From Bacteroidales bacterium (GTDB lineage Bacteria; Bacteroidota; Bacteroidia; Bacteroidales; VadinHA17), in NCBI GenBank assembly GCA_003157015.1, contig PMIJ01000211.1, positions 1 to 64,000 on the forward strand: 64,000 bases of DNA, read 5' to 3'. Each line of letters starts with the position of its first letter. Position 1 is the first letter of the stretch. The position numbers were made by a program, and so were the translations under genes. The notes beneath the pieces were generated by a model. The model did not search any database and had not been told where the DNA came from. It saw only the letters and a list, made by a program, of their open reading frames with translations. Shown piece after piece: positions 1 through 64,000 of this stretch.

Positions 1-1117
1 AGCTTATGAGATGATGTCGTGTTATGATGGACTTCTGGAACTCTACAGGATTACCGGTGAGCCATCGTATCTGAAATCAGTGGAAATGGCTGTCAGAAAC
101 ATCATTGAAAGCGAAATTAATATTGCCGGTTCCGGAACCGCTTATGAATGCTTTTACCATGGGACTAAGTATCAGACAGAACCTACATATCATACAATGG
201 AAACCTGTGTGACCATGACATGGATGAAATTGTGCTTCAATCTTTTAAGACTGACGGGAAATTCATTATACGCTGATCAGATTGAGAAATCGGTTTATAA
301 TGCTCTTTTGGCATCTCTAAAAGGTGATGGGTCGCAAATTGCAAAATACAGTCCTTTGGGCGGAATAAAACATGCAGGTGAAAATCAATGCAGCATGCCT
401 ATCAATTGTTGCAGCGCTAATGGTCCAAGAGCATTCATGATGCTGGCCCGCTTTGCAGTTATGGGAGGAGCGAATGAGGTAATTATTAATATGTACGGAC
501 ATAATAGATCAGTTGTTCCGGTCAATCCTAAAAATAAAGTTTCCATTCTGCAGGTTTCAGAGTATCCTGTGTCAGACAAGGTGGAGATAACAGTTGATCC
601 TGAGATATCTGAAAGTTTTACGATTGCTTTCCGTATTCCTGAATGGAGCAGGAATACACTTATGACAATAAATGGCGAATCAGTGGCAGAGATTAATTCA
701 GGAGTCTATAAAAAAATTACGCGTGTATGGCATAAATCCGATAAGGTTGTTCTGAAGATGGATCTTACAGGTCGATTAATAACTCTGAATGGTTATCAGG
801 CAATAGTAAGAGGCCCTGTGGTATTGGCACGCGATACGAGATTCGGGGATGGGTTTATTTATGAATCTGCAGTTGTAAATGGGAAGGACGGAAAAGTTGA
901 CCTTATACCTTCCATCAAAAAGCCTGAAAATGTCTGGATGTCTTTTACAGCCCCTCTGGTACTTGGCACCGATATGGAAGGTATGTATGGTACTCCCTTG
1001 CAGATTAACTTCTGTGACTTTGCTTCTGCCGGTAATACATGGAGCGAGGATTCACGCTTCAAAGTGTGGATACCACAGACTCTCAATGTTATGAAAACGG
1101 ATTACAAATCTTATTAA
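1..1117 (+). CDS. GH127-like beta-L-arabinofuranosidase, 5' end outside window
   Basis: The reading frame is open to the first base, so the N-terminal half lies outside the window and the ATG at 11 is probably internal. The 368 visible residues match the C-terminal half of DUF1680/GH127-type enzymes, which remove terminal beta-L-arabinofuranose. The family's zinc/nucleophile set is visible: METC (Glu at 200-202, Cys at 206-208) and the Cys-Cys pair in INCCSANG (407-412). In characterised GH127 enzymes one of these Cys is the nucleophile. After about residue 200 comes a beta-sandwich tail typical of the family. It lies about 6 kb upstream of a full arabinose cluster that has its own GH127, but 1185-3310 and metal-transport genes separate them. 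The related family GH146 is an alternative. The family is sure; the exact subfamily is not. Confidence 0.8.
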   Translation, partial: AYEMMSCYDGLLELYRITGEPSYLKSVEMAVRNIIESEINIAGSGTAYECFYHGTKYQTEPTYHTMETCVTMTWMKLCFNLLRLTGNSLYADQIEKSVYNALLASLKGDGSQIAKYSPLGGIKHAGENQCSMPINCCSANGPRAFMMLARFAVMGGANEVIINMYGHNRSVVPVNPKNKVSILQVSEYPVSDKVEITVDPEISESFTIAFRIPEWSRNTLMTINGESVAEINSGVYKKITRVWHKSDKVVLKMDLTGRLITLNGYQAIVRGPVVLARDTRFGDGFIYESAVVNGKDGKVDLIPSIKKPENVWMSFTAPLVLGTDMEGMYGTPLQINFCDFASAGNTWSEDSRFKVWIPQTLNVMKTDYKSY

Positions 1118-1184
1118 GGTAGAGAAAAGTCAAAAGACAAAAGTTTGAACAACTGAAAGACTTTAAGACAGCTAGACCGAAAGA

Positions 1185-1994
1185 CTATTTGATTTTATAG
1201 TGATCCTCAAGTATCATTGCGAACAATTTGCCAGGCAAAATGTATTTCAGTGCCACTGCCAGTTTTTGTTCGAATGATGAAATAATATATCGCTGTCCTG
1301 GATTTTTGCATTCCACTATTTTAACAAGCTTTCTTGCAAGTACTATTGGTTCCCATCCATTGGATTCATCTTTTTCAATGATACCAAGGGTTTTCATATA
1401 CTGTTCATGATAGGGATCATTCGTATCGGTCGGTGCAAGGAAATTCCTGCGGTTAGCAGAGTTATTTGTATGAAAATCACCGGGGTTAATAAGCACAATT
1501 TTTATATTAAACTGTTTGACTTCCATTCTGAGGGCTTCGCTGAAACCCTCAATTGCAAATTTACCTGCCGAGTAAAACGACTGGAACGGTAAACCCATAA
1601 GTCCTCCAATAGAACTGAAATTAATGATGGTACCACCACCCTGTTTCCTCATAACGGGTAATACTTCCCGGGTAAGATTCACCATCCCCAGGAAATTGGT
1701 ATCCATCTGGAGTTTAATGTTTTCAATCGGTGAAGTTTCTACCGGTCCTCCCGTATGCATGCCTGCATTGTTTATAAGAACATCGATTCTTCCTTCCTTT
1801 TGCAGGATAGTTTGCACAGCCTGGCTTAGAGAATCACTTTTTGTGAGGTCAAGTTTTAATCCGTTTATCGCAGGACTTATTTCCACATCTCTTCTGACTG
1901 TTCCATAAACGGTATGTCCGGCAGCTGTCAGAAGTTCTGCAGTCTGCTTGCCAAATCCTGAAGAGATGCCAGTTATAAGAATGATTTTTTTCAT
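1185..1994 (-). CDS. Short-chain dehydrogenase/reductase (SDR) family oxidoreductase
   Basis: This 269-residue protein is a classical SDR. It has the N-terminal Rossmann motif TGISSGFG (TGxxxGxG), the NNAG structural motif near residue 80, a catalytic Ser in FSSIGG and the active-site YSAGK (YxxxK). The second strand ends VRRD, so an arginine pair follows the nucleotide fold, which favours NADP(H). The substrate cannot be read from the sequence. It is cytosolic, with no signal peptide. It lies in the same direction as, and downstream of, serine palmitoyltransferase, but a 130-base gap with a palindromic repeat separates them. A role as 3-ketosphinganine reductase is tempting next to spt, but this is only inference from position; many SDRs of this subgroup act on other ketones. 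Confidence 0.85.
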   Translation of the reverse strand: MKKIILITGISSGFGKQTAELLTAAGHTVYGTVRRDVEISPAINGLKLDLTKSDSLSQAVQTILQKEGRIDVLINNAGMHTGGPVETSPIENIKLQMDTNFLGMVNLTREVLPVMRKQGGGTIINFSSIGGLMGLPFQSFYSAGKFAIEGFSEALRMEVKQFNIKIVLINPGDFHTNNSANRRNFLAPTDTNDPYHEQYMKTLGIIEKDESNGWEPIVLARKLVKIVECKNPGQRYIISSFEQKLAVALKYILPGKLFAMILEDHYKIK

Positions 1995-2007
1995 ATGAAT
2001 GTTATTG

Positions 2008-2098
2008 GTTTCACAGAGTTACATACAGAAGACACAGAGTTACACTGAGTTATGCCTTTGTAGTTCTCCGTGAACCCTCCATGCTCCTCTGTGTAACA
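2008..2098. repeat. Intergenic imperfect inverted repeat, 'cacagag/ctctgtg' family
   Basis: Between the SDR and spt lies a run of CACAGAGTTACA-type words, followed by their complements (CTCCGTG, CTCTGTGTAAC). The RNA could fold back into a long imperfect hairpin. The same word family recurs at 12401-12493, 40250-40282 and 47901-48019. It may act as a transcription barrier; nothing shows that directly. Confidence 0.6.
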
Positions 2099-2125
2099 AA
2101 TAGAATATTTTTAATAAGATTTAAC

Positions 2126-3310
2126 TTATAATATATGTAACGCTTTTGCTGCTTTTGTAATCTTTTCGACAGAAATTTCAACCTGCTCTTTGGTATGAGT
2201 TGCCATAAGAGAATATCTTATAAGGCTATCCTCTTTTGGTACGCCAGGCGATACAACAGGGTTTACAAAAATGCCGTCTCCAAGAAGATTCTGTGTAAGC
2301 TGAAGAGCTTTTATTTCATCCCTGATAAAGAGAGGAATAATCGGTGTTTCAGATTTTCCCGTATCGAAACCTGCTGATTTAAAACCATTAAGAGCCAGAG
2401 TGGTCATATCCCACAAATGCTGAATTCTTTCCGGCTCATTTTCCATTATCTCAATTGATGCAAGTACAGCTGCAGCAGAAGCCGGAGTCATGCTTGCACT
2501 GAAGATCAGGGTTCTTGAATTATGCTTGATATAATTTATTATTTCTTTATCTGCAGCAATAAATCCGCCAAGAGAAGCAAATGATTTGGAAAAAGTACCC
2601 ATTATAAGATCGACTTTATCGGTAAGTCCAAAATGTGAAGCGGTTCCCGATCCGTTTTTCCCAATTACTCCAAGTGCATGAGCATCGTCGACCATAACAG
2701 ATGCGCTATAATGCTCGGCAAGTTTCACCACTTCCGGCAAATTAATAATATCGCCTTCCATTGAGAATATACCATCAACAACAATAAGTTTAATGCGGTC
2801 TTTATGGCATAATTTTAATTTATTCTTGAGGGAATTCATATCATTATGTGCAAACTTCATCACTTTTGAGAAAGAAAGCCTGCTCCCCTCTATTATTGAA
2901 GCATGGTCAAGCTCGTCAAGAAGAAGATAATCGTGACGTCCGGCAAGCACCGATACTACCCCGAGATTTACCTGAAAACCAGTGCTGTAGCATAAAGCAG
3001 CATCTTTTCCTACCAGCCTGGCTAACTTGTTTTCCAGTTCGATATGGATATCAAGTGTTCCATTCAGGAACCTTGAACCGGCACACCCGGTACCATATTT
3101 ATCAATTGCAGCTTTTGCGGCAGCCTTGACTTTTGGATGGTTTGTGAGGCCAAGGTAACTGTTTGACCCAAACATCAAAACCTTTTTGCCGTTAATGATT
3201 ACTACTGTATCCTGTTCGGATTCTATTGCCCTGAAATAGGGATAGATGCCGGCCTTCATTGCTTTTTGAGGGGCATCATAACCTGAAAGTTTCTCTTGTA
3301 AAATTCCCAC
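2126..3310 (-). CDS. spt: Serine palmitoyltransferase (alpha-oxoamine synthase family)
   Basis: This enzyme joins serine and a fatty acyl-CoA to give 3-ketosphinganine, the first step of sphingolipid synthesis, which is characteristic of Bacteroidota. The 394 residues follow the alpha-oxoamine synthase layout: an N-terminal segment with MFGSNSYLGL, the GTGCAGSRFLNGT substrate loop, LDELDHASIIEG, the DDAHALG motif with its PLP-ring Asp and His, and GTFSKSFASLGG carrying the PLP lysine (about K242). The N-terminus (MGILQEKLSGYDAPQKA...) looks like Bacteroides Spt rather than KBL or BioF, and there is no biotin or threonine-degradation gene nearby. 2-amino-3-ketobutyrate CoA ligase is the main alternative. 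A TAAATTTG promoter box lies about 32 bases upstream on the minus strand. Confidence 0.85.
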   Translation of the reverse strand: MGILQEKLSGYDAPQKAMKAGIYPYFRAIESEQDTVVIINGKKVLMFGSNSYLGLTNHPKVKAAAKAAIDKYGTGCAGSRFLNGTLDIHIELENKLARLVGKDAALCYSTGFQVNLGVVSVLAGRHDYLLLDELDHASIIEGSRLSFSKVMKFAHNDMNSLKNKLKLCHKDRIKLIVVDGIFSMEGDIINLPEVVKLAEHYSASVMVDDAHALGVIGKNGSGTASHFGLTDKVDLIMGTFSKSFASLGGFIAADKEIINYIKHNSRTLIFSASMTPASAAAVLASIEIMENEPERIQHLWDMTTLALNGFKSAGFDTGKSETPIIPLFIRDEIKALQLTQNLLGDGIFVNPVVSPGVPKEDSLIRYSLMATHTKEQVEISVEKITKAAKALHIL

Positions 3311-3341
3311 TATATAGTTTAAATGATGTGATAATCGAGTC

Positions 3342-3349
3342 CAAATTTA
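3342..3349 (-). promoter_or_regulatory. Candidate -7 promoter element for spt
   Basis: On the minus strand this reads TAAATTTG, matching the Bacteroidota -7 consensus TAnnTTTG, 31 bases before the spt start. I do not see a clear -33 TTTG partner. Confidence 0.4.
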
Positions 3350-3536
3350 GTAAAAAAAGAATAAAACGGAAGAAATACATCACTTTTGGACTAATATATG
3401 TAAAAATTCGACATCGACACCTGGTTATTATAAGAAAATAGCCTAAAGTGTCTGGAGTGGCTGAAGTTACATTCAATATACTTAACTTCAATCTATCAAC
3501 TTTTTAACATTTCGACATTTCATTTTTTGACTTTTA

Positions 3537-3568
3537 GGCACTCCAAACTTTTGGCGCTCCAAACTTTT
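3537..3568. repeat. Tandem 16-bp repeat in the spt / MgtE-like intergenic region
   Basis: Two adjacent 16-base units, GGCACTCCAAACTTTT and GGCGCTCCAAACTTTT, differ at one base. They sit in the 444-base divergent gap 3311-3754. The rest of this gap holds the spt promoter box, AT-rich DNA with no convincing ORF, and the structured leader described at 3725-3756. Confidence 0.6.
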
Positions 3569-3724
3569 TTCTTCTGGTTGGTAAATTCGTGTTGGATAAT
3601 TTGGAAAGTAAGGATATGAAATTTACTTTTGTTCGCGAAATCAATTTTTGAATTTAATGGACGACGACCCGGCGAATATATTAATCTTAACCCTGATCGG
3701 GGAGGATAACCGGTAATACAGGTA

Positions 3725-3756
3725 ACTTCCTTCTTAATCAGTCAAAGCAAGGAGGT
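3725..3756 (+). promoter_or_regulatory. Strong Shine-Dalgarno within a possible sequestering hairpin
   Basis: AAGGAGGT at 3749-3756 is a near-perfect Shine-Dalgarno sequence, which is unusual in Bacteroidota, and decides the start of the next gene at ATG 3761. ACTTCCTT at 3725-3732 can pair with all eight bases (one G-U pair) across a 16-base loop. That would hide the ribosome site. Just upstream, CCCTGATCGGGG and GGATAACCGGTAA could offer competing pairings. I do not recognise a named riboswitch class (M-box or yybP-ykoY). Ion-responsive control of translation is inference. Confidence 0.45.
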
Positions 3757-3760
3757 GACA

Positions 3761-5035
3761 ATGACATCACTCACAACGTTTTATTTAAGCGGAATAGTTG
3801 GCAAAGAAGTTTTTGGAGCCGATGGCGACGCAATTGGAAAAATCAAAGATTTACTCGTTAACACGATGCCTTCGGGGACCAGCGACCCGAACCAGCAACT
3901 TGTGACTGGCATAAGGCTTAAGATAAATAAGGAACTAAGGTTTTATTCCTTTAAAAGTTTTATGGTCACAAAGGCCAGGGAAGTTCTGAATGTAACCTGT
4001 ACAGAACTGATTGAGCTAGGTGCGGAGGAAATAAGTAATGGGTTGTTGCTTGTTGAAAATATCCTTGACAAACAAATAGTGGATCTGAACGGCCGCAAGC
4101 TTGTAAGGGTGAATGATGTGCGGCTTGCAACATTACCTGCCGGGACGTATACGATTGCTGTTGATATTGGAATAGAAGGGCTTTTAAGGAGAATCGGAAT
4201 CTCTATTCCTATAAAAAGAGTTCTGTCTCTTTTTAAAATAAACATTCCTGCAAAGTATATACTTTGGGATGATGTTCAGGCTATCGACCATTCAAATCTT
4301 AATATAAGACTTTCAAAAAGCTATTCAAAACTTCATACCCTGCACCCTTCAGATATCGCTGATATACTTGAGGATATGGGTAAAAAATCGAGCATGTCAA
4401 TATTCGCATCACTCGATGAAGAAAAGGCTGCCGATGTTCTTGAGGAACTGGAGCCAAATGCTCAGATACATATTCTTGAAAACCTTCCTGTTAACAAGGC
4501 CGCCGATGTTCTGGAAAAGATGCCTGCAGACGAGGTTGCCGATATTCTCGATGAGCTAGAAGATGATAAAGCCGAGATGTTATTAAAGGAGATGGATACT
4601 GAATCTTCTCAAGAGGTACGTGACCTCCTGGAATATGATGATGATCGAGTAGGCAGCATTATGACTACAGATTTCCTTTCGTTCAGTTCTACAATGACTG
4701 TAGCTGAAGTACTTGTTGAACTGAGATCGAAAAAACCTGAATCGGCGGAACTTTACAATATGTTTGTTGTCGAAGCAAACGAAGAGTTGATAGGAATGTT
4801 CAATTTACGCGATCTGGTCGTCTCTGAGCCGTTTTTACTTGTGAGTCAGATTATGAAGTCAGAGACTGTTTATCTCTTTGATGAACAGAAAGTTGGTGCA
4901 ATCGCAAGGATAGTTTCAAAATACAACCTGCTGGCTGTTCCTGTGGTTGATCAGGAATATCATTTACAGGGTATGGTCGTTATTGATGATGTTATTGAGG
5001 ACCTTATCCGGAAAAGGAGGACGAATAAAAGATAA
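3761..5035 (+). CDS. Soluble PRC-barrel / MgtE-N / CBS-pair protein, probable metal-sensing partner of the Nramp transporter
   Basis: About 424 residues from the ATG at 3761, chosen over an in-frame GTG at 3755 because the Shine-Dalgarno AAGGAGG ends at 3755. Domains in order: PRC-barrel-like segments (about 7-75 and 105-165), then the helical MgtE N-terminal domain (about 195-295) with repeated HPSDIADILEDM, KAADVLEELEP and EVADILDELEDDKAEMLL units, the linker GSIMTTDF, and a CBS pair (about 300-420). This is the cytosolic sensory part of the MgtE magnesium channel without its membrane domain. Its stop is 11 bases before the Nramp gene, so the two form an operon. I infer that it gates or senses Mg2+/Mn2+ for that transporter. 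No enzymatic motif is present. Confidence 0.8.
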   Translation: MTSLTTFYLSGIVGKEVFGADGDAIGKIKDLLVNTMPSGTSDPNQQLVTGIRLKINKELRFYSFKSFMVTKAREVLNVTCTELIELGAEEISNGLLLVENILDKQIVDLNGRKLVRVNDVRLATLPAGTYTIAVDIGIEGLLRRIGISIPIKRVLSLFKINIPAKYILWDDVQAIDHSNLNIRLSKSYSKLHTLHPSDIADILEDMGKKSSMSIFASLDEEKAADVLEELEPNAQIHILENLPVNKAADVLEKMPADEVADILDELEDDKAEMLLKEMDTESSQEVRDLLEYDDDRVGSIMTTDFLSFSSTMTVAEVLVELRSKKPESAELYNMFVVEANEELIGMFNLRDLVVSEPFLLVSQIMKSETVYLFDEQKVGAIARIVSKYNLLAVPVVDQEYHLQGMVVIDDVIEDLIRKRRTNKR

Positions 5036-5046
5036 GTGTAATAATC

Positions 5047-6300
5047 ATGCCAGGTACAAAGTTCAATTTCAAAAAACTCTTCAAGCAGATTGCAATCTTT
5101 TTTGCTATACTGGGTCCGGGAATTATAACTGGCAGTGTAGATAATGATGCCGGAGGTATAACAACATATTCGGTTGCGGGAGCAATGTATGGTTATGGTC
5201 TTATATGGACACTGATACCTTCATTTGTTCTTCTTTTGATCATACAGGAGATGAATGCAAGGATGGGAATTGTTACCGGGAAAGGGTTGGCAGACCTGAT
5301 CCGCGAAAATGCCGGAGTGAAAGTAACTTTCTTCATTTTCATCGGACTTCTTTTTGCTGATATTGGCAACACAACCACTGAATTTGCAGGTGTGGCAGGC
5401 AGTATGGAGGTTTTTGGTATTTCCAAATATCTCTCTGTCCCGATTGTTGCGTTTATGGTCTGGATTCTGGTTGTAAAAGGGAATTATAAGATAGCAGAGC
5501 GTATCTTTCTTATATTCAGCGTTTCACTGCTCACTTACGTTATTTCAGCAATGATGGGCAAACCTCACTGGACGGAAATAGGATCATCGATTATACATCC
5601 CAGGATGGATGTGAGCACCCAGGGTATCGCAATGGTGATTGGAATAATAGGAACCACTATAGCTCCCTGGATGCAATTCTATATGCAGTCGTCGGTTATT
5701 GAAAAAGGGCTTAAGATGAAGAATTACAACTACACATTGATAGATATTGTTGTAGGTTGTGTTGCAACTATAGTCGTTGCATTTTTTATTATCGTTGCCT
5801 GTGCTTCAACTCTTCATGAAAATGGCATCCATATTGAAGAAGCCAAGGACGCTGCTCTTGCTCTTAAGCCTCTTGCCGGTAATCTGGCTTCGACAATATT
5901 TGCTTTTGGCTTATTTATTGCATCTATATTCTCAGCCACTATTCTTCCTATTGCTACAGCTTTTTATGTTTGCGAAGCTTTTGGCTTTGAAGCAGGAATT
6001 GACAAGAAATGGAGCGAAGCAAAAGAGTTCTTCAGCTTATATACAGGGATTCTGATAGTTGCTGCAATAATTATTCTCTTACCTAATGCCCCTCTGATAA
6101 AAATTTCTTTGTGGTCACAGGTTTTGAATGGGATCCTTCTTCCTGTAGTACTGATTTGTATGATAATTCTTGTCAATAACAAGAAGATTATGGGAGTTCA
6201 CATTAATAAACCATTGACTAATGTTATTGGATGGGTAGCTATCGCAATATTAATAGGCCTTTCAGCAACCCTTTTAATACTCCCTCTTTTAAGTAAATAG
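5047..6300 (+). CDS. Nramp-family divalent metal transporter with non-canonical metal site
   Basis: A 417-residue multi-spanning membrane protein with about 11 hydrophobic segments and the SLC11/Nramp fold. The first helix begins GPGIITGSVDNDAGG. In canonical Mn/Fe transporters this place reads DPGN; here Asp34 is kept but the Asn position is Gly37. On helix 6 the usual MPH reads IAPW, so the metal-binding Met is Ala206. Loss of the soft Met ligand and the Asn is the sort of change described for Nramp-related magnesium transporters. Together with the MgtE-like cytosolic partner 11 bases upstream, this suggests Mg2+ or another hard ion rather than Mn2+/Fe2+. Family membership is clear; the substrate is inference. 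Confidence 0.82.
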   Translation: MPGTKFNFKKLFKQIAIFFAILGPGIITGSVDNDAGGITTYSVAGAMYGYGLIWTLIPSFVLLLIIQEMNARMGIVTGKGLADLIRENAGVKVTFFIFIGLLFADIGNTTTEFAGVAGSMEVFGISKYLSVPIVAFMVWILVVKGNYKIAERIFLIFSVSLLTYVISAMMGKPHWTEIGSSIIHPRMDVSTQGIAMVIGIIGTTIAPWMQFYMQSSVIEKGLKMKNYNYTLIDIVVGCVATIVVAFFIIVACASTLHENGIHIEEAKDAALALKPLAGNLASTIFAFGLFIASIFSATILPIATAFYVCEAFGFEAGIDKKWSEAKEFFSLYTGILIVAAIIILLPNAPLIKISLWSQVLNGILLPVVLICMIILVNNKKIMGVHINKPLTNVIGWVAIAILIGLSATLLILPLLSK

Positions 6301-6465
6301 CTTATATACTTGAATATAAATTTTTCCCGAATCATTTTTTGTAAATCTAATTATTGCAATACACATGATCCTGTAGAACCAGGTGTTTATCTGCTTTATA
6401 TCTCGTAAAGAAAAAATTGAAATAGTTCTTATTATTTTTAACTTTATTTCGAACAGTTTAAATAT

Positions 6466-6473
6466 TAGATTTG
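6466..6473 (+). promoter_or_regulatory. Candidate -7 promoter element before the acyltransferase
   Basis: TAGATTTG fits TAnnTTTG and lies 97 bases before the start at 6571. The rest of the 270-base gap (6301-6570) is AT-rich with no ORF or repeat that I can support. Confidence 0.35.
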
Positions 6474-6570
6474 TAAAAAGAATGTTCCTCTTAACCTTTA
6501 AGTTGGGTCATTAAATGTCAGGATATTAGTGGAATTATAAAGCTCTTGTTCAGGTAAAGCAGAATTAAGA

Positions 6571-7407
6571 ATGTGTTATACGGAATATAAGAATTTAGAA
6601 TTGGATATATTCAATAATAAGATGCCTAAGGGATATTTTGAATCTGACACTTATCATACTCCGCAAAAGGGGAAATTATCAATTATAGAAAAATTCCGGC
6701 TTGACAGCAGGATTTATTTTACCTTAAAATATGCCGCGATAGTTCTTCGTACGAGGAAAGAGGCCATAAGGAAGGAATATGATACAAAAGCCTGGACTGA
6801 TTCCTCTTTTGAAATTCTAAGGTTCATTGAAAAGGCCGGGGGAATATTTGATATCACCGGTATGGAAAACATATCCAGGTCAGAAGGTTCAGTGCTTTTC
6901 ATAGGCAATCACATGAGCACTCTTGAAACCATGATCTTGCCCTCCATCATAGGTCCACACAGGGAATTGACATTTGTCGTGAAAGAAAGTCTGGTCAAAC
7001 ATCCCCTTTTCGGAGATGTTATGAAATCAAGAAATCCTGTCGTAGTCGGAAGAACCGATCCCAGAAAAGATCTTGAGGCAGTTATGAACGGAGGCTCAGA
7101 TTTATTGCATTCGGGAGTTTCAATTGTAATTTTCCCGCAGAGCACCAGGAGTATTGATTTTAAACCAGAAGATTTCAATTCTCTGGGAGTGAAGCTGGCA
7201 AAGAAGGCTGGAGTCGATGTTGTCCCTATAGCATTAAAAACAGATTTCTGGGGTAACGGAAAGCTGATAAAGGAACTTGGACCACTTGATCATAATAAAC
7301 AAATTCATATAAAATTCGGGGAGCCGATGAAGATTTCAGGTAACGGCAGGGAAGATAATCAAAAGATTATCGATTTTATTAAATCCTCGCTTGAGGAATG
7401 GAAATAG
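6571..7407 (+). CDS. PlsC-like lysophospholipid acyltransferase family protein with altered motifs
   Basis: This 278-residue protein belongs to the glycerolipid acyltransferase (LPLAT/PlsC) superfamily. Block I reads FIGNHMSTLET, giving His114 and Glu119, so the usual HX4D is HX4E. Block III reads FPQSTRS (Q190-S-T-R193) in place of FPEGTRS. Block IV-like VVPIAL follows. There is no signal peptide, and the first 70 residues are charged and not part of the core domain. The product may acylate lysophosphatidate or another lipid, such as an ornithine or glycine lipid or a sphingolipid intermediate. The altered catalytic block makes a plain PlsC assignment uncertain. It appears to be transcribed alone, and its stop lies 18 bases before a palindrome that belongs to the arabinose cluster. 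Confidence 0.7.
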   Translation: MCYTEYKNLELDIFNNKMPKGYFESDTYHTPQKGKLSIIEKFRLDSRIYFTLKYAAIVLRTRKEAIRKEYDTKAWTDSSFEILRFIEKAGGIFDITGMENISRSEGSVLFIGNHMSTLETMILPSIIGPHRELTFVVKESLVKHPLFGDVMKSRNPVVVGRTDPRKDLEAVMNGGSDLLHSGVSIVIFPQSTRSIDFKPEDFNSLGVKLAKKAGVDVVPIALKTDFWGNGKLIKELGPLDHNKQIHIKFGEPMKISGNGREDNQKIIDFIKSSLEEWK

Positions 7408-7425
7408 GGTCTGTATTTTTTTAAG

Positions 7426-7438
7426 TGTAATCCTTACA
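7426..7438. promoter_or_regulatory. Palindromic candidate operator (possible AraR site)
   Basis: TGTAATCCTTACA is a perfect 5-3-5 inverted repeat whose flanks keep partial symmetry (about 9 of 11 bases per arm match). It ends 16 bases before the TAGATTTG box at 7455 and overlaps where a -33 element would fall, so a bound repressor would block the promoter of the arabinose cluster. The Nudix-like regulator is encoded downstream. The link between the two is inference. Confidence 0.45.
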
Positions 7439-7454
7439 TTTTAAATATTTTTTA

Positions 7455-7462
7455 TAGATTTG
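7455..7462 (+). promoter_or_regulatory. Candidate -7 promoter element of the arabinose cluster
   Basis: TAGATTTG matches TAnnTTTG and lies 112 bases before the symporter start, leaving a leader of about 100 bases. A palindrome covers the upstream promoter region. Confidence 0.45.
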
Positions 7463-7574
7463 TTAGAGCAAAACAGAAGTTGAAAAAGTTTTTCCGTTAG
7501 ATCTTTTCCCAGGCATAAGATTATTTATGCTTTTCATAAAACCTGATTATAAATAATAACAAAAAGTAATTATT

Positions 7575-9251
7575 ATGGCAACATTGGACTGGATCATCAT
7601 GATTGGTTTTTTCTTATGTCTTATTGGCATCGTTCTATGGGTGGTTAAGCACAAAAAGGATGATACGAGCGACTATTTTCTTTCTGGTCGGAGTGAAACC
7701 TGGCTGGTTGTGGGAGCAGCAATATTTGCAGCCAATATCGGATCAGAACATCTCGTCGGTTTGTCAGGTACGGGGGCTGAAAGTGGTATGGCTATGGCAC
7801 ACTGGGAAATGCAGGGATGGATGATATTGGTTCTGGGTTGGGTATTTGTTCCTTTCTATGCTCATAGTAAGGTGTTCACGATGCCGGAATTTCTTTCGAG
7901 ACGTTATAATTCAAACACCAGTTCGACTCTTTCAATTATTACTTTGGTAAATTATATTCTTACAAAGGTTTCTGTTACAGCCTTTACCGGTGGAATCTTT
8001 CTGCATTCGGTAATCGGAATAAATTTTTGGTATGGGGCGATCGGACTTGTTCTTTTAACCGGAATATTTACAGTTTTAAGCGGAATGAAAGGTGTTATGA
8101 CCATATCCCTTATTCAGACACCTATCCTTATTTTGGGAGCTTTCACCATACTTATCCTTGGCCTGTTAAAAGTGGGAGGAGGAGGACTTTTAGATGGCTG
8201 GCATGAAGTAGTAAAATTTGCCGGCAGTAACGGATCCACTAACATGCATCTTTATCACCCGAAAGGAGATGTCTGGTATGATAAATTCCCCGGAGTCAGC
8301 GTGATTTTTGGTGCAGCTATTATTGGCTTCTGGTACTGGTGCACTGACCAGCATATAGTTCAAAGGGCCCTTGCTGCAAAGGATCTGAAGAATGCCAGGA
8401 AAGGAACCATTTTGGCAGGGTTCCTTAAAATTCTGCCTGTTTTTATTTTTTTAATACCCGGAATGATAGCTTCCGCATTAAGGGGAAAAGGGATTCTTTT
8501 GTTTACCGACAACAACGAGGCATACGGCAGCCTGGTAAGAACCTTATTGCCAATAGGGGTAAAAGGTATTGTGGTTGTAGGTTTTATTGCCGCCCTTATG
8601 ACTTCTCTGGCAGCTCACTTTAATTCATCAGCAACCCTGTTTACCATGGATTTTTATAAAATCAAAAGGCCTGATGCAAGTGAACATCAGCTGGTATTGT
8701 TTGGGCGTATTGCAACTATTTCTGTTGTTTTACTTGGACTGGTCTGGATCCCGATAATGAAAAGTCTTGGTTCAGTGCTTTATGAATATTTACAAAATGT
8801 TCAGTCACTTATTGCACCAGGAATTGCTGCAGTTTTTCTTCTGGGAGTATTTAACCGGAAGATCACTCCCAAAGCTGGCGAATGGGGATTATTAATTGGG
8901 GCATTAATTGGCCTTTTCCGTCTCTGCCTGATGGTTTTTGATCCTGGAACCAGCTTTGATGCAGCTCAGAGAATGGTTACCAACCCGGCTCTGAGATCAG
9001 GGATCTTTACAATCCTTAACATAAACTGGATTCACTTCATGATATTCATATTTATCTTTACTATGGCATTAATGGTTGTAATAAGTATGTTTACACCACG
9101 AGCCGGAGAACAACAACTCCAGGGCATAACATATTTTTCACAATCTCCCGAACAGGTTTTAGAGACCCGCAATAGCTGGAGTGCAATAGATGTTATTACT
9201 TCTCTGATTGTCGTAGCCGTTTGTGTGGTCTTCTATATCTACTTCTGGTAA
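7575..9251 (+). CDS. Sodium:solute symporter (SSS family), probable L-arabinose transporter
   Basis: A 558-residue inner-membrane protein with about 14 hydrophobic segments and SGLT/SSS-family features: DYFLSGRSETWLVVGAA in the first loop and helix, and a GSEHLVGLSG segment typical of the SGLT subgroup. It should import a sugar with Na+. It is the first gene of a run with araA 39 bases downstream, then a regulator, araD and araB, so L-arabinose (or a small arabinoside) is the likely substrate. Bacteroides arabinose loci likewise carry an SSS transporter. The start at 7575 is the first ATG of the frame and directly precedes the first helix. The substrate comes from context only. Confidence 0.85.
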   Translation: MATLDWIIMIGFFLCLIGIVLWVVKHKKDDTSDYFLSGRSETWLVVGAAIFAANIGSEHLVGLSGTGAESGMAMAHWEMQGWMILVLGWVFVPFYAHSKVFTMPEFLSRRYNSNTSSTLSIITLVNYILTKVSVTAFTGGIFLHSVIGINFWYGAIGLVLLTGIFTVLSGMKGVMTISLIQTPILILGAFTILILGLLKVGGGGLLDGWHEVVKFAGSNGSTNMHLYHPKGDVWYDKFPGVSVIFGAAIIGFWYWCTDQHIVQRALAAKDLKNARKGTILAGFLKILPVFIFLIPGMIASALRGKGILLFTDNNEAYGSLVRTLLPIGVKGIVVVGFIAALMTSLAAHFNSSATLFTMDFYKIKRPDASEHQLVLFGRIATISVVLLGLVWIPIMKSLGSVLYEYLQNVQSLIAPGIAAVFLLGVFNRKITPKAGEWGLLIGALIGLFRLCLMVFDPGTSFDAAQRMVTNPALRSGIFTILNINWIHFMIFIFIFTMALMVVISMFTPRAGEQQLQGITYFSQSPEQVLETRNSWSAIDVITSLIVVAVCVVFYIYFW

Positions 9252-9290
9252 AATAAAAATGATAAAGACAAATTACTTAAAACTATAAAT

Positions 9291-10775
9291 ATGAAAAATA
9301 AAGAAATCTGGTTTGTAACGGGTAGTCAGCATCTATATGGTCCTGATACACTTAAACAAGTTGCCGCTGACTCTTTAAAAATAGCATCAGCTCTTGATAA
9401 ATCACCGAAAATATCACATAAGGTGGTTTTTAAACCCGTGTTGACAACTCCCGATTCAATCACTGAACTATGTGCTGAGGCAAATAATTCCAAAAGCTGC
9501 ATCGGCCTTATAACCTGGATGCATACATTTTCGCCGGCTAAAATGTGGATAAGAGGCTTATCGATCCTTAATAAGCCCTTTCTTCATTTTCACACACAGC
9601 TTAACAGGGATATCCCATGGGAATCAATCGACATGAATTTCATGAACCTTAACCAATCGGCCCATGGCGATCGCGAATTTGGATTTATCGGTGCAAGGAT
9701 GAGGTTAAGCAGGAAAGTGGTAGTTGGGCATTATCAGGATCCCGAAGCTGTTGATCGGATAGCTGTCTGGATAAGAGCCGCATCGGCTTTTGATGATGCT
9801 ATAAATATGAAAGTAGCCAGGTTTGGAGACAATATGCGAGATGTTGCCGTAACTGAAGGCAATAAAGTAAGCGCACAGATGAAAATGGGTTATTCGGTTT
9901 ACGGATTTGGCATCGGAGATCTGGTGAAATCGGTAAACGAAGTATCTCCGGCTGCAATTAAAAAATTACTCGCTGAATACGGATCAGATTATAAATTAAC
10001 AAAAGCCGTAGCTGCATCCGATACTTTAAAAGAGGCTGCGAGGATAGAGCTTGGAATGGAAGCCTTCCTCAATGCGGGAAACTTTAAAGCTTTTACCACT
10101 ACATTTGAAGATCTGCACGGACTTAAGCAATTGCCCGGACTTGCAGTCCAGCGATTGATGGCCAAAGGATATGGTTTTGGTGCCGAAGGTGACTGGAAAA
10201 CAGCTGCTCTTGTACGCTCGATGAAAGTGATGTCGATGGGACTGAAAGGCGGAACTTCATTTATGGAAGATTACACCTATCATTTCGATCCCAAAGGCAT
10301 GAGAGTTCTGGGGGCTCATATGCTTGAGGTTTGCCCTACAATTGCTCTCGCCAGACCTTCAGTCGAAATTCATCCGCTATCAATCGGCGGAAAGGACGAT
10401 CCTGCCAGGCTTGTTTTTAAAACCGCCCCGGGAGACGCAATTAATGTATCCGTTATTGACCTTGGCAACAGGTTCAGAATGATAGTTAATGAGGTTGAGG
10501 TAGTTAAATGCCCCGATATGCCAAATCTTCCTGTTGCAAGTGTGCTCTGGAAACCGTTGCCCGACCTTAAGAAGGGTGCTGCAGCATGGATACTTGCAGG
10601 AGGTGCTCATCACACAGGCTTTAGTTCAGCAGTTAATTCAGAATATCTCGAGGACTTTGCAGGTATGATGGGAGTGGAGTACGTTCATATCGGTGAGAAT
10701 TGTGACTTAGTATCCTTAAGAAATGAATTAAGATGGAATGAAGTCTATTACCAACTCTCAGGTGGAATAATTTAG
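9291..10775 (+). CDS. araA: L-arabinose isomerase
   Basis: This enzyme converts L-arabinose to L-ribulose, the first cytosolic step of the isomerase pathway. At 494 residues it has the family's usual length. Visible hallmarks are the N-terminal [38 protein letters not shown], the [16 protein letters not shown] block that carries a catalytic Glu, [24 protein letters not shown] with a metal-binding His, and HHTGFS near the C-terminus. The start sits 39 bases after the symporter stop, so co-transcription is likely. A regulator and araD, araB follow, completing the pathway to D-xylulose 5-phosphate. No irregularity is seen. Confidence 0.97.
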
Positions 10776-10815
10776 CTTTAAAACGCGATCTCTTTAAGTG
10801 ATCTGAGCCCGTCAT

Positions 10816-11523
10816 ATGAAAATGAATATCTATCCGAGCAGTAATAAACATCTGGTAGCCGTGGACTGTATAATATTTGGCTACGATATCCTTGAAAAAG
10901 AGATTAAACTTCTTCTTTTTAAACGAATTGTTCAACCGGCTAAAGGTAGATGGTCCCTTGCAGGCGGATTCGTCGACCCTGACGAAAGCCTCGATGAAGC
11001 CGCCAGCAGAATTCTGCGAAAGCTGACTGGGCTTGACTCTGTTTATATGAAGCAATCATATGCTTATGGCGAAATAGACAGAGACCCGGGCGACAGGGTA
11101 ATATCCGTTGCATATTTTGCTCTTATAACCATAAGGAACATTGATAAGGAACTCGCTGAGCGGAACGGAGTCAGCTGGCGTTCATTATCAAGACTTCCCG
11201 AACTGATCTTTGACCATCCCTTAATGGTAAAACGTGCACTTAATGAGCTGCAGAGTCAGATAAAAATTAAACCGGTCGGATTTGAACTATTGCCTGAGAA
11301 ATTCACTCTGGTTCAAATGCAGGATCTATATGAAGCTATTTACCAGAGAAAAATTGATAAGAGAAATTTCAGGAAAAAAATATTATCAATGGGGATTCTT
11401 GAAAAGCTTGATGAGAAAGAGAGGGAAACTTCGAAAAAAGGAGCCTATTATTATAAGTTTAATGAGGGCACTTATAAAAGATTAAGACAGAATGGTTTCT
11501 ATTTCAATCTGGATGTAAACTAG
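10816..11523 (+). CDS. araR: Nudix-related transcriptional regulator of arabinose use (AraR of NrtR type)
   Basis: A 235-residue protein with an N-terminal Nudix-fold domain (about 10-140) and a C-terminal winged helix (about 150-230), the layout of NrtR-family regulators. The Nudix box region GGFVDPDESLDEAASR (from residue 50) keeps GX5E, but the REUXEE part reads RILRKL, so hydrolase activity should be lost, as expected for a sugar-sensing regulator. Bacteroides thetaiotaomicron uses a regulator of this family for L-arabinose. It lies between araA and araD in the same direction. It probably represses the cluster and releases DNA on binding arabinose. A palindrome at 7426-7438 is a candidate site. 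Assignment rests on domain order and context. Confidence 0.85.
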   Translation: MKMNIYPSSNKHLVAVDCIIFGYDILEKEIKLLLFKRIVQPAKGRWSLAGGFVDPDESLDEAASRILRKLTGLDSVYMKQSYAYGEIDRDPGDRVISVAYFALITIRNIDKELAERNGVSWRSLSRLPELIFDHPLMVKRALNELQSQIKIKPVGFELLPEKFTLVQMQDLYEAIYQRKIDKRNFRKKILSMGILEKLDEKERETSKKGAYYYKFNEGTYKRLRQNGFYFNLDVN

Positions 11524-11528
11524 ACGAT

Positions 11529-11624
11529 TTTTTACCTCATCCCCCGCCCCTTCTCCTGAAAGAGAAGGGGGTATATGAGAGATAAGCCCCTCGCCATAAG
11601 GAGAGGGGTCGGGGTGAGGTAAAA
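11529..11624. repeat. Long GC-rich inverted repeat between araR and araD
   Basis: The outer arms are TTTTACCTCATCCCC and GGGGTGAGGTAAAA (one-base bulge). Nested inside are CCCCTTCTCC/AGAGAAGGGG and CCCCTCGCC/GGAGAGGGG hairpins. In RNA this would be a very stable double stem lying inside an otherwise co-directional gene run. It could attenuate or stabilise the transcript. Related elements lie at 15901-15981 and 42886-42986. Confidence 0.7.
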
Positions 11625-11682
11625 TGATGAGAAAAGATTTGATAATCCGTTCGGGAAACTGAGTTAAATTATTTAAAAAGAG

Positions 11683-12381
11683 ATGCTGGAAAAACTTAAA
11701 AACGACGTCTGCAAAGCCAATCTTGAATTGGTAGAAAAGGGTTTGGTTATTCACACATGGGGCAATGTCAGCGGGAAAGATAAAAAAAGCGGGCTTATAG
11801 TTATAAAACCATCAGGAGTAAGCTACAAGTCGATGAAAGCCGACGACATGGTGGTTATTGATGAGGAGGGTATTCTTGTGGAAGGAAAATATAAACCGTC
11901 AACTGACGCGCCAACTCATTTATTGCTTTACAGAACCTATGAATCGCTGGGAGGCGTAGTCCATACGCATTCATCTTATGCAACATCGTGGGCACAGGCA
12001 GGAAGGGCGATTCCTCCCTTTGGAACAACCCATGCTGACCACTTTTACGGAGAAGTTCCATGCACCAGGATACTGACGAAATCGGAGACGGAAAAAGATT
12101 ACGAAATCAATACGGGAAAGATTATAATTGAAAAGCTGGGAGAAGCCGATCCATTGACAGTACCATCAGTGCTGGTTAATGGTCACGGCCCTTTTACGTG
12201 GGGAACCGATGCTGACAATGCAGTTTATAACGCAGTTGCGCTTGAAGAGATTGCAAAGCTGGCATTTTATACTGTTCTGTTGGGAAAGACAGAACCAATA
12301 GATCAGTATTTACTTGATAAACATTTTAAAAGGAAACATGGCAAAGATGCTTATTACGGACAAGACAAGGATAATATTTAA
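11683..12381 (+). CDS. araD: L-ribulose-5-phosphate 4-epimerase
   Basis: A class II aldolase-type, metal-dependent epimerase that turns L-ribulose 5-phosphate into D-xylulose 5-phosphate, which enters the pentose phosphate pathway. The 232 residues are the usual length. Motifs: HTWGNVSG near the N-terminus, KPSGVSY for phosphate binding, the SDAPTH-like STDAPTHL, VVHTHSSYATSWAQAG with the zinc-binding His pair, GTTHADHFYGEVPCTR, and NGHGPFTWG with the third His. It follows the regulator after a palindromic spacer and precedes araB. L-fuculose-phosphate aldolase is excluded by the araD-type THADHFYG and GHGPFTWG motifs and by context. Confidence 0.96.
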   Translation: MLEKLKNDVCKANLELVEKGLVIHTWGNVSGKDKKSGLIVIKPSGVSYKSMKADDMVVIDEEGILVEGKYKPSTDAPTHLLLYRTYESLGGVVHTHSSYATSWAQAGRAIPPFGTTHADHFYGEVPCTRILTKSETEKDYEINTGKIIIEKLGEADPLTVPSVLVNGHGPFTWGTDADNAVYNAVALEEIAKLAFYTVLLGKTEPIDQYLLDKHFKRKHGKDAYYGQDKDNI

Positions 12382-12400
12382 ATGCTTTCTTTTTAAAACT

Positions 12401-12493
12401 CTGGCTCTCTGTGAATTCTCTGTTACACTCTGTGTAACAAATAATTAAGAACTTACACAGAGTTGCACGGAGGAGCACAGAGCTTCACAGAGA
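12401..12493. repeat. Intergenic inverted repeat, 'cacagag' family
   Basis: Left arm 12401-12437 (CTCTGTG, CTGTTACACTCTGTGTAAC) and right arm 12454-12493 (TTACACAGAGTTGCACGGAG, CACAGAG) are imperfect complements around a short AT spacer. It fills the araD-araB gap and ends 22 bases before araB. Confidence 0.65.
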
Positions 12494-12515
12494 AAACTTA
12501 TTAATGTTTTAAAAC

Positions 12516-14192
12516 ATGATAAAAAAATATGTAATCGGAATTGATTATGGAACCGACTCAGTTCGTTCTGTAGTTGTTGATACAACCAATGGGAAAATTG
12601 TTGGAACATCCGTATTTGATTACCCGAGATGGAAAAAGGGTCTCTATTGCGATCCCTCGATCAATCAGTTTCGTCAGCATCCCTTTGATTATGTTGAAGG
12701 ACTTGAGCAATCAGTAAAAGGGGCTCTCGCCGGTCTTGCTCCTGATATTGTGAACAATATTGTCGGTATCACAGTCGACACTACAGGATCAACTCCTGTG
12801 GCTGTCGATAAGGATGGAACTCCTCTTTCGATGAAGAAGGGTTATGAAAATAATCCTGATGCAATGTTTGTTCTCTGGAAGGATCACACAGCTGTTAAGG
12901 AGGCTGCGGAGATCAACAACATGGCAAGAACATGGGGAGGAACCGACTTCACTAAATTTGAAGGTGGAATTTATTCATCGGAATGGTTCTGGGCCAAAAT
13001 ATTACATGTTCTTCGTAATAGTGATGAAGTCAGGAAAAATGCCTGGTCATGGGTCGAACATTGCGACTGGATACCTGCTCTGCTGACAGGAAAAACAGAT
13101 CCGCTTCAATTGAAAAGAAGCCGTTGCGCGGCAGGACATAAAGCCATGTGGCATGAGGATTTTAATGGTTTGCCTGATGAAAAATTTCTTTCTAAAATCG
13201 ATCCGCTTCTGAAAGGTCTAAGAGAAAGACTTTTCAGCAAAACATACACTTGCGATACAAAAGTTGGTAATCTTTCGTCAGAATGGGCAAAGAGACTCGG
13301 TCTTTCATCTGAGGTGAAGGTTGGTGCCGGAACATTTGATGCACATACCGGAGGTGTTGGAGGAGAAATAAAACCATATCATCTAGTAAAAGTTATGGGA
13401 ACCTCCACATGCGACATGCTGGTTGCTCCCATGAAAGAGGTGGGGAATAAACTTGTTTCCGGTATTTGCGGGCAGGTTGATGGCTCTATAATTCCCGGAA
13501 TGCTTGGCCTTGAAGCTGGTCAATCAGCCTTTGGCGATATTTATGCCTGGTTTGGGAAATTATTAATGTGGCCAGTTGTAAACATAATAGCTGGTCTGGA
13601 TTGGCTGGATGAAAGCTCAAAGAAAAAAATTCAGGAAGAAACTGCTGATAAATTAATTGCTGAGTTAAGCCGGCAGGCAGGATCTCTTACTGTCGAGGAA
13701 ACATCAATAATCGCTCTTGACTGGATGAATGGCCGGAGAACCCCCGATGCCAATCAGGCTCTCAAAGGTGCCATAACAGGCTTGTCGCTGGGTTCTGACG
13801 CACCAAGGATTTTTAAAGCGCTTGTCGAAGCAACTGCATTCGGATCCAAAATGATTAATGAAAGATTTATATCAGAAGGTATCCGGATTGACGGAGTAAT
13901 AGCGATAGGAGGTGTTGCTAAAAAGAATCCCTTTGTAATGCAGATTGTTGCAGATGTTCTTAATATGCCCATTAAAGTTGCTGTTTCAGACCAGACCTGT
14001 GCCCTCGGTTCTGCTATGGCAGCAGCTGTAGTTGCAGGGGTTTATAAAGACATTCCCTCTGCACAGAAAGCGATGGGCAACGGTTTTGAAAAAGAGTACC
14101 AACCCGATCCTCTCAGAGCTAAGAGATATGAAACTCTCTTTAGAAAGTATAAGGAACTTGGTTCATTTATTGAGAAAAATCTAATTGATTAA
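12516..14192 (+). CDS. araB: Ribulokinase
   Basis: An FGGY-family kinase of 558 residues that phosphorylates L-ribulose. The N-terminal actin-like domain begins VIGIDYGTDSVRSVVVD. AraB-type features include GSTPVAVDKDGTPL, WKDHTA, EWFWAKILH and SRCAAGHKAMWHEDF. The C-terminal ATP domain has GAGTFDAHTGGVGG, VMGTSTCDMLV and the adenosine-binding GGVAKKNPFVMQIVADVL. These and its length point to ribulokinase rather than xylulokinase. It completes the araA-araD-araB set, and its stop is 121 bases before GH51, with a repeat in between. Confidence 0.96.
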   Translation: MIKKYVIGIDYGTDSVRSVVVDTTNGKIVGTSVFDYPRWKKGLYCDPSINQFRQHPFDYVEGLEQSVKGALAGLAPDIVNNIVGITVDTTGSTPVAVDKDGTPLSMKKGYENNPDAMFVLWKDHTAVKEAAEINNMARTWGGTDFTKFEGGIYSSEWFWAKILHVLRNSDEVRKNAWSWVEHCDWIPALLTGKTDPLQLKRSRCAAGHKAMWHEDFNGLPDEKFLSKIDPLLKGLRERLFSKTYTCDTKVGNLSSEWAKRLGLSSEVKVGAGTFDAHTGGVGGEIKPYHLVKVMGTSTCDMLVAPMKEVGNKLVSGICGQVDGSIIPGMLGLEAGQSAFGDIYAWFGKLLMWPVVNIIAGLDWLDESSKKKIQEETADKLIAELSRQAGSLTVEETSIIALDWMNGRRTPDANQALKGAITGLSLGSDAPRIFKALVEATAFGSKMINERFISEGIRIDGVIAIGGVAKKNPFVMQIVADVLNMPIKVAVSDQTCALGSAMAAAVVAGVYKDIPSAQKAMGNGFEKEYQPDPLRAKRYETLFRKYKELGSFIEKNLID

Positions 14193-14204
14193 GTCTACTT
14201 AATG

Positions 14205-14280
14205 AACCTTTGTGCCTTAGTGCCTTGGTGGCAAAAAAAGGAATGCTACAAAGGCGCTAAGACACAAAGTAACACGAAGT
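14205..14280. repeat. Intergenic inverted repeat, 'cctttgtg/cacaaag' family
   Basis: CCTTTGTGCCTTAGTGCCTTGG on the left and CAAAGGCGCTAAGACACAAAG on the right are near complements around a short A-rich turn. The same words recur at 56221-56322 and 57754-57847. It separates araB from GH51. Confidence 0.65.
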
Positions 14281-14313
14281 AAAAGAATGAATTAATCTAA
14301 AAAAACAATTCCA

Positions 14314-15882
14314 ATGAAAAAATCTATTATTGTTATAAAAATTTTATTCCTTCTGACGTGGACTCAAACAAATGGCCAGAAAGAAGACCAGTCAGCAGTT
14401 AACCAGCTGATAATAGTTACAAATCATTCCGGACCGGTTATCAGTAAGGATATTTACGGACATTTTTCAGAGCACCTTGGTAATTGCATTTATGGAGGCC
14501 TGTGGGTGGGTACAGATTCTAAAATACCGAATACATATGGTATCAGAAATGATGTATTGTTTGCACTAAGGGAGATTAAAGTGCCAAATCTTCGTTGGCC
14601 AGGCGGCTGTTTTGCAGACACTTATCACTGGAAAGACGGTATAGGCCCCAAAGAAAGAAGAGCTTCTATAATAAATACGAACTGGGGCGGAGTCACCGAG
14701 GACAATTCTTTCGGGACTCATGAATTTATGAAACTCACTGAGCTTTTGGGATGTGATGCTTATATAAACGGAAATGTTGGCTCAGGTTCAGTAAAAGAGA
14801 TGGCAGACTGGATTGAATATCTTACCTCTGGAGCAGTGAGCCCCATGACAAGTCTTCGTAAAGAAAATGGTCAGGACAAACCATGGAAGGTAAAATATTT
14901 TGCAATCGGAAACGAAAACTGGGGTTGTGGCGGAAACATGACAGCCGAGTTCTATTCTAACACCATGAAGCAGTATTCCACATTCCTGGGCAACTATTCA
15001 GGTAACCAACTTTATAGAGTTGCATGCGGTCCCTCAGATTATAATTTCGGATGGACTGAGACATTAATGAAGGATGCCGGTACCCGAGAGATGTTCCAGG
15101 GTTTATCGATCCATTATTATTCTGTGGTCGATGGGTGGGGTTTTAAGGGATCGGCAACTAAATTCGATGAGAGAGAATGGTTTGAAACCATGCGGCTAAA
15201 TCTTCAGATGGACAATATTATTAAAGGACATTCAGCAATAATGGATCGTTACGATCCTGAGAAAACAAAAGGACTTGTTGTGGATGAATGGGGAAACTGG
15301 TACAATGTTGAACCCGGAACCAACCCCGGTTTTCTGTACCAGCAGAATTCAATGCGTGATGCAGTAACCGCAGCTATTCACCTGAACATTTTTAATCAGC
15401 ACGCCGACAGGGTTAAGGCTGCAAACCTTGCCCAGATGGTAAATGTTCTTCAATCGGTTATCCTTACAAAAGATGATAAAATGGTTCTGACACCGACTTA
15501 CTGGGTATTCAGAATGTTCAGGGTGCATCAGGAGGCAACGCTTCTGAATATTGACCTCAGATGCGAGGATTATGTTTATGGAAATAAGAAGATCCCTGCA
15601 ATTTCTGCTTCCGCATCTGTTGATAAAGACGGGAAGGTACATATCTCGCTTGCAAATCTTAATCCCGACAAACCGATTACTATAACCTGCCCTGTAATAG
15701 GTGATTCATTTAAAAAAATTACAGGTGAGGTGCTTACAGCAACTCAGATGAATTCCTATAACAGTTTTGAGAATCCCGATATAGTAAAACCGGTTGCTTT
15801 CAACGGGTTTACTATGAAAGATGGAATTCTGAGTATCACAATGCCCTCAAAATCAGTTGTTGTTTTGGAACTGATAAAATAA
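14314..15882 (+). CDS. Alpha-L-arabinofuranosidase, GH51, exported
   Basis: This enzyme releases alpha-L-arabinofuranose from arabinan, arabinoxylan or arabinogalactan side chains. It has 522 residues. An N-terminal signal peptide (about 1-21, ending TNGQ) suggests the periplasm. GH51 hallmarks are DIYGHFSEHLG, LRWPGGCFADTYHWKDGIGP, the acid/base Glu201 in YFAIGNENWGCGG and the nucleophile Glu325 in VDEWGNWY. The C-terminal beta-sandwich starts near residue 430. It follows araB in the same direction and provides free arabinose for the upstream pathway. The arrangement with GH127 immediately downstream covers both alpha and beta linkages. Confidence 0.94.
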   Translation: MKKSIIVIKILFLLTWTQTNGQKEDQSAVNQLIIVTNHSGPVISKDIYGHFSEHLGNCIYGGLWVGTDSKIPNTYGIRNDVLFALREIKVPNLRWPGGCFADTYHWKDGIGPKERRASIINTNWGGVTEDNSFGTHEFMKLTELLGCDAYINGNVGSGSVKEMADWIEYLTSGAVSPMTSLRKENGQDKPWKVKYFAIGNENWGCGGNMTAEFYSNTMKQYSTFLGNYSGNQLYRVACGPSDYNFGWTETLMKDAGTREMFQGLSIHYYSVVDGWGFKGSATKFDEREWFETMRLNLQMDNIIKGHSAIMDRYDPEKTKGLVVDEWGNWYNVEPGTNPGFLYQQNSMRDAVTAAIHLNIFNQHADRVKAANLAQMVNVLQSVILTKDDKMVLTPTYWVFRMFRVHQEATLLNIDLRCEDYVYGNKKIPAISASASVDKDGKVHISLANLNPDKPITITCPVIGDSFKKITGEVLTATQMNSYNSFENPDIVKPVAFNGFTMKDGILSITMPSKSVVVLELIK

Positions 15883-15900
15883 TTGCATATTTAATATTTT

Positions 15901-15981
15901 TAACCCCCTTCCCATCCTTCCCCCACGGGGGAAGGAGTAAATACAATCTTTTCCCCCTTGGGGGAAATAAGAAAGGGGGTA
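15901..15981. repeat. Palindromic GC-rich repeat between GH51 and GH127
   Basis: Outer arms TAACCCCCTT and AAGGGGGTAA enclose hairpins CCTTCCCCCACGGGGGAAGG and TTCCCCCTTGGGGGAA. It begins 18 bases after the GH51 stop. It may terminate or attenuate transcription before GH127. Confidence 0.7.
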
Positions 15982-16035
15982 ATGAAATAAACTAAGTCAG
16001 TTGACTATCCCTTAGTATTTGACATTCGCATTATA

Positions 16036-18063
16036 ATGAAGAAAAGAAATCAAGTAATTATGAATAAGTTAATTATAGGTATTTTAATTATTGCTGGTTC
16101 TTCGTTTTTTCTTATCTCCTGCACTAAAAAGTCCTCAAACAAAGCAGATTATCCTATCCAACCGGTACCATTCACTTCAGTTAAACTAACTGATAATTTC
16201 TGGGCCCCCCGTATAAAGAGAAATGCAGCTGTTACAATACCAATTGCATTCGGTTACTGTGAATCAACCGGAAGGGTGAAGAATTTTGAAATTGCGGCAG
16301 GTACTGACACCGGTAAATTTCAAACAATATATCCCTTTGACGACTCTGATGTCTATAAGATAATCGAAGGTGCCAGCTATTCCCTCCAGACTTTTCCTGA
16401 TCCGAAACTTGAATCATATCTCGATAGTCTAATTCACAAAATAGCCCTTGCGCAGGAACCCGATGGCTACCTGTATACCAACAGGACAATTGCAGAGAAA
16501 CATGGTGGAGCCGGACTTCATGAATGGGCGGGCAAAAACAGGTGGGAAATGGATTCTGTCCTCAGTCATGAACTATACAACCTTGGTCATCTTTACGAAG
16601 CTGCAGTTGCTCACTACCAGGCTACAGGAAAAAGAACCCTGCTTGATATTGCTTTAAAATCAGCTGCTCTGGTCAATAAGGATTTTGGATATGACAGGAT
16701 CAAAGTATACCCGGGCCATCAGGTTATTGAGATGGGACTTGTAAAGCTTTACCGCGTCACAGGTGAAAAAAAATACCTCGATCTTGCTCGGTTTTTTCTA
16801 GATATCCGTGGCCCTCGTGGCGAGCAGTACAATCAGGCTAACCTGAAACCTGTTGATCAGACGGAAGCTGTGGGTCATTCTGTCAGAGCCACTTATATGT
16901 ACTCCGGTATGGCAGATATAGCAGCAATTGAAAATGACGCTGCCTATCTTAATGCCATTACAAAAATATGGGTTGACCTGGTTTACTCGAAAATGTATTT
17001 GACAGGCGGAATTGGCGCTTCAGGGGGAAATGAAGGTTTTGCCGGGCCATTTGTTTTGCCTAATATGTCGGCTTATTGTGAAACATGCGCTTCTATCGGA
17101 GATATCTTCTTCAATCACAGGCTTTTTCTGTTACATGGACAGGCGAAATACATAGATGTCCTGGAAAAAACACTCTATAATTCCATGCTATCGGGAGTTT
17201 CATTGTCAGCCGACAGGTTTTTTTATCCTAACCCTCTTGAATCTGAAGGGAAAAATAAACGCCAGGCCTGGTTTGGATGTGCCTGCTGCCCTTCAAATGT
17301 GGCAAGGTTTGTACCTGCAATTCCAGGTTATATTTACGCTGTGACCGATAGAGAGCTTTATGTCAATCTGTTCATTTCAAATGATGCCAGTATCTCTGTT
17401 GGGAAAAGAAAGATCAATATTTCCCAAAAAGCAAATTTCCCATGGGATGGTAAGGTTGAAATTACAGTTAATCCGGAAAAAACTGATAAATTCATCCTTA
17501 AGATCAGGATCCCCGGGTGGGCCCAAAATGAGGCATTGCCTGGCGGTTTATATAAATTTGCCGACAAGGATTCTGAATCAGTGAAACTGATGGTAAATGG
17601 TAAAGACCTGGAGATCAATATTGTTGATGGATATGCTTTATTATCAAGGAAATGGGAAAAAGGAGACAAAGTCGAAATTAATTTCCCAATGCCTGTCCGT
17701 AAAGTTGTAGCTGATGAAAAAGTACTGGAAGACAAGGATAAAATAGCATTTCAGAGGGGCCCTGTCATTTTTTGTGCAGAATGGCCAGATAATGCCGGAA
17801 GTGTATTGGATTTGTCAATAAAGAAAAATGCATCTGTCACAACAGAATTTGATCCTTCGCTTCTTGAGGGGACTCAAGTTATTAAAACAACAGGCATTTA
17901 CATAAAGAAGACTCGTGATGGTAAGTCAGAGACAGGTCTCAGACCTGTCTCTACACCTGTATCTACATCTGTCGGAGAACCTGTTAATTTAATTCCTTAC
18001 GCTTTGTGGAATAATCGTGGCCCGGGACAGATGAAGGTCTGGTTTTCTGCAATAATTCCGTAA
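16036..18063 (+). CDS. Beta-L-arabinofuranosidase, GH127, lipoprotein, with repeat-derived insertion
   Basis: A 675-residue DUF1680/GH127 enzyme. Zinc and nucleophile residues are visible: Glu349 and Cys351 in YCETCASIG, and Cys417/Cys418 in CACCPSN. In HypBA1 from Bifidobacterium the equivalent Cys is the nucleophile. The signal ends FFLISC, a lipobox, so the protein is probably membrane-anchored. The start at 16036 gives eight extra residues before MNKLIIG at 16060, and either is possible. Near the C-terminus (17928-17954) a perfect palindromic repeat lies inside the reading frame. It adds a Thr/Ser/Pro-rich stretch before the conserved VNLIPYALWNNRGPG. It acts with GH51 to release arabinose. 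Confidence 0.9.
   Translation: MKKRNQVIMNKLIIGILIIAGSSFFLISCTKKSSNKADYPIQPVPFTSVKLTDNFWAPRIKRNAAVTIPIAFGYCESTGRVKNFEIAAGTDTGKFQTIYPFDDSDVYKIIEGASYSLQTFPDPKLESYLDSLIHKIALAQEPDGYLYTNRTIAEKHGGAGLHEWAGKNRWEMDSVLSHELYNLGHLYEAAVAHYQATGKRTLLDIALKSAALVNKDFGYDRIKVYPGHQVIEMGLVKLYRVTGEKKYLDLARFFLDIRGPRGEQYNQANLKPVDQTEAVGHSVRATYMYSGMADIAAIENDAAYLNAITKIWVDLVYSKMYLTGGIGASGGNEGFAGPFVLPNMSAYCETCASIGDIFFNHRLFLLHGQAKYIDVLEKTLYNSMLSGVSLSADRFFYPNPLESEGKNKRQAWFGCACCPSNVARFVPAIPGYIYAVTDRELYVNLFISNDASISVGKRKINISQKANFPWDGKVEITVNPEKTDKFILKIRIPGWAQNEALPGGLYKFADKDSESVKLMVNGKDLEINIVDGYALLSRKWEKGDKVEINFPMPVRKVVADEKVLEDKDKIAFQRGPVIFCAEWPDNAGSVLDLSIKKNASVTTEFDPSLLEGTQVIKTTGIYIKKTRDGKSETGLRPVSTPVSTSVGEPVNLIPYALWNNRGPGQMKVWFSAIIP
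17928..17954. repeat. Copy A of the 29-bp palindrome, inside the GH127 coding sequence
   Basis: Arms AGAGACAGGTCT and AGACCTGTCTCT flank a single C, followed by AC: the same word as the intergenic copies at 18072-18100 and 19761-19789. It is read in frame as ETGLRPVST. A partial direct repeat (ACCTGTATCTAC) follows. Confidence 0.85.
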
Positions 18064-18071
18064 ATTCAGTA

Positions 18072-18100
18072 GTAGAGACAGGTCTCAGACCTGTCTCTAC
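18072..18100. repeat. Copy B of the 29-bp palindrome, after GH127
   Basis: A perfect 14-1-14 palindrome starting GTAGAGACAGGTCT, nine bases after the GH127 stop. It can form a hairpin in RNA and may end transcription, though there is no U tract. Confidence 0.85.
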
Positions 18101-18163
18101 AGGAAATATAAAATATTTTAATAATTGTTTCTATAATTCATAGATTTTAATTATCCCCAGCAC

Positions 18164-19756
18164 ATGCAAAGATCAATGACATTTTTTCTCATATTATTAT
18201 TGACATTAATAAATTGCTGTAATTCAAACAGAACTGATAAGAATTTAAATATTGCAGTCAATCCTCAGTCTGAAAATGCTTATTATGTCAGCACCCAAAG
18301 TGGAGATGACAGGAACCCGGGAACTCAGAAGAAACCTTTAAAATCAATTATTGAGCTTAATCTCAGGCTTCAGAAGAAGGTCGAAAACATCTTTCTGGCA
18401 GGAGGGCAGGTTTATGACGGGACTTTAGTTTTGAAGGGTTTCAATGGTAATAATCCGGATCCGGTTAAAATCAGTTCCTGGGGCGATGGCAAGGCAGTTA
18501 TCAATGGTGGTAATGCTGAAGCAATAAAGATCGAAAACTGTCAGAATATTTGGATTACAGATCTGGAACTAAAAGGAAACGGTAGAAAAAATGGCAACAG
18601 GACCAATGGCTTGTCAATTTCGCATTCAATGAACTGTAAGATAGAGAATATAACTGCAACAGGATTTCAGAAATCAGGAATCGATCTTTATGACTGCTAT
18701 GAATCTGAAATTGAAAAAGTCATTGCTTCAGAAAATGGTTTTTGTGGCATTAATATCATGGGCTCGGCTAGAAATCAATCACATAACATGATTATCAGGA
18801 ATTGCAGAGCTGAAAACAATCCGGGAGATCCTACAAATCTCGATAATCACAGTGGCAATGGTATCCTTGTCGGCGTCTCCGATAGTGTAACAATTGATCA
18901 TTGCAGCGCTACCGGAAATGGATGGGATATGCCCAGGCAGGGAAACGGACCAGTCGGAATCTGGACATGGGAAAGCGATCATATTATAATAGAATATTGT
19001 ATCAGCTATCGTAACAAAACTTCAAAAAATGCAAAAGATGGCGGAGGATTCGATCTTGACGGAGGAGTTACGAATTCACTGATTCAATATTGTCTTTCCT
19101 ATGAAAACCAGGGCTCCGGCTACGGATTGTTTCAATATTCGGGTGCATCTGCCTGGTCGCATAATATAGTCCGTTATTGCGTCAGTATAAATGATGGACA
19201 AACTACAGAAGGCGCCGGAAGTATTTTTATCTGGAACGGATCAAATGATAGCAATCAACTGACTGATTGTATGATTTATAATAACGTTGTGTACAATTCC
19301 CGTGTGCCTTTAATCAGTTTTGAAGCTTCATCAGCTCATAAAAACTTTGTATTCTGCAATAATATTTTTCTGGGTGCGGATTACCCTATCAGCGGAAATA
19401 TCAAAGACAGTAAATTTCTTGGGAATGACTGGTGGAATATTGAAGGTTCACCTAAATTCATGGGATTTTCAAGTATGTCTGAATGGGCAAAAGAGACCGG
19501 TCAGGAAATGATTAACGGTCAATTTGAAGGAATACAGCAAGATCCTGAACTAAAGGGTCCGCTGATAACTGACATCACGGATCCATATCGACTTGAAAAA
19601 CTTTATGGCTATAACCTGGAACCAGATTCACCGCTTAAAAATAAAGGATTGGATTTTAAATCTATCTTTGGACTTGTTCAGCCCGACAAAGACTTTTACG
19701 GAAACCCTATACCGGCTGATGTGTCACCTGAACCTGGTATATATAAAATGAAATGA
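18164..19756 (+). CDS. Right-handed parallel beta-helix lipoprotein, possible carbohydrate-active enzyme
   Basis: A 530-residue exported protein. The signal ends LTLINCCNSN, with Cys residues suitable for lipid attachment though the lipobox is atypical. The mature start YYVSTQSGDDRNPGTQ followed by PLKSI is typical of DUF1565-like or polysaccharide-lyase-like beta-helix proteins. Residues about 110-420 show beta-helix rungs with recurrent N-rich turns (IENCQNIWITDLEL, IIRNCRAENN, IIEYCISYRN). Asp/Gly-rich GGGFDLDGGVTNS and NLDNHSGNGILVG are candidate Ca2+ or active-site loops. Its place after GH51 and GH127 suggests action on a pectic or arabinose-bearing glycan. I cannot assign a PL or GH family. 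Confidence 0.7.
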   Translation: MQRSMTFFLILLLTLINCCNSNRTDKNLNIAVNPQSENAYYVSTQSGDDRNPGTQKKPLKSIIELNLRLQKKVENIFLAGGQVYDGTLVLKGFNGNNPDPVKISSWGDGKAVINGGNAEAIKIENCQNIWITDLELKGNGRKNGNRTNGLSISHSMNCKIENITATGFQKSGIDLYDCYESEIEKVIASENGFCGINIMGSARNQSHNMIIRNCRAENNPGDPTNLDNHSGNGILVGVSDSVTIDHCSATGNGWDMPRQGNGPVGIWTWESDHIIIEYCISYRNKTSKNAKDGGGFDLDGGVTNSLIQYCLSYENQGSGYGLFQYSGASAWSHNIVRYCVSINDGQTTEGAGSIFIWNGSNDSNQLTDCMIYNNVVYNSRVPLISFEASSAHKNFVFCNNIFLGADYPISGNIKDSKFLGNDWWNIEGSPKFMGFSSMSEWAKETGQEMINGQFEGIQQDPELKGPLITDITDPYRLEKLYGYNLEPDSPLKNKGLDFKSIFGLVQPDKDFYGNPIPADVSPEPGIYKMK

Positions 19757-19760
19757 AATT

Positions 19761-19789
19761 GTAGAAACGGGTCTCAGACCTGTCTCTAC
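19761..19789. repeat. Copy C of the 29-bp palindrome, after the beta-helix gene
   Basis: GTAGAAACGGGTCT and AGACCTGTCTCTAC around one C. The left arm differs from copy B at two positions. It starts four bases after the beta-helix stop. Confidence 0.8.
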
Positions 19790-19815
19790 TTTAACATATT
19801 TGGTAAAAACATCAA

Positions 19816-19823
19816 TAAATTTG
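19816..19823 (+). promoter_or_regulatory. Candidate -7 promoter element of the mannoside operon
   Basis: TAAATTTG fits TAnnTTTG, 19 bases before the ATG at 19843. The only nearby TTTG upstream (19799) is too close to be a standard -33, so support is weak. Confidence 0.3.
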
Positions 19824-19842
19824 CTTTAAAAGATCATTTTTT

Positions 19843-20997
19843 ATGATTGAAAAATACTCAGTTTTTGTGCCCGAAGTCAGGGGAGATTTTAGTGATGAAT
19901 GGAGACAATGCCTGAAACAAATTATTTACTCTCAGGAATCATGCTTCAGGCTTATTAAGCTTAACGTGTTTACAGATCAGCCTGACAACGAAACATATAT
20001 AAAAACAAGAAAGGAAATCGGCAAATCTATTCAAAACGCCTTTGGTAATAATTGTCCGACCTTTAATATTACAGTTCATCCTCCCGAAAAACCATGGAAA
20101 ATTGTAGTTGAAGCAGGATATGCTCGTGTTGGTTCGGCAGATGTCACAACAAAGGTTTGGAATTCAATACCCTATGTAATATGCAATTCAGATTTTGGCA
20201 AAGAAGTATGGGCAGGCGGAATGGGCTTCGGTCTTTTTTATCTGGATTCAGGAAGTGCAGCCGGAGCAGCCTTCGATCAGATGAAAGCAATACTTGATGC
20301 TGAAGATATGTCATTTGATCATCTGGTGCGCCAATGGAATTATATTGGGAATATCCTTCAGATTAAAAAAGGTTTTCAGAATTACCAGGCATTTAATGAA
20401 GTAAGGAGTGAAGTATATCAAAAATATCGTAAAATTCACGGGTATCCTGCAGCTACCGGAATTGGAATGAAACTGGATGGAGTCAGTCTTGACTTTTGCG
20501 CTCTTAAGACAAAAGAACCGGTTACAATCAAACCAATTGAAAATCCTGACCAGGTCAATGCATATGAATATGGGCAGGAAGTCCTGAAAGGTGTCATCGG
20601 AAAGAGAAATCCACTAAAACATCCGCCACAGTTTGAGCGTGCGCTTCTCATATCAGGCGATCGGAAATCGACAATATTTGTTTCAGGGACAGCCTCTATT
20701 ATCGGACAGGAGACCATAGGGATTGATGATATTGAAGAACAAACAGGTATAACTATTGAAAACATTAATAAACTGACTGATCAGAGGAGAATTGGTAACC
20801 TGATCTCCTCCGGATTCATAGAATGGGGGAAATACATTCTATTGAGAGTTTACGTGAAAAATCAGGAAGATTTTACAAAAGTAAAATATATCTGCAAGGC
20901 ACGATTTCCTGAAGTCCCTGCTATCTATATACAATCTGATATCTGCCGCGAGAACCTCCTTGTTGAAATAGAAGCTGAGTTTTTAATAAATATTTAA
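19843..20997 (+). CDS. Chorismatase (FkbO/Hyg5/XanB2)-like, RidA-fold protein heading a mannoside operon
   Basis: A 384-residue cytosolic protein. The C-terminal half has IFVSGTASIIGQETIG and a following helix EEQTGITIENI, which is the signature of FkbO/Hyg5/XanB2-type chorismatases (YjgF/RidA-like fold). GYPAATGIGM and ALLISGDRK also fit that family. The N-terminal half carries WKIVVEAGYARVGS and a second RidA-like lobe. Known members hydrolyse chorismate to hydroxybenzoates, but the operon here (GH130, symporter, epimerase; 34-base gap downstream) has no aromatic function. It could have been recruited to another substrate, remove a reactive metabolite, or be a hitchhiker. Family similarity is recognised from motifs; function is unknown. 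Confidence 0.65.
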   Translation: MIEKYSVFVPEVRGDFSDEWRQCLKQIIYSQESCFRLIKLNVFTDQPDNETYIKTRKEIGKSIQNAFGNNCPTFNITVHPPEKPWKIVVEAGYARVGSADVTTKVWNSIPYVICNSDFGKEVWAGGMGFGLFYLDSGSAAGAAFDQMKAILDAEDMSFDHLVRQWNYIGNILQIKKGFQNYQAFNEVRSEVYQKYRKIHGYPAATGIGMKLDGVSLDFCALKTKEPVTIKPIENPDQVNAYEYGQEVLKGVIGKRNPLKHPPQFERALLISGDRKSTIFVSGTASIIGQETIGIDDIEEQTGITIENINKLTDQRRIGNLISSGFIEWGKYILLRVYVKNQEDFTKVKYICKARFPEVPAIYIQSDICRENLLVEIEAEFLINI

Positions 20998-21031
20998 ATG
21001 AATCAAGAACTATTATTAAATCGAATATATT

Positions 21032-22210
21032 ATGAAGACTGATTTCAATTCAAGATTGTCTGTCCTTTTGGAGAATCATACAAAATTAATAACCCGTAAA
21101 AATGAAAAAATTGAACCTGGCAACGGAATTTTTCTCAGATATAAATTTCCTGTTCTGACAGGAGATCATGCTCCTCTATTCTGGAAATATGATCTGAACC
21201 CTGAAACCAATCCGCATCTGATGGAACGATTTGGCATACATGCGGCTTTCAATGCAGGTGCACTGAAATTTGAAGGGAAATACATACTTGCTGTACGTGT
21301 TGAAGGAAATGACAGGAAATCTTTTTTTGCAATAGCTGAAAGCCCGAACGGAATAGATAATTTCCGGTTCTGGGATTATCCTGTTACCATGCCGGAAACA
21401 GAAAATCCTGATACAAATGTTTACGATATGCGCCTTACGAGGCATGAGGACGGATGGATTTATGGGATCTTTTGTTCTGAGAGAAAGGATCCCTCAGCTC
21501 CGGCAGGGGATCTTTCTTCCGCAGTGGCTGCTGCCGGAATTGCCAGAACGCATGATCTGAAGACGTGGAAAAGACTTCCTGATCTGGAGACAAAAAGTCA
21601 GCAACGAAATGTTGTTCTTCATCCTGAATTTGTAAAAGGCAAATATGCTCTTTATACCCGACCGCAGGACGGTTTCATTGATGCCGGATCGGGAGGAGGA
21701 ATAGGCTGGGCCCTAATAGATGATATTTCACATGCTGAAATTAAAGAGGAAAAAATCATTAATTTCCGATATTATCATACAATTAAAGAGCAGAAAAACG
21801 GAGAGGGTCCCCATCCGGTAAAAACAGATAAAGGATGGCTGCATCTGGCTCATGGTGTAAGAGGATGTGCCGCCGGTTTGAGATATGTACTTTATCTGTA
21901 TATGACTGATTTAAAGGATCCTTCAAAGCTGATAGCAGAACCTGCCGGATTTTTTATGGCTCCTGAAGGTGAAGAACGTGTGGGTGATGTTTCGAATGTT
22001 TTATTTACAAACGGATGGATTATCGATGAAGACGGATCAGTTTTTATTTATTATGCCTCTTCAGATACAAGGATGCATGTTGCCGTATCGACAATCGATA
22101 AACTGGTCGATTATTGTCTTAATACAGCTCCGGATGGATTACGGTCAGCTGCTTCTGTTGAAACTCTTAAAAAACTGATAGACAGAAACCTTAAAATGAA
22201 TAGTAAATAA
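21032..22210 (+). CDS. 4-O-beta-D-mannosyl-D-glucose phosphorylase, GH130
   Basis: This enzyme phosphorolyses beta-1,4-mannosyl-glucose to mannose 1-phosphate and glucose. At 392 residues it matches Bacteroides fragilis MGP in length. The catalytic Asp lies in [14 protein letters not shown] (Asp132; Asp131 in the B. fragilis enzyme as I recall it). Other GH130_1 features are [68 protein letters not shown] and [11 protein letters not shown]. There is no signal peptide, so it acts in the cytosol. It lies with a GPH symporter and a 2-epimerase, exactly the set of the mannobiose epimerase-phosphorylase pathway. Confidence 0.92.
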
Positions 22211-22245
22211 TTATGAATTTTTAAACGCACTTTATTGCTATCCCT

Positions 22246-23649
22246 ATGATCTTACAAAAACTGAAACTGAAAGAAAAAATAGGATATGGATTCGGTGATG
22301 CCGCAAGTTCCATGTTCTGGAAACTCTTCTCCATGTATCTGATGTTTTTTTATACTGATGTTTTCGGAATTTCTGCAACTCTTGTCGGAACAATGTTTCT
22401 GGTGACAAGAATATGGGATGCAGCTTTTGATCCGTTTGTGGGGATACTTGGCGACCGTACCGAGACAAGATGGGGGAAGTTCAGACCATACCTGCTCTGG
22501 GTTGCGGTACCTTTTGGAATTATTGGTGTTCTAACATTCACCACACCAGCATTTTCACAGTCAGGTAAGGTGATATATGCTTTCATTACCTATTCACTGA
22601 TGATGATGGTATATTCCATGATAAATGTACCCTACGCATCTTTAATGGGAGTCATGACTGCAGACGGAAAGGAGAGAACAAGTCTGGCTACTTTCAGGTT
22701 TATTTTTGCTTTTGGAGGAAGCCTGCTGGTGCTAGCGCTCGCCGAACCGCTGGTAGATATCTTCAGTAAAATGGGAAAAGGAGGTGTTAATCTTCAGCTT
22801 GGCTGGCAGCTCGCTGCGGTGGTTTTTGCTATTATTGCAATTACTTTTTTCATGTTCACCTTTTCATGGACACGCGAACGTATAAAACCGGTAACAATAA
22901 AAACTTCACTCAAAAAAGATCTCAACGACCTCCTGCATAATTCTCCCTGGTTTATTCTCCTGGGCGCAGGTATCGCAGCAATATTCTTTAACTCAATACG
23001 TGACGGAGCTGCTATCTATTATTTTAAATATTATATTCAGGGACAAAGTGCATTTACTATAAATGCTTTCAAGCTTACCATCACGCTTAGCAGCCTCTAT
23101 TTTGTACTCGGACAGGCGGCAAATATAGTCGGGGTAATTCTTGCCAAACCTGTATCGGACCGGATTGGGAAGAAATATACTTTCTTATATGCAATGTTGT
23201 TTGCCGCTGTCTTCAGTATTGGTTTTTACTGGCTCGACCGTAACAGCATAACCCTCATATTCGTTTTTCAGTTTTTAATCAGTATGAGTGCAGGGATTAT
23301 CTTTCCACTTGTTTGGTCAATGTATGCTGATGCGGCAGACTATTCCGAATGGAAAACAGGTCGACGAGCTACGGGCCTGGTCTTCTCTGCATCATCAATG
23401 TCACAAAAATTCGGCTGGACATTGGGAGGCGCCCTGGCCGGCTGGTTGTTAGGATATTATGGTTTCAAGGCAAATGTTGTGCAAACTGCAGAAGCTCAGA
23501 CAGGTATAAAAATGATGCTTAGCTTTTTCCCGGCAATAGGCACTTTATTGGGCGCATTCTTTATGTTTATCTATCCTCTTAGCGAGAAGAAAATGCTGAC
23601 AATAAGTGCAGAACTTGCTGTCAGAAGAGATTCAGGCAAAAAAGAATAG
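22246..23649 (+). CDS. GPH-family MFS sugar symporter, probable mannobiose importer
   Basis: A 467-residue membrane protein with about 12 segments. The GPH (glycoside-pentoside-hexuronide) signature is visible: AFDPFVGILGDRTETRWG plus KFRPYLLW between helices 2 and 3, and YADAADYSEWKTGRRATGL in the second half. The first helix region begins EKIGYGFGDAASSMFWK. It is 35 bases from GH130 and 29 bases from the epimerase, so the three are co-transcribed. The equivalent B. fragilis locus also carries such a transporter between the phosphorylase and epimerase. The substrate is probably beta-1,4-mannobiose, by context. Confidence 0.88.
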   Translation: MILQKLKLKEKIGYGFGDAASSMFWKLFSMYLMFFYTDVFGISATLVGTMFLVTRIWDAAFDPFVGILGDRTETRWGKFRPYLLWVAVPFGIIGVLTFTTPAFSQSGKVIYAFITYSLMMMVYSMINVPYASLMGVMTADGKERTSLATFRFIFAFGGSLLVLALAEPLVDIFSKMGKGGVNLQLGWQLAAVVFAIIAITFFMFTFSWTRERIKPVTIKTSLKKDLNDLLHNSPWFILLGAGIAAIFFNSIRDGAAIYYFKYYIQGQSAFTINAFKLTITLSSLYFVLGQAANIVGVILAKPVSDRIGKKYTFLYAMLFAAVFSIGFYWLDRNSITLIFVFQFLISMSAGIIFPLVWSMYADAADYSEWKTGRRATGLVFSASSMSQKFGWTLGGALAGWLLGYYGFKANVVQTAEAQTGIKMMLSFFPAIGTLLGAFFMFIYPLSEKKMLTISAELAVRRDSGKKE

Positions 23650-23678
23650 TGAGCAGTTAAAAAATAAATATAAAATAA

Positions 23679-24881
23679 ATGTCAGCAAACAAGCTGAAAA
23701 CACTTAAGACAGAAGTTCAATCCGAACTGGTAAATAATATTCTGCCATTCTGGATGACAAAAATGATTGATGACAGGGATGGGGGATTCTATGGACGTAT
23801 AGATGGTTTGGGCCATGTTTTCAATGATGCTGATAAAGGATGCGTTCTGAATGCCAGGATTCTATGGACCTTTTCATCTGCCTTCAGGGTTCTGAAAAAT
23901 CCCGGTTATCTGAAAGCGGCTGAAAGAGCAAAGGATTATCTCCTTGCTCATTTTTTTGATAAAGAGTATGGCGGTGTTTTCTGGCTTCTTGACCATAAAG
24001 GAGAGGTGAAAAACGGTAAAAAACAGATATATGCCCAGGCTTTTGCAATATACGGGCTGACTGAATATTACAGGATCACAAATGATAAAACATGCTTCGA
24101 AAAAGCCATTGAACTGTTCAAGCTCATAGAAAAATACAGTTATGATATCAATCTTGACGGATATTTTGAGGCATTCTCAAGGGAATGGAGTGTCGCTGAC
24201 GATCTTCGTCTTAGCGCAAAAGATGCCAATGAAAAAAAGACAATGAATACTCATCTTCATGTCCTGGAAGCTTATACAAACCTCTTCAGGGTATGGAAAG
24301 ATGACCTGTTGAAGAAGCAGTTGTACAGACTTATCGATGTATTTACTGATAAGATTGTAAATAACCGGACTTTTAATCTTAATATGTTCTTCGATGAAGA
24401 ATGGAACGATAAAACTGACCTTGTTTCTTATGGACATAATATTGAATCATCGTGGCTTATTTACGAAGCCGCCGTGGTTCTTGGCGATAAAGATGTCATC
24501 GGAAAAGTGAAAAGGATATGTCTGATGATCGCAGATGCTTCCAAAAAGGGTGTAATGACTGATGGTAGCATGATTTATGAGTATTTCTTCAATTCCGGCC
24601 ATATCGATTCAGACAGACACTGGTGGGTACAGGCTGAATCAGTTCTTGGTTTTCTGAATGCTTATACCCTATCAGGTCAGAAAGAGTACCTCGAACTTAG
24701 CCTTGCAGCATGGAAATTTATCTCCTCTAACCTGGTCGACAGACAGAATGGTGAATGGTTCTGGAGTGTTGATAAAAACATGAAGCCAAATCTTAAAGAG
24801 GATAAAGCTGGATTCTGGAAATGCCCTTATCATGATTCCAGAATGTGTCTGGAAATAATTGAAAAGCAAAATGATATATAA
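23679..24881 (+). CDS. Mannobiose/cellobiose 2-epimerase (AGE superfamily)
   Basis: The enzyme converts beta-1,4-mannobiose to mannosyl-glucose, the substrate of the neighbouring phosphorylase. It has 400 residues forming an (alpha/alpha)6 barrel, with no signal peptide. Conserved residues of cellobiose 2-epimerases are visible: MTKMIDDRDGGFYGRID, NTHLHVLEAYTNLFR with a catalytic His, YGHNIESSWL, RHWWVQAE, and KCPYHDSRMCLEI near the C-terminus with the last essential His. N-acetylglucosamine 2-epimerase is a weaker alternative, because the operon context and the YGHNIES segment favour the disaccharide enzyme. Confidence 0.92.
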   Translation: MSANKLKTLKTEVQSELVNNILPFWMTKMIDDRDGGFYGRIDGLGHVFNDADKGCVLNARILWTFSSAFRVLKNPGYLKAAERAKDYLLAHFFDKEYGGVFWLLDHKGEVKNGKKQIYAQAFAIYGLTEYYRITNDKTCFEKAIELFKLIEKYSYDINLDGYFEAFSREWSVADDLRLSAKDANEKKTMNTHLHVLEAYTNLFRVWKDDLLKKQLYRLIDVFTDKIVNNRTFNLNMFFDEEWNDKTDLVSYGHNIESSWLIYEAAVVLGDKDVIGKVKRICLMIADASKKGVMTDGSMIYEYFFNSGHIDSDRHWWVQAESVLGFLNAYTLSGQKEYLELSLAAWKFISSNLVDRQNGEWFWSVDKNMKPNLKEDKAGFWKCPYHDSRMCLEIIEKQNDI

Positions 24882-24921
24882 TTTATTTTTTCCATTATTA
24901 TACTTACCTAAAAATAGTAAA

Positions 24922-28090
<3,169 letters not shown>

Positions 28091-28102
28091 TTCAGACTAA
28101 TT

Positions 28103-29848
28103 ATGAAAAACCTGGTTTTATTACTTTTAATAACCACCTGGTCATCCGGAGCTATGATGGCTCAGGATGCAGTCTCCTATATCAGGCTTAACCAGATCGG
28201 ATTTTATCCTGATGCTCATAAGGTTGCCGTTATTACGGAAAATATTTCGGGTGATTTCGTGGTAAAGTCCGTAACCTCGGGAGCAATTGTATTCAAATCG
28301 ACCCTGAGCGCTCCCCGCAAATCGGTAATATCTGGCAAATTTACGCGGATTGCTGATTTCTCACCTGTTACTGGCACGGGTTTGTACGAACTTGAATTGC
28401 CGGGAACAGGAGATTCCTATACATTCGAGATTAAACCAAAGGTTTTCACCAACCTGGCAAGAGGTCTGATAAAAGGTTTTTATTTTCAGAGAATGTCAAC
28501 AGCTCTTACGCCTGAGTATGCAGGTAAGTGGAGCAGGGCAGAGGGGCACCCTGATAATCAGGTTATTGTCCATCCTGCAGCCGCGTCAAAAACCCGTCCG
28601 GCCGGAACAATAATCTCCAGCCCCCGCGGATGGTACGATGCCGGAGATTACAATAAATATATTGTGAACAGCGGAATAACAATGGGTACTTTACTTTCTT
28701 TATACGAAGATTTTCCGGCATTCTTTGATACCCTGAGAATTAATATTCCGGAAAGCGGTAATGGAGCTCCTGATCTGCTTAATGAGATTGTCTGGAACCT
28801 TAGATGGATGCTTACAATGCAGGACCCATATGATGGCGGAGTTTACAATAAAGTCACCAATGCAAATTTTGACGGTTTCATAATGCCGTCTGCAGCAGTA
28901 ACTCCGAGGTATGTTGTTCCGAAAGGAACTGCAGCTACCCTCGACTTTGCTGCAGTCATGGCTCAGGCTGCACGCATATTCCCAAAATTCAATAAAGTAT
29001 ATCCCGGATTGTCTGATTCCTGCATGAAATCTGCTGAAAAAGCCTGGGATTGGGCTGCGAAAAACCCAAAACTGGCTTATGATCAGAATCTTATGAATAA
29101 GGAGTTTAAACCGGTCATAAATACAGGTGGTTATGGTGATTCTGATTTCAGCGATGAGTTTATATGGGCTGCTTCAGAATTATATGTGACTACAGGAAAG
29201 GAAAATTATTATAAATCATATCCGATGTTTCCGGATACTCTTATGCCATTGCCATCGTGGGACAATGTAAGGCTTCTTGGATATTATACGCTGGCCAGGT
29301 TTGAAAAGAAGCTGTCAGGTTCTGCAAAAAAGGATTTTCCGGTTCTTAAAGAACGGATTATAAGAACTGCGGAAAAATTGACAGAAGATGTTTCGGACCG
29401 TGCTTACATGACAGTTATGGGTAAGTCTGCAGGAGATTTTATCTGGGGAAGCAATTCAGTAGCCACGAATCAGGGGATCCTACTTATTCAGGCATACAGG
29501 CTTTCGAAGGAGAGAAAATTTCTGGACTGTGCCCTGACAAATCTTGATTACGTGTTGGGCCGTAATGCAACAGGCTATTCATTTGTGACGGGATACGGAC
29601 ACAAAACACCTATGTTTCCACATCACCGATTATCAGAAGCCGATAGTGTTGCAGATCCGGTTCCAGGTCTGATAGTAGGAGGGCCGAATCCTGGTCAGCA
29701 GGATGGATGCAAGACTTATCCATCGCGGATTCCTGATGAGTCATATACCGATGCAGTATGTTCATATGCCTCGAACGAGATTGCAATAAACTGGAATGCT
29801 CCTGCCGCGTATCTTGCAGGTGCCCTTGAAGCTTTGTATAATCATTGA
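28103..29848 (+). CDS. GH9 glycoside hydrolase (endo-beta-1,4-glucanase type), secreted
   Basis: A 581-residue enzyme with a signal peptide (about 1-20, ending MMAQ). An N-terminal Ig-like CelD_N domain (about 24-110, IRLNQIGFYPDAHKVAV) precedes the (alpha/alpha)6 GH9 barrel. Catalytic residues are visible: base Asp179/Asp182 in GWYDAGDYNKY and the proton donor Glu559 in SNEIAINWNAPAAYLAG. YVLGRNATGYSFVTGYG and the PHHR block (HHRLSEADSV) are standard. It probably cleaves the backbone of glucomannan, xyloglucan or mixed-linkage glucan. It starts 12 bases after the GH2 stop, and so is part of that operon. Confidence 0.92.
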   Translation: MKNLVLLLLITTWSSGAMMAQDAVSYIRLNQIGFYPDAHKVAVITENISGDFVVKSVTSGAIVFKSTLSAPRKSVISGKFTRIADFSPVTGTGLYELELPGTGDSYTFEIKPKVFTNLARGLIKGFYFQRMSTALTPEYAGKWSRAEGHPDNQVIVHPAAASKTRPAGTIISSPRGWYDAGDYNKYIVNSGITMGTLLSLYEDFPAFFDTLRINIPESGNGAPDLLNEIVWNLRWMLTMQDPYDGGVYNKVTNANFDGFIMPSAAVTPRYVVPKGTAATLDFAAVMAQAARIFPKFNKVYPGLSDSCMKSAEKAWDWAAKNPKLAYDQNLMNKEFKPVINTGGYGDSDFSDEFIWAASELYVTTGKENYYKSYPMFPDTLMPLPSWDNVRLLGYYTLARFEKKLSGSAKKDFPVLKERIIRTAEKLTEDVSDRAYMTVMGKSAGDFIWGSNSVATNQGILLIQAYRLSKERKFLDCALTNLDYVLGRNATGYSFVTGYGHKTPMFPHHRLSEADSVADPVPGLIVGGPNPGQQDGCKTYPSRIPDESYTDAVCSYASNEIAINWNAPAAYLAGALEALYNH

Positions 29849-29892
29849 TTTTGAATAGACTTTTTTTTCAGTCATAATTAAAACCTGCCAAA

Positions 29893-31896
29893 ATGAAATT
29901 AACCGCATTGTTTTTAACCTTGTTTCTGACTCTTGTCAGCTGTCAGTCCAGATCGGATTTAAAATTGCCGTCACTGGTTAGTGACAACATGTTGTTGCAG
30001 CAGAAAACGAATGCAAAGATATGGGGCAAGGCAAACCCCGGGCATAAAATAAATGTATCGGCAAGCTGGAACTCAAGCGGACAGGCTGTTGCAGGAAAGG
30101 ATGGTAAATGGTCCGTAGCGCTTGCCACACCTGAAGCCGGTGGACCTTATACCATAACTGTTTCAGGCAATGATACCACAATAATTGTTAAAAATGTTCT
30201 TATCGGGGAGGTTTGGTTCTGCTCGGGTCAGTCGAATATGGAAATGCCTGTTGCCGGGTGGCCGCCGGCGGACACAATTATGCATTCAGCTGGAACCATT
30301 GCATCTGCCTCAATTCCGGATATCCGCATTTTTAATGTACAGAAAAAAATATCCGGAGTGCCTCTTGATGAATGTAATGGAACCTGGGAGGTAAGTTCTC
30401 CTGCCACAGTTCAGCAATTCAGTGCAACTGCATATTTTTTCGGTAGAAAGTTGCATGAGGAGCTTCATATTCCGATAGGATTAATTGAGTCAGCATGGGG
30501 AGGAACACCTTCTGAATCATGGACATCTGCGGAGACGCTTGAAAAGGCAGGCGAATTCGTATCAAATATTAAGGCTATTAAGGAGTCAGCTCCTCTCCAG
30601 ACTGAATATGAGTCGTGGCTCAATGCACATAAGCAGATTGAGCTTAAGCCTTCCGGAACAGACCAGTGGAAAGATCTTAGTTTTGATGATGAAAATGTTT
30701 CATTGCCTGACTTTGTTGATAAGGATTGGCCTGCAATGGCTCTTCCTGGTCAGTTTGAGTCAGTTATAGGGGAATTTGACGGGGCCATATGGTTCCGGAA
30801 AACAATTGATATTCCAAAGGAGATGAATGGAAAAGATCTTCTGCTTTCTCTTGGACCTATAGATGATATGGATCGGACATTTTTCAATGGAAAACTCGTT
30901 GGAGCCACTGAAAATTCAGGGCTATGGCAGGTTGACAGGAATTATGAAATTCCAGCTACGCTTGTTAAGTCCGGATCCAACATTATTTCAGTCCGTGTTC
31001 TTGATACCCAGGGTGGCGGAGGAATATATGGGGCTCCTGAAAAGATGAAACTTTCAATGAAAAATGATGTGAGAGTATCTATTCCGCTTAAAGGTGACTG
31101 GAAATATCAACCTGTAGCTGAATTGAAAGGGAACAAGTTCTATGTTTACGACTTTTCAAAAAATGAATTTCAGACAAAAAAACGGCCTCTGAATCTTGGC
31201 CCCGGGACACCCTCAGTTTTGTATAATGGAATGGTAAGTCCTGTATTACCTTATCAGATAAAAGGAGCAATCTGGTATCAGGGCGAGGCTAATGTCGGAA
31301 GAGCGGACCAGTATGCCAGAATTTTTCCGGCGATGATCCGGAACTGGAGAGAAGCATGGGGGATAAAAGATTTTCCGTTCTATTTTGTTCAGATTGCTCC
31401 GTACATTTATTCCGGAGTTGATTCAACAGAATCTGCATTTCTTCGCGAAGCTCAGGAGAGTACACTTAACCTTGCTAAAACGGGAATGGCTGTGACACTC
31501 GATATTGCCACTGTAAAGAATATTCACCCGCCCTTTAAGAAAGAGGTTGGCGAGAGACTGGCTATGCTTGCATTAAATAACGACTATGGAATAAAATCAA
31601 ATTGTGCCGGGCCTTTATATAAATCGATGTCAGTTGCCGGTAGTTCCGTAAAACTGCAATTTGATAATATCGGAGATGGGCTGGTCGCTAAAAATAATAA
31701 ACTTGATGAGTTTGAAATTGCCGGCAAAGACGGGAGATTTGTTAAAGCTGCTGCAAGAATTGTTAATAATGAAGTGCTTGTTTCTTCACCTCTGGTAAAA
31801 GAACCTGTTTCAGTTAGATATTGCTGGCATAATGGATCAGAAGCCTCATTATTTAATAAATCAGGCTTACCGGTATGGCAGTTCAGGACTAAATGA
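29893..31896 (+). CDS. SGNH-type carbohydrate acetylesterase (sialate O-acetylesterase/CE20-like), lipoprotein
   Basis: 667 residues, with a lipobox at TLVSC. The N-terminal beta domain (LPSLVSDNMLLQQ) is followed by the esterase core: Ser114 in WFCSGQSNMEMP, the GN-type block IWYQGEANVGRADQY, and His545 in KNIHPPFKKEVGERLA. A jelly-roll domain (about 240-400) is inserted between the first and second blocks, an arrangement seen in xyloglucan acetylesterases. It should remove O-acetyl groups from hemicellulose outside the inner membrane, so that GH2, GH3 and GH9 can act. Sialate esterase is less likely, because no sialic acid genes are nearby. Confidence 0.85.
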   Translation: MKLTALFLTLFLTLVSCQSRSDLKLPSLVSDNMLLQQKTNAKIWGKANPGHKINVSASWNSSGQAVAGKDGKWSVALATPEAGGPYTITVSGNDTTIIVKNVLIGEVWFCSGQSNMEMPVAGWPPADTIMHSAGTIASASIPDIRIFNVQKKISGVPLDECNGTWEVSSPATVQQFSATAYFFGRKLHEELHIPIGLIESAWGGTPSESWTSAETLEKAGEFVSNIKAIKESAPLQTEYESWLNAHKQIELKPSGTDQWKDLSFDDENVSLPDFVDKDWPAMALPGQFESVIGEFDGAIWFRKTIDIPKEMNGKDLLLSLGPIDDMDRTFFNGKLVGATENSGLWQVDRNYEIPATLVKSGSNIISVRVLDTQGGGGIYGAPEKMKLSMKNDVRVSIPLKGDWKYQPVAELKGNKFYVYDFSKNEFQTKKRPLNLGPGTPSVLYNGMVSPVLPYQIKGAIWYQGEANVGRADQYARIFPAMIRNWREAWGIKDFPFYFVQIAPYIYSGVDSTESAFLREAQESTLNLAKTGMAVTLDIATVKNIHPPFKKEVGERLAMLALNNDYGIKSNCAGPLYKSMSVAGSSVKLQFDNIGDGLVAKNNKLDEFEIAGKDGRFVKAAARIVNNEVLVSSPLVKEPVSVRYCWHNGSEASLFNKSGLPVWQFRTK

Positions 31897-32081
31897 TTCA
31901 GCTCTTCGAGTTTAATCGTGAGCCTTTCTGATCACTTTATATTCCTTTGAGGTAAAAAATTAAACCACAAATGGAATATATTATAATAAATACATTTATG
32001 CAGCGTCAATTTTATTTTAAATGACAGGTAAAGCTGTGAGGAAACTTTATTAATTTTAGCCGATATTAATCTTATTGTATA

Positions 32082-33206
32082 ATGAAAAAAATTCTGTTTT
32101 TATCACTAACTCTGGTTCCAGTAATGTTTGCTTCCTGTAACCAGTCAACAAAAAATAATGAAATGGTTAAAAAGGATGTTTTTGGCACACGCAATGGAAA
32201 AGAGGTGTATCTGTTAACTCTTACAAACAAATCAGGTAATGTCATAAGACTTACCAATTACGGAGCAAAAATTAACTGGATCGAGGTTCCTGACAAGAAT
32301 GGAAAGAAGGACAATGTTACTTTTGGTTATGACACTTTTGATGAAACAGTCAATGGTGATATGTCTTTCGGATCCGTCGTAGGACGATATGCTAACAGGA
32401 TTGCCGGAGGGAAGTTTACTCTTGACGGCACCGTTTATAATACACCGGTAAATAATGGTCCAAATACACTCCATGGAGGTCCGCAAGGCTGGCATAGTGT
32501 TGTGTGGAACACTGAAATCCTTAAAGAAAGTAAATTTCCCGCTGTGAAATTTACCTATGTGAGCCCGGATATGGAAGAAGGGTTCCCCGGAAAAGTGAAT
32601 GCATCTATCACTTACACCTGGACTGACAATAATGAAATTGTAATGGATTACACCTGTTCAACCGACAAGAGAACAATCGTAAATGTTACCAACCATGCTT
32701 ACTTTAATCTTCACGGAGCAGGTAACGGCGATATTCTTGATCATGTGCTGACGCTTAAAGCAGCAGCTTTCACTCCTGTCGATTCTGTCATGATCCCTAC
32801 CGGAGAGATCCGTCCTGTAGCCGGAACTCCATTTGATTTTAATACACCCCATGCCATAGGTGAAAGAATAAATGAAAAATATGATCAGCTTATTCTCGGT
32901 CGCGGCTATGATCATAACTATATCCTTGATAAAAAAGAAAAGGTAAATGTTACTGTATATGAACCTGAAAGCGGTCGCATACTCGAGGTGATTACTGATC
33001 AGCCCGGAATGCAGCTTTACACAGGTAATTTCCTTACCGGGTCGCAGATTGGTCATGGAGGAAAAGCATTCAAATTCAGGTCCGGTTTATGTCTCGAATC
33101 GGGCCATTATCCTGATAGTCCGAATCATCCTGATTTCCCGACTACCATTCTGAATCCTGGTGAAACATTCAAATCAACTACTATTTACAGATTCTCAGTC
33201 AAATAG
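32082..33206 (+). CDS. galM: Aldose 1-epimerase (mutarotase), lipoprotein form
   Basis: This enzyme interconverts alpha and beta anomers of released sugars. It has 374 residues. The signal ends VMFASC, a lipobox, so the enzyme sits in the periplasm or on a membrane. Galactose mutarotase hallmarks: NYGAKINWIEVPDKNG, GRYANRIAGGKF, NTLHGGPQGWH, the active His in VNVTNHAYFNLHG, RGYDHNYIL, QLYTGNFL and the catalytic Glu in CLESGHYPDSPNHPDFP. It lies 185 bases after the esterase, in a gap with no repeat or recognisable signal. It precedes the Gfo/Idh and GH3 genes and probably supports sugar uptake after extracytoplasmic hydrolysis. Confidence 0.93.
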   Translation: MKKILFLSLTLVPVMFASCNQSTKNNEMVKKDVFGTRNGKEVYLLTLTNKSGNVIRLTNYGAKINWIEVPDKNGKKDNVTFGYDTFDETVNGDMSFGSVVGRYANRIAGGKFTLDGTVYNTPVNNGPNTLHGGPQGWHSVVWNTEILKESKFPAVKFTYVSPDMEEGFPGKVNASITYTWTDNNEIVMDYTCSTDKRTIVNVTNHAYFNLHGAGNGDILDHVLTLKAAAFTPVDSVMIPTGEIRPVAGTPFDFNTPHAIGERINEKYDQLILGRGYDHNYILDKKEKVNVTVYEPESGRILEVITDQPGMQLYTGNFLTGSQIGHGGKAFKFRSGLCLESGHYPDSPNHPDFPTTILNPGETFKSTTIYRFSVK

Positions 33207-33230
33207 ATATAAGAGTTAAGAAATTATAAT

Positions 33231-34541
33231 ATGACGACAAGACGAGTTTTTATCAGAAACACAGCCTTAACGGGCGCTGCCCTTGGATTGGTACCTACCT
33301 TGTCAGGTGCATTGGTTGGCTGTTCTCCATCCGACAGAATTAATGTCGGAGTTATCGGATGTAATGGTCAGGGCTTTGCTGACCTGACTGCCTTTCTTGA
33401 TCATCCGCAGGTAGAATGCATTGCATTGTGCGACATCGATGAAAACGTACTGAACAGAAGAGCTGCAGATGTTGAGAAGATCAGGGGAAAAAAGCCTGCA
33501 AATCTTTATAAGGACTGGCGAAAGCTCATCGAAAACAAGGATATTAATGTCGTTATAATCGGAACTCCCGATCATTGGCATTGTTTGCAGATGGTTGCTG
33601 CATGCGACGAAGGGAAAGATGTTTATTGTGAAAAACCTCTGGGCAGGACCATTGAAGAATGTAATCTGATGCTGAGTACAGCAAAACGAAACAAAACTGT
33701 TGTACAGGTAGGGCAGTGGCAAAGGAGCGATCCTCACTGGCTTGATGCAGTTAATTTTATACAATCAGGCAAGCTGGGCAAAATAAGGCTCATAAGAGTA
33801 TTTTCATACCAGGGCTGGTGCCCTTCTATTCCAGTACGGCCCGATGAGCCTGTTCCCCAGGGAGTTGATTACGATATGTGGCTGGGACCGGCTACCAAAC
33901 GTCCGTTCAATCGTAACCGTTTCCATTTTACATTCAGATGGTTCTGGGATTATGCTGGCGGATTAATGACAGACTGGGGAGTTCATCTTCTCGATTATGC
34001 CCTTTTTGGTATGAATGTCACCACTCCCAGGTCGGTAATGGCTATGGGAGGGAAGTACGGTTATCCTGCAGATGCCTGCGAAACTCCCGACAGTTTACAG
34101 ACAATTTATGAATTCGACGGATTCAATGTTCTGTGGGATCATGCAATTGGAATAAATGATGGAGCCTATGGACGTAACCATGGGTTAGGTTTTGTAGGTG
34201 AAAACGGAACCCTTGTAGTTGATCGTGAAGGATGGGAAGTTATCCCCGAAGAGGTAAACGGGCAAAAACGAATGGAAGCAGTTCCACTTAAAAACGGAAC
34301 AGGAAAAGGATTGAATAAGCATGTGACAAACTTCATAGAATGCATGAATAAGCGGAATCCAAATACAAATGCAAGTGTGGAGATCGGTGCACATATCGCA
34401 AAATTCTCAGCTCTTGGCAACATTGCCTATCGTACAGGGAAAAAACTGATATGGGACGGCACTAAATTTACGAATGACGCAGGGGCCAATGATTTCCTTA
34501 TTCCCAATTACAGGGAACCATGGGCGTTGCCTAAAGCATAA
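33231..34541 (+). CDS. Tat-exported Gfo/Idh/MocA family oxidoreductase
   Basis: 436 residues. A twin-arginine signal (TRRVFIRNTALTGAALG, then LVGCS) suggests folded export with cofactor, possibly with lipid attachment. The Rossmann domain shows NVGVIGCNGQGF (GxxGxG type), IIGTPDHWHCLQM and the catalytic-site CEKPLGRTIEE. The C-terminal domain contains WFWDYAGGLMTDWGVHLLDY. Secreted members of this family often act on glycans or glycosides through a bound NAD; GH109 is a related case, but nothing here proves glycosidase activity. It lies 24 bases after galM and 39 before GH3. Confidence 0.88.
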   Translation: MTTRRVFIRNTALTGAALGLVPTLSGALVGCSPSDRINVGVIGCNGQGFADLTAFLDHPQVECIALCDIDENVLNRRAADVEKIRGKKPANLYKDWRKLIENKDINVVIIGTPDHWHCLQMVAACDEGKDVYCEKPLGRTIEECNLMLSTAKRNKTVVQVGQWQRSDPHWLDAVNFIQSGKLGKIRLIRVFSYQGWCPSIPVRPDEPVPQGVDYDMWLGPATKRPFNRNRFHFTFRWFWDYAGGLMTDWGVHLLDYALFGMNVTTPRSVMAMGGKYGYPADACETPDSLQTIYEFDGFNVLWDHAIGINDGAYGRNHGLGFVGENGTLVVDREGWEVIPEEVNGQKRMEAVPLKNGTGKGLNKHVTNFIECMNKRNPNTNASVEIGAHIAKFSALGNIAYRTGKKLIWDGTKFTNDAGANDFLIPNYREPWALPKA

Positions 34542-34580
34542 CACATATTTAAACAAGTAAAATATCTTTAGACTAAAACT

Positions 34581-37232
34581 ATGAAAAAGGTATATTTGTT
34601 TATACTAGTTTTTATTCTCTCTGCAAATTCAATTTCAATAATTTCGCAACAGAGTAAATTCGAGTTCCCTTTCCGGAACCCATCTCTGCCTCTTGAAGAC
34701 AGAGTCAATGATCTTGTCTCACAAATGACACTTCAGGAAAAGGTCGATCAACTGGTTTATACTGCACCAGCAATTCCCCGTCTGGGCATTCCTGCTTACA
34801 CATGGTGGAATGAAGCGCTGCATGGTGTTGCCCGGGCAGGCTATGCGACTGTATTTCCACAATCAATTACGATTGCAAACTCATGGGATGAAGGACTTTT
34901 ATTCAATGTAGCAAATGCAATATCTGACGAAGCCAGGGCAAAGTATCATGAAGCCCAGAGAAGAGGTAACACAGGCATCTACCAGGGATTGACATTCTGG
35001 TCGCCAAATATTAACATATTCCGCGATCCCCGCTGGGGAAGGGGCCATGAAACATACGGAGAAGATCCGTACCTTACAGGACGGATGGGCTATGAGTTTG
35101 TAAAAGGAATGCAGGGCGATGATCCAAAATATCTCAAAACTGTGGCTACAGCCAAGCACTACGCGGTTCATTCAGGTCCTGAACCCTTACGGCATACATT
35201 TAATGCTAAGGTAAGTGAAGTTGATCTGAGGGAGACATACCTGCCGGCATTCAGAACGCTTGTGGTAGATGCTGGTGTATACTCTGTAATGGGCGCTTAT
35301 AACATGTTCCGCGATTATCCGTGTTGTGCAAACCCTGTCTTGTATGGAATTCTTCGTAATGAATGGGGTTTTAAGGGTTATATTGTTTCCGACTGCTGGG
35401 CCATTTCAGACTTTTACAATGCTTCTCATTTCGCTAAGGACGCTACCGAAGCTTCTGCTGATGCCTTAAAAGCAGGGACAGACCTGGAATGTGGCGTTGA
35501 TTATAAAAACCTGGTTGATGCTGTAAAAAAAGGACTTCTGACTGAGGCTGATATTAATATAGCTGTGAAAAGGATCTTTACAGCACGATTCAAACTTGGT
35601 ATGTTTGATCCAGATGAGATGGTGCCTTATGCACAAATTCCATTCTTTGTAAATTGCTCGGATTATAATAATACTCTTGCACGCTGGGCTGCACAGAAAT
35701 CTATTGTTCTTCTAAAGAATGATAAAAATATTCTGCCGCTTTCAAAAGATATTAAAACTGTTGCCGTAATAGGCCCCAATGCAGACAACTTTGAATCCCT
35801 GATCGGGAATTATAATGGCACACCTAAAGATCCTGTAACTATTCTTAAAGGCATTCAGAATAAGCTAAATCCGGGTACAAGAATAATTTATACCGAAGGA
35901 AGCGACCTTGCAGAAGGTATCCACAATTTGTCTCCCATTCCCTCCAGATATCTTCAGACACCAGACGGACATCAGGGTGCCTTCGGAGAGTATTTCAATA
36001 ACAGGGAGATGAACGGAAAGCCGGTTTTTTCAAGAGTTGATGACAATATTAATTTCTACTGGGAACATCAGTCTCCAAGATATGATATTCCGGATCATAA
36101 CTTTGGAATAAAATGGACGACCTATCTTGTACCGACTGTTTCCGGAACATATGCACTGGGTACATGGGGAACATCAGGATATGAACTCTGGCTCGACGGG
36201 AAGAAATTAATCTCTTCTTTAAATGAACATGAGCCCGTACATATTGAAGCTCCGGCAGAGCTTCAGGCAGGCAAAAAGTACAAAATAGAAGTTATTTATA
36301 AGAATTATACCGGGAACGGTACGATTGGTCTGTTATGGGCCCCTCCGCGCCCTGATATGACAGAAAAAGCTGTAATCGCTGCAAAAGAAGCAGATGCTGT
36401 TGTTCTTGTTCTTGGTCTTTCTCAGAGACTCGAAGGGGAAGAGATGCCTATAAAAATTGAGGGTTTCAGTGGTGGCGACAGAACAAATCTGAATCTGCCT
36501 GCCGTCCAGGAAAAGCTTCTTGATGCGGTTGTAAATACAGGAAAACCAGTAATTGTCATACTGACTAATGGAGGTGCTTTATCGGTTAATAATGCGCAGG
36601 AAAAAGCTTCCGCAATCCTGCTTGCCGGATATGGAGGCCAGCAGGGAGGCAATGCTGTTGCTGATGTCTTGTTTGGCGATTATAATCCTGCCGGAAGACT
36701 TCCTGTAACATACTATGAATCAATTGACCAGATACCTGCATTCGAAAATTACGACATGACAGGCAAGACTTACAGGTTTTTTACAAAGGAACCATTATTC
36801 CCGTTTGGTTATGGTCTTAGCTATACAACCTTTAAATACAGTGATTTATCAATTCCAGAAAAGATTGTTGCTGGTGAGAAAGTTACAGTAAAAGTTAAGG
36901 TGACAAATACCGGAAAAGTTTCAGGTGATGAAGTGGTTGAGTTATATTTGACGGAAGAAAAAGCATCTACACCAAGACCAATCCGTCAGCTTGAAGGGTT
37001 TACCAGGGTTTCACTTAATCCGGGTGAAAGTAAAGTCGTTGAGCTGAAGCTTGATCCACGTCAGTTCTCCATAATTAATAATAAGTCTAAAAGGGTAATT
37101 GAACCTGGGTACTTCACCATCTCGGTAGGAGGAAAACAGCCGGGTTTCAAAGGTTATCTTGATCCCCAGTTCACTCAGGTACTGACTGGCCGGATAAAAT
37201 TAACAGGGAAAGAAGTTCCTTTTGCAAACTGA
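34581..37232 (+). CDS. GH3 beta-glycosidase with PA14 insertion (beta-xylosidase/beta-glucosidase clade)
   Basis: 883 residues, signal peptide about 1-22. The GH3 N-terminal TIM barrel has YTWWNEALHGVARAG, RDPRWGRGHETYGEDP and KHYAVHSGP, and the nucleophile Asp271 is in GYIVSDCWAI. The alpha/beta sandwich starts near 370 (SIVLLKNDKNILPLS) and is interrupted by a PA14 domain (about 460-590, FGEYFNN through GLLWAPP). The C-terminal fibronectin-III-like domain holds FPFGYGLSYTTF. The NEALHGVAR motif is common in the beta-xylosidase and related clade. It probably cleaves beta-linked glucose or xylose from oligosaccharides in the periplasm. It is the last gene of the plus-strand run. Confidence 0.93.
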   Translation: MKKVYLFILVFILSANSISIISQQSKFEFPFRNPSLPLEDRVNDLVSQMTLQEKVDQLVYTAPAIPRLGIPAYTWWNEALHGVARAGYATVFPQSITIANSWDEGLLFNVANAISDEARAKYHEAQRRGNTGIYQGLTFWSPNINIFRDPRWGRGHETYGEDPYLTGRMGYEFVKGMQGDDPKYLKTVATAKHYAVHSGPEPLRHTFNAKVSEVDLRETYLPAFRTLVVDAGVYSVMGAYNMFRDYPCCANPVLYGILRNEWGFKGYIVSDCWAISDFYNASHFAKDATEASADALKAGTDLECGVDYKNLVDAVKKGLLTEADINIAVKRIFTARFKLGMFDPDEMVPYAQIPFFVNCSDYNNTLARWAAQKSIVLLKNDKNILPLSKDIKTVAVIGPNADNFESLIGNYNGTPKDPVTILKGIQNKLNPGTRIIYTEGSDLAEGIHNLSPIPSRYLQTPDGHQGAFGEYFNNREMNGKPVFSRVDDNINFYWEHQSPRYDIPDHNFGIKWTTYLVPTVSGTYALGTWGTSGYELWLDGKKLISSLNEHEPVHIEAPAELQAGKKYKIEVIYKNYTGNGTIGLLWAPPRPDMTEKAVIAAKEADAVVLVLGLSQRLEGEEMPIKIEGFSGGDRTNLNLPAVQEKLLDAVVNTGKPVIVILTNGGALSVNNAQEKASAILLAGYGGQQGGNAVADVLFGDYNPAGRLPVTYYESIDQIPAFENYDMTGKTYRFFTKEPLFPFGYGLSYTTFKYSDLSIPEKIVAGEKVTVKVKVTNTGKVSGDEVVELYLTEEKASTPRPIRQLEGFTRVSLNPGESKVVELKLDPRQFSIINNKSKRVIEPGYFTISVGGKQPGFKGYLDPQFTQVLTGRIKLTGKEVPFAN

Positions 37233-37261
37233 TTGATCAGGAATATTTCTGTCAGTAACAG

Positions 37262-37290
37262 GTAGAGACGCCCAATTTGGGTGTCTCTAC
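37262..37290. repeat. Copy D of the 29-bp palindrome, between convergent GH3 and GH27
   Basis: It shares the GTAGAGAC/GTCTCTAC ends with copies A-C but has a different centre (GCCCAA T TTGGGT). It lies in the 72-base gap between the stops of two convergent genes, where a two-way terminator would be expected. Confidence 0.8.
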
Positions 37291-37304
37291 TTATTTTATA
37301 TTTA

Positions 37305-38483
37305 CTATTTCTTAATAAACCTGTACACTTTCACTGAGTGCGGGAGCAAATCAATGTACATTGAAGATTCCTTAAGAACCAGATCTTTATGATCCCACAA
37401 ATCCCTTACAGTGAAATTTTCAAGTTTAAGTTGTGAAGGGGGCCCCCATCTCATTGTGCTGGCCTTTGCGAGAAGTGCAAAGTCGACGAGTACACTCTTC
37501 TTTTCATCACTTTTGTTAAGCAGGCATATTGCTTTTTCATTATTTGCGAGCACTTTCATCCAAATCTGATAATCTTCGTTGTCCCTCCAGCACACACCCT
37601 GTCTGCCAAGCGAATCCTGGTCTATAGCAATGATCTCTTTATTGACAAGAATAGATTTGGTGTCGGGAGTCATATTCTGAAGATCATTTCCGGCTATCAG
37701 AGGAGCTGCCAGCATACACCATAATGAAAAATGTGCCTTGTATTCCTCTGTTGTCATTCCACCGTTGCCAACCTCCAGCATATCAGGATCATTCCAGTGG
37801 CCCGGTCCGGCATACCTGGCAAGATCTTTCTGCTGAGAAAAGATCTCTATCATACTATTCCATGTATCGGAAATATCACCTGTAGTGCGCCATAGATGAC
37901 CAATTTGTCCGGCCCATTCCCAGGGTTTGTTTGAGCCCCATTCACAAATACTGAAGACTATTGGTCTTTTAGCTGCAAAAAGACCATCACGCATAATAGA
38001 GTATGAAGCTTTTGGATCCTGTGTACCGGTGTTGCACCAGTCGTATTTTAAGTAATCAACGCCCCAACGCGCATAACTAAGTGCATCCTGGTATTCATGT
38101 CCGCACCCTGCAGGGCGCCCCGCGCAGGTTAGCGTTCCCGCACAGGAATAGATGCCAAACTTCAGTCCTTTTGAGTGAACATAATCTGCAAGGTATTTTA
38201 TTCCGTGAGGAAAGCGATCCTTATCAGGTATTATCTGGCCGTTCTCATCCCGTGATACCTGCCAGCAATCGTCAATAACAATATATTCATAGCCTGCATC
38301 CTTCATTCCGCTGCTGACCATAGCATCGGCCATTCCCATAATAAGTGTCTCGCTCACATTGCATCCGAATTTGTTCCAGCTGTTCCATCCCATTGGCGGA
38401 GTCTTGGCGAGCTGATCATATTTTTGTGCATTCAGGTTTAGAAAGAGGAAACAAATCCCAACCAGGGGAATAATCTTTTTCAT
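37305..38483 (-). CDS. Alpha-galactosidase, GH27, exported
   Basis: This enzyme removes alpha-1,6-galactose, for example from galactomannan. 392 residues with a signal peptide (about 1-19, ending LNAQ). Hallmarks are TPPMGWNSWNKFGCNV, IVIDDCWQ, GLKFGIYSCAGTLTCAGRPAG, the nucleophile Asp148 in YLKYDWCN, the acid/base Asp203 in TTGDISDTW, and GHWNDPDMLEVGNGG. The C-terminal beta domain ends with VKVYRFIKK. It is transcribed towards the GH3 gene from its own promoter (38524-38553). It fits the galactomannan/glucomannan theme set by the mannobiose pathway. Confidence 0.95.
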   Translation of the reverse strand: MKKIIPLVGICFLFLNLNAQKYDQLAKTPPMGWNSWNKFGCNVSETLIMGMADAMVSSGMKDAGYEYIVIDDCWQVSRDENGQIIPDKDRFPHGIKYLADYVHSKGLKFGIYSCAGTLTCAGRPAGCGHEYQDALSYARWGVDYLKYDWCNTGTQDPKASYSIMRDGLFAAKRPIVFSICEWGSNKPWEWAGQIGHLWRTTGDISDTWNSMIEIFSQQKDLARYAGPGHWNDPDMLEVGNGGMTTEEYKAHFSLWCMLAAPLIAGNDLQNMTPDTKSILVNKEIIAIDQDSLGRQGVCWRDNEDYQIWMKVLANNEKAICLLNKSDEKKSVLVDFALLAKASTMRWGPPSQLKLENFTVRDLWDHKDLVLKESSMYIDLLPHSVKVYRFIKK

Positions 38484-38523
38484 AGATTTATTTTTTTATT
38501 TTGGTTATGAAGTTTAACAAAAT

Positions 38524-38553
38524 CAAATTTACTACTTCTTTCACTTTATCAAA
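38524..38553 (-). promoter_or_regulatory. Candidate promoter of the GH27 gene
   Basis: On the minus strand, TTTG at 38553-38550 and TAAATTTG at 38531-38524 are separated by 18 bases, close to the Bacteroidota -33/-7 arrangement. The -7 box is about 40 bases before the ATG. Confidence 0.5.
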
Positions 38554-38600
38554 AAAAAACTTTGATTTAATGAAAAACTTGCTAAGAATTTAAAAATAAT

Positions 38601-38729
38601 GATTTTCTTCGTTTACCCCATCCCCAAGGGGAGCGAAGAACCGAGTCCCGATTTATCGGGACAAGCCCGACGCAGTCAAAATCAATTTACTCCCCCCGGG
38701 GAAGGGGTAAACAAATTGATTTTCAAGCG
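38601..38729. repeat. Structured dispersed repeat, copy 1 of 3
   Basis: It begins GATTTTCTTCGTTTACCCC and ends with GGGGTAAAC, AAATTGATTTTCAAGCG. Inside are a TTCTTCG...CCCCAAGGGG...CGAAGAA hairpin, TCCCGATTTATCGGGA, and AGTCAAAATCAATTTAC. The same order of modules recurs at 53094-53232 and 58895-59063. It lies between GH27 and the permease gene, 42 bases before the latter. No ORF is inside. Confidence 0.85.
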
Positions 38730-38771
38730 ACATTTGTAAGATAGTTAAATTTGTTGATATAATCTGTTATT

Positions 38772-40241
38772 ATGCAGGAAGAAGACTACCTCCTTCAGAA
38801 ACGGGTAAATCTTTTTGACGGAATATCAATTGTTTCAGGAGCAATGATAGGATCAGGTATCTTCATTGTCAGTGCAGATATTGCCCGTAATGTAGGATCT
38901 CCCGGTTGGTTGATGATGGTCTGGATAATTACAGGTATTATAACACTTATTGGGGCCGTCAGTTACGGCGAACTGGCCTCGATGATGCCTCATGTCGGAG
39001 GCCAGTATGTTTACCTGAAGGAAGCTTATCATCCTCTAATCGGATTTTTATTTGGATGGACCACATTTCTTGTTATTGAGTGCGGAACAATTGCCGCAGT
39101 GGCTGTGGCATTTGCAAAATTTTCAGGCGTTCTGTTCCCCTGGGTTTCTGAAAAGAATATTCTGTTTCAGGCGGGCCCTCTGAAGATCAAAAGTACCATG
39201 ATAGTTGCTATAGGCATGATATCATTCCTGACATGGCTCAATACCAGGGGAATAGTTACAGGGAAGACGGTTCAGAATTTCTTCTCATCAACAAAGGTCA
39301 TCGCCCTTTTTGGATTTATAGCCATAGGTTTCCTTGCCACAAAAAATTTAAATTCATGGGAAATAAATAAAGAAGTTTTCTGGAAAGCAAGTCAGGTGGG
39401 CCCTGGTAACCATGTGATCCCTTTAGTTGGCTTTTCTCTGATTACTGCTATAGGAACGGCATTGGTTGGTTCATTATTTTCATCAGATGCATGGTATAGT
39501 GTCACTTATCTTTCAGGTGAAGTGGTAAATCCGAAAAGGAATGTTCCTCTTAGCCTCTTTTTCGGCGCCCTCATCGTTTCCGTAATGTATATTCTTACAA
39601 ATTATATCTACATTAAAATTCTTCCTCTGTCAGGCTCTCCCGGTGGTGCTGATGTTATATCCCGGGGAATCCAGTATGCTACAGACGACAGGGTTGCTAC
39701 GTCAGCAATGAGTGTTGTATTTGGAAATTATGCTGCCATCATAATGGCAATATTTATTATGATAAGTACATTTGGATGCAACAATGGCCTTATCATGACT
39801 GCTCCTCGCGTTTATTACGCAATGGCAAAAGATGGTCTCTTTTTCAGAAAAGCAGGAGAATTAAATAAAAATGGAGTTCCCGGTTTTGCAATTGTTGTTC
39901 AGGGAGTATGGTCAGTACTTCTTTGTTTGTCAGGCACATATGGAAATCTTCTTGATTACGTTATCTTTGCAGTTTTAATCTTTTTCACTTTAACTATTCT
40001 TGCGATATTTATATTAAGGGTAAAACGGCCTGATATTCCTCGGCCATATAAAGCAATTGGTTATCCGGTCGTACCTTCAATTTATATTTTAGTCACGGTA
40101 ACAATAATGGTAATCCTCTTGATTTATAAACCCGATTATACTTTTCCGGGACTGGGGATTGTAATTCTTGGCATTCCTGTATTCTACCTATGGAGGAAAT
40201 TCAATAAGAATCCGAAATCAGAGACAGAAGTGTACCTTTAA
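38772..40241 (+). CDS. APC-superfamily amino acid permease
   Basis: A 489-residue inner-membrane protein with about 12 hydrophobic segments. APC signature: LFDGISIVSGAMIGSGIFIVSA in helix 1 with the unwound GSGIF, GAVSYGELASMMPHVGGQY in helices 2-3, and SDAWYSVTYLSGEVVNPKRN after helix 6. These point to the LAT/AAT group of amino acid exchangers. The exact amino acid cannot be read. It does not belong to the sugar operons; a structured repeat precedes it. The next gene, an RNA methyltransferase, follows after 67 bases with a short repeat in the gap. Confidence 0.88.
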   Translation: MQEEDYLLQKRVNLFDGISIVSGAMIGSGIFIVSADIARNVGSPGWLMMVWIITGIITLIGAVSYGELASMMPHVGGQYVYLKEAYHPLIGFLFGWTTFLVIECGTIAAVAVAFAKFSGVLFPWVSEKNILFQAGPLKIKSTMIVAIGMISFLTWLNTRGIVTGKTVQNFFSSTKVIALFGFIAIGFLATKNLNSWEINKEVFWKASQVGPGNHVIPLVGFSLITAIGTALVGSLFSSDAWYSVTYLSGEVVNPKRNVPLSLFFGALIVSVMYILTNYIYIKILPLSGSPGGADVISRGIQYATDDRVATSAMSVVFGNYAAIIMAIFIMISTFGCNNGLIMTAPRVYYAMAKDGLFFRKAGELNKNGVPGFAIVVQGVWSVLLCLSGTYGNLLDYVIFAVLIFFTLTILAIFILRVKRPDIPRPYKAIGYPVVPSIYILVTVTIMVILLIYKPDYTFPGLGIVILGIPVFYLWRKFNKNPKSETEVYL

Positions 40242-40249
40242 TATCATTT

Positions 40250-40282
40250 TGTGCCTCCTCTGTGACACTCTGTGTAACTATT
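40250..40282. repeat. Short 'ctctgtg' family repeat fragment
   Basis: GTGCCTCCTCTGTGACACTCTGTGTAAC resembles one arm of the inverted repeats at 2008-2098 and 12401-12493. A second arm is missing. A similar fragment (CCTTTGTGGCACTTTGTGAA) lies at 41709-41728, before the radical SAM gene. Confidence 0.5.
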
Positions 40283-40308
40283 TATTTTGAAAATTTTACA
40301 GTTGTATT

Positions 40309-41691
40309 ATGTTCCCGGAAGATTTTATAAAGAGACTGAAAAATCAAAAATATATTGATGCAAAAGCGCTTGTAAAAGCGCTGGAGGAACCATCTCCGGT
40401 CAGTATAAGAATTAATAAGTCAAAGTGGAGCAAAATACCGTTAAAAGCTGAACCTGTTTTGTGGTGCAGCAATGGGTATTATCTTGATAACAGGCCCTCT
40501 TATACACTCGATCCGCTCTTCCATTCAGGATGTTACTATCCACAGGAAGCCTCAGGCATGTTCCTCGAACAGGTAATTAGTCAAACCTCAGCTCTGCCAG
40601 GAAGTTTACGGGTGCTCGATCTGTGTGCGGCTCCAGGTGGGAAAAGCACTCATCTGTCAGATATTATCGGTCCTGACAATTTATTAGTCGCTAATGAACC
40701 AATAAGGTCAAGAGCTGCAGTTCTTGCTGAAACAATCACAAAATGGGGATTGGGTAATACCCTTGTAACCCAGAACGACCCGGCAGCGTTTGGAAGATTG
40801 CCAGGATTTTTCGATATTATTGTTGCTGATGCTCCCTGTTCCGGGGAGGGCATGTTCAGGGCTGAAACTGCTGTAAGGGAATGGTCAGTCGGAAATACTG
40901 TTCATTGTTCAGAAAGACAGAAGAGAATATTAATGGATATCTGGCCAGCCCTGAAGGAGAATGGGCTACTGATTTATAGTACATGCACCTTTAATCCCGG
41001 GGAAAATGAAGAAAATATAAAATGGTTAATCAGTAAGAAAGAGGCTGAATGCGTCAAATTGGATGTTTCAGGTTTTAAGGGAATTGCTGAAATCGATTTT
41101 GAAGGTATTTTCGGATATGGATTTTATCCGGACAAAGTGAATGGAGAAGGTTTCTTTATCTCGGTCATCCGAAAAACAGGCAGGCAGGAACAAACCAGGA
41201 TAAAAAGCCAGAGGAAACCCGAAGCCCGGCCCGATAAAAATGACCTGAATGTTGTATCTTTATGGACTCAATTTTCGAAAGAAAGTGTTTTCAAACGGGG
41301 AGATGAAGTTTTCGCTCTTCCATGTTCCAGGGATGTATACCATCATATTTATAGTAACCTTAAAATTATAAAAGCAGGGACAAAAGTGTTTGCAATTAAA
41401 AACAAAGATTACCTGGCATCGCATGATCTTGCGTTATCGATTGCTTTAAAAACTGATTGTTTCCCCTCTAATGAAATAAGTCTTTCTGACTCTCTGGCAT
41501 TTATGCGAAGAGATAACCTCATTCTAAATGATGCCGCAAAGGGATGGAACATTTTGACCTATAAGGGTGTAAACCTGGGTTTCGTAAACAACATCGGAAC
41601 AAGAGTGAATAACTATTTTCCCGTGGAATGGCGTATTAGGATGAATCTTCCTGAACCAGGGAAAGAGAATATTATTACTTGGGAGCTTTAG
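40309..41691 (+). CDS. RsmF-like RNA (cytosine-C5) methyltransferase
   Basis: A 460-residue NOL1/NOP2/Sun-family enzyme that methylates cytosine C5 in rRNA or tRNA with S-adenosylmethionine. The SAM site is VLDLCAAPGGKSTHL (about residue 100). The two catalytic cysteines lie in ADAPCSGEGMFR and YSTCTFNPGENEENI. The N-terminal domain has SIRINKSK, and the C-terminal extension (about 300-460) resembles the RsmF PUA-like tail, with ALPCSRDVYH and GVNLGFVNN. The 16S m5C1407 position is the known RsmF target; whether this homologue has the same target is inference. Confidence 0.9.
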   Translation: MFPEDFIKRLKNQKYIDAKALVKALEEPSPVSIRINKSKWSKIPLKAEPVLWCSNGYYLDNRPSYTLDPLFHSGCYYPQEASGMFLEQVISQTSALPGSLRVLDLCAAPGGKSTHLSDIIGPDNLLVANEPIRSRAAVLAETITKWGLGNTLVTQNDPAAFGRLPGFFDIIVADAPCSGEGMFRAETAVREWSVGNTVHCSERQKRILMDIWPALKENGLLIYSTCTFNPGENEENIKWLISKKEAECVKLDVSGFKGIAEIDFEGIFGYGFYPDKVNGEGFFISVIRKTGRQEQTRIKSQRKPEARPDKNDLNVVSLWTQFSKESVFKRGDEVFALPCSRDVYHHIYSNLKIIKAGTKVFAIKNKDYLASHDLALSIALKTDCFPSNEISLSDSLAFMRRDNLILNDAAKGWNILTYKGVNLGFVNNIGTRVNNYFPVEWRIRMNLPEPGKENIITWEL

Positions 41692-41743
41692 AATATTTTA
41701 CTTTTTTCCTTTGTGGCACTTTGTGAATACTTATTAATAATAA

Positions 41744-42931
41744 ATGAAACAAACATTAAGTGATTTTCAGATATTTGCCAAACCCGTCGGCTCAACCTGC
41801 AATCTAAATTGTAAATATTGCTATTACCTGGAAAAGAAGAGCCTGTATAAGACGAAAGAGCATTTTCAGATGACTGACGTTATTCTTGAAAAATATATAA
41901 TACAACATATTGAAGCATCAACAGGAAATATTATAAGTTTTTCATGGCATGGCGGAGAACCCTTACTGGCAGGGATTGACTTTTACAGGAAAGTTATGAA
42001 ACTTCAGTCTGTTCACATACCTTCAGGTAAAACTATTCTGAATGGAATCCAGACCAATGGAACACTAATAGATGAAGAATGGTGCAGGTTTATTGCCGGG
42101 AATGGTTTTTTAGTCGGCTTAAGTATTGATGGTCCCTCTGATTTTCAGGATTTATTCAGGAGGACCAGGGATAATAAAGGAACATTCGAAAAGGTTAAAA
42201 GAGGGTATCAGTTTTTAAAGAGGTTTGGCGTAATCCCGGAAATACTTTGTGTAGTGAATGCTGAAAATGTTAAACATCCGCTCGTTATCTATGACTTTTT
42301 CAAAAAGATGGGAGCAAAATTTATAACTTTTCTTCCCCTTGTAATATTTGATAGCAATTCTGCTACAGGAGTGAGTTGCGAATCGGTCCCGCCTGAAGAA
42401 TTCGGACATTTTCTGAGTGAAGTTTTTGATGCCTGGGTTGAAAATGATATAGGTGAAATAAAAATCCAGATTTTTGAAGAAGCTGCCAGAACTGCTTTTA
42501 ATCAAGATCATACATTATGTATCTTTAAAGTAAACTGTGGCGGTGTGCCGGTCATTGAGCATAATGGTGATTTTTATTCCTGTGATCATTACGTTAACAA
42601 AGATTATTTGCTTGGTAATCTTAATGATCATTCTCTTACCTATTATCTTGAATGTGAAAGACAAAAACAATTCGGAAGAGCTAAATCTGTGAAGCTGCCT
42701 GAATATTGCCGGCAGTGTGAAGTACTGGCAATGTGCAACGGGGAATGTCCGAAAAACCGGTTCATTTTAACACCTGATGGAGAGACAGGATTAAACTACC
42801 TCTGCAAAGGGTACAAATATTTTTTCAACCATTGCCGCCCGTTTGTTGAAGCAATTGCCACAATGTGGAAAAATCAGAATGGCTTTTTACCTTATCCCAC
42901 TGCCCCCTTCTCCCAGGAGAGAAGGGAGTAA
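41744..42931 (+). CDS. Anaerobic sulfatase-maturating enzyme-like radical SAM/SPASM protein
   Basis: The 395 residues start with the radical SAM cluster motif CNLNCKYC (Cys19, Cys23, Cys26), preceded by FAKPVGSTC as in anSMEs. FSWHGGEPLLAG and GIQTNGTLID follow. The C-terminal SPASM cysteines are in GDFYSCDHYV, YCRQCEVLAMCNGECPKNRF and NYLCKGYK. The enzyme would oxidise Cys or Ser of a sulfatase to formylglycine. No sulfatase gene lies in this window, so its clients must be elsewhere. The last dozen residues (about YPTAPFSQERRE) are encoded by the palindromic repeat at 42886-42986, so the natural C-terminus was probably extended by repeat insertion. Confidence 0.88.
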   Translation: MKQTLSDFQIFAKPVGSTCNLNCKYCYYLEKKSLYKTKEHFQMTDVILEKYIIQHIEASTGNIISFSWHGGEPLLAGIDFYRKVMKLQSVHIPSGKTILNGIQTNGTLIDEEWCRFIAGNGFLVGLSIDGPSDFQDLFRRTRDNKGTFEKVKRGYQFLKRFGVIPEILCVVNAENVKHPLVIYDFFKKMGAKFITFLPLVIFDSNSATGVSCESVPPEEFGHFLSEVFDAWVENDIGEIKIQIFEEAARTAFNQDHTLCIFKVNCGGVPVIEHNGDFYSCDHYVNKDYLLGNLNDHSLTYYLECERQKQFGRAKSVKLPEYCRQCEVLAMCNGECPKNRFILTPDGETGLNYLCKGYKYFFNHCRPFVEAIATMWKNQNGFLPYPTAPFSQERRE

Positions 42932-42986
42932 TGCTCAGATTAGTAATCATATAGCCCCTCTATCTTGGAGGAGGGGTTGGGGAGAG
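42886..42986. repeat. GC-rich palindromic repeat overlapping the radical SAM gene 3' end
   Basis: It contains CCCCCTTCTCCCAGGAGAGAAGGGAG and later CCCCTCTATCTTGGAGGAGGGG hairpins, as in 11529-11624 and 15901-15981. The stop of the upstream gene (42931) falls inside. A further fragment (TTTGCGATCTTTG, CCTTTGCGAACTC) at 43024-43056 fills the rest of the gap. Confidence 0.65.
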
Positions 42987-43079
42987 ACTGATCTCAAGTA
43001 AGAGAAAAATCGTGTTGCAATTCTTTGCGATCTTTGTCTTAAACCTTTGCGAACTCTACGATTAGTGGATATCCTGTTT

Positions 43080-43940
43080 CTATTTCAGCTTTTCTTTAAA
43101 GAAAGCTATAGTCCTTGACCAGGCAAGTTTTGCCGCTTTCTCATTATATCGTTCAGGATTGGAATCGTTATTGAATGCATGGCCGGCTCCCTCGTAAATA
43201 AATATCTGGTATTCTTTTTTATATTTTTTCAAGGCTTCTTCAAATGCTGGTATTCCATCATCAATCCGCTGGTCATTCGCACCATAATGTGCCATCAGGG
43301 GGGCTTTTATTTTAGCTACATCATCTGCAGCAGGTTGCATTCCATAATACGGAACAGCAGCATCAAGTTCCGGAGAATTAACTGCCACCTGGTTTGTCAT
43401 TCCTCCTCCCCAGCAAAAACCCGTACATCCGACTTTCCCGGTAGAAAGAGGATTCGTTTTCAGAAATTTTACGGCTGCCACAAAATTATTGACCGTTTGT
43501 GACTGGTCAAGTCCGTGTATCATAGACATAGCTTTTTCCTGGTCATTTTCAGGTGTGCCTCCCAATTGGGATAAAGCATCAGGAGCCATTACAAGGAATC
43601 CTTCTTTTGCAATTCTTTTTGTAACATTCAGAATATGTGGATCCAGGCCCCATATTTCATGAATTACAATTATAGCCGGAAATTTATTGCCTTCCTTAGG
43701 ATGTGAGAGAAATGCTTTTATTTCTCCGGTTGCACCTGGGTATTTTATAAATTCTGACATAAGTTCAGGATCATCCTGAGTAGCACCGGAAGTCTTTAAA
43801 TTGTTGTATTCCAAAACAGGAAGCATCGCCATAGCGGCAGCTGTACTGCCGGCGACTATAGCAAGTTTTCTGACAAAATCGCGTCGATTCGTTCGTCCCT
43901 GCTTATAGTCAGCATAAAGAGTTGTGATTTTTTTATCCAT
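43080..43940 (-). CDS. Dienelactone hydrolase family protein, Tat-exported
   Basis: An alpha/beta hydrolase of 286 residues. A twin-arginine motif (TNRRDFVRKLAIVAGS) starts at about residue 17, so export by Tat is likely. The DLH catalytic triad is visible: Cys in GFCWGGGMTNQ, Asp in HYGANDQRID and His in GAGHAFNND. VIHEIWGLDPHI supplies the oxyanion region. Carboxymethylenebutenolidase is the named family activity, but exported Bacteroidota members probably hydrolyse other esters or lactones. It is convergent with the radical SAM gene and divergent from the mobA remnant. I see no operon partner. Confidence 0.88.
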   Translation of the reverse strand: MDKKITTLYADYKQGRTNRRDFVRKLAIVAGSTAAAMAMLPVLEYNNLKTSGATQDDPELMSEFIKYPGATGEIKAFLSHPKEGNKFPAIIVIHEIWGLDPHILNVTKRIAKEGFLVMAPDALSQLGGTPENDQEKAMSMIHGLDQSQTVNNFVAAVKFLKTNPLSTGKVGCTGFCWGGGMTNQVAVNSPELDAAVPYYGMQPAADDVAKIKAPLMAHYGANDQRIDDGIPAFEEALKKYKKEYQIFIYEGAGHAFNNDSNPERYNEKAAKLAWSRTIAFFKEKLK

Positions 43941-44145
43941 AATTGTCAGGTTAAAGATTTGTGAATTTTCTGAAACTGATGGGGGCTTGAATTATTTTTT
44001 ACTTTTGCTGAAGACTCTTATTATTGACTCTTCAAGTTACAGTTAAAACTGAAAATTTGCAAATAAAGTTATATAAAGCGAATACAGGTTTTGATAAGAA
44101 TGGTGGAAAATCAATATTGTTCTTATGATCCGGAATATTTAAGGT

Positions 44146-47897
<3,752 letters not shown>

Positions 47898-47900
47898 GTT

Positions 47901-48019
47901 TACTCTGTGGCTCTCAGTGTCTCCTCAGTGGTTCTCTGCGTAACAAAGGAAAGATCTGTCACAACTTGTCCCTATTTATCGGGAGAGTTACACGGAGAAG
48001 ACACAGAGTTACACAGAGA
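47901..48019. repeat. Long inverted repeat between convergent GH2 and serine hydrolase genes
   Basis: The left part (CTCTGTGGCTCTCAGTGTCTCC) and right part (GGAGAAGACACAGAGTTACACAGAG) are complementary around a spacer that includes GTCCCTATTTATCGGGA. It fills the whole gap between two stops and may end transcription from both sides. Confidence 0.65.
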
Positions 48020-48022
48020 TTA

Positions 48023-49542
48023 TCAGATCTTCCTGAAGTCCAGATTCCAGAAATGAAAGTCATTGCTGGGCAGATCAATTTTGAATCCTGTCACTTTACC
48101 GGCAGAATTAAAGCTGAAAGTGATAAGACCAAATGTCAGGAATTTGTCTTTAAAAACAACTTTAAATGTATCGTAATGCCAGTGTTCAAGTTCTCCTGTA
48201 AAAACAGTTTTTGCCGGTAAAAAAGTCAGAACCAGTTTACCTGAATCCAGTGAAACCTCAGCATCACCATAACTTTTGTCCCTGAAAATACCTGTATATC
48301 CTTCAGGGCTGAGAGATGGTTTTGTCCCCGTCACCCTGCTCGCGAGCCGTTGTTTTTCAGTGGTTTGTTCATAAGACTCAGACCGGGCCTTACTAGACGA
48401 ATATTCACCGATCCAATCAAACTCTCTTCCTTTTACAAGGATATCCATAATATCACCCCTGATAGCATTGTCTACAAACCCGTCATTCCCATTGTTCAAT
48501 ATTATTATAGAGATTTTCTGGTCAGGTATCATCGTTACTTTACTAATATATCCAGGCATACCTCCATCATGTTCAACAATTTTTTTGCCATTATAATCAT
48601 ATATAAACCATCCCAGGCCATACATGTAAAAATTAATTCCATGCTGTTTCTGCATATTGCTTGCCCCCAGAATTGTATGAGGTTCCATTATTCTTGTAAG
48701 TGAGGCTCTCGATATGATCCTTAGGCCTTTATACACCCCATCGTTCATGAGAAGCATGGTCCAGATGCTCAATTCATCAACATTTGAATAAATTGCTGCT
48801 GCCGGCTTGACGGCTTTGAATTTATATATACCAAGGACTTTGTTATTAAGATGACCAAATGCAATATCCTGATCCTTTGAGAGATCATCACTAGACGGAC
48901 GAGTCTGGAGCATACCAAGAGGTTTTAAAATCCTCGATTCAATGAACTCTGACCAGGGCAGCCCTGAAGCTTTCTCTACCGATCACCCGCAATCATGAAC
49001 ATAATATTCTGATAACCGAACTCAATTCCGAATCTCCTTGTAATTGGTTCATTACGCATCCTTTTCATAACTTCTTCATCGGTATATGAAGTATTATACC
49101 AGAGAAGGTCTCCATAAAAAGTGCCCAGGCCTGACCTGTGACAAAGCAAGTCCTCAATGGTCATCTCTTTTGTGATATAATCATCGGCAAGTTTAAACTC
49201 GGGGAAATAATCAACTACCTTATCGGTCCATTTAAGTTTACCTTCATCAACAAGGATCCCTATCGAAAGTGCAGTAAAGGCTTTTGAACATGATGCGATG
49301 TTAAAAAGCGATGTAGTGTTGACCGGTTTCCTGTATTCTGCATTACTGAATCCTATAGCTATATGATAAACGATTGCTGAGTCCTTCACGACTGCTACTG
49401 TCAGACCTGTTGGTTTAAAAACATCAAACGCTTTTTTTACAATATCATCTATTCTCGCCAGATCCTGATTGGATATCTGTGAATTAAGTATCGAAACCGA
49501 GATTAAAATGAAGAATGAAACAGAAGTAATGATTCTTTTCAT
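48023..49542 (-). pseudogene. Serine beta-lactamase-like hydrolase, broken by a one-base deletion
   Basis: Two frames make one protein of about 505 residues. The first (from 49542) has a signal peptide (about 1-21), the SxxK motif in NIASCSKAFTAL and YxN in GYQNIMF, then stops at IAGDR. The second frame continues from about 48978 with EKASGLPWSEFIESRIL, which is the expected next family sequence, and carries EHDGGMPGY (the third, HxG-type motif). Its C-terminal domain resembles DUF3471. Restoring one base near 48979-48981 (GATCGG to GATCGGG on the minus strand) would join them. It is a penicillin-binding-protein-like esterase or peptidase. Recent mutation and assembly error are both possible. 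Confidence 0.75.
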
Positions 49543-49674
49543 GTTTTTTATTTTAATTTATGCTTGATAACAGAGTACACCAAAAAATACAGAGTAACAC
49601 TCTTTGCAATCCCTACCAAGATATTTGATTCGATATAACTCCGTGTTAATCAGTGGTTAATTGATTACATTTTA

Positions 49675-50295
49675 TTACAATTCTTCATAAAAGTATGCCT
49701 CTTTCTTATCGAAATCATCCCAGGTATATATCTTTTTATATTTGTTGATATGATACAGATTTAGTAGTGCAAAATCGCCAGCACACATTGTTGCATGCGC
49801 GAAAAGAAAGACAGAAAGGCTCCATTTCCACAATCCCGGAAGAAGATATATAAGTAACATCAATCCGGTGCTGATAATAAAGAATGGAGTCCATGCCACT
49901 ATCATGAATTGAATTGGAGTTGCGACATATTTATCAGCTGTAACATAAAAAAGGTATTGTTTAAGATCCATACCAATCCTGATGTTTTTAGCTCCCGAAA
50001 CATAGTAGGGTACAATATGAAGTAATTCATGCACAGGAATGCATATTATCGGCAGAATAATCATCCCGATCGCAGAGTGAAAAAGAATATGAGTGAAGGG
50101 GAAGTTTCCTGCAATTTTTATCCTTATAAATACTGCAAGACACAGAAAAACGAGACAAAGAAACCAGTAGAGAAACATAAGAAATGATTTTTTCTTTAAG
50201 TACTCAAAAACAAACTGAATCAGGTTCGTATAAGGAATAGTCAGAAACAGTCTGAATTTTGCCTGATCGTTAATATCTTCAAGGGAAAAGGCCAT
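49675..50295 (-). CDS. DUF3267-type membrane protein, putative zincin
   Basis: 206 residues with about four hydrophobic segments. The motif PVHELLHIVPYY provides HExxH, the zinc-metallopeptidase pattern, at the end of a membrane segment; a conserved Asp in AGDFALLNLYHI could be a further ligand. This matches the DUF3267 family, membrane proteins of unknown role that resemble site-2 proteases. The first ATG is used. The gap to the serine hydrolase (49543-49674) holds AT-rich DNA with a few 'acagagtaacac' words, and I see no terminator. Confidence 0.7.
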   Translation of the reverse strand: MAFSLEDINDQAKFRLFLTIPYTNLIQFVFEYLKKKSFLMFLYWFLCLVFLCLAVFIRIKIAGNFPFTHILFHSAIGMIILPIICIPVHELLHIVPYYVSGAKNIRIGMDLKQYLFYVTADKYVATPIQFMIVAWTPFFIISTGLMLLIYLLPGLWKWSLSVFLFAHATMCAGDFALLNLYHINKYKKIYTWDDFDKKEAYFYEEL

Positions 50296-50392
50296 AGAAT
50301 TACTTTTGACAAATATACTTTTTTAACTATGTAATGCAAACCCGATTCCAGTTTTCCGCGTTTCCGGATGCTTTATAACGCCGAAGCCGATA

Positions 50393-51052
50393 ATGAGATA
50401 TGGCCCGGAATTTGATACATTTGCAGAAAATCTGTTTTTGAGATCTGTATCTGCAATATTGTTATTCTTCTTTTATGCTGCTGTTTCATCAGGACAGGTC
50501 GATTCATTGAAGCAGAAGAATGATACTCTGCAGGGGAAATCATACCTGCTGCAGAAAGTAAAAAGAAATGGAGAGACCTTACCGGAAGTAGAAATAAAGG
50601 AAGTGACAGTTTATGCGCATCCTCAGTTCGCAAAGAAAAGCGATTTTCGTAAATATGAAAGATTAGTTGAAAATCTGAAGAAGGTATATCCCTATGCTTT
50701 AATAGTCAGGAGCAAATTACAAAAGGTGAATGAGGATGTCAGTAAAATCAAAGATGAAAAGGAACGTAAAGAATATCTGAAAAAGGTGGAAAAGGAAGTT
50801 TTTGCAGATTATGAAGGAGACATACGGGATATGACTATCACACAGGGCCGGTTGCTCATTAAGCTGATTGACCGGGAGACTCAGAATACATCATACGTAC
50901 TTATAAAAGATTACCGTGGAAAATTTGCCGCCGCCTTCTGGCAGGGGATAGCCCGAATTTTCGGAACAAATCTGAAAGAAGAATATGATCCATACGGCGA
51001 GGATTCCCTGATCGAGATGATAATCCTGGAGATTGACGCCGGAAGGCTATAA
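50393..51052 (+). CDS. DUF4294 family protein, exported
   Basis: 219 residues with a hydrophobic segment LFLRSVSAILLFFFYAAVSSGQ after about 13 residues, which looks like a signal peptide with an over-long N-terminus. No ATG lies nearer, so a TTG or similar start near 50434 is possible. The mature part has LPEVEIKEVTVYAHPQF, YPYALIVRSKL, a charged helical region, and MTITQGRLLIKLIDRETQ. These fit DUF4294, a Bacteroidota-restricted family of unknown function. It lies 27 bases upstream of thpR. Confidence 0.75.
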   Translation: MRYGPEFDTFAENLFLRSVSAILLFFFYAAVSSGQVDSLKQKNDTLQGKSYLLQKVKRNGETLPEVEIKEVTVYAHPQFAKKSDFRKYERLVENLKKVYPYALIVRSKLQKVNEDVSKIKDEKERKEYLKKVEKEVFADYEGDIRDMTITQGRLLIKLIDRETQNTSYVLIKDYRGKFAAAFWQGIARIFGTNLKEEYDPYGEDSLIEMIILEIDAGRL

Positions 51053-51079
51053 GTAAAACCAGTTAACACATTCTATAGA

Positions 51080-51634
51080 ATGAAACGTCTTTTTATTGCG
51101 TTGAAAGTAGAACCTGGAGAATCTCTTTTGACCATGATATCGTCGTTTAAGTCTGGTCTGAATAAGGATAGTATCAAATGGACAAACCCCGGGAATATAC
51201 ATATTACGCTTGCCTTTCTTGGTGACACTGATGAAAAGATGATAATACCGTTGTGTTCTATGCTAAAAGAAAATTGCACCGGCTTCGGGGAATTTCAGCT
51301 TATTCTTAAAGGATCAGGTATTTTCAGAAATTTGAACGATCCGAGAATTATCTGGACCGGTATTGAAACCTCAGAAAGACTAATTCGCCTTAATGACATT
51401 ATCGTGAATGGTCTGAAGACAATCGACATTAAGCCTGACGATCGTCCTTTTAACCCTCATCTTACCCTGGGCCGTATAAAACATCTTAATAACAAGCCCG
51501 CGCTTAAAACCTTGATTGATAGGTTTAAAAGTATTGAATTTCAAATAATTCCTGTAACTGAAGTTATACTTTATGAAAGCATCCTCAGCCAGTCAGGACC
51601 CTTATATAAGACGGTATCATTTTTTAAACTTTAA
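51080..51634 (+). CDS. thpR: RNA 2',3'-cyclic phosphodiesterase (2H family)
   Basis: 184 residues with the two HxTx motifs of the 2H phosphoesterase superfamily: HITLAFLGD near residue 43 and HLTLGRIK near residue 131. The N-terminus KRLFIALKVEP is typical of ThpR/LigT. The enzyme opens 2',3'-cyclic phosphate ends of RNA to 2'-phosphate. It is cytosolic and probably co-transcribed with the DUF4294 gene upstream. Confidence 0.88.
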   Translation: MKRLFIALKVEPGESLLTMISSFKSGLNKDSIKWTNPGNIHITLAFLGDTDEKMIIPLCSMLKENCTGFGEFQLILKGSGIFRNLNDPRIIWTGIETSERLIRLNDIIVNGLKTIDIKPDDRPFNPHLTLGRIKHLNNKPALKTLIDRFKSIEFQIIPVTEVILYESILSQSGPLYKTVSFFKL

Positions 51635-51713
51635 CTTTTCTCCCCCCAGCTGTCTCTGAAGTGTTCATAAAGAAATGAGTGAAACTTCCTGTGTTATCTG
51701 TCTTCATTTTTTA

Positions 51714-51721
51714 TACTTTTG
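51714..51721 (+). promoter_or_regulatory. Candidate -7 promoter element of pcm
   Basis: TACTTTTG fits TAnnTTTG, 31 bases before the pcm start. No clear -33 partner was found. Confidence 0.35.
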
Positions 51722-51752
51722 TCGGAAATAAAATTTTGATTGGTGCGATCAT

Positions 51753-52403
51753 ATGGAAGATACATTTGAAGCAAAAGGCAAACGTAAAAAGCTTGTAGCA
51801 GAACTCCGCAGGAAAGGGATCTCAGACGAAGAGGTTTTGAGAGCCATAGACACTGTTCCACGACATCTTTTTATGGATCCTGCATTTCTAATACATGCCT
51901 ATGTGGATAAAGCTTTTCCGATCACTTCAGGCCAGACAATATCACAGCCTTATACAGTGGCAGTGCAGTCTTCGCTATTGAGAGTGAAGAAAAGAGATAA
52001 AATTCTGGAAATTGGAACCGGTTCGGGCTATCAGGCTGCAATCCTTGCCGAGATGGGAGCAAAGGTCTATACCATTGAGCGTTACAGAGAGCTTTTTTTA
52101 AAAGCCCAGAGAATATTGGCCTCCCTTAAATATTCTGCTGATTTTTTTTATGGCGATGGATATGAGGGAAAGCCACAGTATGGACCATTTGACGGTATTA
52201 TCATCACTGCTGCTGCCCCGGAAGTCCCGGATGCTCTGCTTCACCAGCTTAAAACAGGAGGAAGACTGGTTGTTCCTCTGGGTAATTCCGATTATCAGGT
52301 AATGACTGTAATAGAACGAAGCGGGACTGATAGTTTCGATCGGTCCGAACATGGAAATTTTGTATTTGTTCCTATGCTTAAAGGTACTGTTAACAGAAAA
52401 TAA
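51753..52403 (+). CDS. pcm: Protein-L-isoaspartate O-methyltransferase
   Basis: This enzyme methylates isoaspartyl residues so that damaged proteins can be repaired. It has 216 residues. The substrate motif FPITSGQTISQPYTVAVQ and the SAM motifs ILEIGTGSGYQAAILAEMG, VYTIER and PFDGIIITAAAPEVPDALLHQL are clear. The C-terminal GGRLVVPLGN is standard. It is cytosolic. The downstream metallo-hydrolase starts six bases after its stop, so the two are an operon. Confidence 0.95.
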   Translation: MEDTFEAKGKRKKLVAELRRKGISDEEVLRAIDTVPRHLFMDPAFLIHAYVDKAFPITSGQTISQPYTVAVQSSLLRVKKRDKILEIGTGSGYQAAILAEMGAKVYTIERYRELFLKAQRILASLKYSADFFYGDGYEGKPQYGPFDGIIITAAAPEVPDALLHQLKTGGRLVVPLGNSDYQVMTVIERSGTDSFDRSEHGNFVFVPMLKGTVNRK

Positions 52404-52409
52404 TCTACT

Positions 52410-53042
52410 ATGAAAATTTACAGGTTTGTTTTTTCTCCCATTGAAGTGAATACATATATACTTGCTGATGACTCAGGCGATTGTGCAATAATCGATTGTG
52501 GATGCTACGATAAAAAGGAATCTGAAGAACTTGAGTTTTTTATAAAAGATAAACGTATTAATCCGGTCTTGCTGTTAAATACTCACTGCCATCTGGATCA
52601 TGTTTTTGGGAACAGGTTTATTTTGGAAAAATATGGTTTAAGAACTCTATCATGCGAATTTGATGAATTGAACAGGAAGGATGCAAGCCAGCATGCTTTG
52701 CTTTTTGGTCTGACGATGGAGAACCCGCCGGAACCGGCTGCCTTTTTAACAGATAATCAGAAAGTTGTTTTCGGAAAAACTGAACTTGTCGTACTTCTAG
52801 TTCCGGGTCACACAGAGGGAAGCATTGCATTTTACAGTGAAAAAAATGATTGTGTATTCACAGGCGATGCTCTGTTTGCAGGAAGTATTGGAAGAACTGA
52901 TCTGCCAGGTGGCAATTATGATACTCTTATTAATAGTATCAGGAACAAATTATTTGTTCTTCCTGGATCGACCATAGTATATCCGGGCCATGGAAAGGAA
53001 ACAAGCATCGAAAAGGAAATTAAAACAAATCCATTTTTTTGA
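52410..53042 (+). CDS. Metallo-beta-lactamase-fold hydrolase (glyoxalase II-like)
   Basis: 210 residues. The metal-binding motif NTHCHLDHVFGN (HxHxDH) is followed by the His in VPGHTEGSIAFY, the bridging Asp in FTGDALFAGSIGRTDLPGG and the last His in VYPGHGKETS. All ligands of a dinuclear site are present. The protein is shorter than true glyoxalase II, which carries an extra C-terminal domain, so it belongs to the YcbL-like group of thioester hydrolases. It is cytosolic and follows pcm by six bases. Confidence 0.88.
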   Translation: MKIYRFVFSPIEVNTYILADDSGDCAIIDCGCYDKKESEELEFFIKDKRINPVLLLNTHCHLDHVFGNRFILEKYGLRTLSCEFDELNRKDASQHALLFGLTMENPPEPAAFLTDNQKVVFGKTELVVLLVPGHTEGSIAFYSEKNDCVFTGDALFAGSIGRTDLPGGNYDTLINSIRNKLFVLPGSTIVYPGHGKETSIEKEIKTNPFF

Positions 53043-53093
53043 TGATTTAAATCCTGTTAATTGTTAATACGTTTTCTTAATATTATCGTGTAA

Positions 53094-53232
53094 TTGATTT
53101 TCTTCGTTCACCCCGGCTCCGCCAGCTGGCGGAGAGCGAAGAACCGACGACACGAAGTGGAGGAGCTCGACGAAGTCAAAATCAATTTACTGCCGAGTGC
53201 TCGGCATGGGTTAAATAAATTGATCTTCAAGC
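53094..53232. repeat. Structured dispersed repeat, copy 2 of 3
   Basis: It starts TTGATTTTCTTCGTTCACCCC, with CCGCCAGCTGGCGG and TTCTTCG/CGAAGAA stems, then GACGAAGTCAAAATCAATTTAC, GCCGAGTGCTCGGC and AAATTGATCTTCAAGC. It ends 63 bases before gcvP. The module order equals the copies at 38601 and 58895. Confidence 0.85.
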
Positions 53233-53295
53233 TTTTTGATATAATTATATATAATTAGCTGAGTAATAAAATATTGATCTTATAAATTAAAATAT

Positions 53296-56181
53296 ATGTT
53301 AACAGATAAGTTTGTAAACCGGCATATCGGGCCACGTGAAAGTGAGTTGCCGCAAATGCTAAAAACTATAGAGGTGAGTTCACTAGATGAGCTGATAGAA
53401 AAAACCGTTCCGTCTTCAATTCTGCTTGAAAGGCCGCTGAGACTTCCGGAAGCAATGAGTGAATTTGAATATCTTAATCATATTAAGGCTATCGGACGAA
53501 AGAATAAAATGTTCCGTTCTTTCATCGGGCAGGGCTACTATGGAGTGGCTCTCTTATCGGTAATTATCAGGAATGTACTCGAAAATCCATCGTGGTACAC
53601 ATCCTACACTCCTTACCAGGCTGAAATCTCGCAGGGTCGTCTTGAAGCGCTTCTTAATTTTCAAACAATGATCATTGAACTCACAGGCATGCAGATTGCC
53701 AATGCCTCTTTGCTCGACGAATCAACTGCTGCAGCTGAAGCTATGATTATGATGTTTAATGCCCGATCGAGATCTTCCGTGAAAGCAGGCGCCAATAAGT
53801 TTTTTGTCGATGATGATATTTTTCCCCAGAACCTCGATGTCATTAAAACTCGTTCAAAACCACTTGGAATTGACCTCGTTACAGGAAAATATACCAAAGC
53901 GTCTTTTAATGAGACATATTTTGGTTCTTTAATACAATACCCTGCAGCTTCAGGTGAACTTCGCGACTATAAGGCCTTTACCGGTTTGGCTCATACATCA
54001 GGAGCCCTTGTAGGTGTGGCAGCTGATCTGATGAGCCTGGCTCTGCTGACTCCTCCCGGAGAGTGGGGTGCAGATATCGTTGTTGGTTCAAATCAAAGGA
54101 TGGGGCTTCCCATGAGCTTCGGAGGTCCGCACGCGGGATATTTTGCTACGAAAGACGAGCTTAAACGAAGTATGCCCGGAAGAATTATTGGCATATCTGT
54201 AGATGCACAGGGAAACAGTGCTTTGAGAATGGCATTACAGACAAGGGAACAGCATATTAAACGGGAGAGGGCTACTTCAAATATCTGCACCGCCCAGGCA
54301 CTTCTTGCTACAATGTCAGGAATGTACGCACAATATCATGGTCCTGAAGGATTGAAGAACATTGCAAAACATATTCACAATGCAGCATGTACAATAAGCT
54401 TCAATCTCAAAGAGCTGGGATTCAGACAACTGAATTCGGTGTTCTTTGATACCCTAAAAATAGCCCCGGGCGCAGGTGTTTCAATAGAAACAATTAAGAA
54501 GCTGGCACTTGAAGCTGAAATGAATTTCTATTATCCCGATGATAATTGTGTGGTTATAAGCACTGATGAGATAACCACAATAAAGGAAATAGAGACCATA
54601 GTGAACATTTTTGTCAGAGCAGCAGGTAAAGCCACTGTTAATATCAGCTCGTTCTGCCATTGTGAAATTCTTGATGAGAAGTTCCTGAGAAAATCATCAT
54701 TCCTTAAGGGAGGCGCTTTTAACAGGTACCACAGCGAAACAGAGATGATGAGATATATAAAGATGCTCGAAAGAAAGGATTTTTCGCTTACTCATTGTAT
54801 GATATCACTCGGATCCTGCACCATGAAGCTTAATCCAGCAACTTCACTGTTTGCAATGAGCTGGCCTGAATTTGGGAATATTCATCCCTTTGTGCCAAAA
54901 GATCAGGCAGAAGGCTATTACCAGATTATGGATGAATTAGGAGAGGCACTGAAAGAAATAACCGGTTTTCCCTCAATCTCATTTCAACCGAACTCAGGAG
55001 CTGCAGGCGAGTACGCAGGATTAATGGTAATAAGGGAATATCATATTACAAAGGGAGAAGTGAACAGGAATGTTATATTAATTCCCAGCTCGGCACATGG
55101 TACTAACCCTGCAAGCGCTGCAATGGCAGGGATGCAGATTGTGGTTGTGGAGTGTGACGATAAAGGAAATATAAGTGTTGAGGATCTCAGAAAAAAGGCT
55201 GAAGTATATAAGCACAATCTTGCCGGCTTCATGATAACCTATCCTTCAACACATGGTGTCTTTGAAGCTGCGATAAAAGAGATGTCCGATATCATTCATG
55301 CAAACGGAGGTCTCGTTTACATGGATGGTGCAAACATGAATGCCCAGGTCGGACTCACAAATCCCGGTCATATTGGTGCAGATATCTGTCATCTTAACCT
55401 GCATAAAACCTTTGCAATACCACATGGAGGTGGTGGCCCGGGGATGGGCCCAATTCTTGCGAATGCAAAGCTGGCTGAGTTCCTTCCTTCACATCACTTT
55501 GTCAAAACAGGAGGGAGTCATGGCACAACAGCTGTGGCAGGCGCTCCTTTCGGCAGCGGGCATATCCTTACGATTTCTCATGCTTATGTGATGATGATGG
55601 GTTCATTTGGATTGACACAGGCTACAAAATTCGCCATATTAAATGCCAATTACATTGCAGCGTCATTAAAAGGCTGGTATAAAACATTATATTCAGGAAC
55701 TGAAGGATTCGTTGCACATGAGATGATCCTCGATTGCAGAAATTTCAAAACCGAGGCAGGAATAACCGAAGCAGATATAGCTAAGAGATTGATGGATTAC
55801 GGATTTCATGCACCTACTCTTTCATTTCCTGTTCACGGGACCCTTATGGTAGAACCTACTGAATCGGAGTCACTTCAGGAGCTCGATAAATTTATCAGCG
55901 CTTTGAAATCAATATGGAATGAGATCAGTGAGATAAAGAATGGCAAAGCGGATAAAGAAGATAATGTTTTGCATAATTCACCTCACACTGTTAAAGTCGT
56001 AACGGCAAATGAATGGAAACATTCATATGACAGGCAGAAGGCTGCCTACCCGCTTGAATGGGTAGTTGAGAATAAGTTCTGGCCATCAGTAGGTCGTATC
56101 GACGACGGTTTTGGCGATCGTAATCTGGTTTGTACCTGTGATCCGATTGATTCCCACAGGCAGGAAACGCTGAAGAGATAA
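53296..56181 (+). CDS. gcvP: Glycine dehydrogenase (decarboxylating), P protein
   Basis: This is the PLP-dependent decarboxylase of the glycine cleavage system. The single 961-residue chain joins both halves (the GcvPA/GcvPB regions), as in many Bacteroidota. N-terminal FVNRHIGPRESELPQML, FIGQGYYGVALLSVI, YQAEISQGRLEAL; C-terminal half SLGSCTMKLNPATS, HGTNPASAAMAGM and the PLP lysine Lys704 in NLHKTFAIPHGGGGPGMG. Glycine-rich FGSGHILTISHAYVMMMG is also present. The other system genes (gcvT, gcvH, lpd) are not in this window. The start is the first ATG, with a structured repeat upstream. Confidence 0.97.
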   Translation: MLTDKFVNRHIGPRESELPQMLKTIEVSSLDELIEKTVPSSILLERPLRLPEAMSEFEYLNHIKAIGRKNKMFRSFIGQGYYGVALLSVIIRNVLENPSWYTSYTPYQAEISQGRLEALLNFQTMIIELTGMQIANASLLDESTAAAEAMIMMFNARSRSSVKAGANKFFVDDDIFPQNLDVIKTRSKPLGIDLVTGKYTKASFNETYFGSLIQYPAASGELRDYKAFTGLAHTSGALVGVAADLMSLALLTPPGEWGADIVVGSNQRMGLPMSFGGPHAGYFATKDELKRSMPGRIIGISVDAQGNSALRMALQTREQHIKRERATSNICTAQALLATMSGMYAQYHGPEGLKNIAKHIHNAACTISFNLKELGFRQLNSVFFDTLKIAPGAGVSIETIKKLALEAEMNFYYPDDNCVVISTDEITTIKEIETIVNIFVRAAGKATVNISSFCHCEILDEKFLRKSSFLKGGAFNRYHSETEMMRYIKMLERKDFSLTHCMISLGSCTMKLNPATSLFAMSWPEFGNIHPFVPKDQAEGYYQIMDELGEALKEITGFPSISFQPNSGAAGEYAGLMVIREYHITKGEVNRNVILIPSSAHGTNPASAAMAGMQIVVVECDDKGNISVEDLRKKAEVYKHNLAGFMITYPSTHGVFEAAIKEMSDIIHANGGLVYMDGANMNAQVGLTNPGHIGADICHLNLHKTFAIPHGGGGPGMGPILANAKLAEFLPSHHFVKTGGSHGTTAVAGAPFGSGHILTISHAYVMMMGSFGLTQATKFAILNANYIAASLKGWYKTLYSGTEGFVAHEMILDCRNFKTEAGITEADIAKRLMDYGFHAPTLSFPVHGTLMVEPTESESLQELDKFISALKSIWNEISEIKNGKADKEDNVLHNSPHTVKVVTANEWKHSYDRQKAAYPLEWVVENKFWPSVGRIDDGFGDRNLVCTCDPIDSHRQETLKR

Positions 56182-56220
56182 GGCTATTTGATCTACATCC
56201 TTCCGGGTCTCTTACAAAGC

Positions 56221-56322
56221 GCTTCGTGGACCTTAGTGATAACCTTTGTGTACCTTTGTGGTAAAAGCTAATTCATTCAACCACAAAGGATCACAAAGCA
56301 AAATACAAAGTAACACAAAGGA
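56221..56322. repeat. Inverted repeat, 'cctttgtg/cacaaag' family, before the lipoprotein oxidoreductase
   Basis: CTTAGTGATAACCTTTGTGTACC and CCTTTGTGG on the left face CCACAAAGGATCACAAAG and TAACACAAAGGAG on the right, with AAGCTAATTCATT as the loop. The frame of the next gene runs open back through it, which would mislead start calling. Confidence 0.65.
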
Positions 56323-56356
56323 GAAAACTAGTCAGTTGTATGATATTATTAGTAAA

Positions 56357-57751
56357 ATGAGAAGAGTAATCTACTTTCTAATCTATGTCCTGATTGCGAC
56401 ATCTTGTGGAACGGGTGTCTCCAGTCAAAAAGCAACCAAATCTGTTTCTCCAATGGGAAAAAAGTACCAGGTAAAATTGATCACAGTCGATCCGGGACAT
56501 TTTCATGCAGCTCTTGTTCAGAAATACATGTACGATCAGGTTTCCCCTGATGTTCATGTATACGCACCCCAGGGACCCGATTATATTCAGCATATCAACA
56601 GGATCAGACAGTACAACAGCAGACCTGTCAACCCTACATCATGGAATGAAATAGTATATACCGGCGATGATTTCTTTGAAAAAATGATCTCCGAAAAAGC
56701 AGGAAATGTTGTGGTTTTATCGGGAAACAATAGGAAGAAAGCTGAATATATTACAAAATCTATTAATGCGGGCCTTAATGTTCTGGCAGATAAGCCTATG
56801 ATAATCAGCTCTGAAGATTTTCCTGTTCTGGAAGCTTCTTTTAAAACGGCAGGGGAGAAGGGAGTCCTGTTATATGATATTATGACAGAAAGATACGAGG
56901 TGACTACAATTCTTCAGAAACTTTTATCTCAAAATAGGAAAATCTTTGGTGTTCTGACAACAGGCAGTAAGGAAAAACCAGCTGTGACAAAAATAAGTGT
57001 ACATCATTTCTCAAAGATAGTTTCCGGAAGTTCAGTTCTTCGCCCCGCATGGTATTTTGACATTCAGCAACAGGGGGAAGGGATTGTTGATGTTACAACA
57101 CATCTTGTTGATCTTGTTCAGTGGGAATGCTTCCCGGAGCAGATTCTTAATCCTTCCTATGTAGATATGGTTGAGGCAAAAAGATGGCCGACTCTTATTT
57201 CGAAAGAAGAATTTAAAGAAGTTACCGGTATTGATGATTTTCCAGCTTATCTTCAGAAGGATATCAAGGACGGAAAGCTGAATGTCTATTCAAATGGTGA
57301 AATGGTCTATAAGATAAAAGGCATTTTTGCAAAGGTTTCCGTTGAGTGGAAATACCAGGCACCTGCGACAGGCGGGGATACTCACTATTCAGTTATGCAT
57401 GGCACAAAATGTGATCTGGCAATAAGGCAGAGCGCTGCAGAAAAATTTCTGCCAACATTATATGTTGAAAACATAAAAGGAAGTACCAGAAAAGAATTCA
57501 CTTCAGAGTTACACAAAGTTCTTAAAACATTTCCATACGACAGTCTCGGAATAGAAGATGCTAATGTAAATGCACTTAAGATTGTAGTATCAGAAAAGTA
57601 CAGGGTGAGCCATGAGGAACATTTTGCCCAGGTAACGAAAAAGTTTCTTGAATATTTGAAAACTGGGAAACTTCCTGATTGGGAGGTGCCGGGGATGATA
57701 ACAAAGTACTATACGACAACCAGTGCGCTGAAACTGGCTAAAGAAAAATAG
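56357..57751 (+). CDS. Gfo/Idh/MocA-like lipoprotein oxidoreductase
   Basis: 464 residues from ATG 56357, preferred over the open frame from 56246 because the latter translates a repeat and would bury the lipoprotein signal MRRVIYFLIYVLIATSC. The N-terminal Rossmann-like domain has VKLITVDPGHFHAAL, where the usual GxGxxG is replaced by PGHFHA, then VVVLSGNNRKKAEY and VLADKPMIIS in place of EKP. The C-terminal domain has WYFDIQQQGEGIVDVTTHLVDLVQWECF, typical of the 'putative oxidoreductase C-terminal' family in Bacteroidota. It may work on glycosides outside the inner membrane. The cofactor site is unusual, and activity is unknown. Confidence 0.78.
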   Translation: MRRVIYFLIYVLIATSCGTGVSSQKATKSVSPMGKKYQVKLITVDPGHFHAALVQKYMYDQVSPDVHVYAPQGPDYIQHINRIRQYNSRPVNPTSWNEIVYTGDDFFEKMISEKAGNVVVLSGNNRKKAEYITKSINAGLNVLADKPMIISSEDFPVLEASFKTAGEKGVLLYDIMTERYEVTTILQKLLSQNRKIFGVLTTGSKEKPAVTKISVHHFSKIVSGSSVLRPAWYFDIQQQGEGIVDVTTHLVDLVQWECFPEQILNPSYVDMVEAKRWPTLISKEEFKEVTGIDDFPAYLQKDIKDGKLNVYSNGEMVYKIKGIFAKVSVEWKYQAPATGGDTHYSVMHGTKCDLAIRQSAAEKFLPTLYVENIKGSTRKEFTSELHKVLKTFPYDSLGIEDANVNALKIVVSEKYRVSHEEHFAQVTKKFLEYLKTGKLPDWEVPGMITKYYTTTSALKLAKEK

Positions 57752-57753
57752 GC

Positions 57754-57847
57754 TCAATTACTCAACGGCGCAATGGTGTAATGGTTTAATCAAAATGTGA
57801 TTATATGATTTCTTGCCTTTGAGCCTTTGCGCCCTTGTGACTTTATG
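57754..57847. repeat. Repeat between convergent genes, 'cctttgag/gcgccc' family
   Basis: CAACGGCGCAATGGTGTAATGG on the left and CCTTTGAGCCTTTGCGCCCTTG on the right form a weak inverted repeat in the gap between two convergent stops. It is more diverged than the copy at 56221-56322. Confidence 0.45.
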
Positions 57848-57850
57848 CCG

Positions 57851-58822
57851 TTACTCAAACATATTCTCAACAGCCATGGAGTATAATTCTTCAAGTGTTA
57901 TACCGGCAGCAGCAGCCTCTTTTGGAACAAGACTTTCTTTTGTCATCCCAGGAATAGTATTTATTTCAATGAACCATGGAGTTTCTCCTATAACTATAAA
58001 GTCAACTCTGACAATTCCATTACATCCAAGAAGTTCATAAATAAACAAACTGATCCTTTGTATTTCTTTTGTAAGTTCCGGAGGCATTTCAGCCGGGGTT
58101 ACCTCTTCCGAATTGCCCGGAATGTATTTTGCTTCATAATCAAAGAATTCATTTTTACTGATAATCTCAACCAGGGGAAGAACAATCGTTTTGTTTTTTG
58201 TTTTTACAACACCACATGCAATTTCCCTTCCGTTCATGAATGCTTCGATAAGAACCTGATCGCTCTCCTTTAATGCGATATCAATAGCTGGAAGCAATTC
58301 CTCCTTCTTTTTCACTTTTGTAACGCCAAAGCTCGAACCACTGTCATTTGGTTTAACAAAACAAGGAAGGCCAATCTGATTGATTATATCAGCTATGTAA
58401 ATTTTGTTGGTTTTTCTTATCAGGACAGCTTTTGCCATTGTGATCCCATATTCCTTAAGAAAGAGTTTGCACGCCTGTTTATTGAATGTCAGGGCCGAAC
58501 AGAAAGCACCGCAGCTTGTGTAGGGAATACCCATCATATCGAAGTATCCCTGAAGCAACCCGTTCTCCCCGGGAGTGCCATGAATTGCGATGAATACTCC
58601 GTCGAATTTTATCCGGTTTTCATCATGAGTCAGGCTAAAATCGTTCTTGTCAATATTATGGTAACGACCCTTCAGATCTTCCCAGTACCAGCTGGTTCCT
58701 TTGATTATGATAACGTAAACTTTATATCTGGCAGATAATATTTTACCTACTTCTTCGGCACTTTTTACCGATATCTCAAATTCAGAGGAATCCCCTCCGG
58801 CAGTTATAGCAATAGTCTTCAT
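57851..58822 (-). CDS. ddl: D-alanine--D-alanine ligase
   Basis: An ATP-grasp enzyme of 323 residues that makes D-Ala-D-Ala for peptidoglycan. Motifs: the N-terminal IAITAGGDSSEFEISVKSA, AIHGTPGENGLLQGYFDMMGIPYTSCG (substrate loop), LPCFVKPNDSGSSFGVTKVK, the omega loop near AKYIPGNSEEVTPAEMP, and IVRVDFIVIG...FIEINTIPGMT with the Mg2+ ligands. The Tyr in PYTSCG predicts D-Ala rather than D-lactate. A TAATTTTG box lies 20 bases upstream on the minus strand. Confidence 0.95.
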   Translation of the reverse strand: MKTIAITAGGDSSEFEISVKSAEEVGKILSARYKVYVIIIKGTSWYWEDLKGRYHNIDKNDFSLTHDENRIKFDGVFIAIHGTPGENGLLQGYFDMMGIPYTSCGAFCSALTFNKQACKLFLKEYGITMAKAVLIRKTNKIYIADIINQIGLPCFVKPNDSGSSFGVTKVKKKEELLPAIDIALKESDQVLIEAFMNGREIACGVVKTKNKTIVLPLVEIISKNEFFDYEAKYIPGNSEEVTPAEMPPELTKEIQRISLFIYELLGCNGIVRVDFIVIGETPWFIEINTIPGMTKESLVPKEAAAAGITLEELYSMAVENMFE

Positions 58823-58841
58823 GTTTTGTTTAAATAAAGAT

Positions 58842-58849
58842 CAAAATTA
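58842..58849 (-). promoter_or_regulatory. Candidate -7 promoter element of ddl
   Basis: The minus strand reads TAATTTTG, fitting TAnnTTTG, 19 bases before the ATG. Confidence 0.4.
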
Positions 58850-58894
58850 GTCATTTTATTACGTGATTATAGGATATCAAAGATATAAATCCAT

Positions 58895-59063
58895 CGATTT
58901 TGGCTTCGCCGAGCTCCGCTTCGCTTCGGTTCTTCGTTCACCCCGGCCCCAAGGGGAGCGAAGAACTGACGATCCCGAGGAAATCGGGAGAGGAGTTCGA
59001 CGAAGTCAAAATTAATTTACTGCCGAGTGCTCGGCATGGGGTAAATAAATTGATTTCCAAGCG
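58895..59063. repeat. Structured dispersed repeat, copy 3 of 3, with an extra insert
   Basis: Modules match copies 1 and 2: GGTTCTTCGTTCACCCC with CCCCAAGGGGAGCGAAGAAC, GAAGTCAAAATTAATTTAC, TGCCGAGTGCTCGGCA and AAATTGATTTCCAAGCG. The 5' end carries an added GCTTCGCCGAGCTCCGCTTCG. It occupies most of the 350-base gap 58823-59172, which otherwise holds two promoter boxes. Confidence 0.85.
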
Positions 59064-59139
59064 GGTTGGATTTCATCTTAATGATTAACGACTGTCAAAA
59101 TTTATTAAATCTGCATATAGAAATAACCTGCAGATGTAT

Positions 59140-59147
59140 TACCTTTG
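59140..59147 (+). promoter_or_regulatory. Candidate -7 promoter element of the LemA operon
   Basis: TACCTTTG fits TAnnTTTG, 25 bases before the ATG at 59173. Confidence 0.4.
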
Positions 59148-59172
59148 ATGGAAATTTTAAAAATAAATAGAA

Positions 59173-59775
59173 ATGAAAAAAGGTTGTCTAATTTCGATAA
59201 TAGTAGTTGCTTTTCTGGCGCTTATAGTATTAGCTGTAGTTCTCTGGGGAACAAAAGTTTACAATGGCATGGTCACCATGCAGGAATCGGTTACCAGCCA
59301 ATGGGGTAATGTTGAAACTGCATATCAACGCAGATCGGACCTTATACCAAATTTTGTCAACACTGTAAAGGGAGCTGCCAATTTTGAACAAACTACTCTG
59401 ACCCAGGTTATTGAGGCAAGAGCGAAAGCTACATCGGTTACAATTGATCCTACCAAAATGACAGCCGCAAACATGCAACAGTTCCAGGAAGCACAGGGGC
59501 AGCTGTCTTCTGCATTGTCAAGACTGATGGTTGTTGTTGAAAAGTATCCCGAACTCAAGGCAACTCAGAATTTCAGGGATCTGCAGGTTGAGCTTGAAGG
59601 TACGGAAAACAGGATTTCAACTGAAAGAAGAAAATTCAATGAAATAGCGTTGACATATAATACTTATATAAGAAGATTTCCGCAGAACTTTCTTGCAGGA
59701 ATGTTTTCATTCCAGATTAAGCCATATTTTGAGGCTGAAAAAGGAGCTGAGAAAGCTCCGGAAGTTAAATTTTAA
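59173..59775 (+). CDS. lemA: LemA family protein
   Basis: 200 residues with one N-terminal membrane helix (about 5-26), then the LemA helical bundle. Motifs: VTSQWGNVETAYQRRSDLIPNFVNTVKGAA, ENRISTERRKFNEIALTYNTYIRRFP and NFLAGMFSF near the end. The function of LemA is unknown; the gene is widely found with TPM-domain proteins, as here (20 and 14-base gaps downstream). The first gene of a three-gene operon. Confidence 0.93.
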   Translation: MKKGCLISIIVVAFLALIVLAVVLWGTKVYNGMVTMQESVTSQWGNVETAYQRRSDLIPNFVNTVKGAANFEQTTLTQVIEARAKATSVTIDPTKMTAANMQQFQEAQGQLSSALSRLMVVVEKYPELKATQNFRDLQVELEGTENRISTERRKFNEIALTYNTYIRRFPQNFLAGMFSFQIKPYFEAEKGAEKAPEVKF

Positions 59776-59795
59776 ATTTAATTCACAGAAAACAA

Positions 59796-60233
59796 ATGAA
59801 AGCTTCAACGTTCTTTACTAAAGAACAACAAGCTCAGATTCTTGCATGTGTAAAGGAGGCTGAGTTGGAAACTTCAGGTGAAATCCGGATTCACATCGAA
59901 ACTTCACATAAAGGCGATGTGCTTGACAGGGCCGCCTGGCTCTTCAAAAAGCTGGGTATGCATAAAACAGCTGAACGTAACGGCGTTTTGTTTTATCTTG
60001 CAGTGAAAGACAGAAAATTCGCAATTATTGGTGATGCAGGGATAAATGCAAAGGTTCATGCCGGATTCTGGGACGATATAAGCGAGCTTCTTAAAAAGAA
60101 TTTCAAAGAAGGAAAATTCACTGAAGGTCTTTCAGAGGGAATTTTACTTGCCGGGAAGCACCTCAAGATACACTTCCCTCACAGAGTGGATGATGTAAAC
60201 GAATTACCCGATGAGATTTCATTCGATAAATAA
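59796..60233 (+). CDS. TPM-domain protein (short form)
   Basis: A 145-residue soluble TPM domain (TLP18.3/Psb32/MOLO-1 type). The N-terminus FFTKEQQAQILACVKEAELETSGEIRIHIE and LGMHKTAERNGVLFYLAVKDRKFAIIGDAGINAKV are characteristic. No signal peptide or membrane segment is visible. It lies between lemA and the longer, exported TPM gene and is probably co-expressed with them. Phosphatase activity has been reported for some TPM proteins; none can be shown here. Confidence 0.88.
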   Translation: MKASTFFTKEQQAQILACVKEAELETSGEIRIHIETSHKGDVLDRAAWLFKKLGMHKTAERNGVLFYLAVKDRKFAIIGDAGINAKVHAGFWDDISELLKKNFKEGKFTEGLSEGILLAGKHLKIHFPHRVDDVNELPDEISFDK

Positions 60234-60247
60234 TGTAAGTAACGATA

Positions 60248-61057
60248 ATGGTAAAAAAATATTTGTATTTGCTGACCCTCTCGGTTTTAATTTATACAAT
60301 TTCAATTGAAAGGGTTTATTCTCAGAATATTCCGGAACGACCAAATCCTCCCAGGTTAGTAAACGATTTTGCAGGGATGCTGAAACCTGAAGAGGTAAAT
60401 ATGCTGGAAAGAAAATTGGATTCTTTTAATGATACCACTTCGAATCAGATTGCAATTGTTATTGTGCCTACTCTCGGAGGCGATGATAAAGCAGATTATG
60501 CTCAGCGTCTTGGAGAAAAATGGGGCGTGGGGCAGAAAGGACGGAATAACGGAATTTTGATTCTCGTTAAGCCAAAAACAGCTGATTCAAACGGTGAGGT
60601 GCAAATTTCAACCGGGTATGGTGCCGAAGGACCCATTCCCGATCTTACCTGCAGTGAAATTATTGACCGGGAAATTCTTCCTGCTTTCCGGAATGAAGAT
60701 TATTATGGTGGATTAAATAATGCCACGAATACTATTATGTCGTTGGTCAGAAAGGAGTTTTCAGCATCGGATTATGGAAGGCGGGCAAAAAAGAGCACCG
60801 GTAAAAATATTCACTTTGGTCTTGTTATATTTATTGTATTCATAATTATAGCAATGGTTTCAAGGGGTTCTGGAGGATCAAATAATAAACATATCAGCAC
60901 CGGAGGATTGCCTTTCTGGATGCTTATGGGAATGATGAATTCCGGAAGAGGTTCAGGTGGCAGCTGGGGTGGATCCTCAGGTGGTGGAGGAGGCGGTGGC
61001 TTTGGCGGCTTCGGTGGTGGCAGCTTTGGCGGCGGCGGCGCCGGCGGCAGCTGGTAA
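60248..61057 (+). CDS. TPM-domain membrane protein with glycine-rich tail (YgcG type)
   Basis: 269 residues: signal peptide (about 1-25), TPM domain (about 30-170, NDFAGMLKPEEVNMLERKLDSF, QIAIVIVPTL, WGVGQKGRNNGILILVKP), a transmembrane segment near 195-210, and a C-terminal low-complexity tail of Gly with Ser, Phe and Trp (about 235-269) ending GGSW. The C-terminal glycine repeat is usual in YgcG-like proteins. The start at 60248 is used; it is 14 bases after the short TPM gene. Last gene of the LemA operon. Confidence 0.92.
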   Translation: MVKKYLYLLTLSVLIYTISIERVYSQNIPERPNPPRLVNDFAGMLKPEEVNMLERKLDSFNDTTSNQIAIVIVPTLGGDDKADYAQRLGEKWGVGQKGRNNGILILVKPKTADSNGEVQISTGYGAEGPIPDLTCSEIIDREILPAFRNEDYYGGLNNATNTIMSLVRKEFSASDYGRRAKKSTGKNIHFGLVIFIVFIIIAMVSRGSGGSNNKHISTGGLPFWMLMGMMNSGRGSGGSWGGSSGGGGGGGFGGFGGGSFGGGGAGGSW

Positions 61058-61084
61058 GCTTTGACTCTGTGATTCTTTAATTGA

Positions 61085-62119
61085 TTATTTTTCAGTATCC
61101 CTTCCGGAAATATATTTTCTCCATTTCTCAATTATCTGTACCATATCATCCGGGAGATCCGAATCAAAGAAGAGTCTCTCACCAGTTACGGGATGATTGA
61201 ATGCAAGCGATTTAGCATGCAATGCCTGACGGGGCAAAATTTTAAAACAATTTTTAACAAATTGATGGTATTTGGTGAACGTTGTGCCTTTAAGTATCTG
61301 ATTCCCTCCATACTCCTCATCATTAAACAGTGGATGTTTTATATGACTGAAATGAACACGGATCTGATGAGTCCTTCCGGTTTCAAGTTTGCATTCTATA
61401 AGTGAAATATAACCGAGATTCTCCAGTACCTTGTAATGCGTTATTGCAGTCTTCCCTTCAGATTCATCCTTAAATACCTGCATAATCTTTCTGTCTTTGA
61501 TGCTTCTTCCTACATTCCCGATTATAGTTCCTTCGGCCTGATCGGGAATTCCCCAAATCAATGCATTATATCTTCTGTCAGTGGTCCTGTCATAAAACTG
61601 TTTTGAGAGTCTGTTAAGCGCATATTCATTCTTTGCAATAACAAGGATCCCTGAAGTGTTTTTATCTAACCGGTGTACCAGTCCCGGCCTGCTTTCCCCG
61701 GTATTAAAAAGGGGTAGATCCCTGAAGTGCCACATCAGAGCGTTGACAAGTGTTCCTGTATAATTACCGTAAGCAGGATGAACAACCATTCCAGGTTCTT
61801 TATTAACAACCAGAACATCGTCATCTTCGTAAACAATGTTCAGAGGAATATTTTCTGGGATAAGCTCAATCTCTCTCGGAGGCGTTGGCAGAACGACCTG
61901 TACAATATCGCCGGGTTTGATCCTGTAGTTTGGTTTAACTGCATTGTTATTTACAAGAATATTTCCTGCATTGGCAGCATTTTGAATACGTGTCCTCGAG
62001 GAATTTTCGAGCCTGTCCGACAGGAATTTATCAATCCTCAGAAGAGATTGTCCAGGATCCGCTTTAAACCGGTAATGTTCAAAAAGCTCTTGCTGATCGG
62101 TTAATTCTTCTTCTTCCAT
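61085..62119 (-). CDS. rluD: Ribosomal large subunit pseudouridine synthase, RluD-like
   Basis: 344 residues. An N-terminal S4 RNA-binding domain (about 20-85, RIDKFLSDRLENSSRTRIQ) is followed by the RluA-family catalytic domain. The catalytic Asp is in RPGLVHRLDKNTSGILVIAKN; GRTHQIRVHFSHI and HPVTGERLFFDSDLP are standard. It modifies uridines in 23S rRNA helix 69 if it follows E. coli RluD. It starts nine bases after the stop of the type IX secreted protein gene on the same strand, so the two may share a transcript. Confidence 0.94.
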   Translation of the reverse strand: MEEEELTDQQELFEHYRFKADPGQSLLRIDKFLSDRLENSSRTRIQNAANAGNILVNNNAVKPNYRIKPGDIVQVVLPTPPREIELIPENIPLNIVYEDDDVLVVNKEPGMVVHPAYGNYTGTLVNALMWHFRDLPLFNTGESRPGLVHRLDKNTSGILVIAKNEYALNRLSKQFYDRTTDRRYNALIWGIPDQAEGTIIGNVGRSIKDRKIMQVFKDESEGKTAITHYKVLENLGYISLIECKLETGRTHQIRVHFSHIKHPLFNDEEYGGNQILKGTTFTKYHQFVKNCFKILPRQALHAKSLAFNHPVTGERLFFDSDLPDDMVQIIEKWRKYISGRDTEK

Positions 62120-62128
62120 TTTTTGAAA

Positions 62129-63985
62129 TTACCTTGATTTAATAAAACGGTTATAACCGTTAGGACTTCCATTTATATTTATAACCAGAAAATACATACC
62201 ATCTTTAAGTGAAGATATATCTACCTTATTATTGAAAAGAACTCTTATGAGTTCATGACCATTCAGGTCGGTTATTGTTATAAATGATGATTGTGACAAT
62301 TGAAGATCTCCAGGATCAATATTGATGTAATCGCTGGCCGGATTTGGCCATATATTCAAAAGACTTTTATTCTTTACAGGAATATCATGTACCGATGTAA
62401 CTAAAAGAGGGGACCCAACAACCGGCCTTATCATAATACTTCCGGGTACCTGAGACTGACTCCACTGACCGTTCAGCCAATATAATTGCCTCCCGGCATT
62501 TGGAGTATTAACATCATAACCCGCATTTAAAAAAGTCTCGGAAGTCTGTCTCCATCCTACATAAAATACACCGTTAACCGGAACCCCTTCAGGAATAGAA
62601 TAACTGTAAAACCCATTTATCACTTTCCCCTGTTCAACCATGACATTTGTCCGGGTATAAATCATATTGCCTGGAATTCCGTTGTTGTCGTCCCATACTG
62701 CAAGATCAAATGCTCTCAGATTAGCATGCTGATAACTATCGTTGAAGCATATTTGTATAGCTCTCAGAGTATCGGGCATGTAAGATTCGAATTTGTAAGC
62801 TACCATAGCATTTCTTGAACCGAGTCCGTTTATCCCATATCCTGCTTCAGAGGTGCCGTCGTCGAAAGCAAAATAGTTTTTAAAAACCTGGTAATAAATT
62901 AAGGTGTCGTTTCCCTTTGGATCAAAATTATCTGTTTTAAGATATGAGGTAATCCTGAACAGTGCTGAATCATTATTGTTGCTGGTGAAGGTATATACAA
63001 GATTGGCATTATAGTCAACACTTGTAAGCGGGGCAATATTTGTTGCCCCTGCAGAGAATGCATCGGCAAGTGAATTTTTATAAACATCCCAGATTTCAAA
63101 ATTGCGGGTAACATTCCTTGTTATCGTATCGTTATTCCGGTAATGAACAAGTATTGAAGAACCCATTTCCTGCAGATAGACCTGAAGGAATTGTTTCCAG
63201 GGCATCGCTTCATGACTTTTTAGTAAAGATCGAACCGGAAGGGTCATTGCTACATCAGCAAATACTGTATCTGCAGCATTTCTGTTTTTGTTGAGCAGAA
63301 CATAATCCAGGTTCCATATGTCACAATTCCCAACTATTGATGGATCAACAAGGTTAGGACTCAGATTAGCATAATTCACGAAACGGAACTGGAAGCCTTT
63401 TTGAAGGAAGCGGTCCTGATTTATTTGGATAATTGTCGTTTTGAATCTCTGGTCAAGACTTCCTTCGGCTTTCCAGATCGAATACCATTTTTGTTCCAGA
63501 GGTGCGTAGAACTGAAGAGTGAGGCTGTCATTTGCTCCGGGCGGGTCGCCTAGACCGCCTGCCTGATAAAGAAAGCTTAGCCAGACATTATCTGATGACG
63601 TATAATTTAAATTTATTGGCTGCGAAGTAAGATGATCAGCTTCAAAAACATCTGAGGATGCATTTGAATACAACCTTCCAGTGCTGTCCAAAGCATCGAA
63701 GGTGGCTATACCGGCAGTGATTTGCCGGTCTGAGTAAGTATTATTTATAAATACATAGTCGTCGGTCCAATACCTTGTATCGGGGAATATTGAACGTCCT
63801 GAGAAATCATCAAAAAAAGGAAGTGCAAGTGTGTCAGCTGAAGCCAACCCTTTGCTCTCTCTCCGTTTTTCTGTACTGTGAGTAATTCTGTAATTAGATT
63901 GAAGGCCGGTTATTATTTCCTGAGCAGGAGTGTTAATGAGGAAAACACCAAGAAAAATTCCGTATAGAATTATCCTTTTAAACAT
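62129..63985 (-). CDS. Type IX secretion substrate with C-terminal sorting domain
   Basis: 618 residues with a signal peptide (about 1-21, ending TPAQ). The last 80 residues are a type A sorting domain (Por_Secre_tail): LLNIWPNPASDYINI, ITDLNGHELIRV and SSLKDGMYFLVININ. The body begins LPFFDDFSGRSIFPDTRYW, a pattern common in large Bacteroidota surface proteins; a beta-sandwich region lies about 40-260, followed by FNDSYQHANLRAFDLAVWDDN, which resembles a carbohydrate-binding-like fold. No catalytic motif is seen. It is probably exported to the cell surface by type IX secretion. It ends 9 bases before rluD. Confidence 0.85.
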   Translation of the reverse strand: MFKRIILYGIFLGVFLINTPAQEIITGLQSNYRITHSTEKRRESKGLASADTLALPFFDDFSGRSIFPDTRYWTDDYVFINNTYSDRQITAGIATFDALDSTGRLYSNASSDVFEADHLTSQPINLNYTSSDNVWLSFLYQAGGLGDPPGANDSLTLQFYAPLEQKWYSIWKAEGSLDQRFKTTIIQINQDRFLQKGFQFRFVNYANLSPNLVDPSIVGNCDIWNLDYVLLNKNRNAADTVFADVAMTLPVRSLLKSHEAMPWKQFLQVYLQEMGSSILVHYRNNDTITRNVTRNFEIWDVYKNSLADAFSAGATNIAPLTSVDYNANLVYTFTSNNNDSALFRITSYLKTDNFDPKGNDTLIYYQVFKNYFAFDDGTSEAGYGINGLGSRNAMVAYKFESYMPDTLRAIQICFNDSYQHANLRAFDLAVWDDNNGIPGNMIYTRTNVMVEQGKVINGFYSYSIPEGVPVNGVFYVGWRQTSETFLNAGYDVNTPNAGRQLYWLNGQWSQSQVPGSIMIRPVVGSPLLVTSVHDIPVKNKSLLNIWPNPASDYINIDPGDLQLSQSSFITITDLNGHELIRVLFNNKVDISSLKDGMYFLVININGSPNGYNRFIKSR

Positions 63986-64000
63986 CCCGGTTAATTAGTC

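What the first reader, a model, noticed from the sequence alone, without database searches (positions are those of the whole stretch)
19843..24881. Chorismatase-like gene at the head of the mannobiose epimerase/phosphorylase operon
GH130, GPH symporter and 2-epimerase form a known pathway for beta-mannobiose. The first gene instead carries the FVSGTASI...GQET signature of FkbO/Hyg5/XanB2 chorismatases, with only 34 bases to GH130. No aromatic pathway gene is nearby. It may be a new enzyme acting on a sugar-derived or enol-type intermediate, or a RidA-like protector. This is the best candidate here for an undescribed functional link.
Basis: partly seen in the sequence, partly recalled or inferred. 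Interest (0 to 1): 0.65.

Follow-up and report, generated by a model that had tools for sequence, protein, structure and literature searches.

The report
Chorismatase-like enzyme in an arabinose operon
A Bacteroidales-type bacterium carries a chorismatase-like enzyme gene among its plant-sugar genes; relatives suggest it belongs not with the mannose-sugar genes beside it but with the arabinose operon and, more widely, with two little-known envelope proteins, one of which probably carries haem.

Summary
Observation confirmed: 19843-20997 encodes a 384-aa FkbO/Hyg5-type protein, 34 bases before a GH130 gene. The model matches Hyg5 and FkbO along the whole chain (Z 30, about 316 residues). The catalytic Glu (E375) and the Hyg5-type Gly and Cys (G282, C368) are invariant in 45 of 45 rows (window plus 44 relatives). 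Predicted, untested reaction: chorismate to hydroxybenzoate plus pyruvate.

The mannobiose link is not supported. In 36 loci of the genus, GH130 follows the gene in 5. In 22, arabinose-operon or GH51/GH127/beta-helix genes lie upstream (araB itself in 18); in 11 a PD40 protein with a CxNCH haem motif (8 of these with DUF6057 in view); 3 are unplaced.

In 393 Bacteroidales-order genomes, 43 of 51 with DUF6057 also have a chorismatase-like gene (expected 9.5). This holds among GH127-positive and GH127-negative genomes, and in the two DUF6057 genomes found outside the order the genes are clustered. Other relatives sit beside hydrazine-synthase-like haem proteins, di-haem oxidoreductases and cytochrome c assembly genes. 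30 of 73 genomes with the gene lack DUF6057.

Best reading: a cytosolic chorismatase supplying a small aromatic to an envelope haem-protein system, here placed with arabinan use. Product, user and haem are inferred.

The parts
19843..20997 (+). chorismatase-like gene (FkbO/Hyg5 fold, 384 aa; no signal peptide apparent by eye, not tested by a program)
20677..20715 (+). FVSGTASIIGQET motif, residues 279-291; G282 (20686-20688) aligns with Hyg5 G240 / FkbO A244
20944..20967 (+). C368 (20944-20946, Hyg5 C327) to catalytic E375 (20965-20967, Hyg5 E334)
   Evidence: role of E334 from PMC7170507 (passages read)
9291..10775 (+). araA, L-arabinose isomerase
   Evidence: upstream in relatives
10816..11523 (+). 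araR-type NUDIX regulator
11683..12381 (+). class II aldolase family, araD-type L-ribulose-5-phosphate 4-epimerase by context
12516..14192 (+). araB, ribulokinase
14314..15882 (+). GH51-type arabinofuranosidase (NCBIfam ArfA match below cut-off)
16036..18063 (+). GH127 beta-L-arabinofuranosidase-like
18164..19756 (+). right-handed beta-helix protein
21032..22210 (+). GH130, 4-O-beta-D-mannosyl-D-glucose phosphorylase-like; accessory neighbour (5 of 36 loci)
22246..23649 (+). GPH sugar symporter
23679..24881 (+). cellobiose/mannobiose 2-epimerase-like
32082..33206 (+). aldose 1-epimerase, recurrent downstream gene

Best explanation
A cytosolic chorismatase of the Hyg5 kind: it splits chorismate into pyruvate and a hydroxybenzoate (3-HBA, possibly with 4-HBA). 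The aromatic product, or something made from it, is used in the cell envelope by c-type haem proteins: in this lineage the DUF6057 membrane protein and its partner, a PD40 beta-propeller protein with a CxNCH haem site and a lipoprotein-like start, encoded elsewhere in the same genome. In the window the gene has settled with the L-arabinose/arabinan genes, so it would be made when plant arabinan is eaten; the GH130-GPH-epimerase cassette downstream is an ordinary mannoside pathway that happens to follow it. Shown here: fold, conserved catalytic residues, recurrent position with arabinose genes, co-occurrence and frequent clustering with DUF6057/CxNCH genes. Inferred: chorismate as substrate, the product, haem attachment, co-regulation, and that the product serves the haem proteins.
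For: Fold: AlphaFold2 model pLDDT 80.7; Hyg5 5a3k Z 30.3, 3.0 A over 316 residues, FkbO 4bps Z 30.2; the next entry scores 14.8. Residues: E375, G282, C368, R163, W165, Y181, R188 and R369 invariant in 45 of 45 rows (window plus 44 relatives); E375 in 21 of 21 and G282, C368 each in 19 of 21 distant rows. Genome co-occurrence: 43 of 51 DUF6057 genomes have the gene, 73 of 393 overall, expected 9.5, Fisher 1.6e-29; among GH127-positive genomes 26 of 30 with DUF6057 against 11 of 68 without (3.2e-11), among GH127-negative 3 of 6 against 11 of 191 (0.005) (I took the 295 genomes to be G000-G294); phylum sample 5 of 6 DUF6057 genomes against 4 of 389 (9.6e-9; three of the five are also in the order sample); genus 32 of 35 genomes with the gene have DUF6057 against 12 of 23 without it (0.0012). 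Clustering: at least 16 genomes of the order sample hold both within 12 kb start to start, 10 of them within 3.6 kb (one search scored at most three DUF6057 candidates a genome). In both DUF6057 genomes outside the order, G431 and G470, the genes lie in one cluster (L192, L193). 22 of 28 DUF6057 ORFs in loci fetched around this gene have a CxxCH gene next door, all of them CxNCH. A CxxCH gene lies within three genes of 33 of 65 copies against 11 of 274 control positions in 37 stretches of the same genomes. Own genome: DUF6057 on contig C7, tail to tail with a PD40/TPR protein with CANCH.
Against: Among the neighbour proteins scanned none visibly uses a hydroxybenzoate; the rest of the genome was not searched for one. 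30 of 73 genomes with the gene lack DUF6057, 11 of 35 among the strong matches, so the pair is not obligatory; in the genus 12 of 23 genomes without the gene have DUF6057. The window clade itself rarely neighbours haem-motif genes (2 of 11; 11 of 36 loci), and the window has none near. TIGR04444 is below its cut-off and identity to Hyg5 is about 25%. Part of the motif (283-292) lies in a low-confidence stretch of the model. Fisher tests treat related genomes as independent. One of the 19 CxxCH hits of the class-1 loci is an Fe-S protein (L071). CxxCH is a motif, not proof of haem. DUF6057 has no known function and its fold could not be predicted (pLDDT 45.7).
Confidence: 0.42

Rival explanations
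1. A chorismatase whose hydroxybenzoate is a diffusible signal or secondary metabolite, made during growth on arabinan, with no direct role in haem proteins.
For: Same residues and fold. In Lysobacter sp. 3655 LenB2 is reported to make 3-HBA and 4-HBA that act as signals, and N-acetylglucosamine feeds into that circuit (PMC13153030, abstract and passages).
Against: Does not explain co-occurrence and clustering with DUF6057 and CxNCH genes.
Confidence: 0.22
2. A Rid-type protector or deaminase that removes a reactive by-product of pentose or haem-protein metabolism, keeping the chorismatase fold.
For: The two halves each resemble Rid proteins (Z about 12-14 over 105-122 residues); Pfam Ribonuc_L-PSP matches; a one-domain Rid-like paralogue sits in a hydrazine-synthase-like cluster of the same genome (C87).
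Against: The whole-chain match to chorismatases is far stronger (Z 30) and the chorismatase-specific Glu, Gly and Cys are invariant; TIGR00004 is far below its cut-off.
Confidence: 0.15
3. A new enzyme of the beta-mannobiose pathway.
For: 34 bases from GH130, and the order gene-GH130-GPH-epimerase recurs in 5 of 36 loci.
Against: In 31 of 36 loci GH130 is not the next gene (in one of these, L182, the contig ends at the gene); in the four of ten first relatives where GH130 is next door, GH130 is 90-92% identical while this protein is 57-79%; the known pathway needs no further enzyme (recalled; papers such as PMC4599007 seen in a listing only).
Confidence: 0.05
4. The link with DUF6057 and CxNCH genes is only shared lifestyle or shared descent of polysaccharide degraders.
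For: Both genes track GH127 (Fisher 3.4e-10 and 4.9e-11); relatedness of the genomes was not corrected for.
Against: The association persists inside GH127-positive and GH127-negative genomes, and the genes are neighbours in distant taxa (L192, L193).
Confidence: 0.16

Closest known systems
Hyg5, 3-hydroxybenzoate-forming chorismatase (CH-II; PDB 5ag3, 5a3k)
   Same: Whole fold (Z 30); catalytic Glu; Gly and Cys that mark the 3-HBA type
   Different: About 25% identity; no aromatic or polyketide gene among the scanned neighbours; arabinose-operon or haem-motif neighbours instead
FkbO chorismatase (CH-I; PDB 4bps)
   Same: Fold and catalytic Glu
   Different: FkbO has Ala (244, 331) at both positions where this family has Gly and Cys
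XanB2 / LenB2 (CH-III type), 3-HBA and 4-HBA makers
   Same: Same family by name; a sugar-linked signalling circuit is reported for LenB2
   Different: Not compared by sequence here
RidA/YjgF/UK114 proteins
   Same: Each half of the protein has this fold
   Different: Two fused domains with chorismatase residues

Membership tests
FkbO/Hyg5/XanB2 chorismatase family | two-domain Rid-type fold matching Hyg5/FkbO along the whole chain | tested here: met
   Z 30.3 over 316 residues
FkbO/Hyg5/XanB2 chorismatase family | acid residue equivalent to Hyg5 Glu334 | tested here: met
   E375, 45 of 45 and 21 of 21 rows
FkbO/Hyg5/XanB2 chorismatase family | NCBIfam TIGR04444 over its curated cut-off | tested here: not met
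   144.7 bits against 325
FkbO/Hyg5/XanB2 chorismatase family | Pfam PF21168 over its gathering score | tested here: met
   47.9 against 27
FkbO/Hyg5/XanB2 chorismatase family | cleavage of chorismate | not testable with these tools
   needs an assay
CH-II (Hyg5) subfamily | Gly at Hyg5 240 and Cys at 327 (Nat-hyg5 G231, C318) | tested here: met
   G282 and C368 in 45 of 45 rows; residues named in PMC7170507; Hyg5 numbering by the offset of 9 between Glu325 and Glu334
CH-II (Hyg5) subfamily | third marker, Nat-hyg5 Gly164 | tested here: inconclusive
   G206 and G208 are Gly but FkbO has Gly there too; exact equivalent not established
CH-II (Hyg5) subfamily | linked polyketide/aromatic biosynthesis cluster | tested here: not met
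   no such family among the genes from 7575 to 37229; the rest of the genome not searched
beta-mannobiose pathway | constant neighbour of GH130 and epimerase | tested here: not met
   5 of 36 loci
RidA enamine/imine deaminase | NCBIfam TIGR00004 over cut-off | tested here: not met
   22.5 bits against 106.25

The most novel reading that the evidence does not exclude
Chorismatase-like enzyme, DUF6057 and the CxNCH PD40 protein are three parts of one undescribed envelope redox system of Bacteroidota, in which a chorismate-derived aromatic serves as cofactor, mediator or building block for surface c-type haem proteins used during polysaccharide degradation; hydrazine-synthase-like and di-haem oxidoreductase clusters use the same supply in other lineages.
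Probability: 0.3. Interest if true: 0.8.

Novelty: new variant of a known kind. Interest (0 to 1): 0.52.

Why it matters
Chorismatases are known (recalled, and passages) mainly as makers of starter units or signals in actinomycetes and xanthomonads. A divergent group with strong matches in 35 of 393 genomes and 23 families of this order, with Hyg5-type residues kept but arabinose-operon or haem-motif neighbours, points to a role in plant-polysaccharide degraders that I did not find described (searches; open-licence papers only, results seen as listings). It also gives a lead on DUF6057 and on CxNCH propeller proteins.

Tried and rejected
Mannobiose enzyme: set aside on neighbourhoods. Head-of-operon promoter: inconclusive. 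DUF6057 fold: model too poor (pLDDT 45.7, two-row alignment, first part of the protein missing) and not searched. A lifestyle explanation was tested with GH127 as control and only partly explains the link. The tree (quick method, 72 rows; loci L001-L010, rows under 340 aa and rows above 1e-40 left out) has 25 open forks and several long branches, so only a broad statement is taken from it: the arabinose and CxNCH positions alternate, at least 5 changes of the arabinose label being forced by starred branches; four of the five GH130-linked rows fall in one starred set of six rows that also holds two without GH130, and the fifth (L160) lies elsewhere. Paper searches for DUF6057 (none), chorismatase with Bacteroid* (2 listed), chorismatase with cytochrome c and gene cluster (3 listed), the older enzyme names (6 listed), propeller haem lipoproteins (2 listed) and 3-HBA with Bacteroidales (none) gave nothing on this link; listings only, except passages of PMC13153030. 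Hydrazine synthase homologues outside anammox: listing only, nothing used. PMC4433059: two passages, background only. XanB2 was not compared by sequence. In one search only the printed parts of Hyg5 and FkbO were used, so the first 100 or so residues are not compared with Hyg5 there.
Full report
What is there. The gene at 19843-20997 is real and correctly placed. It encodes a 384-residue protein that matches chorismatase models in Pfam and NCBIfam and the solved chorismatases Hyg5 and FkbO by sequence. The AlphaFold2 model, built on 11 sequences, the window's and ten relatives' (A1), has pLDDT 80.7 and superposes on Hyg5 and FkbO along the whole chain (Z 30.3 and 30.2, 316 residues, 3.0 A). 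Foldseek ranks the same entries first. Two stretches are poorly modelled, 238-263 and 283-292; the second holds part of the motif.

Active site. An alignment with the printed parts of Hyg5 and FkbO places E375 on Hyg5 Glu334, the residue that protonates chorismate, G282 on Gly240 and C368 on Cys327; the role of Glu334 and the subfamily residues come from passages of PMC7170507. These are invariant in 45 of 45 rows (window plus 44 relatives), although BLAST identity to the window's protein falls to about 30%. FkbO has Ala at both the Gly and the Cys place. This fits a Hyg5-type, 3-hydroxybenzoate-forming enzyme. Against full membership: TIGR04444 scores 144.7 bits against a cut-off of 325. No activity is known.

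Neighbours in close relatives. Of 10 loci in named genomes, all Bacteroidales or Bacteroidetes MAGs, GH130-GPH-epimerase follows the gene in 4 (L001, L003, L005, L006) and not in 6. In the genus, 35 of 58 genomes hold the gene, giving 36 loci with the window and L042. Reading those (tally): 22 have araB, GH51, GH127 or the window's beta-helix gene upstream, 18 of them araB; 11 have a PD40 protein with CxNCH just upstream, 8 of them with DUF6057 in view; 3 could not be placed, two of these at contig ends. GH130 is the next gene downstream in 5 of 36. In L042 the gene lies directly between araB and aldose 1-epimerase.

The wider family. In 393 genomes of the order, 73 have a match at E 1e-5, 35 of them strong (split). 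I fetched stretches for 34 strong and 17 of 38 weak-only genomes. Clustering of neighbours and family scans of cluster members show recurrent partners: DUF6057 with a PD40 protein bearing CxNCH; two-haem-motif propeller proteins resembling hydrazine synthase beta/gamma; HZS_alpha-domain proteins; di-haem oxidoreductases (DHOR) with imelysin and a porin; CcsA/ResB cytochrome c assembly proteins; in one locus PSCyt2/PSD1. One or a few members of each cluster were scanned, not all. A CxxCH gene lies within three genes in 19 of 33 (class 1 outside the window clade), 12 of 21 (class 2) and 2 of 11 (window clade) copies, against 11 of 274 control positions from 37 other stretches of the same genomes. 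One of the 19 is an iron-sulfur protein (L071). Control positions overlap each other, so this is a description, not a test. Of 17 PD40 or similar CxxCH proteins printed, many have a lipoprotein-like N-terminus by eye and share a block around the motif, with a His and often a Met downstream; axial ligation is inference.

DUF6057. It occurs in 51 of 393 order genomes, 43 of them with the chorismatase-like gene (expected 9.5; Fisher 1.6e-29); 22 of the 24 families with DUF6057 also have the gene. By class: 24 of 35 strong and 19 of 38 weak-only genomes have DUF6057. In the phylum sample, 5 of 6 DUF6057 genomes have the gene against 4 of 389 others; three of the five are in the order sample too, and the two new ones, G431 and G470, outside the order, have the genes in one cluster (L192, L193), with weak-scoring copies. 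In the genus, 32 of 35 genomes with the gene have DUF6057 against 12 of 23 without; the three exceptions are 85-89% complete. Of the 22 genomes with the arabinose-type position, 17 carry DUF6057 only on other contigs, 2 also on the same contig, 3 not at all (read by hand); the window's own is on C7, tail to tail with a PD40/TPR protein with CANCH, with a SusD gene beyond (L098). A lifestyle control with GH127 in 295 genomes leaves the link strong among GH127-positive genomes, 26 of 30 against 11 of 68, and present among GH127-negative ones, 3 of 6 against 11 of 191. Relatedness of genomes was not corrected for. 30 of 73 genomes with the gene lack DUF6057.

Interpretation. A single chorismatase-like gene per genome in most cases, found in different operons in related species, with DUF6057/CxNCH pairs often elsewhere in the genome, fits a cytosolic supplier of a diffusible small molecule better than a step of one sugar pathway. 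The likely molecule is a hydroxybenzoate. How the envelope proteins would use it (cofactor, mediator, building block) is not known. The rivals are a signal maker, a Rid-type protector, and shared lifestyle or descent.

Novelty. The fold and probable chemistry are known; the clade, its position among arabinose genes and the link with DUF6057 and haem-motif proteins did not turn up in the papers searched. I call it a new variant of a known kind.

Noticed in passing
24859-28090: A GH2 beta-galactosidase-type gene is split into two overlapping frames (24859-26010 and 25925-28090); in L003 the matching ORF is one piece of 1020 aa. Frameshift or assembly error.
   Followed up: partly
17926-17954, 18072-18100, 19761-19789: A 29-base near-palindrome, GTAGAGACAGGTCTCAGACCTGTCTCTAC, occurs at three places here with up to 3 mismatches (none expected); its half-site occurs 34 times in the genome (19 forward, 15 reverse, control 0). 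REP-like element.
   Followed up: partly
own genome contig C87, locus L082 9188-16137: A Rid-like one-domain protein with weak chorismatase similarity lies near hydrazine-synthase-like proteins (HZS_alpha domain; beta/gamma-like with three CxxCH) and an ASPIC/UnbV protein.
   Followed up: partly
window 19843-20997 against its neighbours: The protein diverges faster than its neighbours: 57-79% identical in the four relatives where GH130 is 90-92% and GPH 95-96%.
   Followed up: no
L058, L061, L064, L069, L072, L074: In another lineage a Dak1-type kinase cluster lies downstream of the gene, and in L059, L061, L064, L072, L074 an IclR regulator upstream (BLAST clusters; L064 scanned: Dak1, Dak2, DeoC/LacD aldolase, IclR).
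   Followed up: no
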